NCBI RefSeq assembly: GCF_001278755.1
Contig: NZ_CP012601.1
Span: 2,170,001-2,234,000 of the forward strand
DNA from: Bacillus sp. FJAT-22090
GTDB taxonomy: Bacteria > Bacillota > Bacilli > Bacillales_A > Planococcaceae
DNA length: 64,000 nt
Direction of reading: 5' to 3'
The number at the start of each line of letters is the position of its first letter. Position 1 is the stretch's first letter. The notes beneath the pieces were generated by a model that saw only the letters and a list, made by a program, of their open reading frames with translations, made no database searches and was not told the origin of the DNA. The translations under genes were made by a program, and so were the position numbers. This document shows positions 1 through 64,000 of the stretch, one piece after another.

Positions 1-55
1 ACTCAAATTCCTTAGAGTTTGTCCACAGTCTGCCCAACATGTTAGGCATCATCTC

Positions 56-1519
56 TCATTTCTTAATTGATTGTGTTTCTTCGTATGTTTCGTCGATATA
101 TTTTGCAATTGTCTTTTGTTCATCCGTAATATTAACTAAAGTTGCATTAAGCTCTTCTACTGCAGCGGTACTTTCTTCTATAATAGCTGCAAATTCGTTC
201 GTACTCGTTTGGATAGCTTCACTATTTTCAGCAATCGCATCCACATCTTTTAAAAATTTTGATAGTTCATATTGTAAAGATTGCATTGTCTCAAATAACT
301 CGTTGAATGACTTATTCGACTTATCTGCCGTTTGTACTTGGGAATAGATTTGAGTAACACCTATTTCTAGTTTACCCAATGCTGCTTCATTATATTTGTT
401 TACTTCGTTTAAGTTTGTATCTATCTTTTCTAGAGACTGATCTGTCACTCCAGCTAATTTCCTTATTTCTTCTGCAACTACTGCAAAACCTTTTCCTTGT
501 TCTCCAGCTCTCGCAGCTTCAATAGATGCGTTTAATGCTAATAAATTGGTTTGCTCGGTTATTTTTCGAATAGTACTCGCGAATTCATTTGTTTCATTGA
601 TTTTATTGGAAAGATCATTGAATGTTTTATTCAACTCGACAAAAAATACTGTAAATTGATCGATCTCATTTTTCATCTCATTCATTACTATGGAGCCATC
701 AGCTGCATTTTTTTCAGCTATTTCTGCTTGACGGACAATTGCATTTAAATGACCAACCATTTCTTTTACAGAATCTGTTGTAGCCTCTGTATTCTTTACA
801 ATATCTACAACATGATCTGCTTGTCGTTGAGAGCCAATGCTTACTTCATCTACTGCCTGAAGCATCTCTTGCTGCGAATATATAGAAGCATGTGTACTAT
901 TACGTATCTGTTCCAGATTAGTTGTAATGGTTGTCACGGCGGTTTGGAGATGTTGTTTATGTAATTCCTCTTCTTTTACTTTCATTTCCGCATTACCTAC
1001 TAAATTCTCAACATTAGTAAATAATGCTTTACTTTGCCTAACTTGTAGAAAAATACCTAAAGCCATTATAAATTGTACAAAAAAGACATTAATCGTTTTA
1101 CCTTCGAAAATACCAGTTGTATCCAGTAAAACATTTACAATCATTCCAAGAACAGAAAAAATGTAGCCAAATAAAAATACTCCCTGATTATTGTGTAAAC
1201 TACTTAATATTAGTACAAAAAGTGCTAAAACAATTGTAGCAATACTTACTTCATAAAAATAAGCTGTTCCCGTCGCTGTGATTGTGCCTGAAATAATGAC
1301 AATGTACGGAAAGATAATTGCTAATTTGTTTATTAATCTAGTAAGAAAATAAATCGCGACAGTTAAAATTAGTGGTACCCCAATGGAGATAATAACAGCG
1401 TTGTCTTGCTTTAACATAATTTGCGCAATGAGACCTAAAGTACCTGCCAGTCCATAAGCTAAAAATAAAATGAAGTTTTTCCTTTGTAAATCCTGTTTCT
1501 TAATGTCTACAATATTCAT
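56..1519 (-). CDS. Methyl-accepting chemotaxis protein with multi-helix membrane N-terminus
   Basis: Chemoreceptor of about 487 residues. The first ~170 residues hold roughly six hydrophobic helices and no extracellular sensor domain. The remainder is a cytoplasmic signalling coiled coil with the invariant hairpin tip [18 protein letters not shown] followed by [15 protein letters not shown], which contacts CheA/CheW. I see no HAMP domain, so signal entry probably differs from the classical 4HB receptors elsewhere in this window. The chosen ATG has GGAGG upstream with good spacing; an in-frame ATG 16 codons earlier lacks such a site. It follows the prfB terminator on the same strand. The ligand is unknown. 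Confidence 0.9.
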
Positions 1520-1551
1520 CCTGCTATCCTCCAAAATATTCAAATTAAAGA

Positions 1552-1594
1552 CAAAAAAATACTCCAATGTTACCTAATTATAACATCGAAGTAT
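1552..1594 (-). terminator. Intrinsic terminator of prfB
   Basis: On the minus strand an interrupted hairpin (ATACT...AGTAT outside, TGTTA...TAACA inside) is followed by seven T. It lies 11 bases past the prfB stop and overlaps the upstream region of the next chemoreceptor gene. Confidence 0.7.
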
Positions 1595-1604
1595 GATTCG
1601 TCTA

Positions 1605-2709
1605 TTAATTTATTTTAGATTGTAAATAGGCATGAATAAATTGGTCTAGTTCTCCGTCCACTACAGCGTGAACGTTACCGCTCTCTTCATTTGTACGATG
1701 ATCTTTTACCATTGAATATGGGTGGAATACATAAGATCGAATTTGACTTCCCCATCCGATTTCCTTTTGTTCTCCACGGATTTCAGCAAGTTGTGCTTCT
1801 TGCTCTTCAATTTTCAATTGGTACAATTTAGATTTTAATAATTTCATGGCGTGTTCACGGTTTTTAATCTGTGAACGTTCAGTTTGACAAGTAACAACTG
1901 TGTTGGTTGGTAGATGTGTAATACGAACTGCAGAATCGGTAGTATTGATATGCTGACCACCGGCACCAGTTGCACGATACGTATCAATTTTCAAATCTTC
2001 ATTACGAATCTCAATTTCGATTTCGTCGTTAAACTCTGGCATTACTTCACATGAAACAAAAGATGTATGTCTACGGCCTGATGAGTCAAAAGGTGAAATA
2101 CGTACAAGACGATGCACACCCTTTTCTGCTTTTAAATAGCCGTATGCATTATGTCCTTTTATTAGCAACGTAACCGATTTAATACCTGCTTCATCACCTG
2201 GTAAATAATCGATTGTTTCCACTTTAAAGCCATGTTTATCTGCCCAGCGCTGGTACATACGAAGTAAAATCGAACCCCAGTCTTGAGACTCTGTTCCACC
2301 AGCTCCTGGATGCAACTCTAGAATAGCATTATGCTTATCATATTCTTCGCTTAATAGCATTTGCAATTCAAAGTCTCCTAGTTTACTACTGAAATCTTTT
2401 AGTTCAACGCCAAGCTCTTCTTGTAATTCTTCATCTGGTTCTTCTTTAATTAATTCAAGCGTCATTTCTAGATTTTCTTGTGTCGATACAAGGTCTTTGT
2501 ATTGCTCTACGATCCCTTTTAACCCATTCATCTCATTGATTACTTTCTGAGCACTTTGTGAGTCATCCCAAAAGTCCGGAAAAGTCATCATTTCTTCTAA
2601 TTCTTGTATACGAACCTCTTTGTTTTCTAAGTCAAAGAGACCCCCTAAAGTCTTCCAATTTACCTGCTGTTCGATCTAATTCATTTCGTATAGCTGCTAT
2701 TTCCACCAT
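1605..2709 (-). CDS. prfB: Peptide chain release factor 2 (programmed +1 frameshift)
   Basis: RF2 releases the peptide at UGA and UAA codons. It is encoded in two frames. A short first frame starts at the ATG at 2709 (GGAGG nearby) and reads 25 codons to an in-frame UGA at 2634-2632. The ribosome shifts +1 there and continues to 1605, giving about 367 residues, the usual length. The main frame carries the GAGGQH peptidyl-hydrolysis motif and the stop-recognition tripeptide SPF (in RISPFDSSG). It sits directly after secA on the same strand, as in B. subtilis. Expression is autoregulated, because low RF2 favours the shift. A caller that ignores the shift would start it at 2591. Confidence 0.95.
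2631..2648 (-). promoter_or_regulatory. prfB programmed frameshift signal
   Basis: On the coding strand an internal Shine-Dalgarno-like AGGGGG (2646-2641) is followed by TCT, then CTT TGA C (2637-2631). The slippery CTT next to UGA with a C after the stop is the classical RF2 recoding site. The downstream frame begins with GAC at 2633 and is in phase with the main reading frame. Confidence 0.93.
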
Positions 2710-2757
2710 TTTATATTGCCTCCGACTTTCTTAAATTCTCTTAAATATACGCAAATT

Positions 2758-2804
2758 TCAAGCGCCTAGTCACTTTACGTAAAAAAGCAGACATAGACGC
2801 TTGA
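2758..2804. repeat. Inverted repeat between secA and prfB
   Basis: TCAAGCGCCTA (2758-2768) pairs with TAGACGCTTGA (2794-2804), 11 bp with one G-T pair and a 25-base loop. There is no T-run, so it is not an ordinary terminator. The AAGCGCC end resembles the ends of the larger dispersed repeat at 20582 and 48297, so it may be a minimal relative. That link is inference. Confidence 0.4.
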
Positions 2805-2815
2805 GTTATCGTTTA

Positions 2816-5326
2816 TTACTGCACAGCTCCGTGACAGTTTTTAAACTTCTTCCCGCTTCCACAAGGACATAAATCATTTCGCCCGACCGCCGCTTCATTG
2901 CGAACAGGTTTTTTCTTAACAGCTTCTCCATCTTCTTTCGGATTCACTGCTTGACCTTTTGCTACTTCTTCGCGCTCGAGGTTATTGCGAATTTCCGCTT
3001 TCATTGCATATTTTGCAACGTCCTCTTGAATCGCTTCCACCATTGCCTCAAACATCGCAAAACCTTCACTTTGGTACTCACGTAGTGGATCGTTTTGTCC
3101 ATAAGCTCGTAAATGAATACCTTGACGAAGCTGATCCATTGCATCGATATGATCGATCCATTTCGAGTCTATCGAACGTAGTAACACTACTTTTTCGAAT
3201 TCACGCATACGTTCAGCAGATAAATCTTCCTCTTTTGCATCATAGAATCGAATTACTTCTTCTTTAAGTTTATCGATGATTTCTTCCGAAGATAAACCCT
3301 CTAAACTTTGTTGTGAAATAATACCTTCTGGCAATAAATTCGCATTGATATAGTCTTCAATTCCTTTTAAATTCCACTCCGCTTTATTTTCAGAGTTTGT
3401 AAAGGATCCGACTAAGCGTTCAATTACTCCGAAAATCATTGATTCCACTAGTGCACGCATATTCTCTGTTTCTAATACTTCATTACGCTCTTTGTAGATG
3501 ATCTCACGTTGCTGACGTAATACGTCATCATATTGCAATAGACGTTTTCGTGAATCAAAGTTATTACCTTCTACACGTTTTTGCGCTGATTCTACTGCTC
3601 GAGAAACCATTTTAGATTGAATTGGTTGTGAATCATCCATGCCAAGCTTCGACATCATATTACGCATATTATCTGAACCGAATCGACGCATCAACTCGTC
3701 TTCCATCGATAGATAGAACTGTGTAATACCTGGATCTCCTTGACGACCAGAACGTCCACGAAGCTGATTATCAATACGTCTAGATTCATGGCGTTCTGTA
3801 CCGATAACAGCCAATCCACCGACTTCAATAACACCTTCACCAAGTTTAATATCTGTACCACGACCAGCCATGTTCGTAGCAATTGTTACAGAGCCCATAT
3901 GACCAGCTGTTGCAATTATTTCTGCTTCATGTTCATGATTTTTCGCATTTAATACATTATGCTTAATACCGTGTTTTGTTAACAAATTGGAAATAATTTC
4001 AGATGTTTCAATGGCTACAGTACCAATCAAAACAGGTTGGCCATTTTTATTTCTCTCGGCAATATCAGCCGCAACAGCTTCAAACTTGCCATTCATCGAT
4101 GCGTATATTAAGTCTGCACGGTCGTCTCTCATAATTGGGCGATTCGTTGGAATAGCAATAACATTCATATTGTAAATATTACGGAATTCCTCTTCCTCTG
4201 TTTTCGCTGTACCAGTCATACCTGATAATTTGTCGTACATACGGAAGAAATTTTGGAATGTAATGGTTGCCATTGTCATCGATTCATTTTGAATTTCTAA
4301 GCCTTCTTTTGCTTCGATTGCTTGATGAAGACCATCACTATAACGACGTCCTTTCATTAGACGTCCAGTAAATGAGTCAACGATAACAACTTCTTCATCT
4401 TGAACTACATAATCTACATCGAGGTGCATAGAGACATGTGCTTTTAATGATTGATTGACTGCATGATTTAAACGAACATGTGTTAAATCAAACAAGTTTT
4501 CAATCCCAAATGCTTTTTCTACTTTTTCAACACCAGTATCTGTTAAAGTTACACCTTTTGTTGATTCTTCATACGTATAGTCTGTTTCTTTCGTTAAAGT
4601 CCGAACGAAAGCATTAGCTTGTTTATAAAGAAGAGCTGCCTTATTTGCTTGTCCAGAAATAATTAATGGCGTTCTTGCTTCATCAATTAAGATGGAGTCA
4701 ACTTCATCTATTACTGCATAATGAAGTGGACGTTGAACTTTATCTTCCTTGTATAACACCATATTATCGCGTAAATAGTCAAAACCTAGTTCATTATTAG
4801 TAGAGTATGTTATGTCGCAAGCGTAAGCTTCACGTTTTTCTTCTTTAGACAATGAATTTAAATTTAAGCCAACAGTCATCCCTAAAAACTCAAACAGTTG
4901 TCCCATTTCCGTCGCATCACGACTTGATAAGTATTCGTTGACAGTTACAACGTGTGAGCCAAGTCCAGGAATGGCATTTAAATATACAGACATAGTAGAA
5001 GTAAGTGTTTTCCCTTCCCCTGTTTTCATTTCTGCAATATTTCCTTCATGAAGTGCAACAGAACCCATGATTTGCACGCGGAAAGGATACAATCCTAGAA
5101 CACGTCTTGCACCTTCACGTACTACAGCAAATGCTTCTGGCAATAATCCATCTAATGTTTCTCCGTTTGCATAGCGTGTACGAAATTCGTCGGTTTTAGC
5201 ACGTAATTCATCATCAGTCTTGGCTTCCATTTCTCCAGCTAAGGCTTCTACTTTATCAGCGACTTTTTCTAGTCGTTTAAGGTCACGTTTATTTAAATCG
5301 AATACTTTATTTAATACACCAAGCAT
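2816..5326 (-). CDS. secA: Preprotein translocase ATPase SecA
   Basis: Motor of the Sec pathway, which pushes unfolded secretory proteins through SecYEG. The 836 residues match the usual Bacillus length (~840). Nucleotide-binding motifs include GEGKT at residues 103-107 and DEVD at 207-210. Helicase-type NBD2 motifs ([23 protein letters not shown]) follow. The C-terminus has the zinc-binding SecB/ribosome tail [14 protein letters not shown]. The start is preceded by GGAAGTGA. The gene lies between hpf and prfB as in B. subtilis. No clear terminator separates it from prfB, so co-transcription is likely. Confidence 0.97.
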
Positions 5327-5384
5327 CTATTTTTCACTTCCCATTTAGTCTTACTCCCCATTTTACCATTCGTTACATAGTGGT

Positions 5385-5420
5385 GCAAACAACATGTCGG
5401 TTCACAAAGAGGTTGTTTGC
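5385..5420 (-). other. Hairpin in the secA leader
   Basis: A perfect 9-bp inverted repeat, GCAAACAAC (5385-5393) and GTTGTTTGC (5412-5420), lies about 60 bases upstream of the secA ATG. No T-run follows on either strand. It could be a leader structure or a repeat remnant; no function can be assigned. Confidence 0.35.
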
Positions 5421-5467
5421 GCTAAAATTGCAGGAGTAAAGATTTTCTTTCACCTTTATATTAACAT

Positions 5468-5499
5468 AAAAAAACTCTCCTCTTGCATGGAGGAGAGTT
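5468..5499 (-). terminator. Intrinsic terminator of hpf
   Basis: A 10-bp perfect stem (AACTCTCCTC / GAGGAGAGTT) with a 7-base loop is followed on the minus strand by a T-run. It ends hpf transcription before secA. Confidence 0.88.
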
Positions 5500-5520
5500 A
5501 GGATATTATCTAACTGGATG

Positions 5521-5597
5521 AAATCGCTTGTCGTTCTTGTTTGCGACAAGTAACCACAGGTGCTAGTAACGAAGAATGAAAGCGTTTGTAAACAGTC
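5521..5597 (-). repeat. hpf 3' UTR repeat, related to 54285-54385
   Basis: Between the hpf stop codon and its terminator, the minus strand reads AAACGCTTTCATTCTTCGTT then ACTAGCAC. A similar segment, AAACGCTCGCATTCTTAGTT then GCTTGCAC, occurs in the 3' UTR of the lipoprotein gene at 54404. Both have the same orientation relative to the gene and a terminator behind them. The rest of each element diverges. Confidence 0.4.
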
Positions 5598-5600
5598 AGA

Positions 5601-6158
5601 TTAGTTTGTTTCAATTAGTCCGTACTTACCATCTTTCCGTTTATACACAATGTTAGTTCCATTGGATTCTGCATCTGTAAAGATATAGAAATTATGGCCT
5701 AACATATTCATTTGTAATACAGCTTCTTCATGGTCCATTGGTTTAAGATCAAATTGCTTTGTACGAACAATATTGTATTCATCTTCTTCATTCTGTTCCA
5801 CTGATGTATCAGGAGAGTCCACGCTAGCAAAATATGCTGCTACCCCTTCGCGTTCACGGAATTTACGGTTTACTTTTGTTTTGTACTTACGAATTTGACG
5901 TTCTAATTTATCAACAATTAAATCAATTGCAGCATACATATCCGCGTTTCGCTCTTCTGCACGAAGAGTTAGATTTTTCATAGGAATAGTTACTTCAACC
6001 TTCGTCTGCTTATCATTATACACTTTCAGATTTACATTGGCAGTAGCTTGGATCTCTTCGTTAAAGTATCGGGCAACTTTCTCTACTTTTCCTTCGACAT
6101 ATTCTCGAATTGCAGGAGTCACCTCAATATTTTCTCCACGAATGTTAAAGTTTAACAT
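5601..6158 (-). CDS. hpf: Long-form ribosome hibernation promoting factor
   Basis: Long HPF of 185 residues that dimerises 70S ribosomes into inactive 100S particles in stationary phase. Residues 1 to about 100 form the S30AE/RaiA-like domain (MLNFNIRGENIEVTPAIREY), which occupies the decoding centre. After an acidic linker (EQNEEDEYNIVRTK), residues ~125-185 form the C-terminal dimerisation domain. The start has a strong GGAGG. It lies upstream of secA, as yvyD does in B. subtilis, where SigB and SigH drive it. A GAAGGATAT element near 6224 could be half of a SigH site, but the match is incomplete. Confidence 0.95.
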   Translation of the reverse strand: MLNFNIRGENIEVTPAIREYVEGKVEKVARYFNEEIQATANVNLKVYNDKQTKVEVTIPMKNLTLRAEERNADMYAAIDLIVDKLERQIRKYKTKVNRKFREREGVAAYFASVDSPDTSVEQNEEDEYNIVRTKQFDLKPMDHEEAVLQMNMLGHNFYIFTDAESNGTNIVYKRKDGKYGLIETN

Positions 6159-6266
6159 GTAAACTCCTCCTTTAATATAACGCTTATATTATTTTTCTAC
6201 ATACACCTTAAAATATCCTTCTTTTAAAAAGAAAATTTTAAGTTTTGTCGAACTTTGGAATAAACT

Positions 6267-6647
6267 TTACTTCTTAAGTTCCAGTTCTTTTTTACGTCTG
6301 CTTTTTAGTTCACTGATGATTAAACTTTCACTAACCTCGTCGCCCATTAGCCTTACACCATATTCAAACCCTTCTTTTTGACGACGAGACCATATAAATT
6401 CACCAATAATCTGCATTGGCGTCTCATCTAATTGAAATTGGAGTTCCACATGGTTTAATTTATCAATGGCTATAAACAGCTCCGAATACATCTTTACCCC
6501 TTTTGGGCTAATATCAATCATTTTACAATTACCTTTTTTAGAAATTTCTTCAGGCGATGTTTCACTTGCGTCTTTTATTAATCGAAAAGTTGCCTTAAAT
6601 GGTTCTTCGAACGTATACCTAAAATATTCGTTTCGTTTATAGAGCAT
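6267..6647 (-). CDS. PilZ domain protein
   Basis: Single-domain protein of about 126 residues. The N-terminal RNEYFRY segment fits the first PilZ arginine motif, and IDISPKGVK fits the D/N-x-S-x-x-G motif, so cyclic-di-GMP binding is likely. There is no second domain, so it probably acts as an adaptor whose partner is unknown. I start it at the ATG at 6647 because AAGGGG lies 8 bases upstream; a GTG three codons earlier would overlap that ribosome-binding site. It lies just upstream of hpf on the same strand. A motility or surface role is inference. Confidence 0.75.
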   Translation of the reverse strand: MLYKRNEYFRYTFEEPFKATFRLIKDASETSPEEISKKGNCKMIDISPKGVKMYSELFIAIDKLNHVELQFQLDETPMQIIGEFIWSRRQKEGFEYGVRLMGDEVSESLIISELKSRRKKELELKK

Positions 6648-6744
6648 TTTATTCACCCCTTAGACAAAATCTTTATTACAAAATCTTTCCTTTACTATGA
6701 AGAAGGAAAAGTATATTTTCAAATAAATGTGATTTTACCCAAAA

Positions 6745-6780
6745 TAAAAAAATACTCTACCGTAAATTATACGATAGAGC
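6745..6780 (-). terminator. Intrinsic terminator of the NlpC/P60 gene
   Basis: Stem CTCTATCGT / ACGGTAGAG with a 7-base loop, followed by a T-run on the minus strand, 16 bases past the stop codon at 6796. Confidence 0.8.
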
Positions 6781-6795
6781 AATTATTTATATGTT

Positions 6796-7290
6796 TTATT
6801 TGTTTACAGCTACAGCTACTTCTGCCACTCGTTTAGCACCAACATAGCGTTTTCCCCAATAATATGGGTCACTCAACTTATCAACTTTCACACCTTTTGA
6901 TGTGGATGAATGAATAAATTTACCGTCACCTATGTATATACCAACATGTGAAACACCCTTACCAGAAGTGTTAAAGAATACCAAATCACCTGATTTTAAA
7001 TCCTCTTTACTAACTTTATCCCCTGAACTATGCATACCAGCAGAAGTTCTTGGAAGGTCGATTCCTAAATCATCAAAAACATAATTCACAAATCCAGAAC
7101 AATCAAATCCAGCTTTAGTTGTCCCACCACCACGATATTTTATTCCTATTAAGTTTTTAGCTGTTGCTACTAGTTCATCTGAATTTACTGCAGTTGAAGC
7201 TTCAGTATTTCCTGCGAATGGTGCTGTGACTAAAAGTATAGATAATAAGCATATAGTAATGATCTTTTTAGACGTGGATTTCAAATTCAT
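6796..7290 (-). CDS. Secreted NlpC/P60 peptidoglycan endopeptidase
   Basis: Protein of 164 residues with an N-terminal signal peptide ending near residue 31 (NTEAS). A single C40 peptidase domain of the NlpC/P60 type follows. The catalytic Cys64 is in FDCSGF, His115 in VSHVGIYIG, and His127 in KFIHSS. The family cuts stem-peptide bonds such as D-gamma-Glu to mDAP. There are no LysM or SH3 modules, so wall targeting must come from elsewhere. It is monocistronic with its own terminator. A WalR-type box about 90 bases upstream of the ATG fits control by the WalKR wall-homeostasis system. Its paralogue at 27404 carries a LysM. Confidence 0.92.
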   Translation of the reverse strand: MNLKSTSKKIITICLLSILLVTAPFAGNTEASTAVNSDELVATAKNLIGIKYRGGGTTKAGFDCSGFVNYVFDDLGIDLPRTSAGMHSSGDKVSKEDLKSGDLVFFNTSGKGVSHVGIYIGDGKFIHSSTSKGVKVDKLSDPYYWGKRYVGAKRVAEVAVAVNK

Positions 7291-7376
7291 GTTGTTCCCC
7301 CAAGTGACTAAAGTTTTCTGATAATTTCTCTAAAGTCATCTTACCATTAAATATTCCATTTTAATTTTACATTTGT

Positions 7377-7393
7377 GTAACAAATGTGTTACA
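7377..7393 (-). promoter_or_regulatory. Candidate WalR (YycF) binding site
   Basis: On the minus strand TGTAAC-N5-TGTTAC matches the WalR consensus TGTWAH-N5-TGTWAH at every defined position. It lies 87-103 bases before the start of a secreted NlpC/P60 hydrolase, the gene type WalR controls in B. subtilis (lytE, cwlO). Site recognition is by eye. Confidence 0.6.
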
Positions 7394-7465
7394 AAAATCT
7401 TTGTTTATTAGTCCTAAAATCACAAATAAAATAACCATAAGTCCTAAAAAAACTGGATTTATCAA

Positions 7466-7509
7466 ATAAAAAAGCCTAAAAAGTCATTTTGATGACCTTT
7501 CAGGCTTTT
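7466..7509 (-). terminator. Intrinsic terminator of the chemoreceptor gene
   Basis: AAAGCCT / AGGCTTT outer stem plus an inner GGTCAT / ATGACT stem, followed by seven T on the minus strand, directly after the stop codon at 7511. Confidence 0.85.
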
Positions 7510-7510
7510 G

Positions 7511-9199
7511 TTACATTGCGAAACGAGAAGTAGATTCCTCTAATATAGTAGCTTGTTCACTAACTTCATTTATAAGTTCTGATAAGGATTCTATCGTTTG
7601 AACATTAGAGGTAAGCAATTGTACCGTTTGCTCCATGTGAGCCGTATTTTCTTCAATGGATTCAGTTAGAGCAAAAATTAGTTTTTCTGATGTATTTTTT
7701 TCTTGCTCGATTGTAATAATAGAGTCGGCCATATGCTCATTCTGATTTTTTGATTCGCGAATAAAAGATACTATTTCATCTAATTTTTCATGTAATAACT
7801 GGAAGGTCGTCGCATTATGCTTAGAGGTGGACAATCCTTCTGAAAATACTTTTTCCATTTCATTTCCTTGTAATGTAATCGAAGTAGAAATTTCATGAAT
7901 CGTATTTGCTGTAGTAGAGACTTCATCAGCTAGTTTTTTCACTTCTTCGGCAACAACCGCGAATCCTTTACCATGTATCCCTGATCGCGCTGCTTCAATT
8001 CCAGCATTTAGTGCAAGTAAATTCGTTTGTTTTGAAATGGTTTGTACGATAGTAGTCATACGAGCAATTTCTTCCGTTCTTTCTTGTAATAGCTTTCGCT
8101 CTTTATCTGCCGCTTTAAATAAAGCACGTAATCTTCCAGCTTCAATTGCTGCTTTTTTCATTGTATCCGCACTTTCATCCGCTATTTGCACAGCTATTGA
8201 TGCATGGTTATTCATTTCCACTGCTTTGTCAGTAACTTCTCCAAAAGTACGTGAGAATTCTTCTAAAAATGCTCTTATTCCAATAGAAGCATCTTTTTGT
8301 TCTATCATATTGTTAGTAGTTTCATGGATTGCTGTTTGCACAGTGTCAGTACTTGCCACCGTTTCATGCGAATAGTCTTTTAATATTGTACTATCTTTGC
8401 TTAGTTTTTCTGCAATTTGTTTAATGATATGTACCATGTCTTTCAAGTTCGTTTGCATTTCATTCATTGCAACAGAAACTTCACCAATCTCATCTTTTGT
8501 AGATATAGTAAGAGGTTTTATTTGTAAATTTCCAGTTGCTATTTCTTTCGCAGTGGAAGCTACTTTCACTAATTGTTCTTTTATTTGTCTATTTGTTAAG
8601 AATAACAAAGCTGCAGATAATACCCCAGCGATTATGAAGGATGCGATAACCACTAAAATCATACTTTGTTGGCTTTGGTTCATTTGATGAATAATTGATT
8701 GTCGATTTTCCGATTCCAGCCTTCTTGTCTCATTGAGCATTTCTGTTAGTTGTAGTTGTTCCTCATTCATTGCCTTTAGTTGTCTACGCTTCGCTACATT
8801 ATCCTTCTTTTCAACTGATTTTTTTAAGTTATTTTCATACGTCGTATACATGCCATTTAACGTTTTCGAAAAAGCATCCCAGTCTAAGTGTTGAATTTTT
8901 TCGCGGCTTGTTTGTGTAAGCTCTTCAAGACTTGCTTTTCTCGTTTCGTAGCCTTCTTCAAATTCTGGTAATGGATCTCCTGCATAATGCGAAATAGCAA
9001 TATACAAACTCGCTACTTCAGCCTTCATAATATCAGCTTTTTCGACATTATGTGAGGAGATTTCCAACTGGTCTGATAATTCTTGATTATGTATAACTTG
9101 TATAATCAATATCACCGCCATCGTACCAAATAAGAAAAAAGAACTAAAAATAGCTATTAAATACTTCATACGCAATGGAATACTAGACCACTTTTTCAT
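7511..9199 (-). CDS. Methyl-accepting chemotaxis protein (classical, HAMP)
   Basis: Receptor of 562 residues. One membrane helix at about 12-34 is followed by an extracellular helical sensor of ~140 residues and a second membrane helix at about 180-202. A HAMP region comes next, then the signalling coiled coil with hairpin tip [18 protein letters not shown]. Glycine in NAGIEA is slightly unusual; NAAIEA or NASIEA is more common. GGAGG sits upstream of the ATG, and a strong terminator follows the stop. It is transcribed alone. No CheR-docking pentapeptide is visible at the C-terminus (SRFAM). The ligand is unknown. Confidence 0.93.
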
Positions 9200-9356
9200 A
9201 GGTATTCAGACCTCCTACTGAAAAATATAGCACGGGTATTACCTCAAAAGTATGCAATCTAGCAATCTTTACAATACTTTTACAAAAGAGTTTAGAAGAC
9301 AAAACTGAATATTCTATATAGGATAGAGTAATTACACAGTGAAAGGAAGTAGGAAC

Positions 9357-10139
9357 ATGAATTTAGGACTAACCGATAAACGTGTCATCATTATGGCATC
9401 CAGTAAAGGACTAGGCAAAGCGACGGCACTTCAATTTGCAAGAGAAGGCTCGAAAGTACTCATTTCAAGTCGAAACGAAGATGAATTTAAAAAGCTTCCG
9501 AGGAATTAAAACAGGTAAGTAACAATAATAATGTCTATTTTTCTGTATGCGATGTAACGTAGGAAAACGACATCAATCGTCTCTTTGAGACAGCTAACGC
9601 TAAACTTGGCGGGGTGGATATTCTTATAAATAATGCAGATGGGCCTACTCCTGGCGGCTTTGGTCAAGTAAATGATGACGATTGGAAAGCTTCGTTCGCA
9701 AAAAATCTACTAAGCTATATTCGCACTATTCGATTAGCCCTCCCCTTCATGAAAGAACAAAATTTTGGCAGAATCGTCAATATTTCTTCCTTCTCTACAA
9801 AAGAAGTGCTAGACGGTCTTATCTTGTCGAATACATTCAGATTAGGGATGGTTGGACTTTCCAAAAGTATTGCTCGTGAATACGCAGCAAACAATATATT
9901 AATCAGCACTGTCGGACCAGGTCGAATACAAACTGACCGTGTCACAGAGCTAGATCAAATAGCAGCAGACAAGAAAAATGTAACATTGGAGGAGATCCGA
10001 GAGGGGTATGAACAAGTAATTCCTAGTGGAAGATACGGTGAGCCAGAAGAATTTGCAAAAGTCATAGTGTTCAGAAGCGAATACATATATGACAGGGCAA
10101 AATCTCGTGATAGATGGAGGTATGCTGAAGGCTTTGTGA
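9357..10139 (+). pseudogene. Decayed short-chain dehydrogenase/reductase
   Basis: Starts well (AGGA then ATG) and reads 50 residues of a Rossmann N-terminus (ASSKGLGKATALQFAREG), then stops at 9507-9509. Homology resumes one frame over from about 9500. That frame has a TAG at 9560-9562 and continues through DILINNADGPTPGGF to EEFAKVIVF. Near 10072 it shifts again, and the family C-terminus TYMTGQNLVIDGGM appears in a third frame, ending with TGA at 10137-10139. Two frameshifts and one nonsense codon make it non-functional. The usual YxxxK is replaced by an LSNTFR-type segment, as in one SDR subfamily. It is one of few plus-strand genes in this half of the window. Confidence 0.85.
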
Positions 10140-10258
10140 GGGAGAAGATTAGAAATAACCGTTAGTTTCTTTTTAAGTGGATAATGATTGATTTTATATG
10201 TAAATGGGCTACAATTATTTGCTAACTTGAAGGAATAGATTACCTTTATACATAAATA

Positions 10259-10290
10259 GAGTGACTTCATCTGATATGAAGTCACTCTTT
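10259..10290. terminator. Bidirectional intrinsic terminator
   Basis: Perfect 13-bp stem AGAGTGACTTCAT / ATGAAGTCACTCT with a 5-base loop and T-rich flank on the plus side. It lies between the SDR pseudogene (+) and catE (-) and could serve both. Confidence 0.82.
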
Positions 10291-10295
10291 TTGAT

Positions 10296-11144
10296 TTATT
10301 TTACAATTAATTTGATTTTATTTTGGGAAGGATCATTTGTTACAAATGATCCATTTTCTTCTACTACGTTCATATCGTTTGTTTTTAAATTTTCTACTGC
10401 TGTATTTAGTGCTTCATTGCTTGGGTAGACTAACGAAAATGCTTCTAGACCGACTACGTTTTCTCCAGCTGGTGGTGCACCTACTCCAGCCCATGTGTTT
10501 AGTCCGATATGGTGATGGTATTTGCCAGTGGACATGAAGAGTGCTCCTGGATAATTAGGTGTAACAACCTCAAATCCTAACAATTTATAAAACTTTTCTG
10601 TTTCAACTAATTCACTAACGTGTAAGTGAATATGCCCCATTACAGTACCTTCCGGTAAACCTTCCCACTTAGTACTCGCTCCAGCAGCTAAAATGCCTTG
10701 TGCATCGATTTGAAGCGTATCCATCGCTACAAATTCACCGTTCCATGTCCACTCAGTATCTGGACGGTCACTATAAATTTCGATGCCGTTTCCATCTGGA
10801 TCATTTAAATACAATGCTTCACTCACTAAATGATCTCCTGCTCCAACTCGCTCATTTATTTCAATGAAATGCTTTAATACTGCACCCAAATCTGCACGAG
10901 AAGGTAATAATAGCGCAAAGTGATACAAACCAGTTGTTTTTTGTGTTTTAGGTAAACTATTTGCTCTTTGTTCAAGAGATAGAAGAGCGGTTTTACCATC
11001 AGCTGTTAATAGTGCTTTATTTTCTTGCTTCTCTAGTATTTTAAAACCAATTATTTCTTGATAATAACTAAGTGAACGCTCTAAATCTGATACTTTTAAT
11101 TCTACTAGTTCTACGAAAGTGTAAGGTTTATTTTGATATTTCAT
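10296..11144 (-). CDS. catE: Catechol-2,3-dioxygenase-like VOC protein (CatE type)
   Basis: About 282 residues forming a two-domain extradiol dioxygenase of the vicinal-oxygen-chelate fold. The N-terminal module includes LKVSDLERSLSYY and the strongly conserved LNDPDGNGIEIYSDRP. The C-terminal module supplies the likely metal ligands: His in GHIHLHVSEL, His in KYHHHIGLN, and Glu in GLEAFSLV. B. subtilis CatE opens catechol and is part of quinone detoxification. The ATG at 11144 follows AGGAG; an earlier ATG lies upstream of that site. It is monocistronic, with a near-consensus promoter and an operator-like palindrome. Substrate assignment rests on family resemblance. Confidence 0.82.
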   Translation of the reverse strand: MKYQNKPYTFVELVELKVSDLERSLSYYQEIIGFKILEKQENKALLTADGKTALLSLEQRANSLPKTQKTTGLYHFALLLPSRADLGAVLKHFIEINERVGAGDHLVSEALYLNDPDGNGIEIYSDRPDTEWTWNGEFVAMDTLQIDAQGILAAGASTKWEGLPEGTVMGHIHLHVSELVETEKFYKLLGFEVVTPNYPGALFMSTGKYHHHIGLNTWAGVGAPPAGENVVGLEAFSLVYPSNEALNTAVENLKTNDMNVVEENGSFVTNDPSQNKIKLIVK

Positions 11145-11165
11145 TTTTATTACTCCTAACATTAG

Positions 11166-11210
11166 TTACTTATAGTAAGTTATTATATTTTAGTTAGTTA
11201 ATAAAGTCAA
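11166..11210 (-). promoter_or_regulatory. catE sigma-A promoter with palindromic operator
   Basis: Minus strand: -35 TTGACT (11210-11205), 17-bp spacer, -10 TATAAT (11187-11182). Just downstream, overlapping the likely start site, is a palindrome TTACT-ATA-AGTAA (11178-11166). Its position suits a repressor. In B. subtilis catDE is repressed by DUF24/MarR-type regulators; whether this palindrome is such a site is inference. Confidence 0.68.
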
Positions 11211-11257
11211 GTAACTTAATCGGTAAATTTTGATATGAAAGATGGATGAAGTGTATG

Positions 11258-11345
11258 TATGCTGTTACTCGCTACTTTCTTATCTTTACTAGCTATATAA
11301 TGTTTAGTATTCGCGACATTGAACTATTTACTCACTAGTTCACAA
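11258..11345. repeat. 21-bp phased TCGC array, locus 1
   Basis: Four core tetranucleotides fall at 11269 (TCGC), 11290 (TAGC), 11311 (TCGC) and 11332 (TCAC), exactly 21 bp apart. Flanks are shared (TTACTCGCTACTTT, TATTCGCGACATT). It lies between the ilvA terminator and the catE promoter and resembles the longer arrays at 23641 and 56074. Confidence 0.65.
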
Positions 11346-11382
11346 GTTTAACCACGATATCTCCATCTGGAAAGATCCCCAA

Positions 11383-11420
11383 ACTAAAAAAAAACCGCTA
11401 GATGATTTAACTAGCGGTTT
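11383..11420 (-). terminator. Terminator of the ilv-leu operon
   Basis: A 10-bp stem AAACCGCTAG / CTAGCGGTTT with a 9-base loop is followed on the minus strand by nine T. It ends transcription after the ilvA remnant. Confidence 0.88.
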
Positions 11421-11428
11421 CAATATTT

Positions 11429-12426
11429 TTATTTTGCCATTGGAACTTGAATGGACATTTGCTGACATTCGGTTAGTTTGCCAATGTCGAAATTTCCTCC
11501 ACTCACGATTACTCCAACGTTCCCAGCGGAGGATGGGATGTGGTGACTCAACACTGCCGCTACTGCTGCGGCTCCTGCACCTTCTATGAGCGTTTTTTCG
11601 CGTTCTAGCATAAAGAGAATTGCAGATGCAATCTCCTGCTCGGTCACTGTGATGATGTCGTCCACAAGGGAATGAATAATGTTCATTGTTAGCTTTCCAG
11701 GGACTTTCACGTTTATGCCCTCAGCAATCGTTTTGCCTTGGTATGGTAGTAAAGCTGCGTTCTTTCCTTTATAAGCAACTGCAATTGCAGCTGAATTGAT
11801 GGACTGAACACCAATGACACGGATATCTGGGCGAGACGATTTTACTGCAAGCAATGTGCCTGCAAGTAATCCCCCTCCCCCAGCAGGTACGACAATTGTG
11901 TCAAGTTCCGGTCGTTGTTGCAGCATTTCCATCGCTACCGTTGCTTGGCCTTCTATTACGGCTAAATCGTCAAATGGATGTATGAATGTTGCTCCAGTTC
12001 GAAGCTGTTCTTCTCTAGCTGCAACATATGCTTCATCAAAATTTTGACCCACTAGCTTGACCGTTGCCCCATACCCTTTAGTGGCATCCACTTTTGCTAC
12101 TGGAGTTCCAATTGGCATGAAAATCGTTACTGGAACATTTCGCGCTTTTCCAGCGTAAGCGACGCCTTGCGCATGATTTCCTGCTGAAGCTGCGATTAAT
12201 CCTTTTGCACATTCGGCTTCCGTAAGTTGTGAAACTTTATTCATTGCTCCTCGAATTTTGAATGAACCCGTTTTTTGCAAGTTTTCCATTTTTAGAAATA
12301 CTTTTCTTCCACTGATTCCATTCAAAGTAGTCGACTTTTTACACGGTGTCCGATGAACAAACTCTGCTACTTTTTCAGTTGCTCGATATAAACCTACAGT
12401 GTCGTATGAATTCCCAACAAAACCAT
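11429..12426 (-). pseudogene. ilvA: Threonine dehydratase with a 5' frameshift
   Basis: PLP-dependent threonine ammonia-lyase, short form without a regulatory domain. The PLP lysine is in GSFKIRG, the phosphate-binding loop is GGGGLLAG, and ASAGNHAQG is typical. The longest open frame from an ATG begins at 12325, but family homology (RTPCKKSTTLNG, YRATEKVAEFVH) continues upstream to about 12390 with no start codon in that frame. The only ribosome-binding site (GGAG) precedes an ATG at 12426 whose frame reads MVLLGIHTTL and stops at 12394. A one-base loss near 12390 would reconcile both. It is the last gene of the operon, where S. aureus and Listeria also carry ilvA. A sequencing error is possible. 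Confidence 0.7.
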
Positions 12427-12473
12427 CTCCTAGTTTACTAATTTTAATAAAACAAGATTACGCATTATCAGTC

Positions 12474-13058
12474 TTAAACCGCCTGATGCTTTTTTAATTC
12501 GTAAGCTTTAATATAATCTTCGTATTGGAAGGTCAATGAAATTTCGTCCCAACCATTTAGAAGCATTTTCTTTTGATATGGATCGATATCGAATGAATAA
12601 ACTACACCGTCAGCACCAGTAACTGTTTGTGCTTCTAAGTTTACTTCTACGTTATATTCTTCATTACTTAAAAGTGCTTCTACCTCTTCTACGGACAATT
12701 TAATCGGAAGAAGCCCATTTTTCATACAGTTATTGTAGAAAATATCCGCGAAACTTGGGGCAATAACTACACGGAAGCCATAATCTAAAATGGACCAGGG
12801 TGCATGCTCACGTGAAGATCCACATCCAAAGTTCTCATGTGCTACTAATATAGTAGATTCTTTATAACGCTCGTCATTTAAAACGAAATTTTGGATTGGA
12901 TTTCCTTGTGCGTCAAAGCGCCAGTGGTAAAATAAGTATTTGCCGAATCCTGTACGTTCAATTCTTTTTAGAAATTCTTTAGATATAATTTGATCTGTAT
13001 CTACATTTTTTTGATTTAAAGGTGTAATAACACTTTTGATTTCATTAATAGGCTCCAC
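12474..13058 (-). CDS. leuD: 3-isopropylmalate dehydratase small subunit
   Basis: Swivel-domain subunit (194 residues) of the LeuCD isomerase, which converts 2-isopropylmalate to 3-isopropylmalate in leucine synthesis. The signature GCGSSREHAPW is present near residue 77. The start is GTG, with GGAGG seven bases upstream, and it lies 12 bases after leuC. It is the last intact gene of the ilv-leu operon. Confidence 0.96.
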   Translation of the reverse strand: MEPINEIKSVITPLNQKNVDTDQIISKEFLKRIERTGFGKYLFYHWRFDAQGNPIQNFVLNDERYKESTILVAHENFGCGSSREHAPWSILDYGFRVVIAPSFADIFYNNCMKNGLLPIKLSVEEVEALLSNEEYNVEVNLEAQTVTGADGVVYSFDIDPYQKKMLLNGWDEISLTFQYEDYIKAYELKKHQAV

Positions 13059-13070
13059 GGTTTTTCCTCC

Positions 13071-14480
13071 TTACGCATTCACTAGTTGAAATTTGCGAAT
13101 ATCTACAATATGACCTTCGATAGCTGCAGCTGCTGCCATTGCCGGACTCATTAGATGAGTTCTCGACCCAGCACCTTGGCGCCCTTCAAAGTTTCGGTTA
13201 GAAGTAGATGCACAATGTTCACCAGCTGGTACAACATCGTCATTCATCGCTAGACACATACTGCAACCAGATTCGCGCCATTCAAATCCTGCATCAAGGA
13301 ATATTTTGTCGATGCCTTCTTGTTCTGCTTGTTTTTTCACTGTTTTTGATCCTGGAACGACGATTGCCTTCACATTCGGATGTACTTGACGGCCTTCAAT
13401 CACACTGGCTGCTGCACGTAAATCGCTTAGGCGAGCATTTGTACAAGAACCGATAAATACATTGCTAATTTGAATTTCCTCTAAAGGCATTCCCTCTTGG
13501 AGACCCATATAAGCAAGTGCTTTTTCATGCGCTTGTTGATCGCTTGTTTCCGAAAAATCTTTTGTAAATGGAATGTGCTTAGAAACACCTGAGCCCATCG
13601 AAGGATTAGTTCCCCATGTTACAAAAGGTTCGATTTCATCTGCAGAGATTTCTACTGTTTTATCGTAAGTTGCCCCTTCGTCTGTAGCTAGAGCTATCCA
13701 ACGAGCTGCTTCTTGTTCAAATGCTTCACCTGTCGGAACATGCTCACGTCCTCTAAGGAATTCAACCGTTGTTTCATCTGGGCTAATCAAACCTGCGCGT
13801 GCTCCTGCTTCAATTGACATATTACAAATGGTCATTCGCTCTTCCATCGACAATTTACGAATTGCCTCACCTGTATATTCCACGATATATCCAGTACCCA
13901 TATCGATACCGAATTTTGAAATAATCGCTAGAATTATATCTTTAGCAGCTACGCCAAACCCAAGTTCACCTGTTACTTTGATTTCCATCGTTTTCGGCTT
14001 CGCTTGCCATAGTGTTTGCGTAGATAGCACATGTTCTACTTCACTTGTACCAATACCAAAGGCAATGGCACCAAAAGCACCATGAGTTGATGTATGACTA
14101 TCCCCACATACAATTGTTTTACCTGGTTGTGTTAGACCAAGCTCTGGACCAATAATATGGACAATCCCTTGATCGGGATGATCCATATTGGCAAGAGGAA
14201 CACCAAATTCTTCACAGTTTTGTTGAAGCGTGCTAATTTGTTTACGTGCAATTACATCCTTAATCTGCTCTCTGTTTCGTGTTGGAACGTTATGATCCAT
14301 TGTTGCGAAGCAAAGATCCGGACGACGAACCTTACGATTATTTAGTCGTAGCCCTTCAAAAGCCTGAGGAGATGTCACTTCATGGAGCAAGTGTAAATCG
14401 ATATAGAGAAGGTCTGGTTTACCCTCTTCCTCGTATACAATGTGTTCATCCCAAATTTTCTCAATAATCGTTTTTGCCAT
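13071..14480 (-). CDS. leuC: 3-isopropylmalate dehydratase large subunit
   Basis: Aconitase-type [4Fe-4S] subunit of 469 residues, the usual length. The cluster cysteines are visible in [14 protein letters not shown] and [13 protein letters not shown]. The early motif [19 protein letters not shown] is also intact. GGAGAGGG precedes the ATG. It pairs with LeuD, encoded immediately downstream, and follows leuB by 19 bases. Confidence 0.97.
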
Positions 14481-14499
14481 TTAGTCCCTCTCCTTTTGG

Positions 14500-15600
14500 T
14501 TAGACATAAGAAAACATTATGCTTTCAGATACAAATTCTGAGTCTAACTCTTCTAATACTTTTGCTGTCCATTCTGTTGTAGAAAGCGCTCGTTTTCCTT
14601 CTACTTGTAAATCACCTGTAAGATTTCCATCATTTAATACATTAAACACTGCTTCTTCCACTGCTGCTGCTTCTGTTTCAAGTTGGAATGCTTCACGAAG
14701 CATCATTGCCACAGAAAGAATCGTTGCCGCCGGATTCGCTTTGTTTTGCCCTGCAATATCAGGAGCTGATCCGTGTACTGGTTCATATAAACCGAAGCCA
14801 TCCTCACGTGTACTTGCTGACGGAAGCATTCCTAGTGAACCAGTAATTACAGATGCTTCATCACTTAAAATATCACCAAACATATTTTCCGTTACGATAA
14901 CATCAAAAGCTCCTGGCTTTGTTATTAATTTCATCGCTGTTGAATCAACAAGCATATGCTCCACTTCTACATCTGGATATCCTTGTTTTTTCTCTTCTAC
15001 GATTTCACGCCATAATTTACTAGAATCAAGGACATTCGCTTTATCAACAGAAGCTAGTTTACCTTTGCGACTTCTAGCAATTTGGAAAGCTGTATCGACG
15101 ATACGTTCAATTTCCTTTCTTGTATAAACAAGCGTATCAAGCGCATAATCGTTTGTTTTCTTACGTGGTTCAGCGAAATACAGACCGCCTGTTAATTCAC
15201 GAACGATTACTAAGTCCACATCCTTTGCAACTTCCTTCTTAAGTGGCGATGCATCAAGTAATGCTGGAATAGCTTTAACAGGACGAATATTTGCATATAA
15301 ACCGAAATGTTTACGGATTGCTAATAATCCTTTTTCAGGGCGTAAATGAGATGGATTCTGATCCCATTTCGGCCCACCTACTGCGCCTAAAAGGATGGCA
15401 TCACTTTGACTACATGCATCAATTGTTTCTTGTGGAAGAGGATTTTCCTTCGCATCAATCGCCGCACCACCAATCAGCGCATATTGCAGATTAAACGTAT
15501 GATTGAAGCGATGAGCAACTGCTTGAAGCACCTTTACGGCTGCTTGTGTTACTTCTGGACCAATTCCATCTCCCGGTAATACCGTTATCGTTTTTTCCAT
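14500..15600 (-). CDS. leuB: 3-isopropylmalate dehydrogenase
   Basis: NAD-dependent oxidative decarboxylase of the leucine pathway, 366 residues (B. subtilis 365). The N-terminus TITVLPGDGIGPEV and the metal/substrate segment FGDILSDEASVITGSLG are intact. I start it at the ATG at 15600, preceded by GGGAG with an 8-base spacer. An ATG five codons earlier falls inside the leuA-leuB junction and has no ribosome-binding site. Confidence 0.96.
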   Translation of the reverse strand: MEKTITVLPGDGIGPEVTQAAVKVLQAVAHRFNHTFNLQYALIGGAAIDAKENPLPQETIDACSQSDAILLGAVGGPKWDQNPSHLRPEKGLLAIRKHFGLYANIRPVKAIPALLDASPLKKEVAKDVDLVIVRELTGGLYFAEPRKKTNDYALDTLVYTRKEIERIVDTAFQIARSRKGKLASVDKANVLDSSKLWREIVEEKKQGYPDVEVEHMLVDSTAMKLITKPGAFDVIVTENMFGDILSDEASVITGSLGMLPSASTREDGFGLYEPVHGSAPDIAGQNKANPAATILSVAMMLREAFQLETEAAAVEEAVFNVLNDGNLTGDLQVEGKRALSTTEWTAKVLEELDSEFVSESIMFSYV

Positions 15601-15618
15601 CCCATTCACTCCCATTTT

Positions 15619-18211
<2,593 letters not shown>

Positions 18212-18282
18212 TTATATTATTTAAAAGTTTATAAACTGTATAACTAAGTATCAGACAAGCTTTGTTCACCAGTATTGCATTT

Positions 18283-18795
18283 TTAAAGTATGGATAATTG
18301 TGGTGTGTTTGTTTTTTGGGTTTCACGAACAAACGCTGTAACACCTGTTCTTGTAAGCTCTTTAATACCATATGGTTTGAGCAGATCAATGAAAGCATCA
18401 ATCTTTTCTGGGTTACCGGTTACTTGAAAGGTAACAACGTTTTTCCCCGTGTCGATTGTATAAGCTCGGAATGGTTCAATAATACTGTTTATCTCTGCTC
18501 TTACAGCAGGTGGCGCTACGACTTTCACGAGTGCCAACTCTCTCACAACAATTGATTTTTCTGTAATATCATTAACTTTCAACACGTCTACTTGTTTTTG
18601 AAGCTGTTTTAAAAGCTGTTCTAGTTTTTGTTCATCTTGTACGTTTACGACAAACGTCATTTTAGAGATTTGCGGTTGTTCCGTATGCCCCACTGTAATA
18701 CTTTCAATATTGAATTGACGCTTCATGAGTAGGCCAGTAACACGGTTTAAAACACCGCTTTGATTGATCACTGTTACTGTAATAATTCGTTTCAT
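18283..18795 (-). CDS. ilvN: Acetolactate synthase small (regulatory) subunit
   Basis: 170 residues with an N-terminal ACT domain ([19 protein letters not shown]), which binds valine for feedback, and the ALS small-subunit C-terminal domain. The ATG overlaps the ilvB stop as ATGA, and GGAG lies about ten bases before it, a typical coupled arrangement for the heteromeric enzyme. Confidence 0.96.
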
Positions 18796-20546
18796 TCTGG
18801 CTTCACTCCAATCATTTCATGTAGCCCTTTACCTGGAGCAACCATTGGATAGACACTTTCTTTTTGAACAACTCGACAATCAATTAGGACTGGCTCATCT
18901 GATGCAAGTGCTTCTTTTAATTGAACCTTTGCATCTTCATATGTTTCGATTTTGTAGCCTTTAATATCATAAGCAGCTGCTAATTTTACGAAATCAGGCT
19001 GAACTGGGATGAGAGATTGCGAGAAACGCTCTCCATGGAATGTCTCTTGCCATTGGCGTACCATTCCGAGTGCTTGATTGTTTAAGATAATAACTTTTAC
19101 TGGGATTCTCATCTCTTGTAGTAGAGACAGTTCCTGAAGTGTCATTTGGAAACCTGCATCTCCAACGATGGAAATTACTTTTGCTTCTGGTTTAGCAAGC
19201 TGTGCACCAATTGCTGCTGGGAAACCAAATCCCATTGTTCCAAGTCCACCAGATGTTACCCAGTTATGCGGATGATTGAATTTATAATACTGTGCAGTCC
19301 ACATTTGATGCTGTCCTACATCAGTAGTTACAACTGCATCTCCATTTGTATACTCATGTACAAGCTCTAACACTTGCTGTGGTAAGAGCCCTCTTTCCTC
19401 ACTCGCTTGATAATGAAATGGATATTCTGTTAGTGAAACACGTAAACTCTCTAACCACGTAGCAGTATTTCCATTTGACACATCTTGTGCAAGCAGTGCC
19501 TCCAAAGCTTCCTTTGCATCCGCAACAATTGGGATTTCTGTAGGAACGTTTTTCCCAATCTCCGCTGGATCTATATCGATATGAACCACTTTTGCATTCG
19601 GTGCAAAGTAGTTTAAGTTTCCTGTTAGACGGTCATCAAATCTTGCGCCTACATTAATCAGTAAGTCACAAGTTTGAATTGCCATATTGGCTGTGTAAGT
19701 CCCGTGCATCCCTGCCATTCCTAAAAACAACTCATGATCGCCTTCTATACTTCCAAGTCCTAGGAGTGTATTGGTTACAGGGATTTGATACTTCTCGGCA
19801 AACGCTGCTAGTTGATCTGATGCTTTGGCGAATAATACACCTGCACCTGCAAGTATCAATGGTTGTTTTGCAGTAGAAATAGCTTGGGCTGCCTTCTGTA
19901 TTTGTAAAAAGTTAGGCGTTGTCGTCGGTTGATATCCTGGAAGATTTACTTCTAGGTTTACATCCTCTGATGAAACAAACATGCCTGTTGCCATATTTTT
20001 TGGGATATCTACGACGACTGGTCCTGGACGACCTGTGGAAGCAATATGAAAAGCTTCGTTAACAATTCTTGGTAAATCTGCTACATCTTTCACTTGGTAA
20101 TTATGCTTTGTAATTGGTTGTGTAATCCCAATGATGTCCGCTTCTTGAAAAGCATCTGTTCCAATAACAGTTGTAGCAACTTGACCTGTGAAAACAACGA
20201 GTGGAATGGAGTCCATCATAGCATCAGCAATACCTGTCACTAAGTTCGTTGCACCTGGTCCAGAAGTAGCAATAACTACCCCTACTTTCCCTGATACTCT
20301 TGCATATCCTTCAGCTGCATGGATTGCACCTTGCTCGTGACGAGCTAGAATATGTTTGATAGGATTTCTGTATAATGCATCATAAATCGGTAAAACTGCA
20401 CCACCTGGATAACCAAATACTACTTCAACTTGATGTTTTTTTAGTGTTTCGATTAAAACATCCGCTCCATCTAATTGCTTCGGAGCAGCAGGCATTTGAG
20501 CTTCTTCATAGGTTTGTTCTGCTTCTTCTACACTCAACTTCATCAT
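18792..20546 (-). CDS. ilvB: Acetolactate synthase large (catalytic) subunit
   Basis: ThDP-dependent synthase of about 584 residues. The cofactor-activating glutamate region [15 protein letters not shown] is near residue 45. The C-terminal ThDP/Mg motif starts with [12 protein letters not shown] and ends with [17 protein letters not shown] is followed by ATGATG; I use the first ATG (20546), and a TTG upstream would place the ribosome-binding site inside the gene. Its mRNA leader contains a T-box with terminator and a dispersed repeat, so the bulk of the operon is under leucyl-tRNA-type attenuation independently of ilvD. Confidence 0.96.
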
Positions 20547-20581
20547 AATTTCCTCCTTTTTCAAATCGTCCAGTCCAAATC

Positions 20582-20762
20582 GAAAAGCGTAAGCGCCTGT
20601 TTAATGGAGTACAGTCTAAGTTCGCGACATCGTGTCGCAACGACTGCATGACCTACATCCTGTATGCCTCCGACAGGCAAATGGGGAATAGCGAGGAGGC
20701 AGCTCCTCAGCCACCGCAGCTATTTCACATTTGACCCCGAGGAGCAAGGTGCTGAAGTCTAG
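20582..20762 (+). repeat. Dispersed structured intergenic repeat, copy A
   Basis: The element begins AAAAGCGTAAGCGCCTG and ends GGAGCAAGGTGCTGAAGTCT. Its second half aligns closely with the reverse complement of 48297-48412 (for example CAAATGGG, CGAGGA, AGCCACC, CATTTGA, GAGGAGC, AAGTCT in the same order). CAAATG and CATTTG can pair internally. It sits inside the transcribed ilvB leader, after the T-box terminator. Confidence 0.75.
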
Positions 20763-20780
20763 ACAACACCTTTTTGTTAT

Positions 20781-21085
20781 AAAAAAAGAAAAGAATTTCT
20801 CCCACACAAAAAAACTATAGTTCTTTTGTATAGGGATGAAATTCTTTTCATGGTACCACCCTAGTTCGCAGCGCAACCGCTACCTCGCAGACAACCGACA
20901 AATCGCCGACCATCCATTTTTAACGAGAGTAGCTAATTTACTACACCCGGAAGTATCTAATTGGTTTCCCGTTCAACACTTCACTCCGAGGGGATGTCGC
21001 TAAAGGTTGTATTGCCGGGTCCCAGCACCACCGGCTCTCTGTGAATACAAGATTCCTTTAACTTTTACCTCATCATAGATTTAAT
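20781..21085 (-). promoter_or_regulatory. T-box riboswitch with terminator ahead of ilvB
   Basis: The minus strand carries the T-box core AGGGTGGTACCATG at 20863-20850. It overlaps a 12-bp terminator stem GAAAAGAATTTC / GAAATTCTTTTC (20849-20788) followed by seven T. Upstream (to about 21075) is a stem-I-like fold with AGAGAGCCGGTGG and GTGCTGGGACCCGG. A CTC at 20990-20988, before GGAGTG, is a plausible leucine specifier codon, as in the B. subtilis ilv-leu leader. Uncharged tRNA would favour the antiterminator. The specifier call is less certain than the T-box itself. Confidence 0.93.
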
Positions 21086-21095
21086 CAATATTCGT

Positions 21096-22763
21096 TTAGA
21101 TTTTCATTACTCCACCTGTACTCGCAGATGTTACGAGTTTCGAATATCTTGCTAAATAACCTTTTTTAATTTTTGGTTCAAATGGTTGTAAGTTTAATCT
21201 TCTTGTAGCTAATTCTTCTTCATTAACCTTTAACTCTATTGTTCTATTTGTTAGATCAATAGCGATAATGTCATCATTTTCAACTAATGCAATTGGTCCG
21301 CCTTCTGCTGCTTCTGGAGAAATATGTCCAATGGAAATTCCTCTTGATGCACCAGAAAAACGTCCGTCCGTAATGAGTGCCACTTTAGTTCCTAATCCAC
21401 GACCTTGAATCGCCGATGTCGGAGCAAGCATTTCAGGCATCCCAGGTCCACCTTTCGGACCTTCGTAGCGGATAACGACTACATGGCCTTCTTGAACAAT
21501 CCCGTTGTCAATCGCTTCTTGTGCCGCTTCTTGTGAATCAAACACAATTGCTTTTCCAGTAAATTCTTTAATGGAAGGATCAACTGCTCCTACTTTAATC
21601 ACTCCACCATCTGGAGCAATATTTCCAAATAATACGGACAAGCCGCCTACTGGACTATATGGATTTTCTTTTCGGCGTATGACTTGATCATTTTTAATTT
21701 CTGCATCCTTCACGTTCTCATAGAGAGATTGACCAGTTATCGTCATTCGATCTGGATGAACAGCTCCAGGAATCTCGCAAAGTTCTTTTATAATTGCACT
21801 AACTCCTCCAGCAAGATGTACATCATGCATAGAGTAATCAGAGGCAGGCATAATTTTCGATAAATAAGGAATTCGTTTTGCTACTTCATTTATTTCTTTC
21901 ACGTCATATTCGATTTCTGCTTCATGTGCGATAGCCAATGTGTGGAGAACTGTATTTGTTGAACCACCCATTGCCATATCTAGTGCAAACGCATCATCGA
22001 TTGTTTCTTTTGTAATCAAATCTCTTGGCTTTACATCTTCTTTAATCATTCGTACAAGATGTTTTGCCGCTTCCTTAATAAGTCGGTGACGTTCCTCGGA
22101 AGTTGCAATAATTGTACCGTTACCTGGAGGAGTCATACCTAACATTTCCATTAAAGAGTTCATAGAGTTAGCTGTGAACATTCCCGAACAAGAACCACAT
22201 GTAGGACATGCATTTTGTTCAATATCGAGAAGTTGTTCTGCAGTCATCGCACCGGATTTATAAGAACCAACTCCTTCAAAAACGGATGTTAATGAAAGTT
22301 GTTTCCCGTCAGCTGATGTTCCAGCCTCCATTGGTCCACCTGAAACAAAAACAGATGGGACATTTGTTCTGACTGCTGCCATTAACATTCCTGGTGTGAT
22401 CTTGTCACAGTTTGGAATGTAAAACACTCCATCAAACCAATGCGCGTTAATAACTGTTTCGGCAGAATCCGCGATAAGCTCTCGACTCGGAAGTGAATAT
22501 CTCATCCCGATGTGACCCATTGCAATCCCATCATCAACACCAATCGTGTTAAATTCAAATGGAATTCCACCTGCCTCGCGAATTGCTTCTTTAACGACCT
22601 CTGCAAATTTATTTAAATGCATATGGCCTGGAATAATATCAATATAGGAGTTACAAACACCGATAAACGGTTTATCTAAATCTCTCGTTTTTACCCCAGT
22701 AGCATAAAGCAAACTACGATGCGGGGCACGATCAACGCCTTTTTTTATCATGTCACTTCTCAA
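21096..22763 (-). CDS. ilvD: Dihydroxy-acid dehydratase
   Basis: Fe-S dehydratase of 555 residues acting after IlvC in valine and isoleucine synthesis. Cluster cysteines lie in [22 protein letters not shown] and [11 protein letters not shown]. The start is a TTG with GGAGT eight bases upstream; B. subtilis IlvD has the matching LRSNMI after its start. It is the first gene of the operon, separated from ilvB by about 550 bases holding the T-box and repeat A. A good sigma-A promoter and a possible CodY box lie upstream, so its control differs from ilvBNC-leuABCD. Confidence 0.95.
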
Positions 22764-22832
22764 TATAATCGACTCCTATATCACTGCTAATCTAGCAACT
22801 AGCATTGAAGCTTTTGCTTTTATTTGATTGTG

Positions 22833-22893
22833 AATTTTCTCACAATATTTAATATATTGTTGATATCATAACTCCTTTAAAATGGCGCGTCAA
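22833..22893 (-). promoter_or_regulatory. ilvD promoter with candidate CodY box
   Basis: Minus strand: -35 TTGACG (22893-22888), exact 17-bp spacer, -10 TATGAT (22870-22865). Downstream of the expected start, plus-strand AATTTTCTCACAATA (22833-22847) matches the CodY consensus AATTTTCWGAAAATT at 12 of 15 positions. A roadblock position suits GTP/BCAA-dependent repression. The promoter is strong; the CodY site is tentative. Confidence 0.65.
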
Positions 22894-23081
22894 CACCCTT
22901 TTTAAAAATTGTCAGTTATTTTTGAATATTCATTAATTATGAAATCGCTTACATCTGCGATATATCGCATTTTATATTCAGAAAAAAATATTTGTGAACA
23001 ATTTGTTAAAATGACGTGAACGTGGAAGTTCTATGCTGAAGTGATCACAAGTAGAACCGAGTACGAAAAGTTAAAGCAAAA

Positions 23082-23116
23082 TAAAAAAGACCCTCTCTCA
23101 ATATTGAGAAAGAGTC
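23082..23116 (-). terminator. Terminator of the small membrane protein gene
   Basis: GACTCTTTCTCAAT / ATTGAGAGAGGGTC stem with two mismatches and no free loop beyond the turn, followed by TTTTTT on the minus strand. Confidence 0.75.
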
Positions 23117-23118
23117 AA

Positions 23119-23550
23119 TCACCATAAATTAGGTTTTACAACCATAAACCAAAGCATGATCAACAGCAAGAGTATATATTGCCATACAGAACTGTTTAAT
23201 CTTTTAATAAGCGTACTGGAATCAATAACTCCAGCTTGAAATTGTCGAATCTTTGGCTTAAATGCCTTTGCAAGAAAAACGATAGAACTAATCATAACAA
23301 CAATTGTCATGACTACCCACGATGTCGACCATGGCCAATTTCCTTGCCACATAAGTAGAACTCCAGAAACGACTAAAACATGACCAGCATGCTTAACTAT
23401 CCGAATCGAAGCTTGAAAAACTTCTATTTGGGAATGAAGGACTTCACCGCTCTTATCATGCATTCGATTTAATAAAGGAAATAAAACAAAAAAAGGACCA
23501 ATAGAAAGAATTGCACTAAGTACATGGATAAAAACAATGGATTCGTACAT
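23119..23550 (-). CDS. Four-helix integral membrane protein, DUF2269-like
   Basis: About 143 residues with four hydrophobic helices, starting SIVFIHVLSAILSIGPFF and ending in a helix before VVKPNLW. A histidine at the start of helix 1 (FIHVLSA) and one in helix 2 (KHAGHVLVV) recall small heme or copper membrane proteins of the DUF2269 type. No function is known. AGGTGA precedes the ATG at 23550; an ATG six codons earlier lies on the far side of that site. It is monocistronic, with its own terminator. Confidence 0.6.
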   Translation of the reverse strand: MYESIVFIHVLSAILSIGPFFVLFPLLNRMHDKSGEVLHSQIEVFQASIRIVKHAGHVLVVSGVLLMWQGNWPWSTSWVVMTIVVMISSIVFLAKAFKPKIRQFQAGVIDSSTLIKRLNSSVWQYILLLLIMLWFMVVKPNLW

Positions 23551-23640
23551 ATAATCACCTACGTACATTATACTTTATCCACTTACATTAATTTGTGTCT
23601 AGATGAGGAATGTTTTATATATGGAATATACTTTTCCTAT

Positions 23641-23800
23641 TCGCTATATTGAAAAGTATCTTCGCAACATTATAGACCTAACTCGAAACTTTTTACTTTC
23701 TCGCTATATTTACTCACTTACTCGCAACTTTCTAATCCGTATTAGCAATATGTACTCCCATACGTACAACATTCTACAGCGTATTCGCAATATTGACATA
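23641..23800. repeat. 21-bp phased TCGC array, locus 2
   Basis: Cores on the plus strand at 23641, 23662, 23683, 23701, 23722, 23743, 23764 and 23785 are TCGC or one-base variants, usually followed by (A/T)A(C/T)(A/T)TT. Spacings are 21, 21, 18, 21, 21, 21 and 21. The same unit occurs at 11258 and 56074. It starts about 90 bases upstream of the DUF2269-like gene and abuts the hairpin behind the chemoreceptor. Confidence 0.72.
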
Positions 23801-23802
23801 TT

Positions 23803-23841
23803 AGAAAGACTCTATTTCGCAATACGAAATAGAGTCTTTCT
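23803..23841 (-). terminator. 17-bp perfect hairpin behind the chemoreceptor gene
   Basis: AGAAAGACTCTATTTCG pairs perfectly with CGAAATAGAGTCTTTCT around a 5-base loop, 12 bases past the stop at 23853. The T-run is weak on both sides, so it may terminate, protect the 3' end, or both. Confidence 0.65.
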
Positions 23842-23852
23842 TATTAAATAGA

Positions 23853-25535
23853 TTATAGTTTAAAATGACTTACTTCACTTTGAAGTTTTTCTGCGAGATT
23901 TGCCAATGATTGTGCACTTGAAGAAATCTCTTCATTTGCAGCTAGCTGCTCTTCTGTAGCAGCACTTGTATCACTAGCACCATCTGCTGCATTAGTCGCT
24001 AGAGTTTGCACTTGTTGCGCACTTTCTGTTACGGATTCAGCCATTGCTTGAATTTGCTCAATTGCTGCAGAAACAGTTTCAACTTTAAATACAACTTCTC
24101 CAACGCTTGACTCTATTTCATTAAAAACATTAAGCGATTCCGTAGTTTTGGAAAGCCCTTCTTCTACTTTTCCTCCACCAGTTGTGATTGCTTTAAGAGC
24201 ATCACCAGCAGCAGATTGGATCAACTGAACCATTGATTCGATTTCAGAAGCTGAATTTTTTGATTGCTCAGCAAGTTTACGAACCTCTTCTGCTACAACA
24301 GCAAAGCCTTTACCATATTCCCCTGCACGTGCTGCCTCAATTGCTGCGTTCAATGCAAGTAAATTCGTTTGTTCCGAAATATCTGTGATAAGTGCTGTAA
24401 TAGATTGTATTTCATCTGAATGCTTCGCCATATTTTTCATAATTTCTGTTGTTTCATTAAATGTTGTATGAATTGTATCCATTTGAGTCGCAACATCTGT
24501 GACAACCGCTGATCCTTTTGTCACTAGATTTTTAACCCCATCCGTTGCTTGAAGCATCTCTTCATTACTTTTCGAAATTTGACCAACACCTTGTTGCAAT
24601 TCCACCATAGAATTTACTGAGCTTTCTAAATGCTTCACTTGTTCTTCGCTGGCTGCCATTTGTCCTTCAGCAGATTTCGCAACCATTTGTGAAGAAGCTA
24701 AACTTTCCTCAGAACTTGCAGATAGCTCTTCAGCGTTCGCAGCCAATTGCATAGAAGAGTCTCGAACACTTGACACTATGCGTTGCAAATCGCTCGACAT
24801 TTTATTGAAAGTTGTCGCCATAACGCCAACTTCGTCTTTATTTTTTATTTTGATAGGTTCTACTAATAAATTCCCGTTTGCAATTTCCTCTAAACCAGCA
24901 GTAACCTTTTGGATTGGTTTAGAAATGCCTTTACTAATGAAATAAGAAAGAAGTAAGGCAATAACAATGCTAAGAATCGTAATCATAATTACAAAATTAT
25001 TAGAGTTTGCTTGATATTGATCTAACTCAGCTCTTGTTTGTTCCATATCAGCAATTTGAATTTCCTTTAATTCGGCTAAAATTGCTAGCACTTCTTCGTT
25101 TAATACAGTTGATTGACTAGCATATTGTTCAAATGGTTGATTGCTCTTTTTCGACGAAATTATCTTATCGTTTGATTCAAATAACGCCACTGTTTGCGTG
25201 CGAAGATCCTCTAATAACTTTAATGACTTCTCATCTTTCACACTTTCTATAAGGGTTTTTGCCGCGGCTGACCCATTCTCGATTTCCTCATCAAATTTAC
25301 TAAGCGCATCTTCTTTTCCAAACATAACAAACTCTAATACAGCAGTCGCCATATCTTTTTGGATGACTTCAATCTCTCCTACTAGTTCCACTTTCTTAAC
25401 ATTATTATCAAGCAAAGACTGGTATTTATCAGTAATAATAGATGATGCTAAAATAGATAGTACGCTCATTAATACTAATAAAAGTAAAACTGCTGAAAAC
25501 CCGAACCACAATTTTTTCGATATTGTTAATTTCAT
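23853..25535 (-). CDS. Methyl-accepting chemotaxis protein (4HB sensor)
   Basis: 560 residues. Membrane helices lie at about 8-30 and 185-205 and flank a four-helix-bundle sensor. A HAMP domain follows ([20 protein letters not shown]), then the signalling coiled coil with tip [20 protein letters not shown]. The N-terminal [13 protein letters not shown] and C-terminal SHFKL closely match the neighbouring receptor at 25690, so the pair is a tandem duplication whose sensor domains have diverged. It has its own promoter (25595-25623) and GGGAGT before the ATG. Confidence 0.94.
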
Positions 25536-25594
25536 TTCCTTACTCCCTTTTTTCCTATTCTCTCTTTTCCGAATGATTCTTAAGTAACTATATT

Positions 25595-25623
25595 ATTATA
25601 CATAAATAAAGGTACTTTGTCAT
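25595..25623 (-). promoter_or_regulatory. Sigma-A promoter of the chemoreceptor at 23853
   Basis: Minus strand ATGACA (25623-25618), 17-bp spacer, TATAAT (25600-25595), about 60 bases before the ATG. This is a vegetative rather than SigD-type signature. Confidence 0.65.
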
Positions 25624-25642
25624 AATTTAGAATTTATTTGTC

Positions 25643-25676
25643 GAAAAAAAGCCCTAAATCTATAAAAGATTTAGGG
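25643..25676 (-). terminator. Terminator of the chemoreceptor at 25690
   Basis: CCCTAAATCT / AGATTTAGGG stem with a 5-base loop, then C and seven T on the minus strand. Confidence 0.88.
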
Positions 25677-25689
25677 TAATTGGTATACA

Positions 25690-27381
25690 TTAGATTTTAA
25701 AATGACTAACATTATTTTGCAAAGCCTCAGCAAGATCTGCTAATGACTGTGCATTTGCAGTTATTTCTTCATTTGCGGCAAGCTGCTCTTCAGTAGCTGC
25801 ACTTGTATCATTTGCCCCATCCGCAGCAATTGCTGCAAGCCGTTGAACCTCAAGTGAACCTTCTGAAACGGATTTTGCCATTTCCTGAATTTGCTCTATT
25901 GCAGTGGAAACTGACTCTACTTTGACTCCAACTTCACCCACAGCAGATTCAATATCCTTAAATACATCTAATGATTCAGTTGTTTTGGAAATCCCTGCTT
26001 CCACCTTGCCACCACCGTCTGTGATTGCTTGAACTGCCTCACTGGATGCCTCTTGAATCATTTGAACCATGGAAGCAATCTCCGTTGCAGAATTCTTTGA
26101 TTGCTCCGCTAATTTTCTTACTTCTTCGGCAACTACAGCAAATCCTTTTCCATATTCTCCTGCGCGAGCCGCTTCGATTGCTGCATTCAATGCCAATAAA
26201 TTCGTTTGTTCCGAGATATCTGTTATTAACTCAGTTACATTTTGTATTTCATCTGAATGCTTTGCCATATTATTCATAATAACTGTCGTATCTTTGAAGG
26301 TTGTATGAATCGTGTTCATTTGTTCAGCAACATCGGAAACTACATCAGATCCTTTATCAACAAGCACTCTAACTTCGTCTGTTGCTTTTAACATCTCTTC
26401 GTTACTTGTTGAAATTTGCTCGACCTCTTGAGATAATTCAGCCATCGCGTGAACCGAAGAATCCATATGGCGGACTTGCTGTTCACTAGTGGCCATTTGT
26501 TCCTCTGCAGACTTCGCTACCATTTGTGAGGACGCTAAGCTTTCTTCAGCACTTGCAGTCAGCTCCTCAGCATTAGCCGCGAGTTGCATAGATGAATCTC
26601 TAACACCTGAAACAATTTCAAGTAAATCTTTCGACATTGTATTGAAGGCTACTGCCATTTCTCCTACTTCGTCCTTGTTTTTAATAACGATTGGCTCTAT
26701 ACGTAAATTACCATCCGCAATCTGAACAAGTCCTGCAGTTACTTTCTTAACAGGTTTAGAGATACTTCTACTAATGAAATACGCTAGTGCAAGTCCTAAA
26801 ATAACACTGATAATAGGTATTACTATAGTTAGTATATTAACCATAGATTCAAATTTTTTCAGTTCTGCTCTAGTCTTGTCCATATCATCTTGTAGAAATT
26901 GCTCCATTTCCCCCAAGATTTTAATCGTATCAATACTTATCTCTTTAGAATCTGCTGTAAGTTTATTTATTAATGAAGTATCTTTATTTTTCTTTGCAGT
27001 AATCAATTCCTCATTTTTATCTATGAAGGTCTTCTCTTTTTTCTTGATATCCTCCATCATTTTTAATGTTTCAGGAGAAAACAATTTACCTTCCAAATCA
27101 GTAGTTAAGGAAGCCTGTAATTCTGAATTGGATCTAATATTATTAAGCGATTCATCTGTATTAAATAATAAATAATCCATTACACTACGAGATATATCCT
27201 TTTGCGCAATCTCAATATCTTTTATAAGATCCACTTTTTCTACCCGATCATCTAACAAAAACTGATATTTAGCACTTATTTCATCCATAGAAATATGTAA
27301 CATAACAGAAACTCCAGCTAGTAATATCAAGACGACAGAAAACCCTAACCACATTTTCTTAGCTATTGTCATTTTCATCAT
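25690..27381 (-). CDS. Methyl-accepting chemotaxis protein (4HB sensor), tandem paralogue
   Basis: About 563 residues, with the same layout as the receptor at 23853: two membrane helices, a helical-bundle sensor, HAMP ([20 protein letters not shown]) and a nearly identical signalling tip. The chosen start is the first ATG of an ATGATG pair after AGGAG; an upstream start would lie within the end of the preceding gene. It follows the LysM-NlpC/P60 gene by 22 bases with no terminator between, so the wall hydrolase and receptor appear co-transcribed, an unusual pairing. Confidence 0.93.
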
Positions 27382-27403
27382 AAAGCTCCTAATCTCTCCA
27401 ATA

Positions 27404-28153
27404 TTATTCACTCACCATATGAAATCTATTAAATGAAACAAAATGTTCCTTCCAATAAGAAGAATCTAAACTAGCAATCTCAACACCCTTAGAACCTGCA
27501 TGTATAAACTCATTGTTGCCTAAATATATTCCCATATGTGAAATTCCTGCTTTATATGTATTCTCAAAAAACACTAAATCGCCAACTACCGGGTTAGCAA
27601 TAGCTGAGCTTTGTGCAAAATAACTCTCGCTGCTTTGTCTAGTGATAGTCAGCCCTGCTTGTGAATGAACAAAATAAATAAATCCACTACAATCAAATCC
27701 CGCCATTGTATTTCCTGCATACAAATAAGGAGTACCTACCAAAAGTTTTGCAAAGTCTACTACTAAATCATATGTAGCTTGTCCGTCTGAGGAAAGGGAT
27801 TTTACATCATTAAGTAGTGGAGCTGGGTTAGTAATAAGTTCCTCCGCCTTCACCTGAACATCTTTAGCAGGATTTTCTTTGGGAGTTGTTACAGCCTTCG
27901 TACTTGCTACCGCTTGAGTTGCTTTAGTAGTTGTATTAGCTACTTTAGGTTTTTGTACGATTAACTTCTGCTTCACATAAATACTGTCTTTCTTAAGCTT
28001 ATTCCAAGTACGAAGATCGTTCACTGTCACTTTGTACACTTTAGCAATCTTTGTCAACGAATCCCCTTTTTTCACTTCATACAAAGCATTAGCACTTGCA
28101 GAAGTCGTAAATGTAAATAATAAGACCGAGACTATTAGCACCTTCTTAAACAT
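27404..28153 (-). CDS. Secreted LysM-NlpC/P60 endopeptidase
   Basis: 249 residues. A signal peptide to about residue 22 is followed by one LysM module ([20 protein letters not shown], ~25-67) that binds glycan. A Thr/Ala/Lys-rich linker follows, then a C40 peptidase domain from about 125. Catalytic Cys155 is in FDCSGF, His206 in [10 protein letters not shown], and His218 in EFIHAG. The layout resembles LytE/LytF-type DL-endopeptidases with fewer LysM repeats. GGAGG precedes the ATG. It probably shares an mRNA with the chemoreceptor downstream. No WalR box was seen upstream. Confidence 0.93.
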
Positions 28154-28382
28154 ATTAATCCTCCTTCTAATTTACTAGTAATTTAATAATACCATTATTT
28201 ACATACTTAAACATTATAATTTTTATAAAATAAATTGCCTGGGAAATAAATTACTTAAAAGCGATTAAGGAAGGAAAAAAACATGTTGTATAGATTATCA
28301 TTTTATTTATCTAGTTAAAGGTAAAACTTAAGAACAATTATAAAAAAAACAAAAAAAAGTAGATTGTCTCTGTTTTCATTAT

Positions 28383-29042
28383 TTATCCATTTGAATCTGT
28401 TTCACTAGATAGTAGTTGAAGTCTTAATTTAGACATTTCTTTGTCCAGTAATGAGGAAGCATTGGATAGCTCAATTAATTGTTTTTGAGCTTCTTCCGGT
28501 ATCGATTCACCTTGATATTTATAGTTGAGTTTATGTTCTGTTGATGCCCAAAAATCCATAGCGGATGTTCGGATTTGGATTTCCGCAGGAACCCATATCA
28601 CTTCATTAGATAAGATGACTTGCGTTTCTACAACAAGATGAAGGCTTTTGTAGCCACTCTTTTTAGGTTCTTTAATATAGTCTTTTACTCTAATCATGCG
28701 AATATCTTCACGCTGTTCGATATGTTCCTTTAGCAAATATACATCATCAATAAAGCTAGTGACAATTCGTACTCCAGCTATATCTCGTATTTCTTGTTTA
28801 ATAGATTCTTGAGTCAGCGCTATTTCTTTATTTTCAATCTTTTCAACCAAAGACATAATAGTTTTCATCCGTGTTTTCATATGCTCAATGGGAGAGTATC
28901 CGTGTTTCGATTTCCATTCAAGATCAATAATATTAAAATCACTCTTCAACTCATATAATGCCATCTCATATGGGATGAAAAAGCCTTTCCAGTTTTTTAA
29001 AACCTTTTGCACTAAATCGATCTTATGTGTCTCTTGATACAT
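28383..29042 (-). CDS. ywaC: Small alarmone synthetase (YwaC/RelP type)
   Basis: About 219 residues, with a RelA/SpoT synthetase domain only and no hydrolase, TGS or ACT domain. The motifs IRDIAGVRIVTSFIDDVY, KKSGYKSLHLVVE and AEIQIRTSAMDFWAS mark ATP:GTP pyrophosphotransfer to make (p)ppGpp. HGYSPIEHMKTRMKT is closer to B. subtilis YwaC (SasA) than to YjbM. I start at the ATG at 29042, eight bases after AAGGAG; the GTG three codons earlier overlaps that site. A T-rich tail without a hairpin follows. Confidence 0.85.
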   Translation of the reverse strand: MYQETHKIDLVQKVLKNWKGFFIPYEMALYELKSDFNIIDLEWKSKHGYSPIEHMKTRMKTIMSLVEKIENKEIALTQESIKQEIRDIAGVRIVTSFIDDVYLLKEHIEQREDIRMIRVKDYIKEPKKSGYKSLHLVVETQVILSNEVIWVPAEIQIRTSAMDFWASTEHKLNYKYQGESIPEEAQKQLIELSNASSLLDKEMSKLRLQLLSSETDSNG

Positions 29043-29317
29043 ATTAAACACTCCTTGATTAAAATCACACTTTATTATTCCGTCATCATATCACAGGTGG
29101 TTTGAATCGGAAAGATATATTAGAATGACTAGCTTGGGGATGAAATGGAAGTGTAATCGTGTTATAAAAACAAGCTAAATGGAAGAACGTTTGAGTTCCC
29201 CCTTTTTCACTTATTATTCATTATCGTCACTCTCCATCAACTTGTGTTTTTATCTATTAATACTGATTCATTATGTGTATCCGAAGGTTATACCTTTTCT
29301 TATAGAATGGAAGTTAT

Positions 29318-29484
29318 AATGAAATCTAATATTTTGCTTGTGGAAGATGACTTGGCAATTAAAGAAATGGTTGAAAGTTATTTAACAGACAGCTTCTTAT
29401 GTAGAAGATGTACTAGGAATGCTGGGTACATTTGATAATCAGCAATCTCAAGTGAGTGCTACAACTACTAGCTTAGAAAAATAA
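29318..29484 (+). pseudogene. Response-regulator scar
   Basis: An ATG at 29318 with GGAAG upstream opens MKSNILLVEDDLAIKEMVES, an unmistakable receiver-domain N-terminus with the acidic pair EDD. After about 26 residues, near 29396, the frame runs into unrelated codons and stops at 29433. In another frame from there, EDVLGMLGTFDNQQSQ runs to SLEK and a TAA at 29482. It looks like a deletion joining the start of a regulator to the tail of another gene. The tail's origin is not recognised. Confidence 0.6.
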
Positions 29485-29518
29485 AACACCGACTTTCTTA
29501 AACGAAAGTCGGTGTTCT
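29484..29518. terminator. Bidirectional terminator behind fliT
   Basis: Perfect 13-bp stem AACACCGACTTTC / GAAAGTCGGTGTT, with T-rich sequence on both sides. It serves fliT (-) and the scar (+). Confidence 0.88.
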
Positions 29519-29869
29519 TCATTTCTTATTATCAAAATACATACCATCAATTGTTTGTGTTGCTGCATAAGGATTACTGTAAGAACCCTCATGACGTTTT
29601 TTTTGTTGGAGATCTTTTAAATCTCCTTTAACTAAATTCATTATTTTATCTAATCGCTCATTTATTCCTCGATCTAATTCCAATAATTGCTCATACAAAG
29701 AATTTGTAGATAAATCAGTTTCAGCTAGTGCATGTATTGCTTCTCCACGAGCATCGAGTAACTCATTAACTTTTTCGATAAACTCTGTACGTTCATTCTC
29801 TGAAGGATTTTTTGTTAAATGAGCATATAACATTTCAGATGCGGCTAGAAAATTTTCTATATCACCCAT
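29519..29869 (-). CDS. fliT: Flagellar protein FliT
   Basis: 116 residues, mostly helical, ending with NPYAATQTIDGMYFDNKK, a tail typical of Bacillus FliT. FliT is an export chaperone for the FliD cap. Its ATG overlaps the fliS stop as TAATG, with GGAGATCA upstream inside fliS. A start 19 codons earlier would lie deep in fliS and is rejected. It is the last gene of flaG-fliD-fliS-fliT and is followed by a strong terminator. Confidence 0.82.
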   Translation of the reverse strand: MGDIENFLAASEMLYAHLTKNPSENERTEFIEKVNELLDARGEAIHALAETDLSTNSLYEQLLELDRGINERLDKIMNLVKGDLKDLQQKKRHEGSYSNPYAATQTIDGMYFDNKK

Positions 29870-30267
29870 TATGCTTGATCTCCAGTAAATTGTTTTTGAC
29901 GATTGATTTGAATTACTTGTTTCCATGTGTCTCTAAATTCCGTCACATAACCTTCTACTTCTTCAATGATGCTCACATCATTTTTTATATTCGCTTCTAT
30001 TAAACGGTGATTCATATATTCATACATTTGCATCATAGACTGAGAAATTTCAATATTCATATTCAGTGTCACCATAAGCTCTTGAATAATTTTCTGAGCC
30101 TTTTGCAAATTAAGGTTTTTTTCCTGGATATTTTTCACTACAATAGCTACCTTAGCTTTACCTAAAAACTTAAGGCATCCATTATAAAGCATTAATGTTA
30201 ATTCACCTGGTGAAGCAGTGCTCACACTATTATTTTTATAAGCCTGATGTACAGATTGTGCTGACAA
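29869..30267 (-). CDS. fliS: Flagellar export chaperone FliS
   Basis: 132 residues. The family hallmark YKNNSVSTASPGELTLMLYN is near the N-terminus. FliS holds the flagellin C-terminus before export; in B. subtilis it also works with FliW in the Hag/CsrA loop encoded at 45-47 kb. The start is TTG with AGGAGT nine bases before it. It is coupled to fliT through a one-base overlap. Confidence 0.95.
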   Translation of the reverse strand: MSAQSVHQAYKNNSVSTASPGELTLMLYNGCLKFLGKAKVAIVVKNIQEKNLNLQKAQKIIQELMVTLNMNIEISQSMMQMYEYMNHRLIEANIKNDVSIIEEVEGYVTEFRDTWKQVIQINRQKQFTGDQA

Positions 30268-30310
30268 TATGTCACAACTCCTTTTATAAAACCTTATATC
30301 TTATTATATA

Positions 30311-32419
30311 TTATTGAGCTCCAAATTGAGATAAATAACCTGATTGTGAGTTTGCTTTATTTATTGCTGTTTCCATTGCAGTAAATTGTTTCCAGTAACG
30401 TGCTTCCATATCTTCTAAACGACGTTGGAAGTTTGTTATGCGAGTATTTGTATCGATCAAACTTTTACCAATACTATATTGTTGGTCTGTAGAAGTCGCT
30501 TTACCTGCTTTCAACTCTATTTTACCTGTAAAAACTTTCATCGACTCTCGAAGACGTTGGACTATACCGCGAGTATCTTCTGTTTCTGTTTTTGTACCAG
30601 ATGAAGTTAATGTTTTCACAACTTGTTCTGGATTATCCGTCAATGCTTTTTTTAATTTATCCTCATTAATAACTAGTTTACCACCGTCTGAATAAGCACC
30701 GGAAGTGGTAATACCCATTTCCGCGAGCGTATCAATCACATTGTCTTCAGTTCCTACTTTTCCATATATAGCGTTACGAAAATCTGACAATCCGCTACTT
30801 ACAATAGAATCATTTCTCAATAAACCACTTTTAGCTTTTTCGTCCCATAACTTCTGTTCACTTTCTGTCATATCTTTACGTTGTTCATCTGTTAAAGGAG
30901 GAAAGTCACGGTATTTCTTTTCTTTTAAAGTAGTATTCATACCGGAAATAAGCTCATTATATTTTTCTACAAATTCTTTCACTTTGCTAACCATAGAGTC
31001 AATATCAGTAGTAGATTTTAACTGTACTGGTGCAGCTGACGTTTCTGTTATTGTATCTTGGTCTATTTGTTCTAAATCCGCTAATTCTTTAGTTAACTGT
31101 TCACTACGCTTGTTGGCAGCGTCTAGTTCGGAAGTCGTTCTATCAACTTCTTTTTTCCCTATTTCTAATTTTATCTCATTTTTAGCTACTGTACTAATAG
31201 TAGAAAATTCTGGACCAACTTCTATTAATGTTCCTCTATCAGCAGTAGATAAGCCTTTTAACAATTTTTTAGTATTGTCACTTACTTCTAATGCATCAAT
31301 ATCTTCATCTTTTATTTCTGTGCCATTTACTTTTGCCTGATTAAAAAGATTAGCAACCTTATCTAAATCAGACTCGCCAATATTTGCTAATACATTTTTC
31401 AAGTTGTTATTTGTTTTGATAGAGTTGTCATATGTGTTCTTTATATCGTTGTCTACTATACTACCGTAAGAAGTAGCATAATCCTCTTGTATAACTAAAA
31501 GATTATCTTCAGCTACTGTTTTTGCGTTTTCAGCGTTTTCTATATCTTGAGGAGCTGATTCAAGTGCTTTTCTTACTGCATCAAGCTGTTGTTTAAATGT
31601 ATTTTTTTCATTAAAGGTAGATTGTAATGTAACCGTGTAACCTCCTATCGTGAAGGTATTTGAAGAACGCTCTGTAGAAATACCGTTCACTTGGAAAACT
31701 GCATTTTTGCCCCCAGTGGCCAAACCATCTATAGCTATATTTTCTGTCGTTCCCATACCTAGTGCTTGAAATACGTTCTGACCTTCAGTATTAGTTACTT
31801 GTACCTCTGCTTCACCTTTCAAATCACCAGTATTTTTGGCAGTAATGGATAACTTGCCATTCTCAAATAAAGCGGATACACCAGCATTGCTGTCATTGAT
31901 TTTTTTAACTACTTGGTCAATCGTGTCATTAGCACTAATCTCAATTTTTGTAGCATTGGCTGCTAGAGTTCCATTAGCTTGAATTGCCTTTAGTTCAATG
32001 GTAGTATCCCCTGTTATTCCAGATAATTCACTCATTTTTGTACTACCAGAAACCGTTCCTCCTGAGGAGGTGGTAATAGAGCTGCCTACACTTCTCGCTG
32101 CTGTAGCTAGCTGGGAAACCCCTTCAATTGATAAGTTACTAGAGGCTGCTCCTGTTGCAGTGGCACTTACTAGACTCGCATTGGAACTTTCAGCTTTCTT
32201 TTTATTAAAGTTACTTGATAACATAAAATTATCAAATAAATAATTATTAAAAGTATTTAACTTGGCATTGATAGAACGATATGAATCACGCTGCCATTCA
32301 AATGTCGTTTTCTTTTGTAATAATTTATCAAGCGGAACACGTTGCGTTTTCATTAAATCTCCAACAATTTTATCAATATCCATTCCTGATGCTAATCCAC
32401 CGATTCTCATACCTGCCAT
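30311..32419 (-). CDS. fliD: Flagellar filament cap FliD (enlarged)
   Basis: 702 residues against about 500 in B. subtilis. The N-terminal FliD domain starts at MRIGGLASGMDIDKIVGDLM. The C-terminal domain ends QYSIGKSLIDTNTRITNFQ to the coiled coil at LEDMEARYWKQFTAME. The extra ~200 residues lie in the middle (~280-460) and are rich in D, E, K, N and coiled-coil-like, as expected for a surface-exposed variable domain of the cap. AGGGGGT precedes the ATG. It belongs to the SigD-driven flaG operon. Confidence 0.93.
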   Translation of the reverse strand: MAGMRIGGLASGMDIDKIVGDLMKTQRVPLDKLLQKKTTFEWQRDSYRSINAKLNTFNNYLFDNFMLSSNFNKKKAESSNASLVSATATGAASSNLSIEGVSQLATAARSVGSSITTSSGGTVSGSTKMSELSGITGDTTIELKAIQANGTLAANATKIEISANDTIDQVVKKINDSNAGVSALFENGKLSITAKNTGDLKGEAEVQVTNTEGQNVFQALGMGTTENIAIDGLATGGKNAVFQVNGISTERSSNTFTIGGYTVTLQSTFNEKNTFKQQLDAVRKALESAPQDIENAENAKTVAEDNLLVIQEDYATSYGSIVDNDIKNTYDNSIKTNNNLKNVLANIGESDLDKVANLFNQAKVNGTEIKDEDIDALEVSDNTKKLLKGLSTADRGTLIEVGPEFSTISTVAKNEIKLEIGKKEVDRTTSELDAANKRSEQLTKELADLEQIDQDTITETSAAPVQLKSTTDIDSMVSKVKEFVEKYNELISGMNTTLKEKKYRDFPPLTDEQRKDMTESEQKLWDEKAKSGLLRNDSIVSSGLSDFRNAIYGKVGTEDNVIDTLAEMGITTSGAYSDGGKLVINEDKLKKALTDNPEQVVKTLTSSGTKTETEDTRGIVQRLRESMKVFTGKIELKAGKATSTDQQYSIGKSLIDTNTRITNFQRRLEDMEARYWKQFTAMETAINKANSQSGYLSQFGAQ

Positions 32420-32438
32420 TTATTATAACCCCCTGAGT

Positions 32439-32819
32439 TTATATCTTTTCGTCAATAATCATTCCTAAAAACTTTTGCATTGTGTAATATGCATCTAGCA
32501 GTTTTCGAGGTGGGACTTCTCTAATAACTTCATCTGTTTTCGCATCCACAACCTCTACATAATAACGGTCTAATCCATCGTGCATAATAAATTTTGAGTT
32601 GCGATTTTGTACAGTCATAAATTCATTTAATGCATCTACTGCTTTTTGTACTTTTTCTTTTGGAATTACTTCTTTTTCATTTGCTTTTTGTTCCGCTTGC
32701 ATAATTAGTCTTAGAGAACTTTCCGTTACACTTGATTTTGTTATATCCCCTACTGCTTCTGTTTTTAGCTGAGATGCAACTGCAACATCTTTTGTCTGTG
32801 CCTGTACTGATAGACGCAT
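32439..32819 (-). CDS. flaG: Flagellar protein FlaG
   Basis: About 126 residues. The C-terminal FlaG domain is clear: RYYVEVVDAKTDEVIREVPP followed by a short helix. It is thought to influence filament length and lies before fliD as yvyC does in B. subtilis. ATG at 32819 follows a strong GGAGGAGG; an in-frame GTG eight codons earlier lies on the wrong side of it. A SigD promoter is 40-65 bases upstream. Confidence 0.9.
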   Translation of the reverse strand: MRLSVQAQTKDVAVASQLKTEAVGDITKSSVTESSLRLIMQAEQKANEKEVIPKEKVQKAVDALNEFMTVQNRNSKFIMHDGLDRYYVEVVDAKTDEVIREVPPRKLLDAYYTMQKFLGMIIDEKI

Positions 32820-32859
32820 ACTAGGCCCTCCTCCTATGCTCACTACTTACTTATATACA

Positions 32860-32886
32860 TTATCGGCATTTTTTTATTAATTTTCA
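32860..32886 (-). promoter_or_regulatory. SigD promoter of flaG-fliD-fliS-fliT
   Basis: Minus strand -10 GCCGATAA (32867-32860) is a full match to the SigD consensus. The -35 is GAAA at 14 bp or TGAA at 15 bp upstream (consensus TAAA). Confidence 0.75.
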
Positions 32887-32894
32887 GTTGTTAG

Positions 32895-32921
32895 CAAAAT
32901 TTCCATTTAAACTGACGATAA
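32895..32921 (+). promoter_or_regulatory. SigD promoter of the minor flagellin gene
   Basis: Plus strand CAAA (32895-32898), exact 15-bp spacer, GACGATAA (32914-32921). It matches TAAA-N15-GCCGATAA at 10 of 12 positions and points away from the flaG promoter. Confidence 0.75.
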
Positions 32922-32961
32922 TAATAGTGTAGTTAAAATAATTCACATGGAGGTGAATGAA

Positions 32962-33771
32962 TTGAAAATACAAAATCAGGCATGGACCACCTTCTCTACC
33001 AACCGCTATCAGAAAAATGATAATGCTATAACCAAAACACTGGAGAAACTATCAGGTGGTAACAAGTTAACTCGCGCTGCAGATAATGCTTCAGGTTTGT
33101 CCATCTCAGAAACAATGCGTGGACAAATTCATGGACTTGCAAGGGCGCAGCTTAATATGCAGGATGGACTATCTGTATTAGAAACAACTGATGTAGGACT
33201 TCAACATGTAAGTAGTGTTCTTCAACGTATTCGTGAACTAGCTGTACAAACCTCAACAGACACTGTAATCGATGGAGATCGTGAAGCAGCTCAATATGAA
33301 TTAGACCAGCTACTTCAGTCTGTAGATGATACCGCTGATAAAATGGAATTTAATACCCAAAGTATTCTTGGTGACGTGAGACCACTCTACATACACGTGG
33401 GTGCAAACTCAGGTCAAACCCTTCGTATCGATACAGTAAACGTGAGCACAGCTTCTTTAGGTATCGCAATCGCAAAGCTATCCTCCCGTGGAGAAGCAGA
33501 AGAACTAATAACAAAAGTTGACAATGCTCAATCAATTATTTCCAAACACTTAGCAAACACTGGATCTGATTACGATGCACTGACTCATCATAAAGAGAAT
33601 GTTTCTAATATTGAAGTAAACTTGCAAAAAACTGAATCTCTAATTAGAGATCCAGACCTTGCTCTAGAAATGATAGAATTTGTTAAACAAGGTATACGTC
33701 AAAAGGGCGATGAGTTGCTGATTAAACATACAAATGAGAATGTTAGTGATGTACTTCGATTATTTGGTTAA
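32962..33771 (+). CDS. Minor flagellin-like protein
   Basis: About 269 residues. The N-terminal D0/D1 half is clearly flagellin (EKLSGGNKLTRAADNASGLS, ETMRGQIHGLARAQLNMQDG, SSVLQRIRELAVQTSTD). The C-terminal half is shorter on similarity, keeps RDPDLALEMIEFVKQGI, and ends DVLRLFG instead of the usual QPQGVLQLLQ. It starts with TTG eight bases after GGAGG; the ATG at 32947 is part of that site. It is divergent from flaG with its own SigD promoter and terminator. It could be a minor filament subunit or a junction or regulatory flagellin. Confidence 0.85.
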   Translation: MKIQNQAWTTFSTNRYQKNDNAITKTLEKLSGGNKLTRAADNASGLSISETMRGQIHGLARAQLNMQDGLSVLETTDVGLQHVSSVLQRIRELAVQTSTDTVIDGDREAAQYELDQLLQSVDDTADKMEFNTQSILGDVRPLYIHVGANSGQTLRIDTVNVSTASLGIAIAKLSSRGEAEELITKVDNAQSIISKHLANTGSDYDALTHHKENVSNIEVNLQKTESLIRDPDLALEMIEFVKQGIRQKGDELLIKHTNENVSDVLRLFG

Positions 33772-33778
33772 AAACAAT

Positions 33779-33812
33779 AACCCAACTGCCAAACTGCAGT
33801 TGGGTTTTCTTT
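33779..33812 (+). terminator. Terminator of the minor flagellin gene
   Basis: AACCCAACTGC / GCAGTTGGGTT stem, 6-base loop, T-rich tail on the plus strand, eight bases past the stop codon. Confidence 0.88.
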
Positions 33813-34029
33813 CTATCTTTTAAATAGTGTAAGCACAATCACCTGATTATTGGTATTTTGAACACATTTTAAATTTGGAGCATTGGAATATTGATTCAAA
33901 TCCTCAAAGTTACCCCCTCTTTTGGAATAATACGGATGAATTTAAGTATCATAATATATACTCTAATAAAGCTAACAAAAACTAAAGCCCCAAAGCGGTT
34001 AAAAAATACTTAATGACTTTATCAAGTTG

Positions 34030-35118
34030 CTATTTTTGCTTAATATTAAAAACTGGTAGTCCATATGAATAATCAACATCGATTTTAGTATTAGAAAGTA
34101 TTATTTCATTATTTAAAAAATGATCATTACAATTTTGATGATAATCAAATTTACCAAGGCTATGCTCAAACATTTTCAAAAAATCTGCCTCTAGACCATG
34201 TGTATTTGACTTAAATATCTCTTGATCTACTCTATTTTCATCTATCAGTATAAATTCAGCATATGGAATACTATTAATTAGATTTTCTTTTTCTAAATGG
34301 TCTATAAGGTTGTCATTATTTCCTTGAAACGAAATAATTTTCGCGGAATTATTAAAGTTTTTGTATATTGTAAATAAATTGAACGCCATTTTATCTTCGA
34401 TAAGTTCTTTAGCTAAGTAATCAAATTCAATTTGTAAGGTCATTTGCCCATACCCTTGTAGTAAATAACGATTGCTATGTAAGTAAACTGGTTCAATCCA
34501 AGCAGAATTATCTATAATATAAGAAAACATATGGGGAGCCAACCGATTACTCAAATGAATTAAGTATGCCCCATGGGAATGACCATATCCAATTATTCGC
34601 TTTTCATCAAACTTCAAATTATTTTCCTTTAATATAATTTTAACTGCCTCCAAAGCAGTAATAATATCGATTGCTTGCATAAATCCCATATCATTGAAAT
34701 AATCACTTGCCTCGTCCAAATTTGCAACAACATGCAGTGTTATTTGTTTAGTAGATAATACTTCAAGCAATTTAGATGAATTATTATTGACAATTTTTTT
34801 TTCTTTAGGAGAAAATAAGGTCAATAATTCATTAACATCTCCCTTAATATTAAAAGAAGAACCGCTTTGCATAAAATCATCGCCAAAATAATTACATTGC
34901 ATTACTACTAAATTATACTCATCTGAAAAAGATTCCCTCATTTTTTTATACACACTTGAATCAATGTTTCCACCAAAGCCCGGTACTAATATCGCTAGAC
35001 CAGTTTCCTCATTCAATTCATCGGTAGGAAGTGAAAAATCAATTCGCAATTCTCTATCTGTGAGTCCATTATATATATTATGATGTGCAGGAATGTTAAT
35101 ACTTAGGTTTTCTGACAT
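34030..35118 (-). CDS. DUF2920-type alpha/beta hydrolase of the glycosylation island
   Basis: 362 residues, not a characterised enzyme. Features of an alpha/beta hydrolase are visible: ILVPGFGGN as a possible oxyanion loop near residue 45, and the nucleophile elbow GYGHSHGAYLIHL with Ser in a G-x-S-x-G context. It resembles DUF2920 proteins, which occur in flagellin-glycosylation loci such as those of Campylobacter. As the last gene of the pse cluster, 100 bases after pseI, it might edit acyl groups on the sugar; that is inference. Confidence 0.6.
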   Translation of the reverse strand: MSENLSINIPAHHNIYNGLTDRELRIDFSLPTDELNEETGLAILVPGFGGNIDSSVYKKMRESFSDEYNLVVMQCNYFGDDFMQSGSSFNIKGDVNELLTLFSPKEKKIVNNNSSKLLEVLSTKQITLHVVANLDEASDYFNDMGFMQAIDIITALEAVKIILKENNLKFDEKRIIGYGHSHGAYLIHLSNRLAPHMFSYIIDNSAWIEPVYLHSNRYLLQGYGQMTLQIEFDYLAKELIEDKMAFNLFTIYKNFNNSAKIISFQGNNDNLIDHLEKENLINSIPYAEFILIDENRVDQEIFKSNTHGLEADFLKMFEHSLGKFDYHQNCNDHFLNNEIILSNTKIDVDYSYGLPVFNIKQK

Positions 35119-35218
35119 TTCAACCCTCCATTTTAAACAGGTTCTCTTTTAAAAAATGGTAAAATACGATATTTTTTTCACTTTGTCTTATAAACTTATG
35201 ACTTTTCTTCCTAACTTT

Positions 35219-36271
35219 TTACAAAAAGTCATCCAATGTAATTGGAGTTCCCATTTTGTAATCTTTTCCTGCTACTTTATTTAATATTCTTTCGTAATAC
35301 TTTGGTTCCAAGCCAAAACCTGGTCTAACGATTTTAATATTTTCTTTTGAGAATTTTTCTCCGGCTTTAATATCCCTAGATATATAAATTGAACGTCTAA
35401 ATTTTAAGGATGCTTTTTCTTTTTCAGTTGGTCCATAAGTTACTTTACCTAGAGCCTGCCAAGCACGTTCTGTTTCTTCTACTAGTGCTTTCATTTCTGT
35501 TGGTTCCAAAGAAAATGCTGCATCTACTCCACCATCTTTTCTAGAAAGAGTGAAATGTTTTTCAATTACTGTAGCCCCAAGTGCTACTGCAGCCACTGAT
35601 ACTCCAGTTCCCATTGTGTGATCTGATAGGCCAACTTGCACATCAAAAAGTTCTACCATATGAGGAATAGTAGATATATTGGTATTTTTTGGAGTAGCAG
35701 GGTAAGTACTTGTACATTTTAATAAAATTAAATCTTTGCAGCCCGCTTCTCTCGCTGTTCTCACTAATTCGTCTAACTCTGAAACTGTTGCCATTCCTGT
35801 TGAAACTATCATCGGTTTACCGGTAGAAGCAACCTTTTTAATGAGTGGCAAATCTGTATTTTCAAATGAAGCAATTTTATAAAGGGGTACATCTAATTCT
35901 TCTAAAAATTCGACGGCCGTATCATCAAAAGGGGTACTGAACGCAATCATACCAAGTTCGCGTGCACGATCAAAAATTGGTTTATGCCATTCCCATGGAG
36001 TGTATGCTTCATTGTATAAATCGTATAAATTACGACCAATCCATAGGTTTCCTTCATCCACAATATCAAAACCTTCACCCTTTACGTTCAAGGTAATTGT
36101 ATCAGCAGTATAAGTTTGGAGTTTCAATGCATCAGCACCTGCTTTTGCTGCTTCTTCTACAATTTTCAAGGCTCTTTCTAATGACTGATTATGATTACCA
36201 GACATTTCTGCGATAATGAAAGGAGGTGCTTCTGTTCCTATTTTCTTTCCTTGAATATTAATTATTGACAT
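35219..36271 (-). CDS. pseI: Pseudaminic acid synthase
   Basis: 350 residues of the NeuB family, condensing phosphoenolpyruvate with the 6-deoxy-diacetamido-altrose to form pseudaminic acid. The barrel starts with FIIAEMSGNHNQSLERAL and includes STPFDDTAVEFLE and GLSDHTMG. The last ~60 residues form a SAF (antifreeze-like) domain (RRSIYISRDIKAGE). AGGTGAGT precedes the ATG. It is separated from the other pse genes by an MBL remnant and wbqC. Confidence 0.94.
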   Translation of the reverse strand: MSIINIQGKKIGTEAPPFIIAEMSGNHNQSLERALKIVEEAAKAGADALKLQTYTADTITLNVKGEGFDIVDEGNLWIGRNLYDLYNEAYTPWEWHKPIFDRARELGMIAFSTPFDDTAVEFLEELDVPLYKIASFENTDLPLIKKVASTGKPMIVSTGMATVSELDELVRTAREAGCKDLILLKCTSTYPATPKNTNISTIPHMVELFDVQVGLSDHTMGTGVSVAAVALGATVIEKHFTLSRKDGGVDAAFSLEPTEMKALVEETERAWQALGKVTYGPTEKEKASLKFRRSIYISRDIKAGEKFSKENIKIVRPGFGLEPKYYERILNKVAGKDYKMGTPITLDDFL

Positions 36272-36273
36272 AC

Positions 36274-36519
36274 TTACTCACCTTCACTTTTTTTGGTATA
36301 TAGAATAATATCTCTTCCAATATTACTTTCTGCAAGTGCAGTATAAAATTTATCCTTTAAGCTTGTAGAATGATTATCATATTAATTTTCTTCAAATCAT
36401 TTTCTTTTACCATGACATAATCTTCCCAATTCCTGATTGCTTAACCATGGATCACAAATGACTTTTTTATTTTTATATTCAATTAATACACATGCATCAG
36501 TTAAATATTGAACTTTCAT
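36274..36519 (-). pseudogene. Remnant of an MBL-fold hydrolase-like gene
   Basis: An ATG at 36519 after AAGGGATG opens MKVQYLTDACVLIEYKNKKV and then ICDPWLSNQELG, the start of a metallo-beta-lactamase-fold protein of the type seen in sugar loci. The frame ends after ~40 residues. Near the other end, a different frame reads STSLKDKFYTALAESNIGRD and stops at 36274, just before the pseI ATG. Most of the gene has been deleted, leaving head and tail. The identity of the tail is not known. Confidence 0.55.
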
Positions 36520-36536
36520 TTTTAGATCATCCCTTA

Positions 36537-37223
36537 TTATTGATTAATATATTGAATAGTACCTTGCTTTCCTAAATTAGCTATCACATCAATAATGGAC
36601 AAATGCGAAGCAAATCCTTCCATACCTAATTGGTTATAATAGTTTGGAATAAATTCAAATACCTCAACGATAATATTTGAGCGTTGAAAAATTCCTTCCT
36701 CTTCTATATATTCTATAGATCCTGGTGCACTTATATATGAATATGACCCCAAATATTGGCAAATTCTATATAGATACTCAGATTTATCACCTTCAACAGG
36801 GATATCACTGCTTTTTAATAAAGGCGTAGTAATATTTAAATAATCCATTGTATTTTTAATAAAATGAATATTAATATCCTGCAAATATTCAGAGGTTTGT
36901 TCAAAAGTTAGATCTAATATACTTTTTACATCTTCATAATAAGTATGTCTACTATATGCCTGTTTAATAATTTCTTGATGACTTTGTATCCATTCTCTAT
37001 TTATGCAACGAACTTCGTTTATTTTTTGAAATCTTTTCCCTGATTTTTTGACAGGGACTGTTAAAAAACGTTCCTTTGCATTTGAAATAATTCTATTTCG
37101 CTGTTGCCAAGAGCGTTTTGCAAATTGGACATCATCTAAAAATATAAAAGTATCTGAGCTATTAATCATTGAAAAATATCCTGCCCATGGCAAATATGTT
37201 GGTTGCATAATAGCACATTTCAT
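36537..37223 (-). CDS. WbqC-like family protein
   Basis: 228 residues. The family pattern is strong: MQPTYLPWAGYFSMINSSD, LDDVQFAKRSWQQRN and TVPVKKSG near the N-terminus, and IEYIEEEGIF later. WbqC-like proteins are found in O-antigen and glycan loci; the biochemical role is not established, though sugar modification or transfer is usually suggested. Its ATG overlaps the end of pseH, so the two are translationally linked within the pse operon. Confidence 0.85.
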   Translation of the reverse strand: MKCAIMQPTYLPWAGYFSMINSSDTFIFLDDVQFAKRSWQQRNRIISNAKERFLTVPVKKSGKRFQKINEVRCINREWIQSHQEIIKQAYSRHTYYEDVKSILDLTFEQTSEYLQDINIHFIKNTMDYLNITTPLLKSSDIPVEGDKSEYLYRICQYLGSYSYISAPGSIEYIEEEGIFQRSNIIVEVFEFIPNYYNQLGMEGFASHLSIIDVIANLGKQGTIQYINQ

Positions 37224-37759
37224 TTATTTTTCACTTCTTTCTCATTTACAATCCAGTCTCTTTTTAGGATTGAAAATACCATTTGATTTCTAAAACTATC
37301 TTTATCTCTATAGGATTCCCTTTCTATTCCTTCCAGTACAAAGCCTGTTTTCTCATATAATTTAATCGCTTTCTGATTATGTGGAAAAACTTTCAACCAA
37401 ACTCTATTATACTGCATATGCAAAAATACATAATCCAATATTATATATAAAGTTGAAGTTGCAATCCCTCTTCCCATTGCACTTACTTCTCCTAAATATA
37501 TTTGAAAAAAAGCTGACTGGTTCGAATCATTTAATTGTAATAATATATTTCCAACATACAAACTATTCTGTTTATCATAAATCGCTTTAATAAAAGTATT
37601 TTCTAAATTTGAAAACCATTGTTTATGTTGATCTAATGTAATATTATTTTTAATGCCAAAATTTTGTCTAATCTCTAATTGATTCAACCACTCTACAGTT
37701 TTACTAAAATGATCTTCTTCATATTCTTTTAAAATTACTTTCTCATCTTCTAAATACAT
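37220..37759 (-). CDS. pseH: UDP-4-amino-sugar N-acetyltransferase PseH
   Basis: 179 residues of the GNAT fold. The acetyl-CoA-binding region AMGRGIATSTLYIILDY and a C-terminal KLYEKTGFVLEG are typical. PseH acetylates the 4-amino group of UDP-4-amino-4,6-dideoxy-N-acetyl-altrosamine, after PseC and before PseG. The position between pseG and wbqC supports this over a ribosomal-protein acetyltransferase, which it also resembles. GAGGGGT lies before the ATG. Confidence 0.85.
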   Translation of the reverse strand: MYLEDEKVILKEYEEDHFSKTVEWLNQLEIRQNFGIKNNITLDQHKQWFSNLENTFIKAIYDKQNSLYVGNILLQLNDSNQSAFFQIYLGEVSAMGRGIATSTLYIILDYVFLHMQYNRVWLKVFPHNQKAIKLYEKTGFVLEGIERESYRDKDSFRNQMVFSILKRDWIVNEKEVKNK

Positions 37760-37765
37760 GTTTTT

Positions 37766-38839
37766 TTACCCCTCATTCAATAAACTATATATTTTCTGAG
37801 TAACTTTATGCCCCCCCTTGCCATCTACCGCTTCTTGTCCCTTATTAAAAATTTCATTTAAAATATAAAAATGGTCTATATAGTATCGAACTTGATTTAT
37901 GAAACTTTTGCTAGTTATCATTTCAGCTTGACCAAGGAAAATACAAATTCCTTTTCTCTCTAAATGTTGTAATAAGGATTTTTGATTATTAGCCGTCGAT
38001 AAATATAAAGATGGTAAGCCTATACATGCCCTCTCCCAAGTTGTAGTTCCTGGAGCACCAATGGCTATATGTGCCTTTCTCATATTCCCAGCCATATTAT
38101 TCACATTCACAAAAAAATGAAATTTATTAGCATACCTTTCTTTTAATTCAATTAGTGTGGCGACATGCTCATACTTTTCTCCAACTACTGCTAAAATTTC
38201 TATATTATTTAGGTTTGCTAATAATATCTCACTAAACTTATACGTAAAGTTATTTTTATCCATTCCACCAAAAAAAATATGAATTTTTATATTTTTTTCA
38301 TTAAAGTTAAATCGTACTTTTTTTTCTTTTAAAAAAGACTTTCTTAAAAGTGCATACTGACTTCCTAGTAACATAATAGTATTTTTATTAAGTAGTAAAT
38401 TCATATATTTCTGATGATTAATTCCATAAGTTGTATCAAGTAGTAAATCGCAATCGTGTTTACGATTTGCCAAATCATCAATCACCATAATTTTCCTTAC
38501 GTATGGTCGTATAATTTGCTCCCATTTTTCATCAATTGAATAATGATCTACAATTATTAAATCTACTTTTCTATTAGCTATATATTGAAGAGTTTCTGTA
38601 ACATCTTTCTCAATATATTCTTCCATCCATAAACATTCATCCATTTTACCAATTGAATTTAAAACATTCACTTTAAATCCTTCACTTTCAATATACCCAA
38701 TCATATTTCCATTCAAATCTCTACATATGAAACTAACATCCATATTTTCTTCCCGTAGATGACTCGCTAGAGTTAGACATCTCATCACATGTCCAGAGCC
38801 AATTTGTATAGACGCATCCGTTCGGATAAATACTTGCAT
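37766..38839 (-). CDS. pseG: UDP-2,4-diacetamido-trideoxy-altropyranose hydrolase PseG
   Basis: About 357 residues of a GT-B-like fold. The start FIRTDASIQIGSGHVMRCLT is the PseG signature, and GAPGTTTWERACIGLPSLY closes the nucleotide-sugar site. It removes UDP from the PseH product. I start at the ATG at 38839 (AGGTGA five bases before); an earlier in-frame codon would overlap the upstream gene. Seventeen codons from the stop there is a run of seven G on the coding strand (37811-37817), a possible slippage site. Confidence 0.9.
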   Translation of the reverse strand: MQVFIRTDASIQIGSGHVMRCLTLASHLREENMDVSFICRDLNGNMIGYIESEGFKVNVLNSIGKMDECLWMEEYIEKDVTETLQYIANRKVDLIIVDHYSIDEKWEQIIRPYVRKIMVIDDLANRKHDCDLLLDTTYGINHQKYMNLLLNKNTIMLLGSQYALLRKSFLKEKKVRFNFNEKNIKIHIFFGGMDKNNFTYKFSEILLANLNNIEILAVVGEKYEHVATLIELKERYANKFHFFVNVNNMAGNMRKAHIAIGAPGTTTWERACIGLPSLYLSTANNQKSLLQHLERKGICIFLGQAEMITSKSFINQVRYYIDHFYILNEIFNKGQEAVDGKGGHKVTQKIYSLLNEG

Positions 38840-38849
38840 ATTTTTCACC

Positions 38850-39581
38850 TTATAATTTCTTTTGTTCAATATGAATATTTAATTGAATCCATTGTGGGTT
38901 CTTATCAAGAAGGTAAATTACATCATTCATATAAAAAATTTGATTTTCTTTGTATAATTTTTTCAAGATAAGTTCAATTAATTGGAAATCCTCTATGGTG
39001 TCAACAGTCCACCTATGTTTACCAAGATCCGGATTATTTGAGATAAACCCTATATTAAAATTTTCTGGATTCGAATACATGTATGCTGTAACATGCTCTC
39101 TATCCTTTACTAATTTTGATTCTATAAAAGCCTTCTTCAAAGCTTTTTTTGAAAAAACTTCCGTGTCCAATCCTCTGGGATATGTTCTTTCAATTGTATT
39201 TGATACATAGTCATAATCTGTTTTGTTGTCGATATAATATTTAATTGTTTCATCGATAATAGAAGGATCTATAATTGGACAATCTGAAGTTAATCTAACT
39301 ATAATGTCTCCTCCAAATTGTTCCGAAGCTTCATAATAACGAGCAAGTACATCCTCTTCAGAACCTCTATAGAAATCAACGTTATACTGTTCACAAAACT
39401 TAACTATAAGATCATCATTTTTATTAGTTGTAGTGGCTATAACAATCTTATCAATAAAATTAGATTTTCTCACTCTTTCTAATTGATACGCTAATAAAGG
39501 TTTACCATTCACTTCTTTTAGTATTTTACCTGGTAATCTAGTTGAGCCCATTCGAGCTTGAATAATTGCTAAAATTCTCAT
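38850..39581 (-). CDS. pseF: SpsF/PseF-type cytidylyltransferase
   Basis: 243 residues of the NeuA/SpsF nucleotidyltransferase class. The CTP-binding N-terminus IIQARMGSTRLPGKIL and the later TSDCPIIDPSIIDETI and HRWTVDTIEDFQLI are present. In this operon it should charge pseudaminic acid to CMP-Pse. It is nearer to Bacillus SpsF than to Campylobacter PseF, so the symbol rests partly on context. Its ATG overlaps the pseC stop by four bases. Confidence 0.82.
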   Translation of the reverse strand: MRILAIIQARMGSTRLPGKILKEVNGKPLLAYQLERVRKSNFIDKIVIATTTNKNDDLIVKFCEQYNVDFYRGSEEDVLARYYEASEQFGGDIIVRLTSDCPIIDPSIIDETIKYYIDNKTDYDYVSNTIERTYPRGLDTEVFSKKALKKAFIESKLVKDREHVTAYMYSNPENFNIGFISNNPDLGKHRWTVDTIEDFQLIELILKKLYKENQIFYMNDVIYLLDKNPQWIQLNIHIEQKKL

Positions 39582-40735
39582 ATTTTTACTTTTCCAATCA
39601 CTAATTTAACGGCTTCAATGACATCCTCAATGTCTTGATCCTGCATTAAGGGAAACAAAGGTAATGAAATAATTTCTTCATATAATTTCTCAGCTTCTGG
39701 AAGAGAACCTTTTTCATAACCCAGCTGTTGATAGAAAGGAAGAGTATGTACAGGGATGTAATGAACATTTACACCTATATTTAGTTTTTGTAGTTCTTCA
39801 AATACTTCCTTCCGAGAAGCATTCAATTGTTCCAAGTTTAATTTAAGCACATACAAATGCCAACTTGAATCTGTATCTGGCAACTGATATGGAATTTGTA
39901 TTTCTGACATTCCAGTAAATACCTCATTATAAGCTGCAATAATCTGTTTCCGTCTTCTAACAAAACTATCTAACTTGTTTAGTTGACTAGCTCCAAGTGC
40001 TGCTTGAATATCAGTCATCCGATAGTTATAGCCTAAAAACTGCATTTCATAATACCAAGGACCATGATCTTCGTGCAATAATTTGGGTTCTCTCGTAATC
40101 CCATGAGAACGAAATTGTATAAGTTTATCATAATATTCTCTATTATTGGTTGTAATAATGCCCCCTTCACCTGTTGTAATATGTTTCACAGGGTGAAAGC
40201 TAAACATTGTCATATCACTAATTGATCCAACTTTTTTTCCTTTATATAAACTCCCTAGAGCATGTGCAGCATCTTCAATAACAACTAAATTATATTTGTT
40301 AGCGAGCTTTTGAATCTCTTCTAATTGCACTGGTTGACCTGTAAAATGTACTGGTATTATAGCTTTTGTATTAGGAGTTATCTTCTTTTCGATATCAGTA
40401 GGATTTATATTATATGTTTTTGGATTAATGTCAGCAAAAACAACTTTTCCACCTTGATAGAGTACACAATTCGCACTAGCAGCAAATGTGATAGGAGTTG
40501 TGATAACTTCATCTCCACTACTTATTCCTGCTGCAAAACAGGCTCCATGTAAAGCGGCTGTTCCATTAGAAAAAGAAACTGCATATGATGATCCAACATA
40601 CTCAGCGACTTTTTTTTCAAACATTTCTATAGCAGGTCCTGTTGTTAAATAGTCACTTTTTAGCACCTCTACCACAGCATTAATGTCTTCATCATTAATG
40701 AATTGCTTACCATAAGGCAAATAAGTATCTCTCAT
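39578..40735 (-). CDS. pseC: UDP-4-amino-4,6-dideoxy-N-acetyl-altrosamine transaminase
   Basis: 385 residues of the DegT/DnrJ/EryC1 PLP family. The cofactor lysine is in FHPVKHITTGEGG, and VIEDAAHALGS holds the pyridine-binding Asp. PseC aminates C4 of the keto-sugar made by PseB. GGAGAT precedes the ATG, 36 bases after pseB. Order pseB-pseC-pseF-pseG-pseH-pseI is conserved in Bacilli and Campylobacter-type loci. Confidence 0.94.
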   Translation of the reverse strand: MRDTYLPYGKQFINDEDINAVVEVLKSDYLTTGPAIEMFEKKVAEYVGSSYAVSFSNGTAALHGACFAAGISSGDEVITTPITFAASANCVLYQGGKVVFADINPKTYNINPTDIEKKITPNTKAIIPVHFTGQPVQLEEIQKLANKYNLVVIEDAAHALGSLYKGKKVGSISDMTMFSFHPVKHITTGEGGIITTNNREYYDKLIQFRSHGITREPKLLHEDHGPWYYEMQFLGYNYRMTDIQAALGASQLNKLDSFVRRRKQIIAAYNEVFTGMSEIQIPYQLPDTDSSWHLYVLKLNLEQLNASRKEVFEELQKLNIGVNVHYIPVHTLPFYQQLGYEKGSLPEAEKLYEEIISLPLFPLMQDQDIEDVIEAVKLVIGKVKI

Positions 40736-40771
40736 TTTAATATCTCCTTAAAGAAAAAATGCAGTCAATGA

Positions 40772-42677
<1,906 letters not shown>

Positions 42678-43022
42678 TTGATATTCCTAGTACTTCTTGA
42701 ATCTTATTCCCGTATCTAATTATCTTTACGTTTCTATTATTAATAATTTTTTTGTTTGGAGAATACCTTTTAAAAACATTTAATTCTTCTAAGTCTAACA
42801 ATAACAATAATATATCTTTATTAGAGGCTAGATCTAGTAATCTTTTTAAATGATATCCCAATCCTAATCCAATTAATAGATACCCTTTTGCTTCAGTGTC
42901 CACTTCATTATTAATAAACTTTTCTGCATCTCTCGAAGGATTGTAATTGCTATAAATATATTTACCATTAAAGAGTAATGTGTTTTCACCATTTCTAGCG
43001 ACTTCAATCTTATACCCCATGG

Positions 43023-43367
43023 TCAGTTTGTAAGTTCTATTGCTGAACATTCCTCAAAAAAAGGGTTTATTTCGTATTCAAACATATCAGCAACAAGAAC
43101 ATAATCTTGAATCTCTAATCCATTATTTATTTCATTTAAAAACTCATGAATTTTATTTGCATTTAAATCACTTTGTAGATTATTTTTTAGAAATAGGTCA
43201 TTTGCAGTTGTTAACCATATAACTCCTTCACTAAAGTTACTAATTAAATGCATTGCATTCATAATTTGGTCCGCTCTAAGTGAGTCAGCAATTTCTTGGC
43301 ACCCTGCAGGGATCTTACTTAAGTAATTGTTATAACTCTCGACTGTTTCAACTAATATTTCACTCAT
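43023..43367 (-). CDS. Small acidic protein of unknown function between two maf genes
   Basis: 114 residues, acidic, predominantly helical, no signal peptide or membrane segment. I do not recognise a family. The ATG at 43367 has AAGGA eight bases upstream and overlaps the stop of the intact maf gene by eight bases. Its own stop is two bases before the next maf start. This tight coupling on both sides argues for a real protein that works with the Maf enzymes, for example as a chaperone or accessory subunit; that is inference. Confidence 0.62.
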   Translation of the reverse strand: MSEILVETVESYNNYLSKIPAGCQEIADSLRADQIMNAMHLISNFSEGVIWLTTANDLFLKNNLQSDLNANKIHEFLNEINNGLEIQDYVLVADMFEYEINPFFEECSAIELTN

Positions 43368-45066
43368 TGTTCTCATCCTTTACATGCTCATTAATTTTCT
43401 CAATAAGATTTACTGTGTACTCTTTTGATATTTTTGCAGCATCAAGTAATCTTGAATATAGCTCTTTGTTTTGATTATATATGCGATCGAATGTTTCTTT
43501 TGCCGTTTCTTTTTCTTTTACAGGATAATTTTTAAGTATATCAATTGATATAGGCTCGATAATAGTACTCATGGATACTTTAAAAAACAATTTTTCTATT
43601 TCACTATCTACCATTTTCAATTTGCCTAAAGTATTATTTGTAAAAGATATATTACTTTTATTATTAGCTAGTGCTCTTAAACCCATATTTAAATTATTTA
43701 TAATTTTATTATAGTTAAGGACTTCCTCTTTTATTTTTTCTATAAAATCAGTATAATCAACAATTTCTTCAGCAATAGAAATATCTTTTTGAATTCTGCT
43801 TAACGCATATTTATTACAAAAACTATTGAATGGTTCGTGTTTATATCCTTCTAAATTTACCCCGCCTTCTGTACAATTATAGATAGCATTTTCATGCTTA
43901 ACTATATTGACTAGTCTTTCAAAAGTATCTTTCATTGATAAAAAGGCATAGTCAGTAAGTACATCCTCATTATTGTATCCTTTTGTATAAAACATCCCCC
44001 GTTCTTCCTTATATTGCTCATCAATTTCTTTATAATTTCTATTATTCACTGCGTGTGTTTTATTAGACGTGTAAGCTAAGTCTTGCCCTATCAACGCTAT
44101 TGGACCAGTTGAAATATAACTTGCAATTGAGAATGCATAGTTTGCAACAGAACCGCCACCACTAATAATTGGAATTTTCTTATCTAAAGTATACTCAATA
44201 ATATTCTTAGAATTTACAAATTCATTAGAGAGGAAAAATAAACATCCTGAGTGAAAGACTCTTCTAATTTTATGATGATTTGTCATACTATATATTAGAT
44301 GTGATTTGTTTAAATTTAATTGTTGAAAATGCTCATAGTTCTTCTCTCCTCCATCAATTGAAATGACATAATCGGGTTCAATCTCATGAGAAAGCAGTGT
44401 ATTTATAGTTGAACCGGCAGCAATTAATATTATTTTATCAATATTTTCTTTTAATAACGGAATTTGTTTTGTTAAGGATGGTCCACCTGAAGCTATAACA
44501 ACTGGACAGTTAAATTTTTTTTCTAAGATATTTATTGAGTAATCCATTTTTGCAGATAGCAAATTATTAACATAATTACTTTGCCACGTTTCAGCAAAAT
44601 ATCTCATTGTATTTTCATTTACAATATTAAGATTTAATTGATTCGTAACTATCTTTAACAATTCTTTGTATTCGTGTGGGAACAGCCTATCATAATTTGG
44701 TGAACATATTATAGTAACATTTCTATTATAATTATTCAGTTTTGCCCCTAAATAGGTACCAAAGTTTTCATTAGTAAGCTGTTTTATTAAAACCCCATTA
44801 TTTCTTATTTCAAAATCAGTTAATTTATCTACGAGAGGATCTACTACTAAAAGTTTACTTTTCTCATTAATTTTCTCCATAAGTTTTTCTGAAATATAAC
44901 CTAATCCATTACCAAATAGTATATGTATATGATCTTTTTTAAATTGCAGTTCTGCAATATGTATCGCTTCCTTTTCAGGATTATATTTACTATGCAAAAA
45001 AAAACCATTTACTTTTAATGTATATCCACCAGTTTTTGTACTTACTTTTTCTATTTCAAATTTCAC
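43360..45066 (-). CDS. Motility-associated Maf-type glycosyltransferase (DUF115)
   Basis: About 568 residues. N-terminal Rossmann-like region (HILFGNGLGYISEKLMEKI) precedes the DUF115/MptE-like core: VVIASGGPSLTKQIPLLKE, YVISIDGGEKNYEHF, ISGGGSVANYAFSIASY and IGQDLAYTSNKTHAV. A helical C-terminal domain of ~170 residues follows. Maf proteins are needed to attach nonulosonic acids to flagellin before export. It is the first gene after hag. The GTG at 45066 follows GAGGTGG; the GTG three codons earlier overlaps that site. Confidence 0.87.
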   Translation of the reverse strand: MKFEIEKVSTKTGGYTLKVNGFFLHSKYNPEKEAIHIAELQFKKDHIHILFGNGLGYISEKLMEKINEKSKLLVVDPLVDKLTDFEIRNNGVLIKQLTNENFGTYLGAKLNNYNRNVTIICSPNYDRLFPHEYKELLKIVTNQLNLNIVNENTMRYFAETWQSNYVNNLLSAKMDYSINILEKKFNCPVVIASGGPSLTKQIPLLKENIDKIILIAAGSTINTLLSHEIEPDYVISIDGGEKNYEHFQQLNLNKSHLIYSMTNHHKIRRVFHSGCLFFLSNEFVNSKNIIEYTLDKKIPIISGGGSVANYAFSIASYISTGPIALIGQDLAYTSNKTHAVNNRNYKEIDEQYKEERGMFYTKGYNNEDVLTDYAFLSMKDTFERLVNIVKHENAIYNCTEGGVNLEGYKHEPFNSFCNKYALSRIQKDISIAEEIVDYTDFIEKIKEEVLNYNKIINNLNMGLRALANNKSNISFTNNTLGKLKMVDSEIEKLFFKVSMSTIIEPISIDILKNYPVKEKETAKETFDRIYNQNKELYSRLLDAAKISKEYTVNLIEKINEHVKDENNE

Positions 45067-45113
45067 AAGTCCCACCTCATTGTTTATATCGGCAAGTATA
45101 TTAAAATGTCAAC

Positions 45114-45153
45114 AAAAAGAACCGAATTCCTTAGTGGAATTCGGTTCTTTTTT
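45114..45153 (-). terminator. Terminator of hag
   Basis: Perfect 13-bp stem AGAACCGAATTCC / GGAATTCGGTTCT, 5-base loop, with A-run and T-run on either side. It should stop most hag transcripts before the maf/pse genes. Confidence 0.9.
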
Positions 45154-45160
45154 TAAAAAA

Positions 45161-45973
45161 TTATTGTAATAATTGAAGTACACCTTGTGGTTGTTGGTTA
45201 GCTTGAGCAAGCATAGATTGAGCAGCTTGAGTCAAGATATTATTTTTAGTGAAGTTCATCATTTCTTTAGCCATATCTACGTCACGAATACGAGACTCAG
45301 CAGCACTTAAGTTTTCAGATGATGTTCCAAGGTTGTTGATTGTGTGTTCTAAGCGGTTTTGGTTTGCTCCAAGTTTTGCACGTTCAGAAGAAACTTTGTC
45401 AATAGCTGTTTGAATTGTTGTGATTGCTCCATCTGCAGATGTTTGAGAAGAGATTGAAAGACCACTTACTCCTAAAGCAGAAGCTTTCATACTGCCAATA
45501 GCCAAAGTAATTTCTTGTGTTTCATTAGCTCCAATATGGAATTTTAGACCAGTTGCAGATCCATTAATTAATTTCTTTGTATTGAATTCTGTATCATTTG
45601 CAATACGGTTAATTTCAGTAGTTAATTCAGCAACTTCTTTTTGAAGTTCTACTCGGTCACTAGTAGTGTTTGTATCATTTGAAGATTGTACTGCTAATTC
45701 ACGCATACGTTGAAGGATTGAGTGAGTTTCATTAAGAGCACCTTCAGCAGTTTGAATTAAAGAAATTGAATCTTGTGCGTTTTTAGAAGCCATGTCTAAA
45801 CCACGGATTTGTCCACGCATTTTTTCAGAAATTGCAAGACCAGCTGCATCGTCTCCAGCGCGGTTGATTTTAAAACCTGAAGATAATTTTTCTAAGTTTT
45901 TAGAAGATTGTGCTTGGTTAGAAGTTAAATTTCTGTGTGTGTTAAGTGCTGAAATATTGTGTTGAATTCTCAT
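45161..45973 (-). CDS. hag: Flagellin (major filament protein)
   Basis: 270 residues, a minimal flagellin with D0/D1 only and a very short variable region. It starts MRIQHNISALNTHRNLTSNQ and contains SSGFKINRAGDDAAGLAISE. It ends AESRIRDVDMAKEMMNFTK to QQPQGVLQLLQ. Surface Ser/Thr around residues 150-200 (STSSQTSADG-type) are the plausible targets of the Maf/Pse system next door. GGAGG precedes the ATG, and a CsrA hairpin lies in the leader. csrA and fliW lie immediately upstream. Confidence 0.97.
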   Translation of the reverse strand: MRIQHNISALNTHRNLTSNQAQSSKNLEKLSSGFKINRAGDDAAGLAISEKMRGQIRGLDMASKNAQDSISLIQTAEGALNETHSILQRMRELAVQSSNDTNTTSDRVELQKEVAELTTEINRIANDTEFNTKKLINGSATGLKFHIGANETQEITLAIGSMKASALGVSGLSISSQTSADGAITTIQTAIDKVSSERAKLGANQNRLEHTINNLGTSSENLSAAESRIRDVDMAKEMMNFTKNNILTQAAQSMLAQANQQPQGVLQLLQ

Positions 45974-46007
45974 TGTGAGATTCCTCCTTGAATTTTGGTT
46001 TAATTAG

Positions 46008-46025
46008 TTCCACATCCTTGTGGAA
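46008..46025 (-). promoter_or_regulatory. CsrA-binding hairpin (BS1) in the hag leader
   Basis: The mRNA strand reads TTCCACAAGGATGTGGAA: a perfect 7-bp stem presenting AGGA in the loop, with CACAAGGATGT matching the CsrA SELEX core ACARGGAUGU. It lies about 20 bases before the GGAGG ribosome-binding site, the expected second CsrA contact. This matches the B. subtilis hag leader architecture. Confidence 0.85.
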
Positions 46026-46042
46026 TTTGCTTGGCAGGTATA

Positions 46043-46102
46043 AGGTCGGCCGCCCCATTTCTGCCTTACACTAATAGTATCGTACTGATTTGGAAATGTT
46101 TA
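46043..46102 (-). promoter_or_regulatory. Candidate SigD promoters of hag
   Basis: Two candidates on the minus strand. TAAA (46102-46099), 14 bp, TACGATAC (46084-46077) has a perfect -35 but an imperfect -10. TAAG-N14-GCCGACCT (-10 at 46050-46043) has a better -10 start. I cannot choose between them; the first leaves a leader of about 97 bases. Confidence 0.45.
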
Positions 46103-46110
46103 ATAGTTAT

Positions 46111-46335
46111 TTAAAGATTTTTTTTAGAAATTTGTTCGATTAATGATTTAGATACTTTTAAAGCTTCTTTGTTTTGTTGCTGGATGCTTTCGTATACTTC
46201 AGTGCGGTATACTTTGACATTTTTAGGTGCTACTATACCTAATTTTACTTGATCTCCATCTACGCTTAATATCTTAAGTTCAATTTGATCCCCTATCATT
46301 ATTGATTCATCTTTTTTTCGTGAGAGTACGAGCAT
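46111..46335 (-). CDS. csrA: Carbon storage regulator CsrA
   Basis: 74-residue RNA-binding protein. The start [20 protein letters not shown] and the binding-site segment [20 protein letters not shown] are canonical. It represses hag translation through the leader hairpin at 46008 and is itself sequestered by FliW. Its ATG overlaps the fliW stop by one base. Confidence 0.97.
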
Positions 46336-46769
46336 TAGAAGTTGCTCCCTTCGATAGGGAATCGTAATGGATATGCATTTGCATCTTGTAATACAAGCTG
46401 TTTAGCAACTTTTTCTTTGTGATTGATCAATAAAGGTGCCTGTAAGTTTAATGTCGAACTGTTGAAAGGTTCTTTTAAAGTTACTATTGAATATGTAATT
46501 AAATCTTCTAATGATTTTATTTGAAGTTCTTCTTTATCTTCTTCAGTTAGATCGAATGCATAGTCTTGCTTAAATACAAATGGCAGAGCTATTACGAAAC
46601 CAATTTCTTGTTGTATTATAGATTGTAATATTGCAAATGGAGAATCTTTCTCTAATGGAAGGATGACAAATTCTTTGTTGTCTTCAAAACCAGGCAACCC
46701 GTTTTGAAATTGAATGATTTCTTTTTCTTCTATAGTAACTTCACCTAGAAATTTTGTTTCAATGTTCAT
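46335..46769 (-). CDS. fliW: Flagellar assembly factor FliW
   Basis: 144 residues with the FliW signature [20 protein letters not shown]. FliW binds either CsrA (as antagonist) or flagellin, so flagellin export frees FliW to block CsrA and restart hag translation. Placed directly upstream of csrA, as in B. subtilis. Confidence 0.95.
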
Positions 46770-46781
46770 AGTTAGCTCCTT

Positions 46782-47336
46782 TTAGACAATAAAGTCTATT
46801 TCTATCGATGGGTTTAGTAGCATAAATCCAGATACGTTACCTGGCGTATATTCATGAATTGGCTTATTTACTTGTGCGTTAATTTTTGCATGTTGTATTT
46901 GTACATTAATGTCTACCTTTGCTGGTGTGTAGTCTAGTTTTACGGAACCTATAGAAGGGATGAAATCTATCCCTAATTTTGCTTTAGTAGGAAATGTGTT
47001 TTTCTTTGCAATAGATGCGATAGCATTTGAATTATGGGCAATATCCATCATTTGCCTGCCTTCACTTGCACGTCTAGCAATTCCTTGCATCACTTTTTGA
47101 CGACCTTCTGAAGCATATTTTTTTGTAGATTCTAAAGGACCAATTAACCCTACATCACGTCTTGCTTGCGAAGAATCAATTTTCATCAATCCTCGTGTTG
47201 TTTCAATATCAACAATTGCTGCTGGTTGTTCAATATGTTGAGTTGCTTTTGGCTGACGAATCATTTGCTTTGGATCGTCAATATTCAATCCTAACCTAGC
47301 ATCGGTTGTTCTTATTTGTATTTGCGGAAAATTCAT
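46782..47336 (-). CDS. yviE: YviE-like protein (DUF6470)
   Basis: 184 residues. It starts FPQIQIRTTDARLGLNIDDP and has alternating beta-rich segments, consistent with the DUF6470 family found only between flgL and fliW. Its function is unknown; the fixed position suggests a role in late flagellar assembly. No signal peptide or membrane helix. Confidence 0.82.
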   Translation of the reverse strand: MNFPQIQIRTTDARLGLNIDDPKQMIRQPKATQHIEQPAAIVDIETTRGLMKIDSSQARRDVGLIGPLESTKKYASEGRQKVMQGIARRASEGRQMMDIAHNSNAIASIAKKNTFPTKAKLGIDFIPSIGSVKLDYTPAKVDINVQIQHAKINAQVNKPIHEYTPGNVSGFMLLNPSIEIDFIV

Positions 47337-47387
47337 CTATCTCACCTCTAAAGAAAGCGTTTGAACAAGTTGTCCAAACGCTTTCTA

Positions 47388-48275
47388 TTATCTTATAAAA
47401 TCTACTAATGTCGCTTGTATAATCTTAGCACCAACTGAAAGAGCAGCTTGGTGAATAGATTCTTGCGTTATCATTTCTGTTATAACTTTTTCGTAGTCAA
47501 TATCTTCGTTGTTCGAAAGTTGTTTGGTCACAATGACTTCTTGTGCCCCGAGTCTGTTTTCCATCATTTCTACTCGATTTTGACGAGCTCCGATATCTGC
47601 ACGGGCCGCTAAAACGGCTTTTTCATTATCACTTTTCATTGTTAAATATTTGTCAAAATCCTTACCAGACTTATTTGGATCTTTTAAATCAGCCTCTAAC
47701 CCGGTAATCATAGCATCAATATTTTGGAATATATCGAGTCCTTTTGTGTTGACAGTAATTTCTACGCCTTCATATACTTCAATATTAACATCTTTATTTA
47801 CACCTGGTGCTATTCCCGGTGTTAAAAAGTTTGTACCGTCATGTAAAGGAGAATTAGTATTCGTTCCAGAGAAAATGTACTTATCTCCGACTTTTGTATT
47901 CCCCATATCACGCATTTGTTCTTTAATTTGTGTAATTTCTTTTTCAATTTTTGTACGGTCGTCTGGTGTTAAAGTATCAGTAGAAGCTTGTGTAACAAGC
48001 TCTTGCACACGATGAAGTGCTATTCCTACGTTATCAAGGGCGTCATCTGAACTGTCTAACCAGTTGTTTACTTCTCCAAGATTACGTTGGTATTGTTCTA
48101 CTTTGTTCAAATCAGTACGATATCCAATTCCTTTAATAGCTACTACTGGATCTTGTGAAGGACGTGTTATTTTCTTACCTGAGTTAATCTGTTCTTGTAG
48201 TGTCGCCATTTTGTTATAACTACCAGATAGGTTGCGTAGCATATTATTTGAAAGCATTGATTGTGTTACGCGCAT
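47388..48275 (-). CDS. flgL: Flagellar hook-associated protein 3 (FlgL)
   Basis: 295 residues of the flagellin superfamily that form the hook-filament junction. N-terminal MRVTQSMLSNNMLRNLSGSY and INSGKKITRPSQDP, and C-terminal ITEMITQESIHQAALSVGAK, are typical. Follows flgK; a dispersed repeat fills the gap between them. Confidence 0.95.
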   Translation of the reverse strand: MRVTQSMLSNNMLRNLSGSYNKMATLQEQINSGKKITRPSQDPVVAIKGIGYRTDLNKVEQYQRNLGEVNNWLDSSDDALDNVGIALHRVQELVTQASTDTLTPDDRTKIEKEITQIKEQMRDMGNTKVGDKYIFSGTNTNSPLHDGTNFLTPGIAPGVNKDVNIEVYEGVEITVNTKGLDIFQNIDAMITGLEADLKDPNKSGKDFDKYLTMKSDNEKAVLAARADIGARQNRVEMMENRLGAQEVIVTKQLSNNEDIDYEKVITEMITQESIHQAALSVGAKIIQATLVDFIR

Positions 48276-48296
48276 GTGATTGACCTCCTATTGTCA

Positions 48297-48412
48297 AGAC
48301 TTAGGCGCCTAGCTCCTCAAGCTCAAATGGACAAAATCTGTGGTGGCTAGGAATCGCCATCCTCGATTTTACCCATTTGCTTGTGAGAGCTGGACGAGGC
48401 GCTTTCTCTTTT
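48297..48412 (-). repeat. Dispersed structured intergenic repeat, copy B
   Basis: Read on the minus strand it runs from AAAGCGCCTCGTCCAGCTC to GGAGCTAGGCGCCTAAGTCT. The ends carry AAGCGCC and GGCGCC, and internally CAAATGGG can pair with CCATTTG. Ordered matches to 20582-20762 cover about 90 bases. Unlike copy A it sits between two coding sequences of one operon (flgK-flgL) and is therefore transcribed. Confidence 0.75.
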
Positions 48413-48417
48413 CTAAA

Positions 48418-49947
48418 TTATAATCCTACTCGACCCATGCCGTTGATTATTTTGTCTAATGTCTCATCAATAACGGTAATCATTCGTGCAGATGCATTGT
48501 ATGCCTGTTGGAACGTTATCATATTCGTCATTTCTTCGTCTAATGAAACAGAGCTGACAGAAGCACGATTATTTTCTACAGTTAGTTTGATTGTCGCCGA
48601 ATTATAAGCCAATCGATTTGCTTGTTCTCCGTCAACTCCAAGTTGCCCAATCATTGATTGATAAAATGATTGAACAGTTGCTCCATTTAGGCCTGGTAGT
48701 TTTTCAGATTTCATATTTGCAAGGAGTATTGCATTTGCTCCGTTTCCTTCTTCTTTACCTGCTGAAGAAGAGGCAGCTACTAATGATGGATCACTTTCAA
48801 ATATAGAATCTACAGAAATATTCCCTGCTGAAATGGTAGCACCTGCTTTTGGCACAAAAAAGTTTTTACCTACATCACCATTTAAATCGGTACCACCGCG
48901 GTGCACTTCATTGAATTTTTCTGCAAATGCCAAAGCCATTTTATCTAATTTTGCTAACATTTCAGGATAGTAGCCCTCTACATTAGTAGGATCTGTGCCA
49001 TGTCCATACGAATTTATCAAAGATAACATTTTGCCTTTGTTAAGTTCCATATCATTATATGATATTGGTCCGCCGGTTACAGCACCACTTCCAGCTACCG
49101 TGAACCCATTAAACGGTTCAAAGTCAGCATTATTGGACATTCCGTTTGGAGTAAGCTGTCCCGCATCTTTTCCGTTAATAATCTCTATACTGCCTGTTTT
49201 TGTTTTTATAGATACTTTTACGGACCCTTCCGCAATAGCTAATGCATTCCCACCAGATTTTGTATATTCAATTTCAATAGGGAAGAATTGCGATAGTTCA
49301 TCAAGCAATTTATCACGAGCATCATATAAATCATTTGGCATATATCCATTTGGTTCGATAGCTTGTATTTGTTCATTCATAGAAGCTATTTGCTTTAAAA
49401 TAGAGTTTACATCATCTGTGGACGTAAGAATTTCATTTTTTATATTTCCTTGAATATCTGAAAGTTGCTTATGGATATAGTTGAAGGATTCCGCGACACC
49501 AATACCTCGCTGCACAACTACTTTACGTGCTGCTGCATTCTCGGGATTTGTACTAAGGTCTTGAAGAGATTTCCAAAATTGATCTAATGACGTATTTAAT
49601 CCGAATTCAGAAGGCTCCGCCATAATGTCTTCCATTTGAGAGATAGCTGTCGAGCGTGATTCCCAATAGCCTAGTTTAGTAGTTTCTTGGCGATATTGAC
49701 GATCGATGAATTGATCACGAATTCGTTGGACAGATTGTGCTTGTACGCCTGTTCCTAGATGACCAGGGATTTTTGGTGCGTTTAAACCTGCCCCTGGATA
49801 GCCTAAAGTAGCTTCCATGTTGACACGTTGGCGTGAGTAGCCAAGTGTGTTAGCGTTGGAGATGTTATGTCCGGTTGTGTATAGTGCGGATTGCTGTGTG
49901 TAAAGTCCGCGTTTACTTGTTTCTAGTCCCATAAATGTGGAGCCCAT
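48418..49947 (-). CDS. flgK: Flagellar hook-associated protein 1 (FlgK)
   Basis: About 509 residues. N-terminal MGLETSKRGLYTQQSALYTT with GHNISNANTLGYSRQRVNME, and C-terminal SLDEEMTNMITFQQAYNASA with IDETLDKIINGMG, are canonical. It forms the first hook-filament junction layer. The ATG at 49947 follows GGAGG by eight bases; an earlier in-frame start would overlap flgN and is rejected. Confidence 0.96.
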   Translation of the reverse strand: MGSTFMGLETSKRGLYTQQSALYTTGHNISNANTLGYSRQRVNMEATLGYPGAGLNAPKIPGHLGTGVQAQSVQRIRDQFIDRQYRQETTKLGYWESRSTAISQMEDIMAEPSEFGLNTSLDQFWKSLQDLSTNPENAAARKVVVQRGIGVAESFNYIHKQLSDIQGNIKNEILTSTDDVNSILKQIASMNEQIQAIEPNGYMPNDLYDARDKLLDELSQFFPIEIEYTKSGGNALAIAEGSVKVSIKTKTGSIEIINGKDAGQLTPNGMSNNADFEPFNGFTVAGSGAVTGGPISYNDMELNKGKMLSLINSYGHGTDPTNVEGYYPEMLAKLDKMALAFAEKFNEVHRGGTDLNGDVGKNFFVPKAGATISAGNISVDSIFESDPSLVAASSSAGKEEGNGANAILLANMKSEKLPGLNGATVQSFYQSMIGQLGVDGEQANRLAYNSATIKLTVENNRASVSSVSLDEEMTNMITFQQAYNASARMITVIDETLDKIINGMGRVGL

Positions 49948-49960
49948 GGGTTCCGCCTCC

Positions 49961-50455
49961 TTATGCTTCTGAATCGAAGTAGGCTTTGCCCTTTGATGGA
50001 CCACGTACTTCTGATTTCGAATAGTTTATTTGATCAGGTTTTGGACGTAAAATGTCCAATGTTAAGTTAACAAACTGAAGTGATTGAAGTGTAAGTTTTT
50101 GGTTTAGGTCGTTTTGGTATTTTAGAGTCTCAAGCGTTAGAAGTAGTTTATTTCTCGCTGCTCCTAATTGCTCTTTTTCTTCGTTAGTGTTGGTATTTTC
50201 TAAGACATGTGCAACAGTTGGGTTGTCAATCGGAGCAATTCCTTTTGCTCGAAGGTAATCCGTTACCTCTAATTGGCGCTGTTGTTCAAGCTGAGAAATG
50301 CCTGCTACGTGTGCCTGCTCGTCCTTGAGCAGTTGGTTTAGACTGTCCATGTCCCCAGTTTTGATAGCTTCTGTTTTTTTATATGCAATTTCTAGTAAAC
50401 TTTTATGTAGCATTTCAAGTTTAGTTAGAGCTTGCAATATCTTTTCGATGGACAT
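49961..50455 (-). CDS. flgN: Flagellar export chaperone FlgN
   Basis: 164 residues, helical, with a FlgN-type core (LTKLEMLHKSLLEIAYKKTE, then KLTLQSLQFVNLTLDILRP). It chaperones FlgK and FlgL, encoded directly downstream. AGGAG precedes the ATG. Confidence 0.92.
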   Translation of the reverse strand: MSIEKILQALTKLEMLHKSLLEIAYKKTEAIKTGDMDSLNQLLKDEQAHVAGISQLEQQRQLEVTDYLRAKGIAPIDNPTVAHVLENTNTNEEKEQLGAARNKLLLTLETLKYQNDLNQKLTLQSLQFVNLTLDILRPKPDQINYSKSEVRGPSKGKAYFDSEA

Positions 50456-50470
50456 TCCTATTGTCTCCTT

Positions 50471-50734
50471 TTAGATACGGTAATAATTGAGGATGTTCGA
50501 TGCAAGTTGTTTTGCATCTACTTTGTATGTCCCAGCATCTATTTGCGCTTTTATTGCTTGAACGCGTTCTGCCTGTTCTACTTCTACAGGAGATTTAGTT
50601 TGCATGCTTTTCGCTACAGAAGAAATTTCTAATTGATCCGTAGATGCTTTGGAAGCATTTTGTACTTTTTCAGTTTGTTGTTGATTGCGTTTATATGGGT
50701 TTACTTGATTTAACCCAATGTTTGATATTTTCAT
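50471..50734 (-). CDS. flgM: Anti-sigma-D factor FlgM
   Basis: 87 residues, largely unstructured N-terminus, C-terminal SigD-binding segment (RVQAIKAQIDAGTYKVDAKQ then LASNILNYYRI). Holds SigD inactive until exported through the completed hook. GGGGAGG precedes the ATG, and a SigD promoter lies upstream, giving feedback. Confidence 0.94.
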   Translation of the reverse strand: MKISNIGLNQVNPYKRNQQQTEKVQNASKASTDQLEISSVAKSMQTKSPVEVEQAERVQAIKAQIDAGTYKVDAKQLASNILNYYRI

Positions 50735-50776
50735 ATCTGTGTCCTCCCCTTTTCATTTACGAAGTATATATACCTT

Positions 50777-50803
50777 ATTTCGGCTAGAACAGGGATGTTT
50801 TTA
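50777..50803 (-). promoter_or_regulatory. SigD promoter of flgM-flgN-flgK-flgL
   Basis: Minus strand TAAA (50803-50800), exact 15-bp spacer, GCCGAAAT (50784-50777): 11 of 12 consensus positions, about 45 bases before the flgM ATG. Confidence 0.8.
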
Positions 50804-50860
50804 GAGTCTTTTGTACGAAATAGCTTAACACCTATAGTTTAGGTATTAATAACTAATACC

Positions 50861-51277
50861 TTATTTCCTTTTGCCATCCATATGATAGGTACCATTGTCT
50901 TGATTGGCAACTTTTTCTCGAAATTCTTTTGCTGCATCAAATTGACGGAGTCCTGATTTAAGTTCTTCCGTACAGCTTTTGCATAGTTTTCCTTGATTCG
51001 TAATTCTACCACAATTGTCACATGGATACCCAAGGTTTGGGAACATCGCTGGTTGCAAGCGATTTTTACGTACCCATTTGTGTAGAAGTGCTTCTTCCAC
51101 GCCAGTTGCCTCTACTATTCTTTCAATTGTTGCGGCACGGTTTTCGCGCTTACGCAAGAAGCGGTAAACTACCTCATATTGTTTTTCTTCATTCATTGCA
51201 CAGTTGTTACATACTTCTCTAATTCCTGTATAGTTAAAAAATTCTCCGCAAGTTGGGCAATTTTTAAGTTCTCCCAT
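50861..51277 (-). CDS. yvyF: YvyF-like flagellar operon protein
   Basis: 138 residues. An N-terminal zinc ribbon (CPTCGEFFNY ... CNNC) precedes a helix-turn-helix-like middle (ERIVEATGVEEALLHKWVRK) and a second Cys4 ribbon (CDNCGRI ... CKSC). This is the TIGR03826-type protein found between comFC and flgM. Its role is unknown; the layout suggests a regulator. GGAGGGAA precedes the ATG. Confidence 0.85.
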   Translation of the reverse strand: MGELKNCPTCGEFFNYTGIREVCNNCAMNEEKQYEVVYRFLRKRENRAATIERIVEATGVEEALLHKWVRKNRLQPAMFPNLGYPCDNCGRITNQGKLCKSCTEELKSGLRQFDAAKEFREKVANQDNGTYHMDGKRK

Positions 51278-51323
51278 GATGGATTCCCTCCAAGTTCAAT
51301 AATCTATAAGTTATATCGGTAGA

Positions 51324-51947
51324 TTATCCCTTTATTAAAGTAATTGCTTCTACTCTATCTGCACCAGCTTCCTTCAAAACCTTAGCTGCATGGTGCATGG
51401 TAGTACCGGTTGTGTAAATATCATCGAATAAAATATAGGTTTTTGCTTCTACTTTGCCAGTTACTTTGAAAAGGGGACTTGCCTCTAGTCTTTCCTTTTT
51501 TGATTTCTTTCCCTGTTCAGCTGTTTCAGTTTTAGCAAGAAGGTGCTGAAATCGAACCCCTGCACTCTTCAATAGCTCGTCCACTTGGGCGAAGGTTCTT
51601 GTTAGTAGCTTATCTGGATGCATGGGGATTGGTACTACAATTCCTTCCCTTTTCTCGAATAAAAGACGAATCTCTTCAGCAAAAACATTGGCTAATGCAA
51701 CATCTTGTAAAAATTTATACTGGTGCAAATAGCTTTTCATTGCTTCGGTGTATGAATAAAGAGCTGTCACTGAATTTAGTGCTCCCTCGTAGGGAGTACC
51801 TTCAAAATCAGAAAGGTCGAATCGGGCATCGGCTTTTTCAAATTTACTTAAACATCTTATACAAGAAGTGGCTTCTATTTCATACAGAATCAGCTTTCTC
51901 CATGTAGGGGGTGATTGAAAAATGCTTCCACATAGTAAACAATTCAT
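51324..51947 (-). CDS. comFC: ComF family protein ComFC
   Basis: 207 residues. A CLLC ... CIRC zinc pair lies at the N-terminus, and the phosphoribosyltransferase-type loop YILFDDIYTTGTTMHHAAK near the C-terminus. Needed for late steps of transformation with ComFA. Its ATG overlaps the comFA stop as ATGA. Confidence 0.93.
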   Translation of the reverse strand: MNCLLCGSIFQSPPTWRKLILYEIEATSCIRCLSKFEKADARFDLSDFEGTPYEGALNSVTALYSYTEAMKSYLHQYKFLQDVALANVFAEEIRLLFEKREGIVVPIPMHPDKLLTRTFAQVDELLKSAGVRFQHLLAKTETAEQGKKSKKERLEASPLFKVTGKVEAKTYILFDDIYTTGTTMHHAAKVLKEAGADRVEAITLIKG

Positions 51948-53272
51948 GCTTCATTCCACCTTTCGATTGACTCTTTTGCTTTGTCCATTTCATGTGTAAT
52001 TCCGTGATGGAAAAAGACAATGTCACCATTTGGATACTGAAAAGAACGACCGACTCTTCCACTTATTTGGATAAGTGCACTAGAAGTAAAGATTTGTTGC
52101 TCCGCTCCAACTACTGCTACATGTACATTTTCTATTGTTATGCCTCTTTCTAAAATAGTAGTTGTTAGTAGTCCTGGTATTTTCTTTTCTCTAAGTTGCA
52201 TAACAATCTCTTTTCGATCAGGATGTTCTGCATGAACTCTTGGTAAATCTCCTGGGAAATTTTCGAGCATTTCAATTGTTGGTAGGAAGACAAGAAACGG
52301 GGTATTATTTTTTGTTTTTTCTTCGATCCATTGTTGCAATTTAGTTGGAACTTTCCCCTTTTTCAATTGTCTTGCGTAGCCCCAGAGTCCGCTGAACCTT
52401 GGAACAGGTAAATTATGTCCATGATATCTTTTGGAAAGAATAGATTGGTTGGTAGTTTTCAAGGATTTGGTAGGAGTGGCTGTTACATAATGAATGGCTG
52501 CATTCTTTTTTGCCGCTTTTGTGACTGCTCGCCTTAGGGTTTCATCAGCGTAATATGGAAAGGCATCTGCTTCGTCTACAAACACAACATCGAATGCATC
52601 TTCAAAACGGTAAAGTTGATGTGTAGTTGCGAGTATTAAATCGGCAAAGCCTTCTTGGTTTGGGGCTCCACCATATAATGCGTGGATCGTTGTTTTAGGG
52701 AAGACTTTTTGAAATCGTGGGAATAATTCTAATATCACATCTGTACGAGGGGCTGCAACACATACTCGTTTTCCGTCTTTTAAACTGGCAAATATTGAGG
52801 GAAATAGTAGCTCTGTTTTACCTGCTCCGCAAACTGCATGAAGAAGATGGGACTTGTTTTGTTGAACACTTGCCAGGAGCTCTTCACTTGCCTTTTGTTG
52901 AAGCGATGTAAGTTGGCCGCTCCAGTCAAACACATGATCGTTCGTGCCGCGAGCATGCTCTTTGCTCCAAAGAAGTAACTCTGAACAACTACTCACCCGC
53001 CCCATCCGAATACAGTGGCGGCAATAAATGCATTTTTTATTACAACGAGCACATTGAAATGTGTGAAATAAGTTTGGATTTGAGTTGTGGCATCTGTTAC
53101 ATACATAATTCTTTAATTGCCAAAACAAAAATTTGCTTTGGTTCATGTCGATGCCTGGTTTGAGGTGGATGTGGCCACTGTCGATGTGGGCATCGATGGC
53201 TTCGCTTGGAAATGGGGTGTGTTCGCGAAGCCATATGCGGCCAGTGAGAAATTGTTGTAATTGTTTGTTCAT
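51944..53272 (-). CDS. comFA: DNA uptake helicase ComFA
   Basis: About 442 residues, a superfamily 2 DEAD-box ATPase driving DNA import in competence. An N-terminal Cys4 zinc finger (CNRCHNSNPN ... CIYCRHCIRMGRVSSC) precedes Walker A HAVCGAGKTELL, Walker B VFVDEADAFP, motif III TATPTKS and motif VI QISGRVGRS. AGGA lies about nine bases before the ATG at 53272, two codons after a nearer ATG. It follows degV by 22 bases. comFB is absent, and comFC follows directly. Confidence 0.94.
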   Translation of the reverse strand: MNKQLQQFLTGRIWLREHTPFPSEAIDAHIDSGHIHLKPGIDMNQSKFLFWQLKNYVCNRCHNSNPNLFHTFQCARCNKKCIYCRHCIRMGRVSSCSELLLWSKEHARGTNDHVFDWSGQLTSLQQKASEELLASVQQNKSHLLHAVCGAGKTELLFPSIFASLKDGKRVCVAAPRTDVILELFPRFQKVFPKTTIHALYGGAPNQEGFADLILATTHQLYRFEDAFDVVFVDEADAFPYYADETLRRAVTKAAKKNAAIHYVTATPTKSLKTTNQSILSKRYHGHNLPVPRFSGLWGYARQLKKGKVPTKLQQWIEEKTKNNTPFLVFLPTIEMLENFPGDLPRVHAEHPDRKEIVMQLREKKIPGLLTTTILERGITIENVHVAVVGAEQQIFTSSALIQISGRVGRSFQYPNGDIVFFHHGITHEMDKAKESIERWNEA

Positions 53273-53294
53273 GGGCATCTTCCTAACTTTTTTG

Positions 53295-54140
53295 CTAGTC
53301 GATTTTTACCCATCCTAGACCCATCGAGCCCTCACCCAGGTGAGTTCCAATTACAGGTCCAAAGTAGCTGATTGTAAATTGAACGTTGGGAAGAAGTGCT
53401 TCTAACTCGTTTTTCCAAGTGATGGCTTCTTGTTCGTTGTTTGCGTGGATGATAGTTGCTTGCAGTTTTGCATATTTGTTTGCGTCCTCTTGAAGCATGT
53501 CTGCAATACGTTTCATCGCTTTTTTGCGTGTGCGGACTTTTTCATAAGGTACGATGACTTTGTTTTCAAAGTGAAGGATTGGTTTCACTTGAAGAACAGA
53601 GCCTATGACACGTTCGAAACCGTTTAAGCGACCACCTCGATGAAGATGGTCAAGGTTGTCCACCATAAAGTACGCACGAGTTGTTTCTTTCATTACGTTT
53701 AGTTCTTTTAGAATTTCGTCTGGATTGACACCTGCTTGTGCCATCTCAGCAGCACGAAGAACATAAAAGCCTTGAACCATGCATGAAATTTCTGAGTCAA
53801 ATGTGTACACTTCAATTTCTTCTACCATTTCACCAGCTTGCTTTGCTCCAGCTAGTGTTCCGCTGATACCACTCGATAGATGGATGGAAATGACTGTGTC
53901 GTATTCTTTCGAAAGTTCTTCAAAGGTTTTGACAAAATCTCCAAGTGCTGGTTGCGACGTTTTGGGAAGCGCGCGCTCGTTTCGGATTTTATCGTAAAAC
54001 TCTATTGTATTAATGTCTATTTCTTCTCGATATGTTTCATTTCCGAAGACCACGCTAAGTGGAACCATGCGAATGTTGAGTTTATCGTGAATTTCTTTTG
54101 GGATATAGGCTGTGCTGTCCGTTACTACTACCGTTTTCAT
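53295..54140 (-). CDS. degV: DegV family fatty-acid-binding protein
   Basis: About 281 residues. N-terminal VVTDSTAYIPKEI and central SIHLSSGISGTLAGAKQAGE hold the Ser/Thr that bind the carboxylate of a fatty acid. Such proteins present acyl groups to FakA-type kinases. GGAGT lies 11 bases before the ATG at 54140; the open frame extends 33 codons further but through a terminator hairpin, so I reject that extension. Located between degU and comFA as yviA is in B. subtilis. Confidence 0.92.
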   Translation of the reverse strand: MKTVVVTDSTAYIPKEIHDKLNIRMVPLSVVFGNETYREEIDINTIEFYDKIRNERALPKTSQPALGDFVKTFEELSKEYDTVISIHLSSGISGTLAGAKQAGEMVEEIEVYTFDSEISCMVQGFYVLRAAEMAQAGVNPDEILKELNVMKETTRAYFMVDNLDHLHRGGRLNGFERVIGSVLQVKPILHFENKVIVPYEKVRTRKKAMKRIADMLQEDANKYAKLQATIIHANNEQEAITWKNELEALLPNVQFTISYFGPVIGTHLGEGSMGLGWVKID

Positions 54141-54197
54141 GTAAAAAATCACACTCCTATTCTTTAGTGTACTGAATGTCAAGGGTAAAAGAAAGCA

Positions 54198-54242
54198 CAA
54201 AAATACCCTCGACATGATATTTGTCATATATCTAGTCAAGGG
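54198..54242 (-). terminator. Terminator of the lipoprotein gene
   Basis: CCCTTGAC / GTCGAGGG outer stem with one mismatch, plus inner ATGA/TCAT pairing, then a T-rich run on the minus strand. Confidence 0.7.
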
Positions 54243-54284
54243 ATTAATTATTTTTTGATAGGTCTAAGCCTTACTATTTGAAAA

Positions 54285-54385
54285 CGTTTGACAGTCGAGG
54301 CGTGCAAGCAAGAGGCGTAAGCGAATAGAACTTAAGGTTCATGAGCTTACAACGAGTGCAAGCAACTAAGAATGCGAGCGTTTCT
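54285..54385 (-). repeat. Lipoprotein-gene 3' UTR repeat, related to 5521-5597
   Basis: Minus strand starts AAACGCTCGCATTCTTAGTT and GCTTGCACTCGTTGTAAGCT, and ends CTCGACTGTCAAACGTTTT. The AAACG...CGTTT ends form an imperfect palindrome. The first 28 bases align with the element in the hpf 3' UTR. It lies between a stop codon and its terminator. Confidence 0.4.
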
Positions 54386-54403
54386 CAAAAGTATGAGGAT
54401 GTA

Positions 54404-54982
54404 TTATTCAGATGATTCACCTATAAAATAGACGCTTGTGACAAGCCATTTGCCATCTTCTTTTGCGAAAACTGTTACTTGACGACCATCACGATCAAGC
54501 TTTGCTCCAGTACTTGGTTGTGATAGTGCGATGTTAATGTTCGCAAATACTTGCGCTTGGGATTTATCGTATTTAATGATTGTCGTGTTTTCAGCTTTTC
54601 GAATCGTATCATACTCCGTGAATGTTTCTTGTACTACTGTTTTTTCATCTGCATAGTTAAAACCTTCTGGATTTTTGGAAATGGTATTCATGTAGCGGTT
54701 AATATCTTCTACATTAAATGCTTCCATGTATTCATTGAATGCTTCGAGGATAGCAGTTTTTTCTTCTTCTGGGACATTTGTCGCTTCTTCTATATTCCCT
54801 CCAGCCATTTCAAAACCAACTTCTTCCGCTGCTTTATCTTTTGCACCGTGCTCCGTTACCGATTGTGCATCCGTGGGCGCATTATTCGCAGAGCCAATAT
54901 TTGTTGCTTCTTCCTCATTGCTATTGCATGCAGCTAGCGTGAACACGGTTGCTGCGAGTATAAGTGCGTGCATAAATTTCAT
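54404..54982 (-). CDS. Putative lipoprotein with NTF2/SnoaL-like domain
   Basis: 192 residues. A lipoprotein signal ends LAACNSNEEE, with Cys19 as the expected lipidation site. A low-complexity acidic linker follows, and from about residue 75 a cone-shaped NTF2/SnoaL-type domain (ILEAFNEYMEAFNVEDINRY, later DGRQVTVFAKEDGKWLVTSV). Such domains bind small ligands or have no activity; function unknown. AGGAGGAG lies before the ATG. Own terminator. Confidence 0.75.
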   Translation of the reverse strand: MKFMHALILAATVFTLAACNSNEEEATNIGSANNAPTDAQSVTEHGAKDKAAEEVGFEMAGGNIEEATNVPEEEKTAILEAFNEYMEAFNVEDINRYMNTISKNPEGFNYADEKTVVQETFTEYDTIRKAENTTIIKYDKSQAQVFANINIALSQPSTGAKLDRDGRQVTVFAKEDGKWLVTSVYFIGESSE

Positions 54983-55112
54983 CTAGTTCTCTCCTCCTGC
55001 TGAGGTTATTTTGTCATATCTAGGACGAAAACTCAATTAATTAGTTCCGTGAGAGATAGGTAGAAAATTATGGTAATGGTATGTATAGTATAGGTACATA
55101 GGAGGTGGTTCT

Positions 55113-56033
55113 TTGGAAAGACATTTAGCATTGTTGAAAAGATTGCGTGTTGATAGTAGAATGAAGGAATTTATTCGTGAAGAAATTAGGAAAAAAGAAG
55201 CTGGAATCAGAGGTGAGGAACGACTCTTAAGGAAGCTTAAGGAGTTGAGATTACCTGGCCCATTTCGAATATTTTCTGATGTGGGATTGCATATAGATGA
55301 TTGGAGGGTTCAAATCGATTGTATTGTTGTGACGGATAGTTGTTGCATCGTGATAGAGTCTAAAAATATGAGTGGTAATTTAAATTTTGATATAGACACT
55401 GAGGAATTTTATAGAATAGAAGAGAATATTGAAAAATCTTTTCCGAATCCATATTATCAATTAATGCGTAATATTCGTTTTATGAAAGAATTCTTAAACA
55501 CGACGTTCCCTGAACTTAAAGTATCTGGAGCTATCGTCATGACATCAAAATCATGTCGAATCCGAAATAAGCCTTCCCATTATCCTATATTTAAATTAGA
55601 AAGCATTATCGAAAAAATCATACACTTGAATAATAATTCCCCTTCCCTTCTGTTAGATCCTCATTTGGATACCATTGAAAAAATGATTCAAAAGAAACAA
55701 TCCGCTTTTGTGTATTCACCCCTATGCGAGCATTATCATATTTCTCCAAACGACATAATTCCAGGAGTTGAGTGTCCCTGTTGTGGTGTTATTGGAATGG
55801 AGCGTATTTCTACAACCTGGACATGTTTAGCCTGTAATAAAAATAATCGATATACCCACATTTCCGCTGTAGAAGATTATTTTTGGCTAATCAAGAAAGA
55901 AATTACTAATAAAGATTTTCGCAAATTTTGTGGAGTTAAATCTATTCACTCTGCTTCTCGGATGCTTAACAGTATGAATTTGCAGGCATGTGGATTAGGT
56001 CCTGCAAGATATTTTAAACGGAAAGAAAGTTGA
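55113..56033 (+). CDS. NERD domain protein with zinc ribbon
   Basis: 306 residues on the plus strand. The NERD domain (nuclease-related) spans about 30-150: GEERLLRKLKEL, FSDVGLHIDDWRVQIDCIVV and IVIESKNMSGNL, where D, E and K match the PD-(D/E)xK-like core. A C-terminal Cys4 ribbon (CPCCGVI ... CLACNKNN) and a short helical end follow. A DNA-linked role is suggested but not shown. TTG start with GGAGGTGG upstream. Its 3' end meets the largest 21-bp array. Confidence 0.85.
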   Translation: MERHLALLKRLRVDSRMKEFIREEIRKKEAGIRGEERLLRKLKELRLPGPFRIFSDVGLHIDDWRVQIDCIVVTDSCCIVIESKNMSGNLNFDIDTEEFYRIEENIEKSFPNPYYQLMRNIRFMKEFLNTTFPELKVSGAIVMTSKSCRIRNKPSHYPIFKLESIIEKIIHLNNNSPSLLLDPHLDTIEKMIQKKQSAFVYSPLCEHYHISPNDIIPGVECPCCGVIGMERISTTWTCLACNKNNRYTHISAVEDYFWLIKKEITNKDFRKFCGVKSIHSASRMLNSMNLQACGLGPARYFKRKES

Positions 56034-56054
56034 TGAGTGATTAATTATTATTGC

Positions 56055-56486
56055 GCTACATTAGTTGCGTTACTCGCACACTACATTGTTTGGATTACTC
56101 GCTATATAACCTTAATTAGTCGCAACATCTACTCGCTTCCTCGCTACATTTTGATGCATTCGCGCAATATCTATGTTTTACGCTACATTGTTTGGATTAC
56201 TCGCTATATAACCTTAATTAGTCGCAATATCTACTTGTTTTCTCGCTACATTTTGATATATTCACGCAATATTATTGTATAGCGCTACATTGTTTGGATT
56301 ACTCGCTATATAACCTTAATTAGTCGCAACATCTACTCGCTTCCTCGCTATATTTTGGTCCATATGCGCAATATTTTTGTTATACGCAACATTAGCAACG
56401 TAACTCGCAATATATCCACTGTTATACGCAACATTTATTTGCTTACTCGCTACATTCCCATGAATAGGAGCAATATTTTTCACGCA
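56055..56486. repeat. 21-bp phased TCGC array, locus 3 (largest)
   Basis: About 20 cores (TCGC, GCGC, ACGC or close) followed by (A/T)A(C/T)AT recur on the plus strand, among them 56099, 56120, 56141, 56162, 56180, 56201, 56222, 56243, 56264, 56282, 56303, 56324, 56345, 56366, 56384, 56405, 56426, 56447 and 56468. Steps are 21 with occasional 18. A higher-order block starting CTACATTGTTTGGATTACTC repeats at 56081, 56183 and 56285, exactly 102 bp apart. It fills the gap between convergent NERD and degU genes; no gene is assigned here. Confidence 0.82.
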
Positions 56487-56487
56487 A

Positions 56488-56527
56488 AGAAAAAACCTCT
56501 CACTGAATCGCGAGAGGTTTCCCATTT
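56488..56527. terminator. Bidirectional terminator behind degU
   Basis: AAACCTCTC / GAGAGGTTT stem with a 10-base loop. A-run on the left serves degU (-), and T-run on the right can serve plus-strand transcripts. Array 3 begins immediately beyond it. Confidence 0.82.
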
Positions 56528-56531
56528 TTTA

Positions 56532-57206
56532 TTATCGTACTTCGACCCAACCGTTTTTGATGCCGGTTACTACGGCTTGGGTACGGTCGTTTACGTTCAT
56601 TTTTTGTAGAATGCTGGATACGTGGTTTTTTACGGTTTTTTCAGAGATGAAAAGTGTTTCACCAATTGTACGGTTACTTTGCCCATCTGTTAACAGTTGT
56701 AGCACTTCGCATTCACGTTTCGTAAGTAAGTGGAATGGACGGCGAATTTCTGTTTGATGGAAGTTTCCTTTATTTTCACGTTCGCTTAGGCGACGGAATT
56801 CGGCAACTAGATTGCGAGTTACTTTCGGATGTAAGTATGAACCGCCTTGTGCTACTACTTTGATAGCAGAGACAATTGCGTTAGCATCCATTTCTTTTAG
56901 CATGTAACCAAGAGCACCAGTTTTAAGCGCATGTGTTACATAAGATTCGTCGTCATGGATAGATAGCATGATAACTTTAGCTTCCGGATATTTTTCAAGT
57001 AATTCAGCAGTTGCATCAACGCCATTTTTAGTTGGCATATTAATATCCATTAATACAACGTCTGGAATATGTTGTTCATATAAACGAAGAACGTCGCTAC
57101 CGTCATCTCCTTCTGCAATTACGTCAAAAGAATCTTCAAAATCTAAAATACGCTTTACGCCTTCTCTAAAAAGTTGGTGGTCATCTATTATAATAATTTT
57201 TGTCAT
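56532..57206 (-). CDS. degU: Two-component response regulator DegU
   Basis: About 224 residues. Receiver domain with IIDDHQLF at the start and phospho-acceptor Asp54 in [10 protein letters not shown], conserved Lys in [10 protein letters not shown]-terminal LuxR-type helix-turn-helix ([37 protein letters not shown]). Controls exoenzymes, competence and motility with DegS. I take the ATG at 57206, eight bases after GGAGG; the ATG two codons earlier is too close to it. Follows degS in an operon. Confidence 0.96.
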
Positions 57207-57238
57207 CGTCATTTCCTCCTATAAAAACACTGTAGTTA

Positions 57239-58384
57239 TTATTCCTCATTTATCGGAATACTAAACAAAATGGATGCTCCCTTTCCTGGAGATGATATTA
57301 TTTTCATCGTTCCATCGAGTAAATCCACTCGCTCTCGCATACCAATTAATCCAAATGATTTTTCTTTTGCTTCATTTGGATCGAAGCCTTTTCCATTATC
57401 TTTGACGATAATATTTATTTTTTGTTTCAACCATTCTACTTTTACCCAAGCCTCTTTAAACTTTCCGTGCTTAATACCGTTAGTTAAGGACTCTTGGATT
57501 AGTCGGAAAATGGCTACTTCAAAATTTGGTTGGAGACGTTGTTCTTCTCCATATGATTGAAAATGTATCATACACGTTGGATTGTATTCTTGAATTGTTG
57601 ATATATACTTTTTAAGCGTAGGAACCAATCCTAAATCATCTAGTGCCATTGGGCGAAGATCATAAATTATTCGACGAACTTCTGAAAGCGCATTTCGAAC
57701 CATATCTTTCAGTTCATTGATTTCTTTCATCGCTTCGTCTCCGCCACGCTGCTGATATGTAAGATTAATTAAATCTGTTCTAAGTAACACATTCGCAAGC
57801 ATTTGGGCTGGACCGTCGTGTATTTCACGAGAAAGTCTTTTGCGCTCTTCCTCTTGTGCTTCGATAATTTTCAGGGTGAAATCTTGTTTGATTTTTGCGT
57901 TTTCAAGTGCAACTCCCACATCTTTTAAGTCAGAAGTTAAATAATTCATTACTATATTTACTTGATTGACTAGTTGATCCGCACGTTCGATCATTTCCAG
58001 TAAGCCCTGTAATCTGCGTTCTAATTCATCTCTTCTAAGACGAAGTTGTCTTTCCTCTGTTCTTTTTATCAGTAGGTTAATTTGAATCTCATTGGCAGTT
58101 TCATAAGCATTCCGAATTTGAGGTTCCTCGTACGTTTCAAAGTTTTTAGATACTTCTGCTAGGCGATTTCTAGCTAAACGTGATTTCGATTCTAGTAAAT
58201 CCCCTTCAATAATAACGGTTTCAATGTTACCTCGAATTATTTCTAATTCAACTTTCATTTCTTCGAAGCTTTGACGACTCTGTTCGCTTATAATGAATAT
58301 ATCCTTTTTTGAATGATCCATTACTTCTACCATTCGATCGAAAATAACATCTAACGATTTTGTATCAAAATTCTTATTCGTCAT
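57239..58384 (-). CDS. degS: Sensor histidine kinase DegS
   Basis: About 381 residues (B. subtilis 385), cytoplasmic, no membrane helix. N-terminal DegS sensory coiled coil, then HisKA_3 phospho-His in RLSREIHDGPAQMLANVLL, then an ATPase domain (NGIKHGKF, VKDNGKGFDP, SFGLIGMRERV). The ATG at 58384 follows AGGAG; an upstream extension of 18 codons has no such site. Confidence 0.96.
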   Translation of the reverse strand: MTNKNFDTKSLDVIFDRMVEVMDHSKKDIFIISEQSRQSFEEMKVELEIIRGNIETVIIEGDLLESKSRLARNRLAEVSKNFETYEEPQIRNAYETANEIQINLLIKRTEERQLRLRRDELERRLQGLLEMIERADQLVNQVNIVMNYLTSDLKDVGVALENAKIKQDFTLKIIEAQEEERKRLSREIHDGPAQMLANVLLRTDLINLTYQQRGGDEAMKEINELKDMVRNALSEVRRIIYDLRPMALDDLGLVPTLKKYISTIQEYNPTCMIHFQSYGEEQRLQPNFEVAIFRLIQESLTNGIKHGKFKEAWVKVEWLKQKINIIVKDNGKGFDPNEAKEKSFGLIGMRERVDLLDGTMKIISSPGKGASILFSIPINEE

Positions 58385-58443
58385 CTGTTTTTCTCCTTTG
58401 TTTTTTGCAAATGAGTCTTCATTCATTACGGGTGACAAACCCT

Positions 58444-58449
58444 ATTATA
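58444..58449 (-). promoter_or_regulatory. -10 element of the degS promoter
   Basis: Minus strand TATAAT about 60 bases before the degS ATG. The -35 at 17 bp is poor, so an activator may help. Confidence 0.4.
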
Positions 58450-58524
58450 GCACTAAGTGACTAAAAATAAATTAAAATTAGTTTACAACTATATTTCAAA
58501 TTACTCAAGGAGGACCCAAAAAAC

Positions 58525-59160
58525 ATGAGAAATGATTATCAAACAGTCAAAGGCTATGGGGAAAGTGAGATTATCATCCAAAAATCACGCTTCCTTACCT
58601 ATGTGAATCGAGCTGAGACTGAGGAGGAAGCGCAAGATTTTATTAATTCTATCAAAGTAAAGCATAAAGATGCTACTCATAACTGTTCTGCTTATATTAT
58701 TGGGGAACACGATAACATCCAAAAAGCCAATGATGATGGGGAACCTAGTGGAACTGCTGGGGTGCCAATGCTCGAAGTGTTAAAGAAGCAAGGAATTAAG
58801 GATACTATCGTAGTTGTTACTCGGTATTTCGGTGGTATTAAACTAGGTGGCGGTGGTCTTATTCGAGCATATGGAAAAGCTACTACAGAGGGAGTTACAG
58901 CAGCAAAACTGGTAGAGCGCAAGCTACATCATCTGATGAAAGTATCAATTGACTACAATTGGTTAGGTAAAGTCGAAAATGAAGTGCGAAATTCTGAATA
59001 TCCTCTAAAAGATATTAACTATGCAGAGTCTGTAGAAGTCCATGTGTATGTAAAAGCAGAGGATGAATCCAATTTCTCTGATTGGATGACTGAAATGACA
59101 AATGGACAATGTAAAATAGAAATTGTCGAAAAAGAATTTTTGGAATTTGAAGTAAATTGA
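58525..59160 (+). CDS. yvyE: YigZ/IMPACT family protein (YvyE)
   Basis: 211 residues. N-terminal UPF0029/Impact domain with KSRFLTYVNRAETEEEAQDF, NDDGEPSGTAGVPMLEVL and VTRYFGGIKLGGGGLIRAYG, plus a C-terminal DUF1949-like ferredoxin-fold domain. Cellular role not firmly known; linked to translation or stress in relatives. Divergent from degS, same place as yvyE in B. subtilis. GGAGG precedes the ATG. Confidence 0.93.
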   Translation: MRNDYQTVKGYGESEIIIQKSRFLTYVNRAETEEEAQDFINSIKVKHKDATHNCSAYIIGEHDNIQKANDDGEPSGTAGVPMLEVLKKQGIKDTIVVVTRYFGGIKLGGGGLIRAYGKATTEGVTAAKLVERKLHHLMKVSIDYNWLGKVENEVRNSEYPLKDINYAESVEVHVYVKAEDESNFSDWMTEMTNGQCKIEIVEKEFLEFEVN

Positions 59161-59190
59161 TTTATACTTTTTACTAAGGGCGGTGGAAAT

Positions 59191-60360
59191 ATGAAGAAAT
59201 TGATTTTTTTACTAATGTTCTTAATTAGTTTAAGTATAGTTCCAATCTCTACTAATGCGGCAAATTGTCCAGGGGTTGTGTATTGGGACGGTGTCGAGCT
59301 AAAAACTGGTCAAATAGGCAGAGTCATCATTCAAAAACCTACTACTATTTATAAAAATAATAATGGAGTTTTCGAAGCTTCACGAACAGTAAAAAAGGGA
59401 GAAGTTTTTAGAATTTATGCAAATAAAGGATCTTATTATCAACTAGGTGGCGGCCTAGTTATCAAAAACGATGCCTCTATTTTGTATCAAACACCATCTA
59501 AAGAAAAATTTAGATTACTTAATTGCAAGCAAACTACTCCTACTTCTATGGTCATTGGTGACAGTATTACTTCTGTAAATTCCAAATTAGGAGGCGCAAA
59601 GAAATCGATACCCAATGAATTTGATGCATCAACGTCTATTTATCACAAAAACTATAATAACTTCTATGCAATTAGTTATTTAAACAATAAAATAGCTTCA
59701 CTTTATACAAAAGACAAAAACTATCAATTTAATGGTATTTCAATAGCTAGTACTGTTAGTCAACTAGAAAGCAAATTAGGAAAAGCATACGAAACAACTG
59801 GTAACACTTATCCAATTGAAATTATTACATATGATTTTCCTAAGTATGAAGCCAATTTTTTTATTGATGTGCATAATGACAATAAGATCTCTGCAATCTA
59901 CTTAATAGATCGCCAGTTAATAAAGCGAAACGCAAATCTCTATCCAAAAAAATCTAGTACACTAGAAAAAAGTTATGAGACACTCTTATACGAAATAACG
60001 AATGCTGAAAGAAAGGCAAAAGGCGTTTCAATACTACAATATTCTACCGATATTTCGAATGTTGCTCGTGGCCACAGTGTCGATATGGGTAAACATGATT
60101 ATTTTAACCATGATAACTTAGATGGGGAATCGCCTTTTGACAGGCTAGCAAATGGTGGAATTCTGTTTAGAAATGCAGGAGAAAATATTGCAATGGGATA
60201 CACGAACCCATACTTTGCCCATGAAGCATTGATGAATTCATTAGGTCATCGTAAAAATATCGTTAGTACTAACTATACGCAACATGGCGTAGGCGTGTTT
60301 TTTGCAGACTGGACGTACGGATCGATACCTTACTATACGGAAAATTTTATAAAACCTTGA
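59191..60360 (+). CDS. Secreted CAP/SCP domain protein
   Basis: 389 residues with a signal peptide ending near residue 23 (ISTNAA). The middle (~110-250) resembles the CAP-associated N-terminal domain seen in Bacillus YkwD-like proteins. The CAP domain is at about 265-385: LLYEITNAERKAKGVSILQY, GHSVDMGKHDYFNHDN, NAGENIAMGYTNPYFAHEAL and NSLGHRKNIV. Biochemical activity of bacterial CAP proteins is unsettled. Located 30 bases after yvyE and near the wall-hydrolase cluster; terminator follows. Confidence 0.9.
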   Translation: MKKLIFLLMFLISLSIVPISTNAANCPGVVYWDGVELKTGQIGRVIIQKPTTIYKNNNGVFEASRTVKKGEVFRIYANKGSYYQLGGGLVIKNDASILYQTPSKEKFRLLNCKQTTPTSMVIGDSITSVNSKLGGAKKSIPNEFDASTSIYHKNYNNFYAISYLNNKIASLYTKDKNYQFNGISIASTVSQLESKLGKAYETTGNTYPIEIITYDFPKYEANFFIDVHNDNKISAIYLIDRQLIKRNANLYPKKSSTLEKSYETLLYEITNAERKAKGVSILQYSTDISNVARGHSVDMGKHDYFNHDNLDGESPFDRLANGGILFRNAGENIAMGYTNPYFAHEALMNSLGHRKNIVSTNYTQHGVGVFFADWTYGSIPYYTENFIKP

Positions 60361-60364
60361 TAGG

Positions 60365-60393
60365 AAGCTGCCTCTTTTGGAGGCAGCTTTTTT
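60365..60393 (+). terminator. Terminator of the CAP/SCP gene
   Basis: AAGCTGCCTC / GAGGCAGCTT, 5-base loop, followed by a T-run on the plus strand, four bases past the stop. Confidence 0.9.
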
Positions 60394-60395
60394 GT

Positions 60396-60497
60396 TTGTC
60401 GCTTTTGGTTGATGATTGGTCGCTTTCGACGATGCATTTGTCGCTTTCCATGCATTGTTTGTCGCTTTCACTTGCTGATTGGTCTCGTTTAGCCATT
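60396..60497. repeat. 21-bp phased TTGTCGCTTTC array, locus 4
   Basis: TCGC cores at 60399, 60420, 60441 and 60462, plus a degenerate TCTC at 60483, all exactly 21 bp apart, within (T/G)GTCGCTTT(C/T). Flanks differ from loci 1-3 (CTTTC instead of TACATT). On the minus strand the unit would read KATN plus three residues. It lies between the terminators of two convergent genes. No gene is assigned here. Confidence 0.8.
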
Positions 60498-60587
60498 TGT
60501 GTTATTTTGTTGTATCTAATTCCAAGTGATGAACAGAACGAATATTAAGCCTCAGATCAGAGTAAATTAGTCTCGTTTTTTAACAAT

Positions 60588-60617
60588 ATAAAAAGGTGAC
60601 CAATCTATTGGTCACCT
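60588..60617 (-). terminator. Terminator of the SpoIID/LytB-like gene
   Basis: 11-bp perfect stem AGGTGACCAAT / ATTGGTCACCT with a 2-base turn, followed by a T-rich run on the minus strand. Confidence 0.85.
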
Positions 60618-60623
60618 GATTAC

Positions 60624-62159
60624 TTAGTATTTTTCTATTGTTACGCCTTGATAATAGTGTTTTAGGATACGATCGTATGTCCAGCCTGCTTCTGCACGGG
60701 CTTTCGCACCATATTGGCTCATGCCGATTCGGTGGCCGTAGCCTTTTCCGTTTACAGTAACAGATTGGATTCCAGAGGTTGTCGCTGTTGTAGAGACAAT
60801 TCCTTCATTCGTTTGAACCCCTACTGGACCACTTGAAATCGTTTCTGTTCCTGTTGCAGTTTGTACAGACATACCGTTTAACGATGTTACTGCTGAAGAA
60901 CCGTTAGCTCCTTGCACAGCAATATCAGTAACTCCGGATGGTTTAGTAAATGAAATATCAAACCAATTGGATTTTAAAGATGCATTATTTGCATCTAAAA
61001 ATACGTTACGCATTACTGTCTCATTACCTTCAATTGTTTTTTCACCAGCGGAAGTCACAGCAGTCACAGCGGAAACTTCTCCGTTGGATCCTGTTTTAGC
61101 AAGCTTCACATCTAGTAATTGATCCGTAGAAGGATTAAATCCAAATTTCTTAAGAATATTCGATGCTGGTATACTTACAGACCAATTACTATATGGAGAT
61201 TTTTCAATAGAATCATCTACAGATACAAATTGCGGTACTTGTGTTGAATTCCATACTTCACCAATATTCGCTGTTCTACCACCGCTTGTAGAGTAAAAAT
61301 ATGCCTGTACTAGTTTACCACCTGATTTAATAACCAATCCGTTAGTTGCTTCTACAGCAGCATTTGTATTTTTATGCTCAGAGGTATATCCTTTGTACAT
61401 TTGGTCTTTCGTTGTACTACTTAAAATACCAGACTTACTTAATGAGTAACTTCTCGCTGCTACTGATTGAGCTTTTAGGGCTTCGATATGCCATAATGCG
61501 GGTGATTCATTTGGAATAACACCTTTTAAATAATTCTCTAAATCAAGTCTATTTGCAATTTGTACATTTGCACCTGATTTAACAACATTAAAACTACCAC
61601 GGTATTGTGTACCACTAGGCGTCTTACCGAGTGGTTGATTCACAACAGATCCAACAGTAGCATTAGTCGAAGGAATCCAGGAAGAAACGCCTTGATCATC
61701 TCTAATGGAGTACCATAGCTCTCCATTTGCATTTGTAAATTCGTTTACTACATATGCACCTTGGAAAGGTTTATACGCTTTTACTACCTCATAATCTGCA
61801 GTAGCGCCTTTTCTACCTTCTACATCGGCTGTAAACACAACCATCTTTTCATTGCCCGATAAAGCATGTAAAGCAAATCCATTCGCTGAATACATGGCTG
61901 ATCCAACTTGATAAATGGAAACTTCCCCATTTACTTGAGAAAAAGTAATAGGTGTATTAGGTAGAGCGTAAAACATTTCGTTCGTTGTTAAATTTTGTAG
62001 TTTATAAATTCCTGTCAAATTGAGCGAAGTGGAAGATGCATTATGCACTTCTACACGCACTTGCTTAGAATAGCTTTCTTGTGTATACGCGAATGCCGTA
62101 TTAGATGTAGCTAATGTAAGTAAAGCGATAGATAAAACGGTCAATCCTTTTTTGAACAT
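60624..62159 (-). CDS. lytB: Secreted SpoIID/LytB domain protein
   Basis: 511 residues with a signal peptide (LSIALLTLATSNTAFA). The SpoIID/LytB domain runs from about 190: ANRLDLENYLKGVIPNESPA, IEALKAQSVAARSYSLSK, and at the C-terminus GKGYGHRIGMSQYGAKARAE. SpoIID is a lytic transglycosylase in sporulation, and LytB enhances the amidase LytC in vegetative cells. The SH3 gene and amidase immediately upstream point to the LytB role. GAGGTGA lies inside the end of the preceding gene, whose stop is one base before this ATG. Confidence 0.88.
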   Translation of the reverse strand: MFKKGLTVLSIALLTLATSNTAFAYTQESYSKQVRVEVHNASSTSLNLTGIYKLQNLTTNEMFYALPNTPITFSQVNGEVSIYQVGSAMYSANGFALHALSGNEKMVVFTADVEGRKGATADYEVVKAYKPFQGAYVVNEFTNANGELWYSIRDDQGVSSWIPSTNATVGSVVNQPLGKTPSGTQYRGSFNVVKSGANVQIANRLDLENYLKGVIPNESPALWHIEALKAQSVAARSYSLSKSGILSSTTKDQMYKGYTSEHKNTNAAVEATNGLVIKSGGKLVQAYFYSTSGGRTANIGEVWNSTQVPQFVSVDDSIEKSPYSNWSVSIPASNILKKFGFNPSTDQLLDVKLAKTGSNGEVSAVTAVTSAGEKTIEGNETVMRNVFLDANNASLKSNWFDISFTKPSGVTDIAVQGANGSSAVTSLNGMSVQTATGTETISSGPVGVQTNEGIVSTTATTSGIQSVTVNGKGYGHRIGMSQYGAKARAEAGWTYDRILKHYYQGVTIEKY

Positions 62160-62160
62160 C

Positions 62161-62859
62161 TTACTTCACCTCAGTTAGCGTACTTAGCACCCAACCTTTT
62201 GTACCTTTTGCGGTTTGCACATTGTACCAAGTTTCACCAGAAGCATTTTTGAAAGAGCCTAAATATTTTAATGATGTACCTTTTGCAACTAGTTCAATAG
62301 ATGCATAATTTGTAGTTGCACCTTTTCTTACATTCACAGCTTGTTTAGTTATTACATTTGTGGGTATATAATCAGTAGGCTTTGTTGTTGAAACGTCACC
62401 TGAGAATACCCAGCCTTTTACAGCAGCTGAAATTTCAACACGATACCATACTCCAGAAGCAGATTTGTGTTGGTCAATAACTGTTAATCCTTTATTTGCT
62501 CCAAAAGTAGCTAAAACTTTATAGTCACGACTTGCTCCGCTATGCACTTTTACACTATTAGTAGTTGTATAGACTACTGATGGTAAATCACCAGGTACTG
62601 TAGGAGTCGTCGGTGGTGTCACTACGCCTCCACCTTCTGCAACCGCTTTTTGTAATTGTTCGATTAAAACTTTTTGTTCTGCAACTTGTTTTTCAAGTGA
62701 TGTTACTTTTGTTTGTATTGGATTTAACTGTGCTTGTACCCATTCAACTGAAGCTAACAATAAGTTAGAGTCCGCTTTTGTTGATGTTGGAATATTGATG
62801 GAGATAAGTAAGCTTAAACCAAGTACTGCACCAATAGTTGCTAAAAATTTCTTTTTCAT
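62161..62859 (-). CDS. Secreted bacterial SH3 domain protein
   Basis: 232 residues. A signal peptide (to about residue 29) is followed by a coiled-coil stretch (~45-75, NPIQTKVTSLEKQVAEQK), a Pro/Thr linker, then two SH3b modules at ~95-160 and ~165-230 (VKHSGASRDYKV-like and VNVRKGATTNYASIELVA). SH3b domains bind the wall; no catalytic domain is present. Between amidase and LytB-like genes it is likely a wall-binding partner, in the place of lytA in B. subtilis but unrelated to it. Confidence 0.82.
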   Translation of the reverse strand: MKKKFLATIGAVLGLSLLISINIPTSTKADSNLLLASVEWVQAQLNPIQTKVTSLEKQVAEQKVLIEQLQKAVAEGGGVVTPPTTPTVPGDLPSVVYTTTNSVKVHSGASRDYKVLATFGANKGLTVIDQHKSASGVWYRVEISAAVKGWVFSGDVSTTKPTDYIPTNVITKQAVNVRKGATTNYASIELVAKGTSLKYLGSFKNASGETWYNVQTAKGTKGWVLSTLTEVK

Positions 62860-62876
62860 TTTTACCTTCCTCTCAA

Positions 62877-64000
62877 TTACTGATTAAAATAGTTTTCTAA
62901 TCCTTTACGAATTCCGATTGCCGCATTTTTTTGAAACTTAGCTGTTTTTAATTGTGCTTCTTCAGTTGGATTAGAGATAAATGCTAACTCTACTAAAACG
63001 GAAGGTAACTCATTCATACGATTTACATAGAAGGATTCTTGTTTTACCCCTCTATTATATGTTCCGATAGCTTTTACAAGATCGGCTTGAACACTTTTTG
63101 CAAGTGTATAACTTTTTGGTCCATTAAAGTTTACTGAAGCGTTGTAATATGTCGTTGTTCCTTTAGAAGTAGCAGCGAAAGCATCTGCATGAATACTAAT
63201 AAAAGCATCATAATCAGATTTATTAGCAATATCAGTACGTTGTTTCAACTCTAGGAAAACATCCGTACTTCTTGTGAGTACAACTTCAGCACCTGCTGCC
63301 TCTAATTCTGCTTTTAAAGCTTTTGCTGTTGCCAATGTAACATCTTTTTCTTTTGTCTTATTCGGACCTACAGCACCAGGATCTTTAGCGCCATGTCCAG
63401 CGTCTAAAATAATTTTCTTCCCAGCTAGTCCTTTAGGAACTACTTTAATCGTTAGTTCTTTATCATAGTCACGGATTGTGTAAGTATAATTAGGGTTGAA
63501 GGTAATTGTTAATACTGATGTACCTCCAGAAACCTTTTCTACTTTCATACTGTCAACGCCAGTAACCTTCGATTTTATCTCATTAATTTGTGATAGATTA
63601 CCAGATACCTTTAAAACATTTTTAGCTGGAATTGAATAAGAAATATTAAATTTAGATGGTTTGGACCATACAAGATAGTTTTGACCATTGCGTACTTCTG
63701 TTCGTCCATTTGTCAAAGAAATTGGAGATGCATCTGATAAAACCGACGCTTGAATCCAACCACGTTTTTGGTTTTGTGTTTCAATATTTACCCAGCCATT
63801 TAATGTGCGTAATACGCGAACAGGTGAGCTTAAATAAATAGTATCAACCTTTTTCGCAGTAGCACTTGCACCATTATAAACTGTAGATGTTTTAGTGCCG
63901 TATTTTGTAGGGATGTTTACATTTACTTCAAAATCTGGGATCCATCCTACTTGTCCATTTGCTGTACTTATCTGAAGCCAAACAGTGCCATCAGTCACTT
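62877..64000 (-). CDS. N-acetylmuramoyl-L-alanine amidase (partial, 5' end off window)
   Basis: C-terminal ~374 residues of a larger wall amidase that cuts between MurNAc and L-Ala. What is visible: SH3b-like modules (GYGTKTST-type repeats, VRVLRTLNGWVNIETQNQKR), a short AMIN-like domain, then the zinc-dependent Amidase_3 domain. IILDAGHGAKDPGAVG gives the first His, KEKDVTLATAK the Glu, ISIHADAF the second His, and VELAFISNPTEE the end. The true start is beyond 64000; the GTG at 63998 is internal. First gene of the cluster with the SH3 and LytB-like genes; LytC is the B. subtilis counterpart in role. Confidence 0.9.
   Translation of the reverse strand, partial: VTDGTVWLQISTANGQVGWIPDFEVNVNIPTKYGTKTSTVYNGASATAKKVDTIYLSSPVRVLRTLNGWVNIETQNQKRGWIQASVLSDASPISLTNGRTEVRNGQNYLVWSKPSKFNISYSIPAKNVLKVSGNLSQINEIKSKVTGVDSMKVEKVSGGTSVLTITFNPNYTYTIRDYDKELTIKVVPKGLAGKKIILDAGHGAKDPGAVGPNKTKEKDVTLATAKALKAELEAAGAEVVLTRSTDVFLELKQRTDIANKSDYDAFISIHADAFAATSKGTTTYYNASVNFNGPKSYTLAKSVQADLVKAIGTYNRGVKQESFYVNRMNELPSVLVELAFISNPTEEAQLKTAKFQKNAAIGIRKGLENYFNQ

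Follow-up and report, generated by a model that had tools for sequence, protein, structure and literature searches.

A helically phased repeat array adjoining a NERD gene in Bacillus sp. FJAT-22090: a candidate nuclease and DNA-array pair with dispersed copies

Introduction

Between two convergent genes of Bacillus sp. FJAT-22090 lies an array of short direct repeats, and the locus raises the question of what kind of element this array is and which protein might read it. We analyzed it within a stretch of 64,000 nucleotides (contig NZ_CP012601.1, positions 2,170,001 to 2,234,000), hereafter termed the window. The adjoining NERD gene, unnoticed in the original prediction for this locus, is the key to the array. 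Our preferred reading, to which we assign a probability of roughly 60%, is that the two form a nuclease and DNA-lattice pair with dispersed copies, in which the array is the target of the protein encoded by the adjoining gene, in an organisation resembling that of RAYT/REPIN.

Architecture of the array in the window

The array was delimited by a repeat finder, TRF and a core scan to 56049..56484 on the + strand, with the word CGCWAYAT in the sense direction of the NERD gene. Allowing at most one mismatch, the core scan found 21 cores with starts from 56054 to 56469, the first lying 21 bp past the last base of the + strand NERD gene (55113-56033). An exact 21-bp neighbour is present for 20 of the 21 cores, compared with no more than two in any of 1000 Markov-shuffled copies. 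The leading core at 56054 is followed, after a step of 25, by four blocks of five cores each (steps 21, 21, 21 and 21), with a joining step of 18 and thus a block unit of 4x21+18 = 102 bp. All blocks are on the + strand: block 1 at 56079..56170 (cores 56079, 56100, 56121, 56142 and 56163, at a step of 21), block 2 at 56181..56272 (cores 56181, 56202, 56223, 56244 and 56265), block 3 at 56283..56374 (cores 56283, 56304, 56325, 56346 and 56367) and block 4 at 56385..56476 (cores 56385, 56406, 56427, 56448 and 56469). Identity within the array is 0.506 at lag 21, against a mean of 0.28 and a maximum of 0.36 in Markov shuffles (n=2000), and 0.74 at lag 102, against a shuffle maximum of 0.38; TRF reported a period of 102 with 3.1 copies and a score of 491. 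The TCGC-type cores at 21 or 18 bp that had been described earlier were confirmed in coordinates and spacing. The 102-bp higher-order repeat was likewise recovered, but with four blocks instead of the three first counted, the fourth being 61% identical to the first.

The convergent neighbour of the array is a degU-type response regulator on the - strand (56532..57212), for which family and genomic neighbours, rather than any named match, suggest the name DegU. Between the array end and the degU stop, a hairpin followed by a T run, probably a terminator, was located by eye at 56490..56530 (AAACCTCTC ... GAGAGGTTT, loop of 10); it was not listed by the inverted-repeat scan, which was restricted to loops of 3-8. 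The repeat finder listed no inverted repeat pair in the array, its sole listed pair lying inside degU, and no Rfam family reached its gathering score in the window at 54000-62500. RNA folding of the array was weaker than that of shuffled sequences on either strand (z +2.1), which leaves an RNA-structure reading unsupported.

All 17 congeners with sequence downstream of degU carry an array of TTGCG-type cores (degU strand) there; an eighteenth, L098, runs into a contig end and is outside this count. These arrays consist of exact 21-bp runs with joining steps of about 18, 29 or 40 between them, and their higher-order period, where clear, is 101-103, 112-113 or 124. Joining steps of 29 and 40 equal 18 plus about one and two DNA turns, respectively. 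The same comparison bears on the suggestion that the array is a decayed or living heptad-repeat peptide. In the window, each step after the first is divisible by three and a single stop interrupts the 151 codons of + frame 0, but the frame is not conserved across orthologues, since the steps of 29, 40, 28 and 17 in orthologous arrays disrupt it, as do the 20-bp units found elsewhere. A coding reading is therefore unsupported, and we consider the peptide option, which had been offered as a second choice, to have failed and to be extremely improbable.

The adjoining gene encodes a predicted NERD nuclease

The proposed partner of the array (55113..56033, + strand) encodes a protein of 306 aa that matches PF08378 with an E-value of 1.2e-17 and 64.8 bits, against a curated cut-off of 22.1; only PF08378 was found in this array-adjacent protein. 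Its layout comprises a PD-(D/E)xK nuclease-like domain, a zinc ribbon with cysteines 221, 224, 238 and 241, and a C-terminal winged helix (~247-303). The PD-(D/E)xK fold is supported by an AlphaFold2 model (mean pLDDT 94.4) and by fold matches, with Can2 among the like folds. Across 48 aligned intact family members, D69, E82 and K84 are invariant, as are C221, C238 and C241, and C224 is present in at least 90%. We predict from this model that the gene product is a PD-(D/E)xK nuclease that also carries a zinc ribbon and a winged helix, and the invariance of the catalytic residues argues for nicking or cutting. Most genomes searched in the host family have several PF08378 matches each. Interrupted or shortened NERD frames were observed at G000:2377572 (L212), 2990077 (L218) and 380830 (L191), and the broken genes at G000:2377572 and 2990077 retain their arrays.

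NERD domains are known in defence proteins, and the arrays could accordingly be imagined as a reservoir that restrains the NERD nuclease and releases it on stress or phage entry. Weak similarity to parts of MADS6 and PglW and the Can2-like fold would fit such a role. All NCBIfam matches, however, fall below cut-off, PADLOC gave only weak matches (E 5e-4 or worse), and solo arrays lie at housekeeping genes such as eno, unlike a defence island. We regard a defence function as improbable.

Linkage of arrays to NERD genes

Arrays are linked to NERD genes. The sample comprised 60 NERD genes chosen blind to arrays in 34 genomes and 13 genera of the host family, mostly encoding ~300-380 aa; it was drawn from the PF08378 matches listed, best by E-value, and left out the known degU-side genes, genes at contig ends and some short ones. 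An array was scored when any 5-mer occurred three times at a fixed lag in the 600 bp downstream of the gene. By this test 40/60 NERD genes have a downstream array with a lag of 21 (32 genes) or 20 (9 genes), and 0/60 have one at any other lag from 15 to 30. Upstream of the same genes, lag 21 was found in 16, lag 19 in two and lag 20 in two. Control genes of at least 150 aa were positive in 49/904 cases at lag 21 and in 5/904 at lag 20, that is, in at most 54/904; these controls represent the window genus only and include stretches picked for arrays. The difference is pronounced (Fisher p ~6e-30), with positive NERD genes in 12 of the 13 genera and, within the control genus, in 9/20. Among the 20 genes failing the strict test, seven still have lag 21 as their best lag and one repeats at 41 bp; the remaining ones show nothing clear. 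A clear five-unit phased profile was obtained for 43/59 NERD genes with downstream sequence, a set overlapping the 60, and in 41 of these 43 the first core lies within 150 bp of the stop (median 41 bp).

The linkage follows the C-terminal part of the protein. Of the 60 NERD proteins, 53 match a profile built on their C-terminal 100 residues, and an array is present at 39/53 genes with this domain versus 1/7 without it. The one exception, L283 (G069), has a 21-bp array although its protein does not match the profile. Neither the C-terminal domain nor a 5-mer array was found for 19 other PF08378 matches of the host family (one gene, L190/L196, is counted both here and in the 60), nor for the nine testable of ten NERD matches from other families. 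One of these matches from other families, a NERD gene of another type in another family of the class (L170, G079), has a 41-bp tandem repeat (TTTTTAATCC...) behind it, which may be distantly related to the system.

Named records gave a similar picture. Lag 20 or 21 was the best lag in 21/21 of those with downstream sequence, and the 5-mer test was positive in 20/21; these comprise 13 Psychrobacillus-type records (12 Psychrobacillus and one Bacillus sp.) and eight from Planococcus/Planomicrobium, many of the genes being orthologues of the degU-side NERD gene. These matches suggest that the genus of the window is Psychrobacillus. Three Clostridia NERD matches among the named records are without an array. 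A tblastn search over the first stretches examined, three of them pre-selected for arrays, returned six NERD genes, all adjoining arrays, which lie directly downstream in five cases and upstream in one (L091).

Helical phasing, blocks and orientation

The arrays are helically phased and have a preferred orientation. Pooled core steps are dominated by 21 (307) and 20 (118), followed by 42 (22), 19 (16), 40 (13), 41 and 22 (6 each), 18 (3) and a few others. Runs of 20-21 steps peak at five cores (46 runs), with 13 runs of two, 20 of three, 21 of four, 15 of six and eight of eight or more. Most higher-order periods correspond to whole helical turns at 10.2-10.3 bp: for their unique values, excluding those within 1 of a multiple of 21, R is 0.79 at 10.3 bp and the phase is near 0 at 10.2, a strength that is overstated because adjacent periods such as 101-103 are non-independent. 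At 10.25 bp, periods of 40, 71, 81-82, 101-103, 111-113, 121, 124, 144, 163, 173 and 216 deviate from an integer number of turns by no more than ~0.2; 192 and 197 are not whole turns, 197 falling just outside this range. These results support the earlier proposal of a DNA-level element whose helical phasing suits a protein lattice.

In the 43 profiles, ~9-14 bp of the unit are conserved and the remainder varies. Word direction relative to the gene is concordant when distant proteins are included (p ~0.002), with the sense fit being the better one in 55.7% of 743 distant pairs, which is a tendency only. Downstream of the NERD genes in L194 and L211, terminator-like hairpins (GCTCTTTGC...GCAAAGAGC) lie in alternation with five-unit blocks; L194 has the block together with its hairpins in duplicate.

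Bacterial minisatellites (VNTR) are tandem repeats with higher-order copies, a description that the NERD arrays share, and ordinary minisatellite growth at gene 3' ends would leave the NERD link to chance or to common descent of the locus. The higher-order copies are nearly identical, which indicates that recombination amplifies them, and arrays at orthologous loci share a history. What speaks against this explanation is that the linkage extends over 12/13 genera with differing words and far exceeds that of other genes, that enrichment is confined to lags 20-21, that cores are conserved in a variable unit, and that words agree between distant places of one genome. In contrast to VNTR, the NERD arrays conserve only part of the unit, hold it at a constant helical phase and have a word linked to the adjoining gene. 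We consider minisatellite growth a poor explanation for the arrays.

Arrays elsewhere in the genomes

The absence of the period elsewhere had been named as an observation that would speak against a DNA element; the period is in fact present both in this genome and in relatives. TCGC occurring three times at 21 bp gave 13 matches at six places in the own genome, with 11 matches for the reversed-pattern control because the cores contain CGCT. Among 120 relatives, the pattern is common within the host family, which is only a lead given this control and chance matches in high-GC genomes. A de novo 5-mer scan found lag 21 at 23 intergenic places in 400 kb of G003 and at 11 in 400 kb of G015, both pieces taken around degU, with 0-2 places for every other lag from 15 to 30. 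No lag-21 place was found in 300 kb of the own genome from stretches not selected for arrays, so arrays are few there. In G060, which is without PF08378, 200 kb also held no lag-21 place, a weak test since the 300 kb of the own genome were likewise empty.

Arrays of the own genome bear differing words, for example TCGCTCAATC, TTTAGTTGGAA, GTCGCTTT and CGCTACATT. A second, shorter 21-bp solo array lies in the window at 60395-60469 (+ strand; word TTTGTCGCTTT, reverse GCGACAAA); it is flanked by genes for a CAP-domain and a SpoIID-domain protein. Its word is that behind the broken NERD gene G000:2377572; the automatic match is weak, with two phased 7-mers, while the NERD array of another genome scores 11. 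After the array, at 60479-60487, comes a single TTGGTCTCG unit, which is the word belonging to another NERD gene, G000:2471947. Ten array-adjacent proteins were scanned, yielding two NERD proteins, a response regulator, cation efflux, CAP, SpoIID, CggR-like and TPM proteins, one DUF4440 match below cut-off and one protein without a match; no Rep was among them. A further dispersed sequence, around GGTGGACGCTTTCCGTGGGG, occurs in L363, L365, L371, L372, L378 (behind eno) and L058 near 16560; it is apparently another repeat family, unrelated to the arrays.

The 42 solo arrays are placed between convergent genes in 12 cases, tandem genes in 28 and divergent genes in two. The idea of a boundary between convergent genes thus holds for 12/42 and not for the other settings. 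Presence and absence of repeats were seen at two sites, eno and CDF; the analysis revealed no clean empty/filled site whose ends are defined. By eye, TTAGTTG-type arrays lie behind eno in G000, G005 and G013, another word in G001, G012 and G018, and a remnant in G009; among 18 genomes with the whole gene, an array is present in six and a remnant in one, while 11 have neither, and G016 is uninformative. At the CDF/liaR site, also by eye, G000, G013, G014 and G006 (one unit) have the word of the metH-side NERD gene, G011, G017 and G004 a related, non-identical word, G003 the word of its degU-side NERD gene and G009 another word; eight of 17 orthologous sites have no visible array.

These sites bear on whether the arrays serve the host. 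In such an explanation the NERD-winged-helix protein binds them as a nucleoid or 3'-end factor, acting as a roadblock to read-through or convergent transcription or in fork control, and the arrays are kept by function, not spread. It would account for the rarity of solo arrays between divergent genes (2/42 versus a background of 62/394, p 0.065), for the filling of the same sites (CDF-liaR, eno) by differing words in several species and for the retention of the degU-side array in every congener with sequence. Array presence nevertheless varies, as at eno, two broken NERD genes still have arrays, and invariant catalytic residues are needless in a pure binder. A host-serving lattice is, in our judgement, unlikely, though clearly less so than defence or minisatellite growth.

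Agreement of words between NERD genes and solo arrays

Solo arrays were compared with NERD arrays in G000, G003 and G015 by shared phased 7-mers, using 7/10, 5/8 and 6/7 PF08378 matches, respectively, the rest being other types or a fragment. Solo and NERD arrays agree in their words: for 25/42 solo arrays the word recurs in a NERD array of the same genome, versus 12/84 in comparisons with the two other genomes (Fisher p ~3e-7, which is overstated, since a single word, CCACATA in G003, accounts for 11 of the 25 matches). By genome, agreement was 3/7 in G000, 15/23 in G003 and 7/12 in G015. A fourth G000 array (148915) links to the window NERD gene by an 8-mer test, and two G015 arrays (121413 and 250409) were seen by eye to carry the GAGACCAA word of a broken NERD gene. 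The automatic test left 17/42 solo arrays without an own-genome NERD match, including all six TTACTTGC-type arrays of G003. These orphan words (TTACTTGC/GCAAGTAA) lie in the 400-kb piece of G003:C1 at 61656, 126922, 137663, 214499, 267025 and 376282, and were found in none of the five NERD genes tested in G003.

Each NERD gene tends to have its own word. At the degU locus, an alignment inspected by eye shows that L103 and L114 have N-terminal features in common with L102, but that their C-terminal KT-F/Y-Y motif and their AATCGCAA word are those of L106-L108. These mixed features suggest that the C-terminal domain and the array change together, although physical closeness could also produce the pattern. 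The wider word-similarity test does not single out the winged helix: word similarity tracks whole-protein similarity, with a partial r of 0.10 for the winged helix given the NERD domain and 0.26 for the NERD domain given the winged helix.

Discussion

We propose that the protein encoded directly upstream has the array as its DNA target. The NERD-winged-helix protein would read the ~9-14 bp core, most likely via its C-terminal domain. Cores two turns apart would line up about five proteins per block along a single face of the DNA, and joining steps that restore the helical phase could unite several five-core blocks in one lattice. The small solo arrays, mostly near gene 3' ends, may be copies or targets served in trans. 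The nuclease would most likely nick or cut at or beside arrays, leading to their amplification and spread, and gene and arrays would together be a selfish or semi-selfish pair, an interpretation to which the dispersed word-matched copies, the broken genes keeping arrays and the empty sites point. The sequences show linkage, phasing, a preferred orientation, word agreement and conserved catalytic and zinc residues; for the NERD-array pair we infer binding, a lattice, cutting and mobility.

The closest known parallel is RAYT/REP-REPIN, where a protein gene has its own repeat type clustered alongside with dispersed extragenic copies, several distinct gene/repeat pairs occur per genome, and gene-repeat co-evolution is proposed (PMC3116915). 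The NERD arrays resemble that system in the repeat type that lies beside its protein gene (strict test and profiles alike) and in extragenic copies of the same type, to which 25 of the 42 solo arrays correspond and 17 do not. They differ in the protein, a Y1 (HUH) transposase there and a NERD PD-(D/E)xK nuclease with a winged helix here, and in the repeats, which there are palindromic inverted hairpin pairs and here are direct, non-palindromic, phased at 20-21 bp and grouped in blocks of about five, with no inverted pair and weak folding. The NERD-array system thus appears to work like RAYT/REPIN while lacking two of its defining features.

In plasmid iterons, direct repeats spaced by about two turns of the helix adjoin the gene for the protein that binds them, and the NERD arrays, beside the gene of their proposed binder, have this layout; unlike iterons, they are chromosomal, dispersed between genes and carry several words per genome, and no Rep-type protein was identified among the ten array-adjacent proteins scanned. 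As in CRISPR, a conserved part alternates with a variable part next to a nuclease gene. The array differs in its 20-21 bp unit, drifting core, helical joining steps and lack of an Rfam match in the region scanned; it does not consist of near-identical repeats of a known type with unique spacers. NERD-domain and related nucleases, the CRISPR ancillary nuclease Can2 among them, have other accessory domains, and the 19 other PF08378 matches of the host family are without arrays. A literature search of incomplete coverage, with most subscription papers and preprints outside it, found no description of a NERD-array system; within that coverage it agrees with the earlier statement that no family with such a layout has been described, and we regard the system as new. 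More tentatively, and with somewhat less than even confidence, we suggest a new class of element, in which a PD-(D/E)xK/zinc-ribbon/winged-helix nuclease copies its own helically phased five-site array in trans to other parts of the chromosome, several independent protein-word pairs evolve in parallel within one genome, and the scattered arrays follow the word of the nuclease.

If the nuclease and DNA-lattice pair is real, each NERD protein is predicted to recognise only its own word. The pair would assign a function to the multi-copy family of stand-alone NERD proteins and would represent a bacterial repeat system built from parts unrelated to REPs or CRISPR. It would also offer natural pairs of protein and DNA word from which protein-DNA co-evolution and helical phasing could be read directly.
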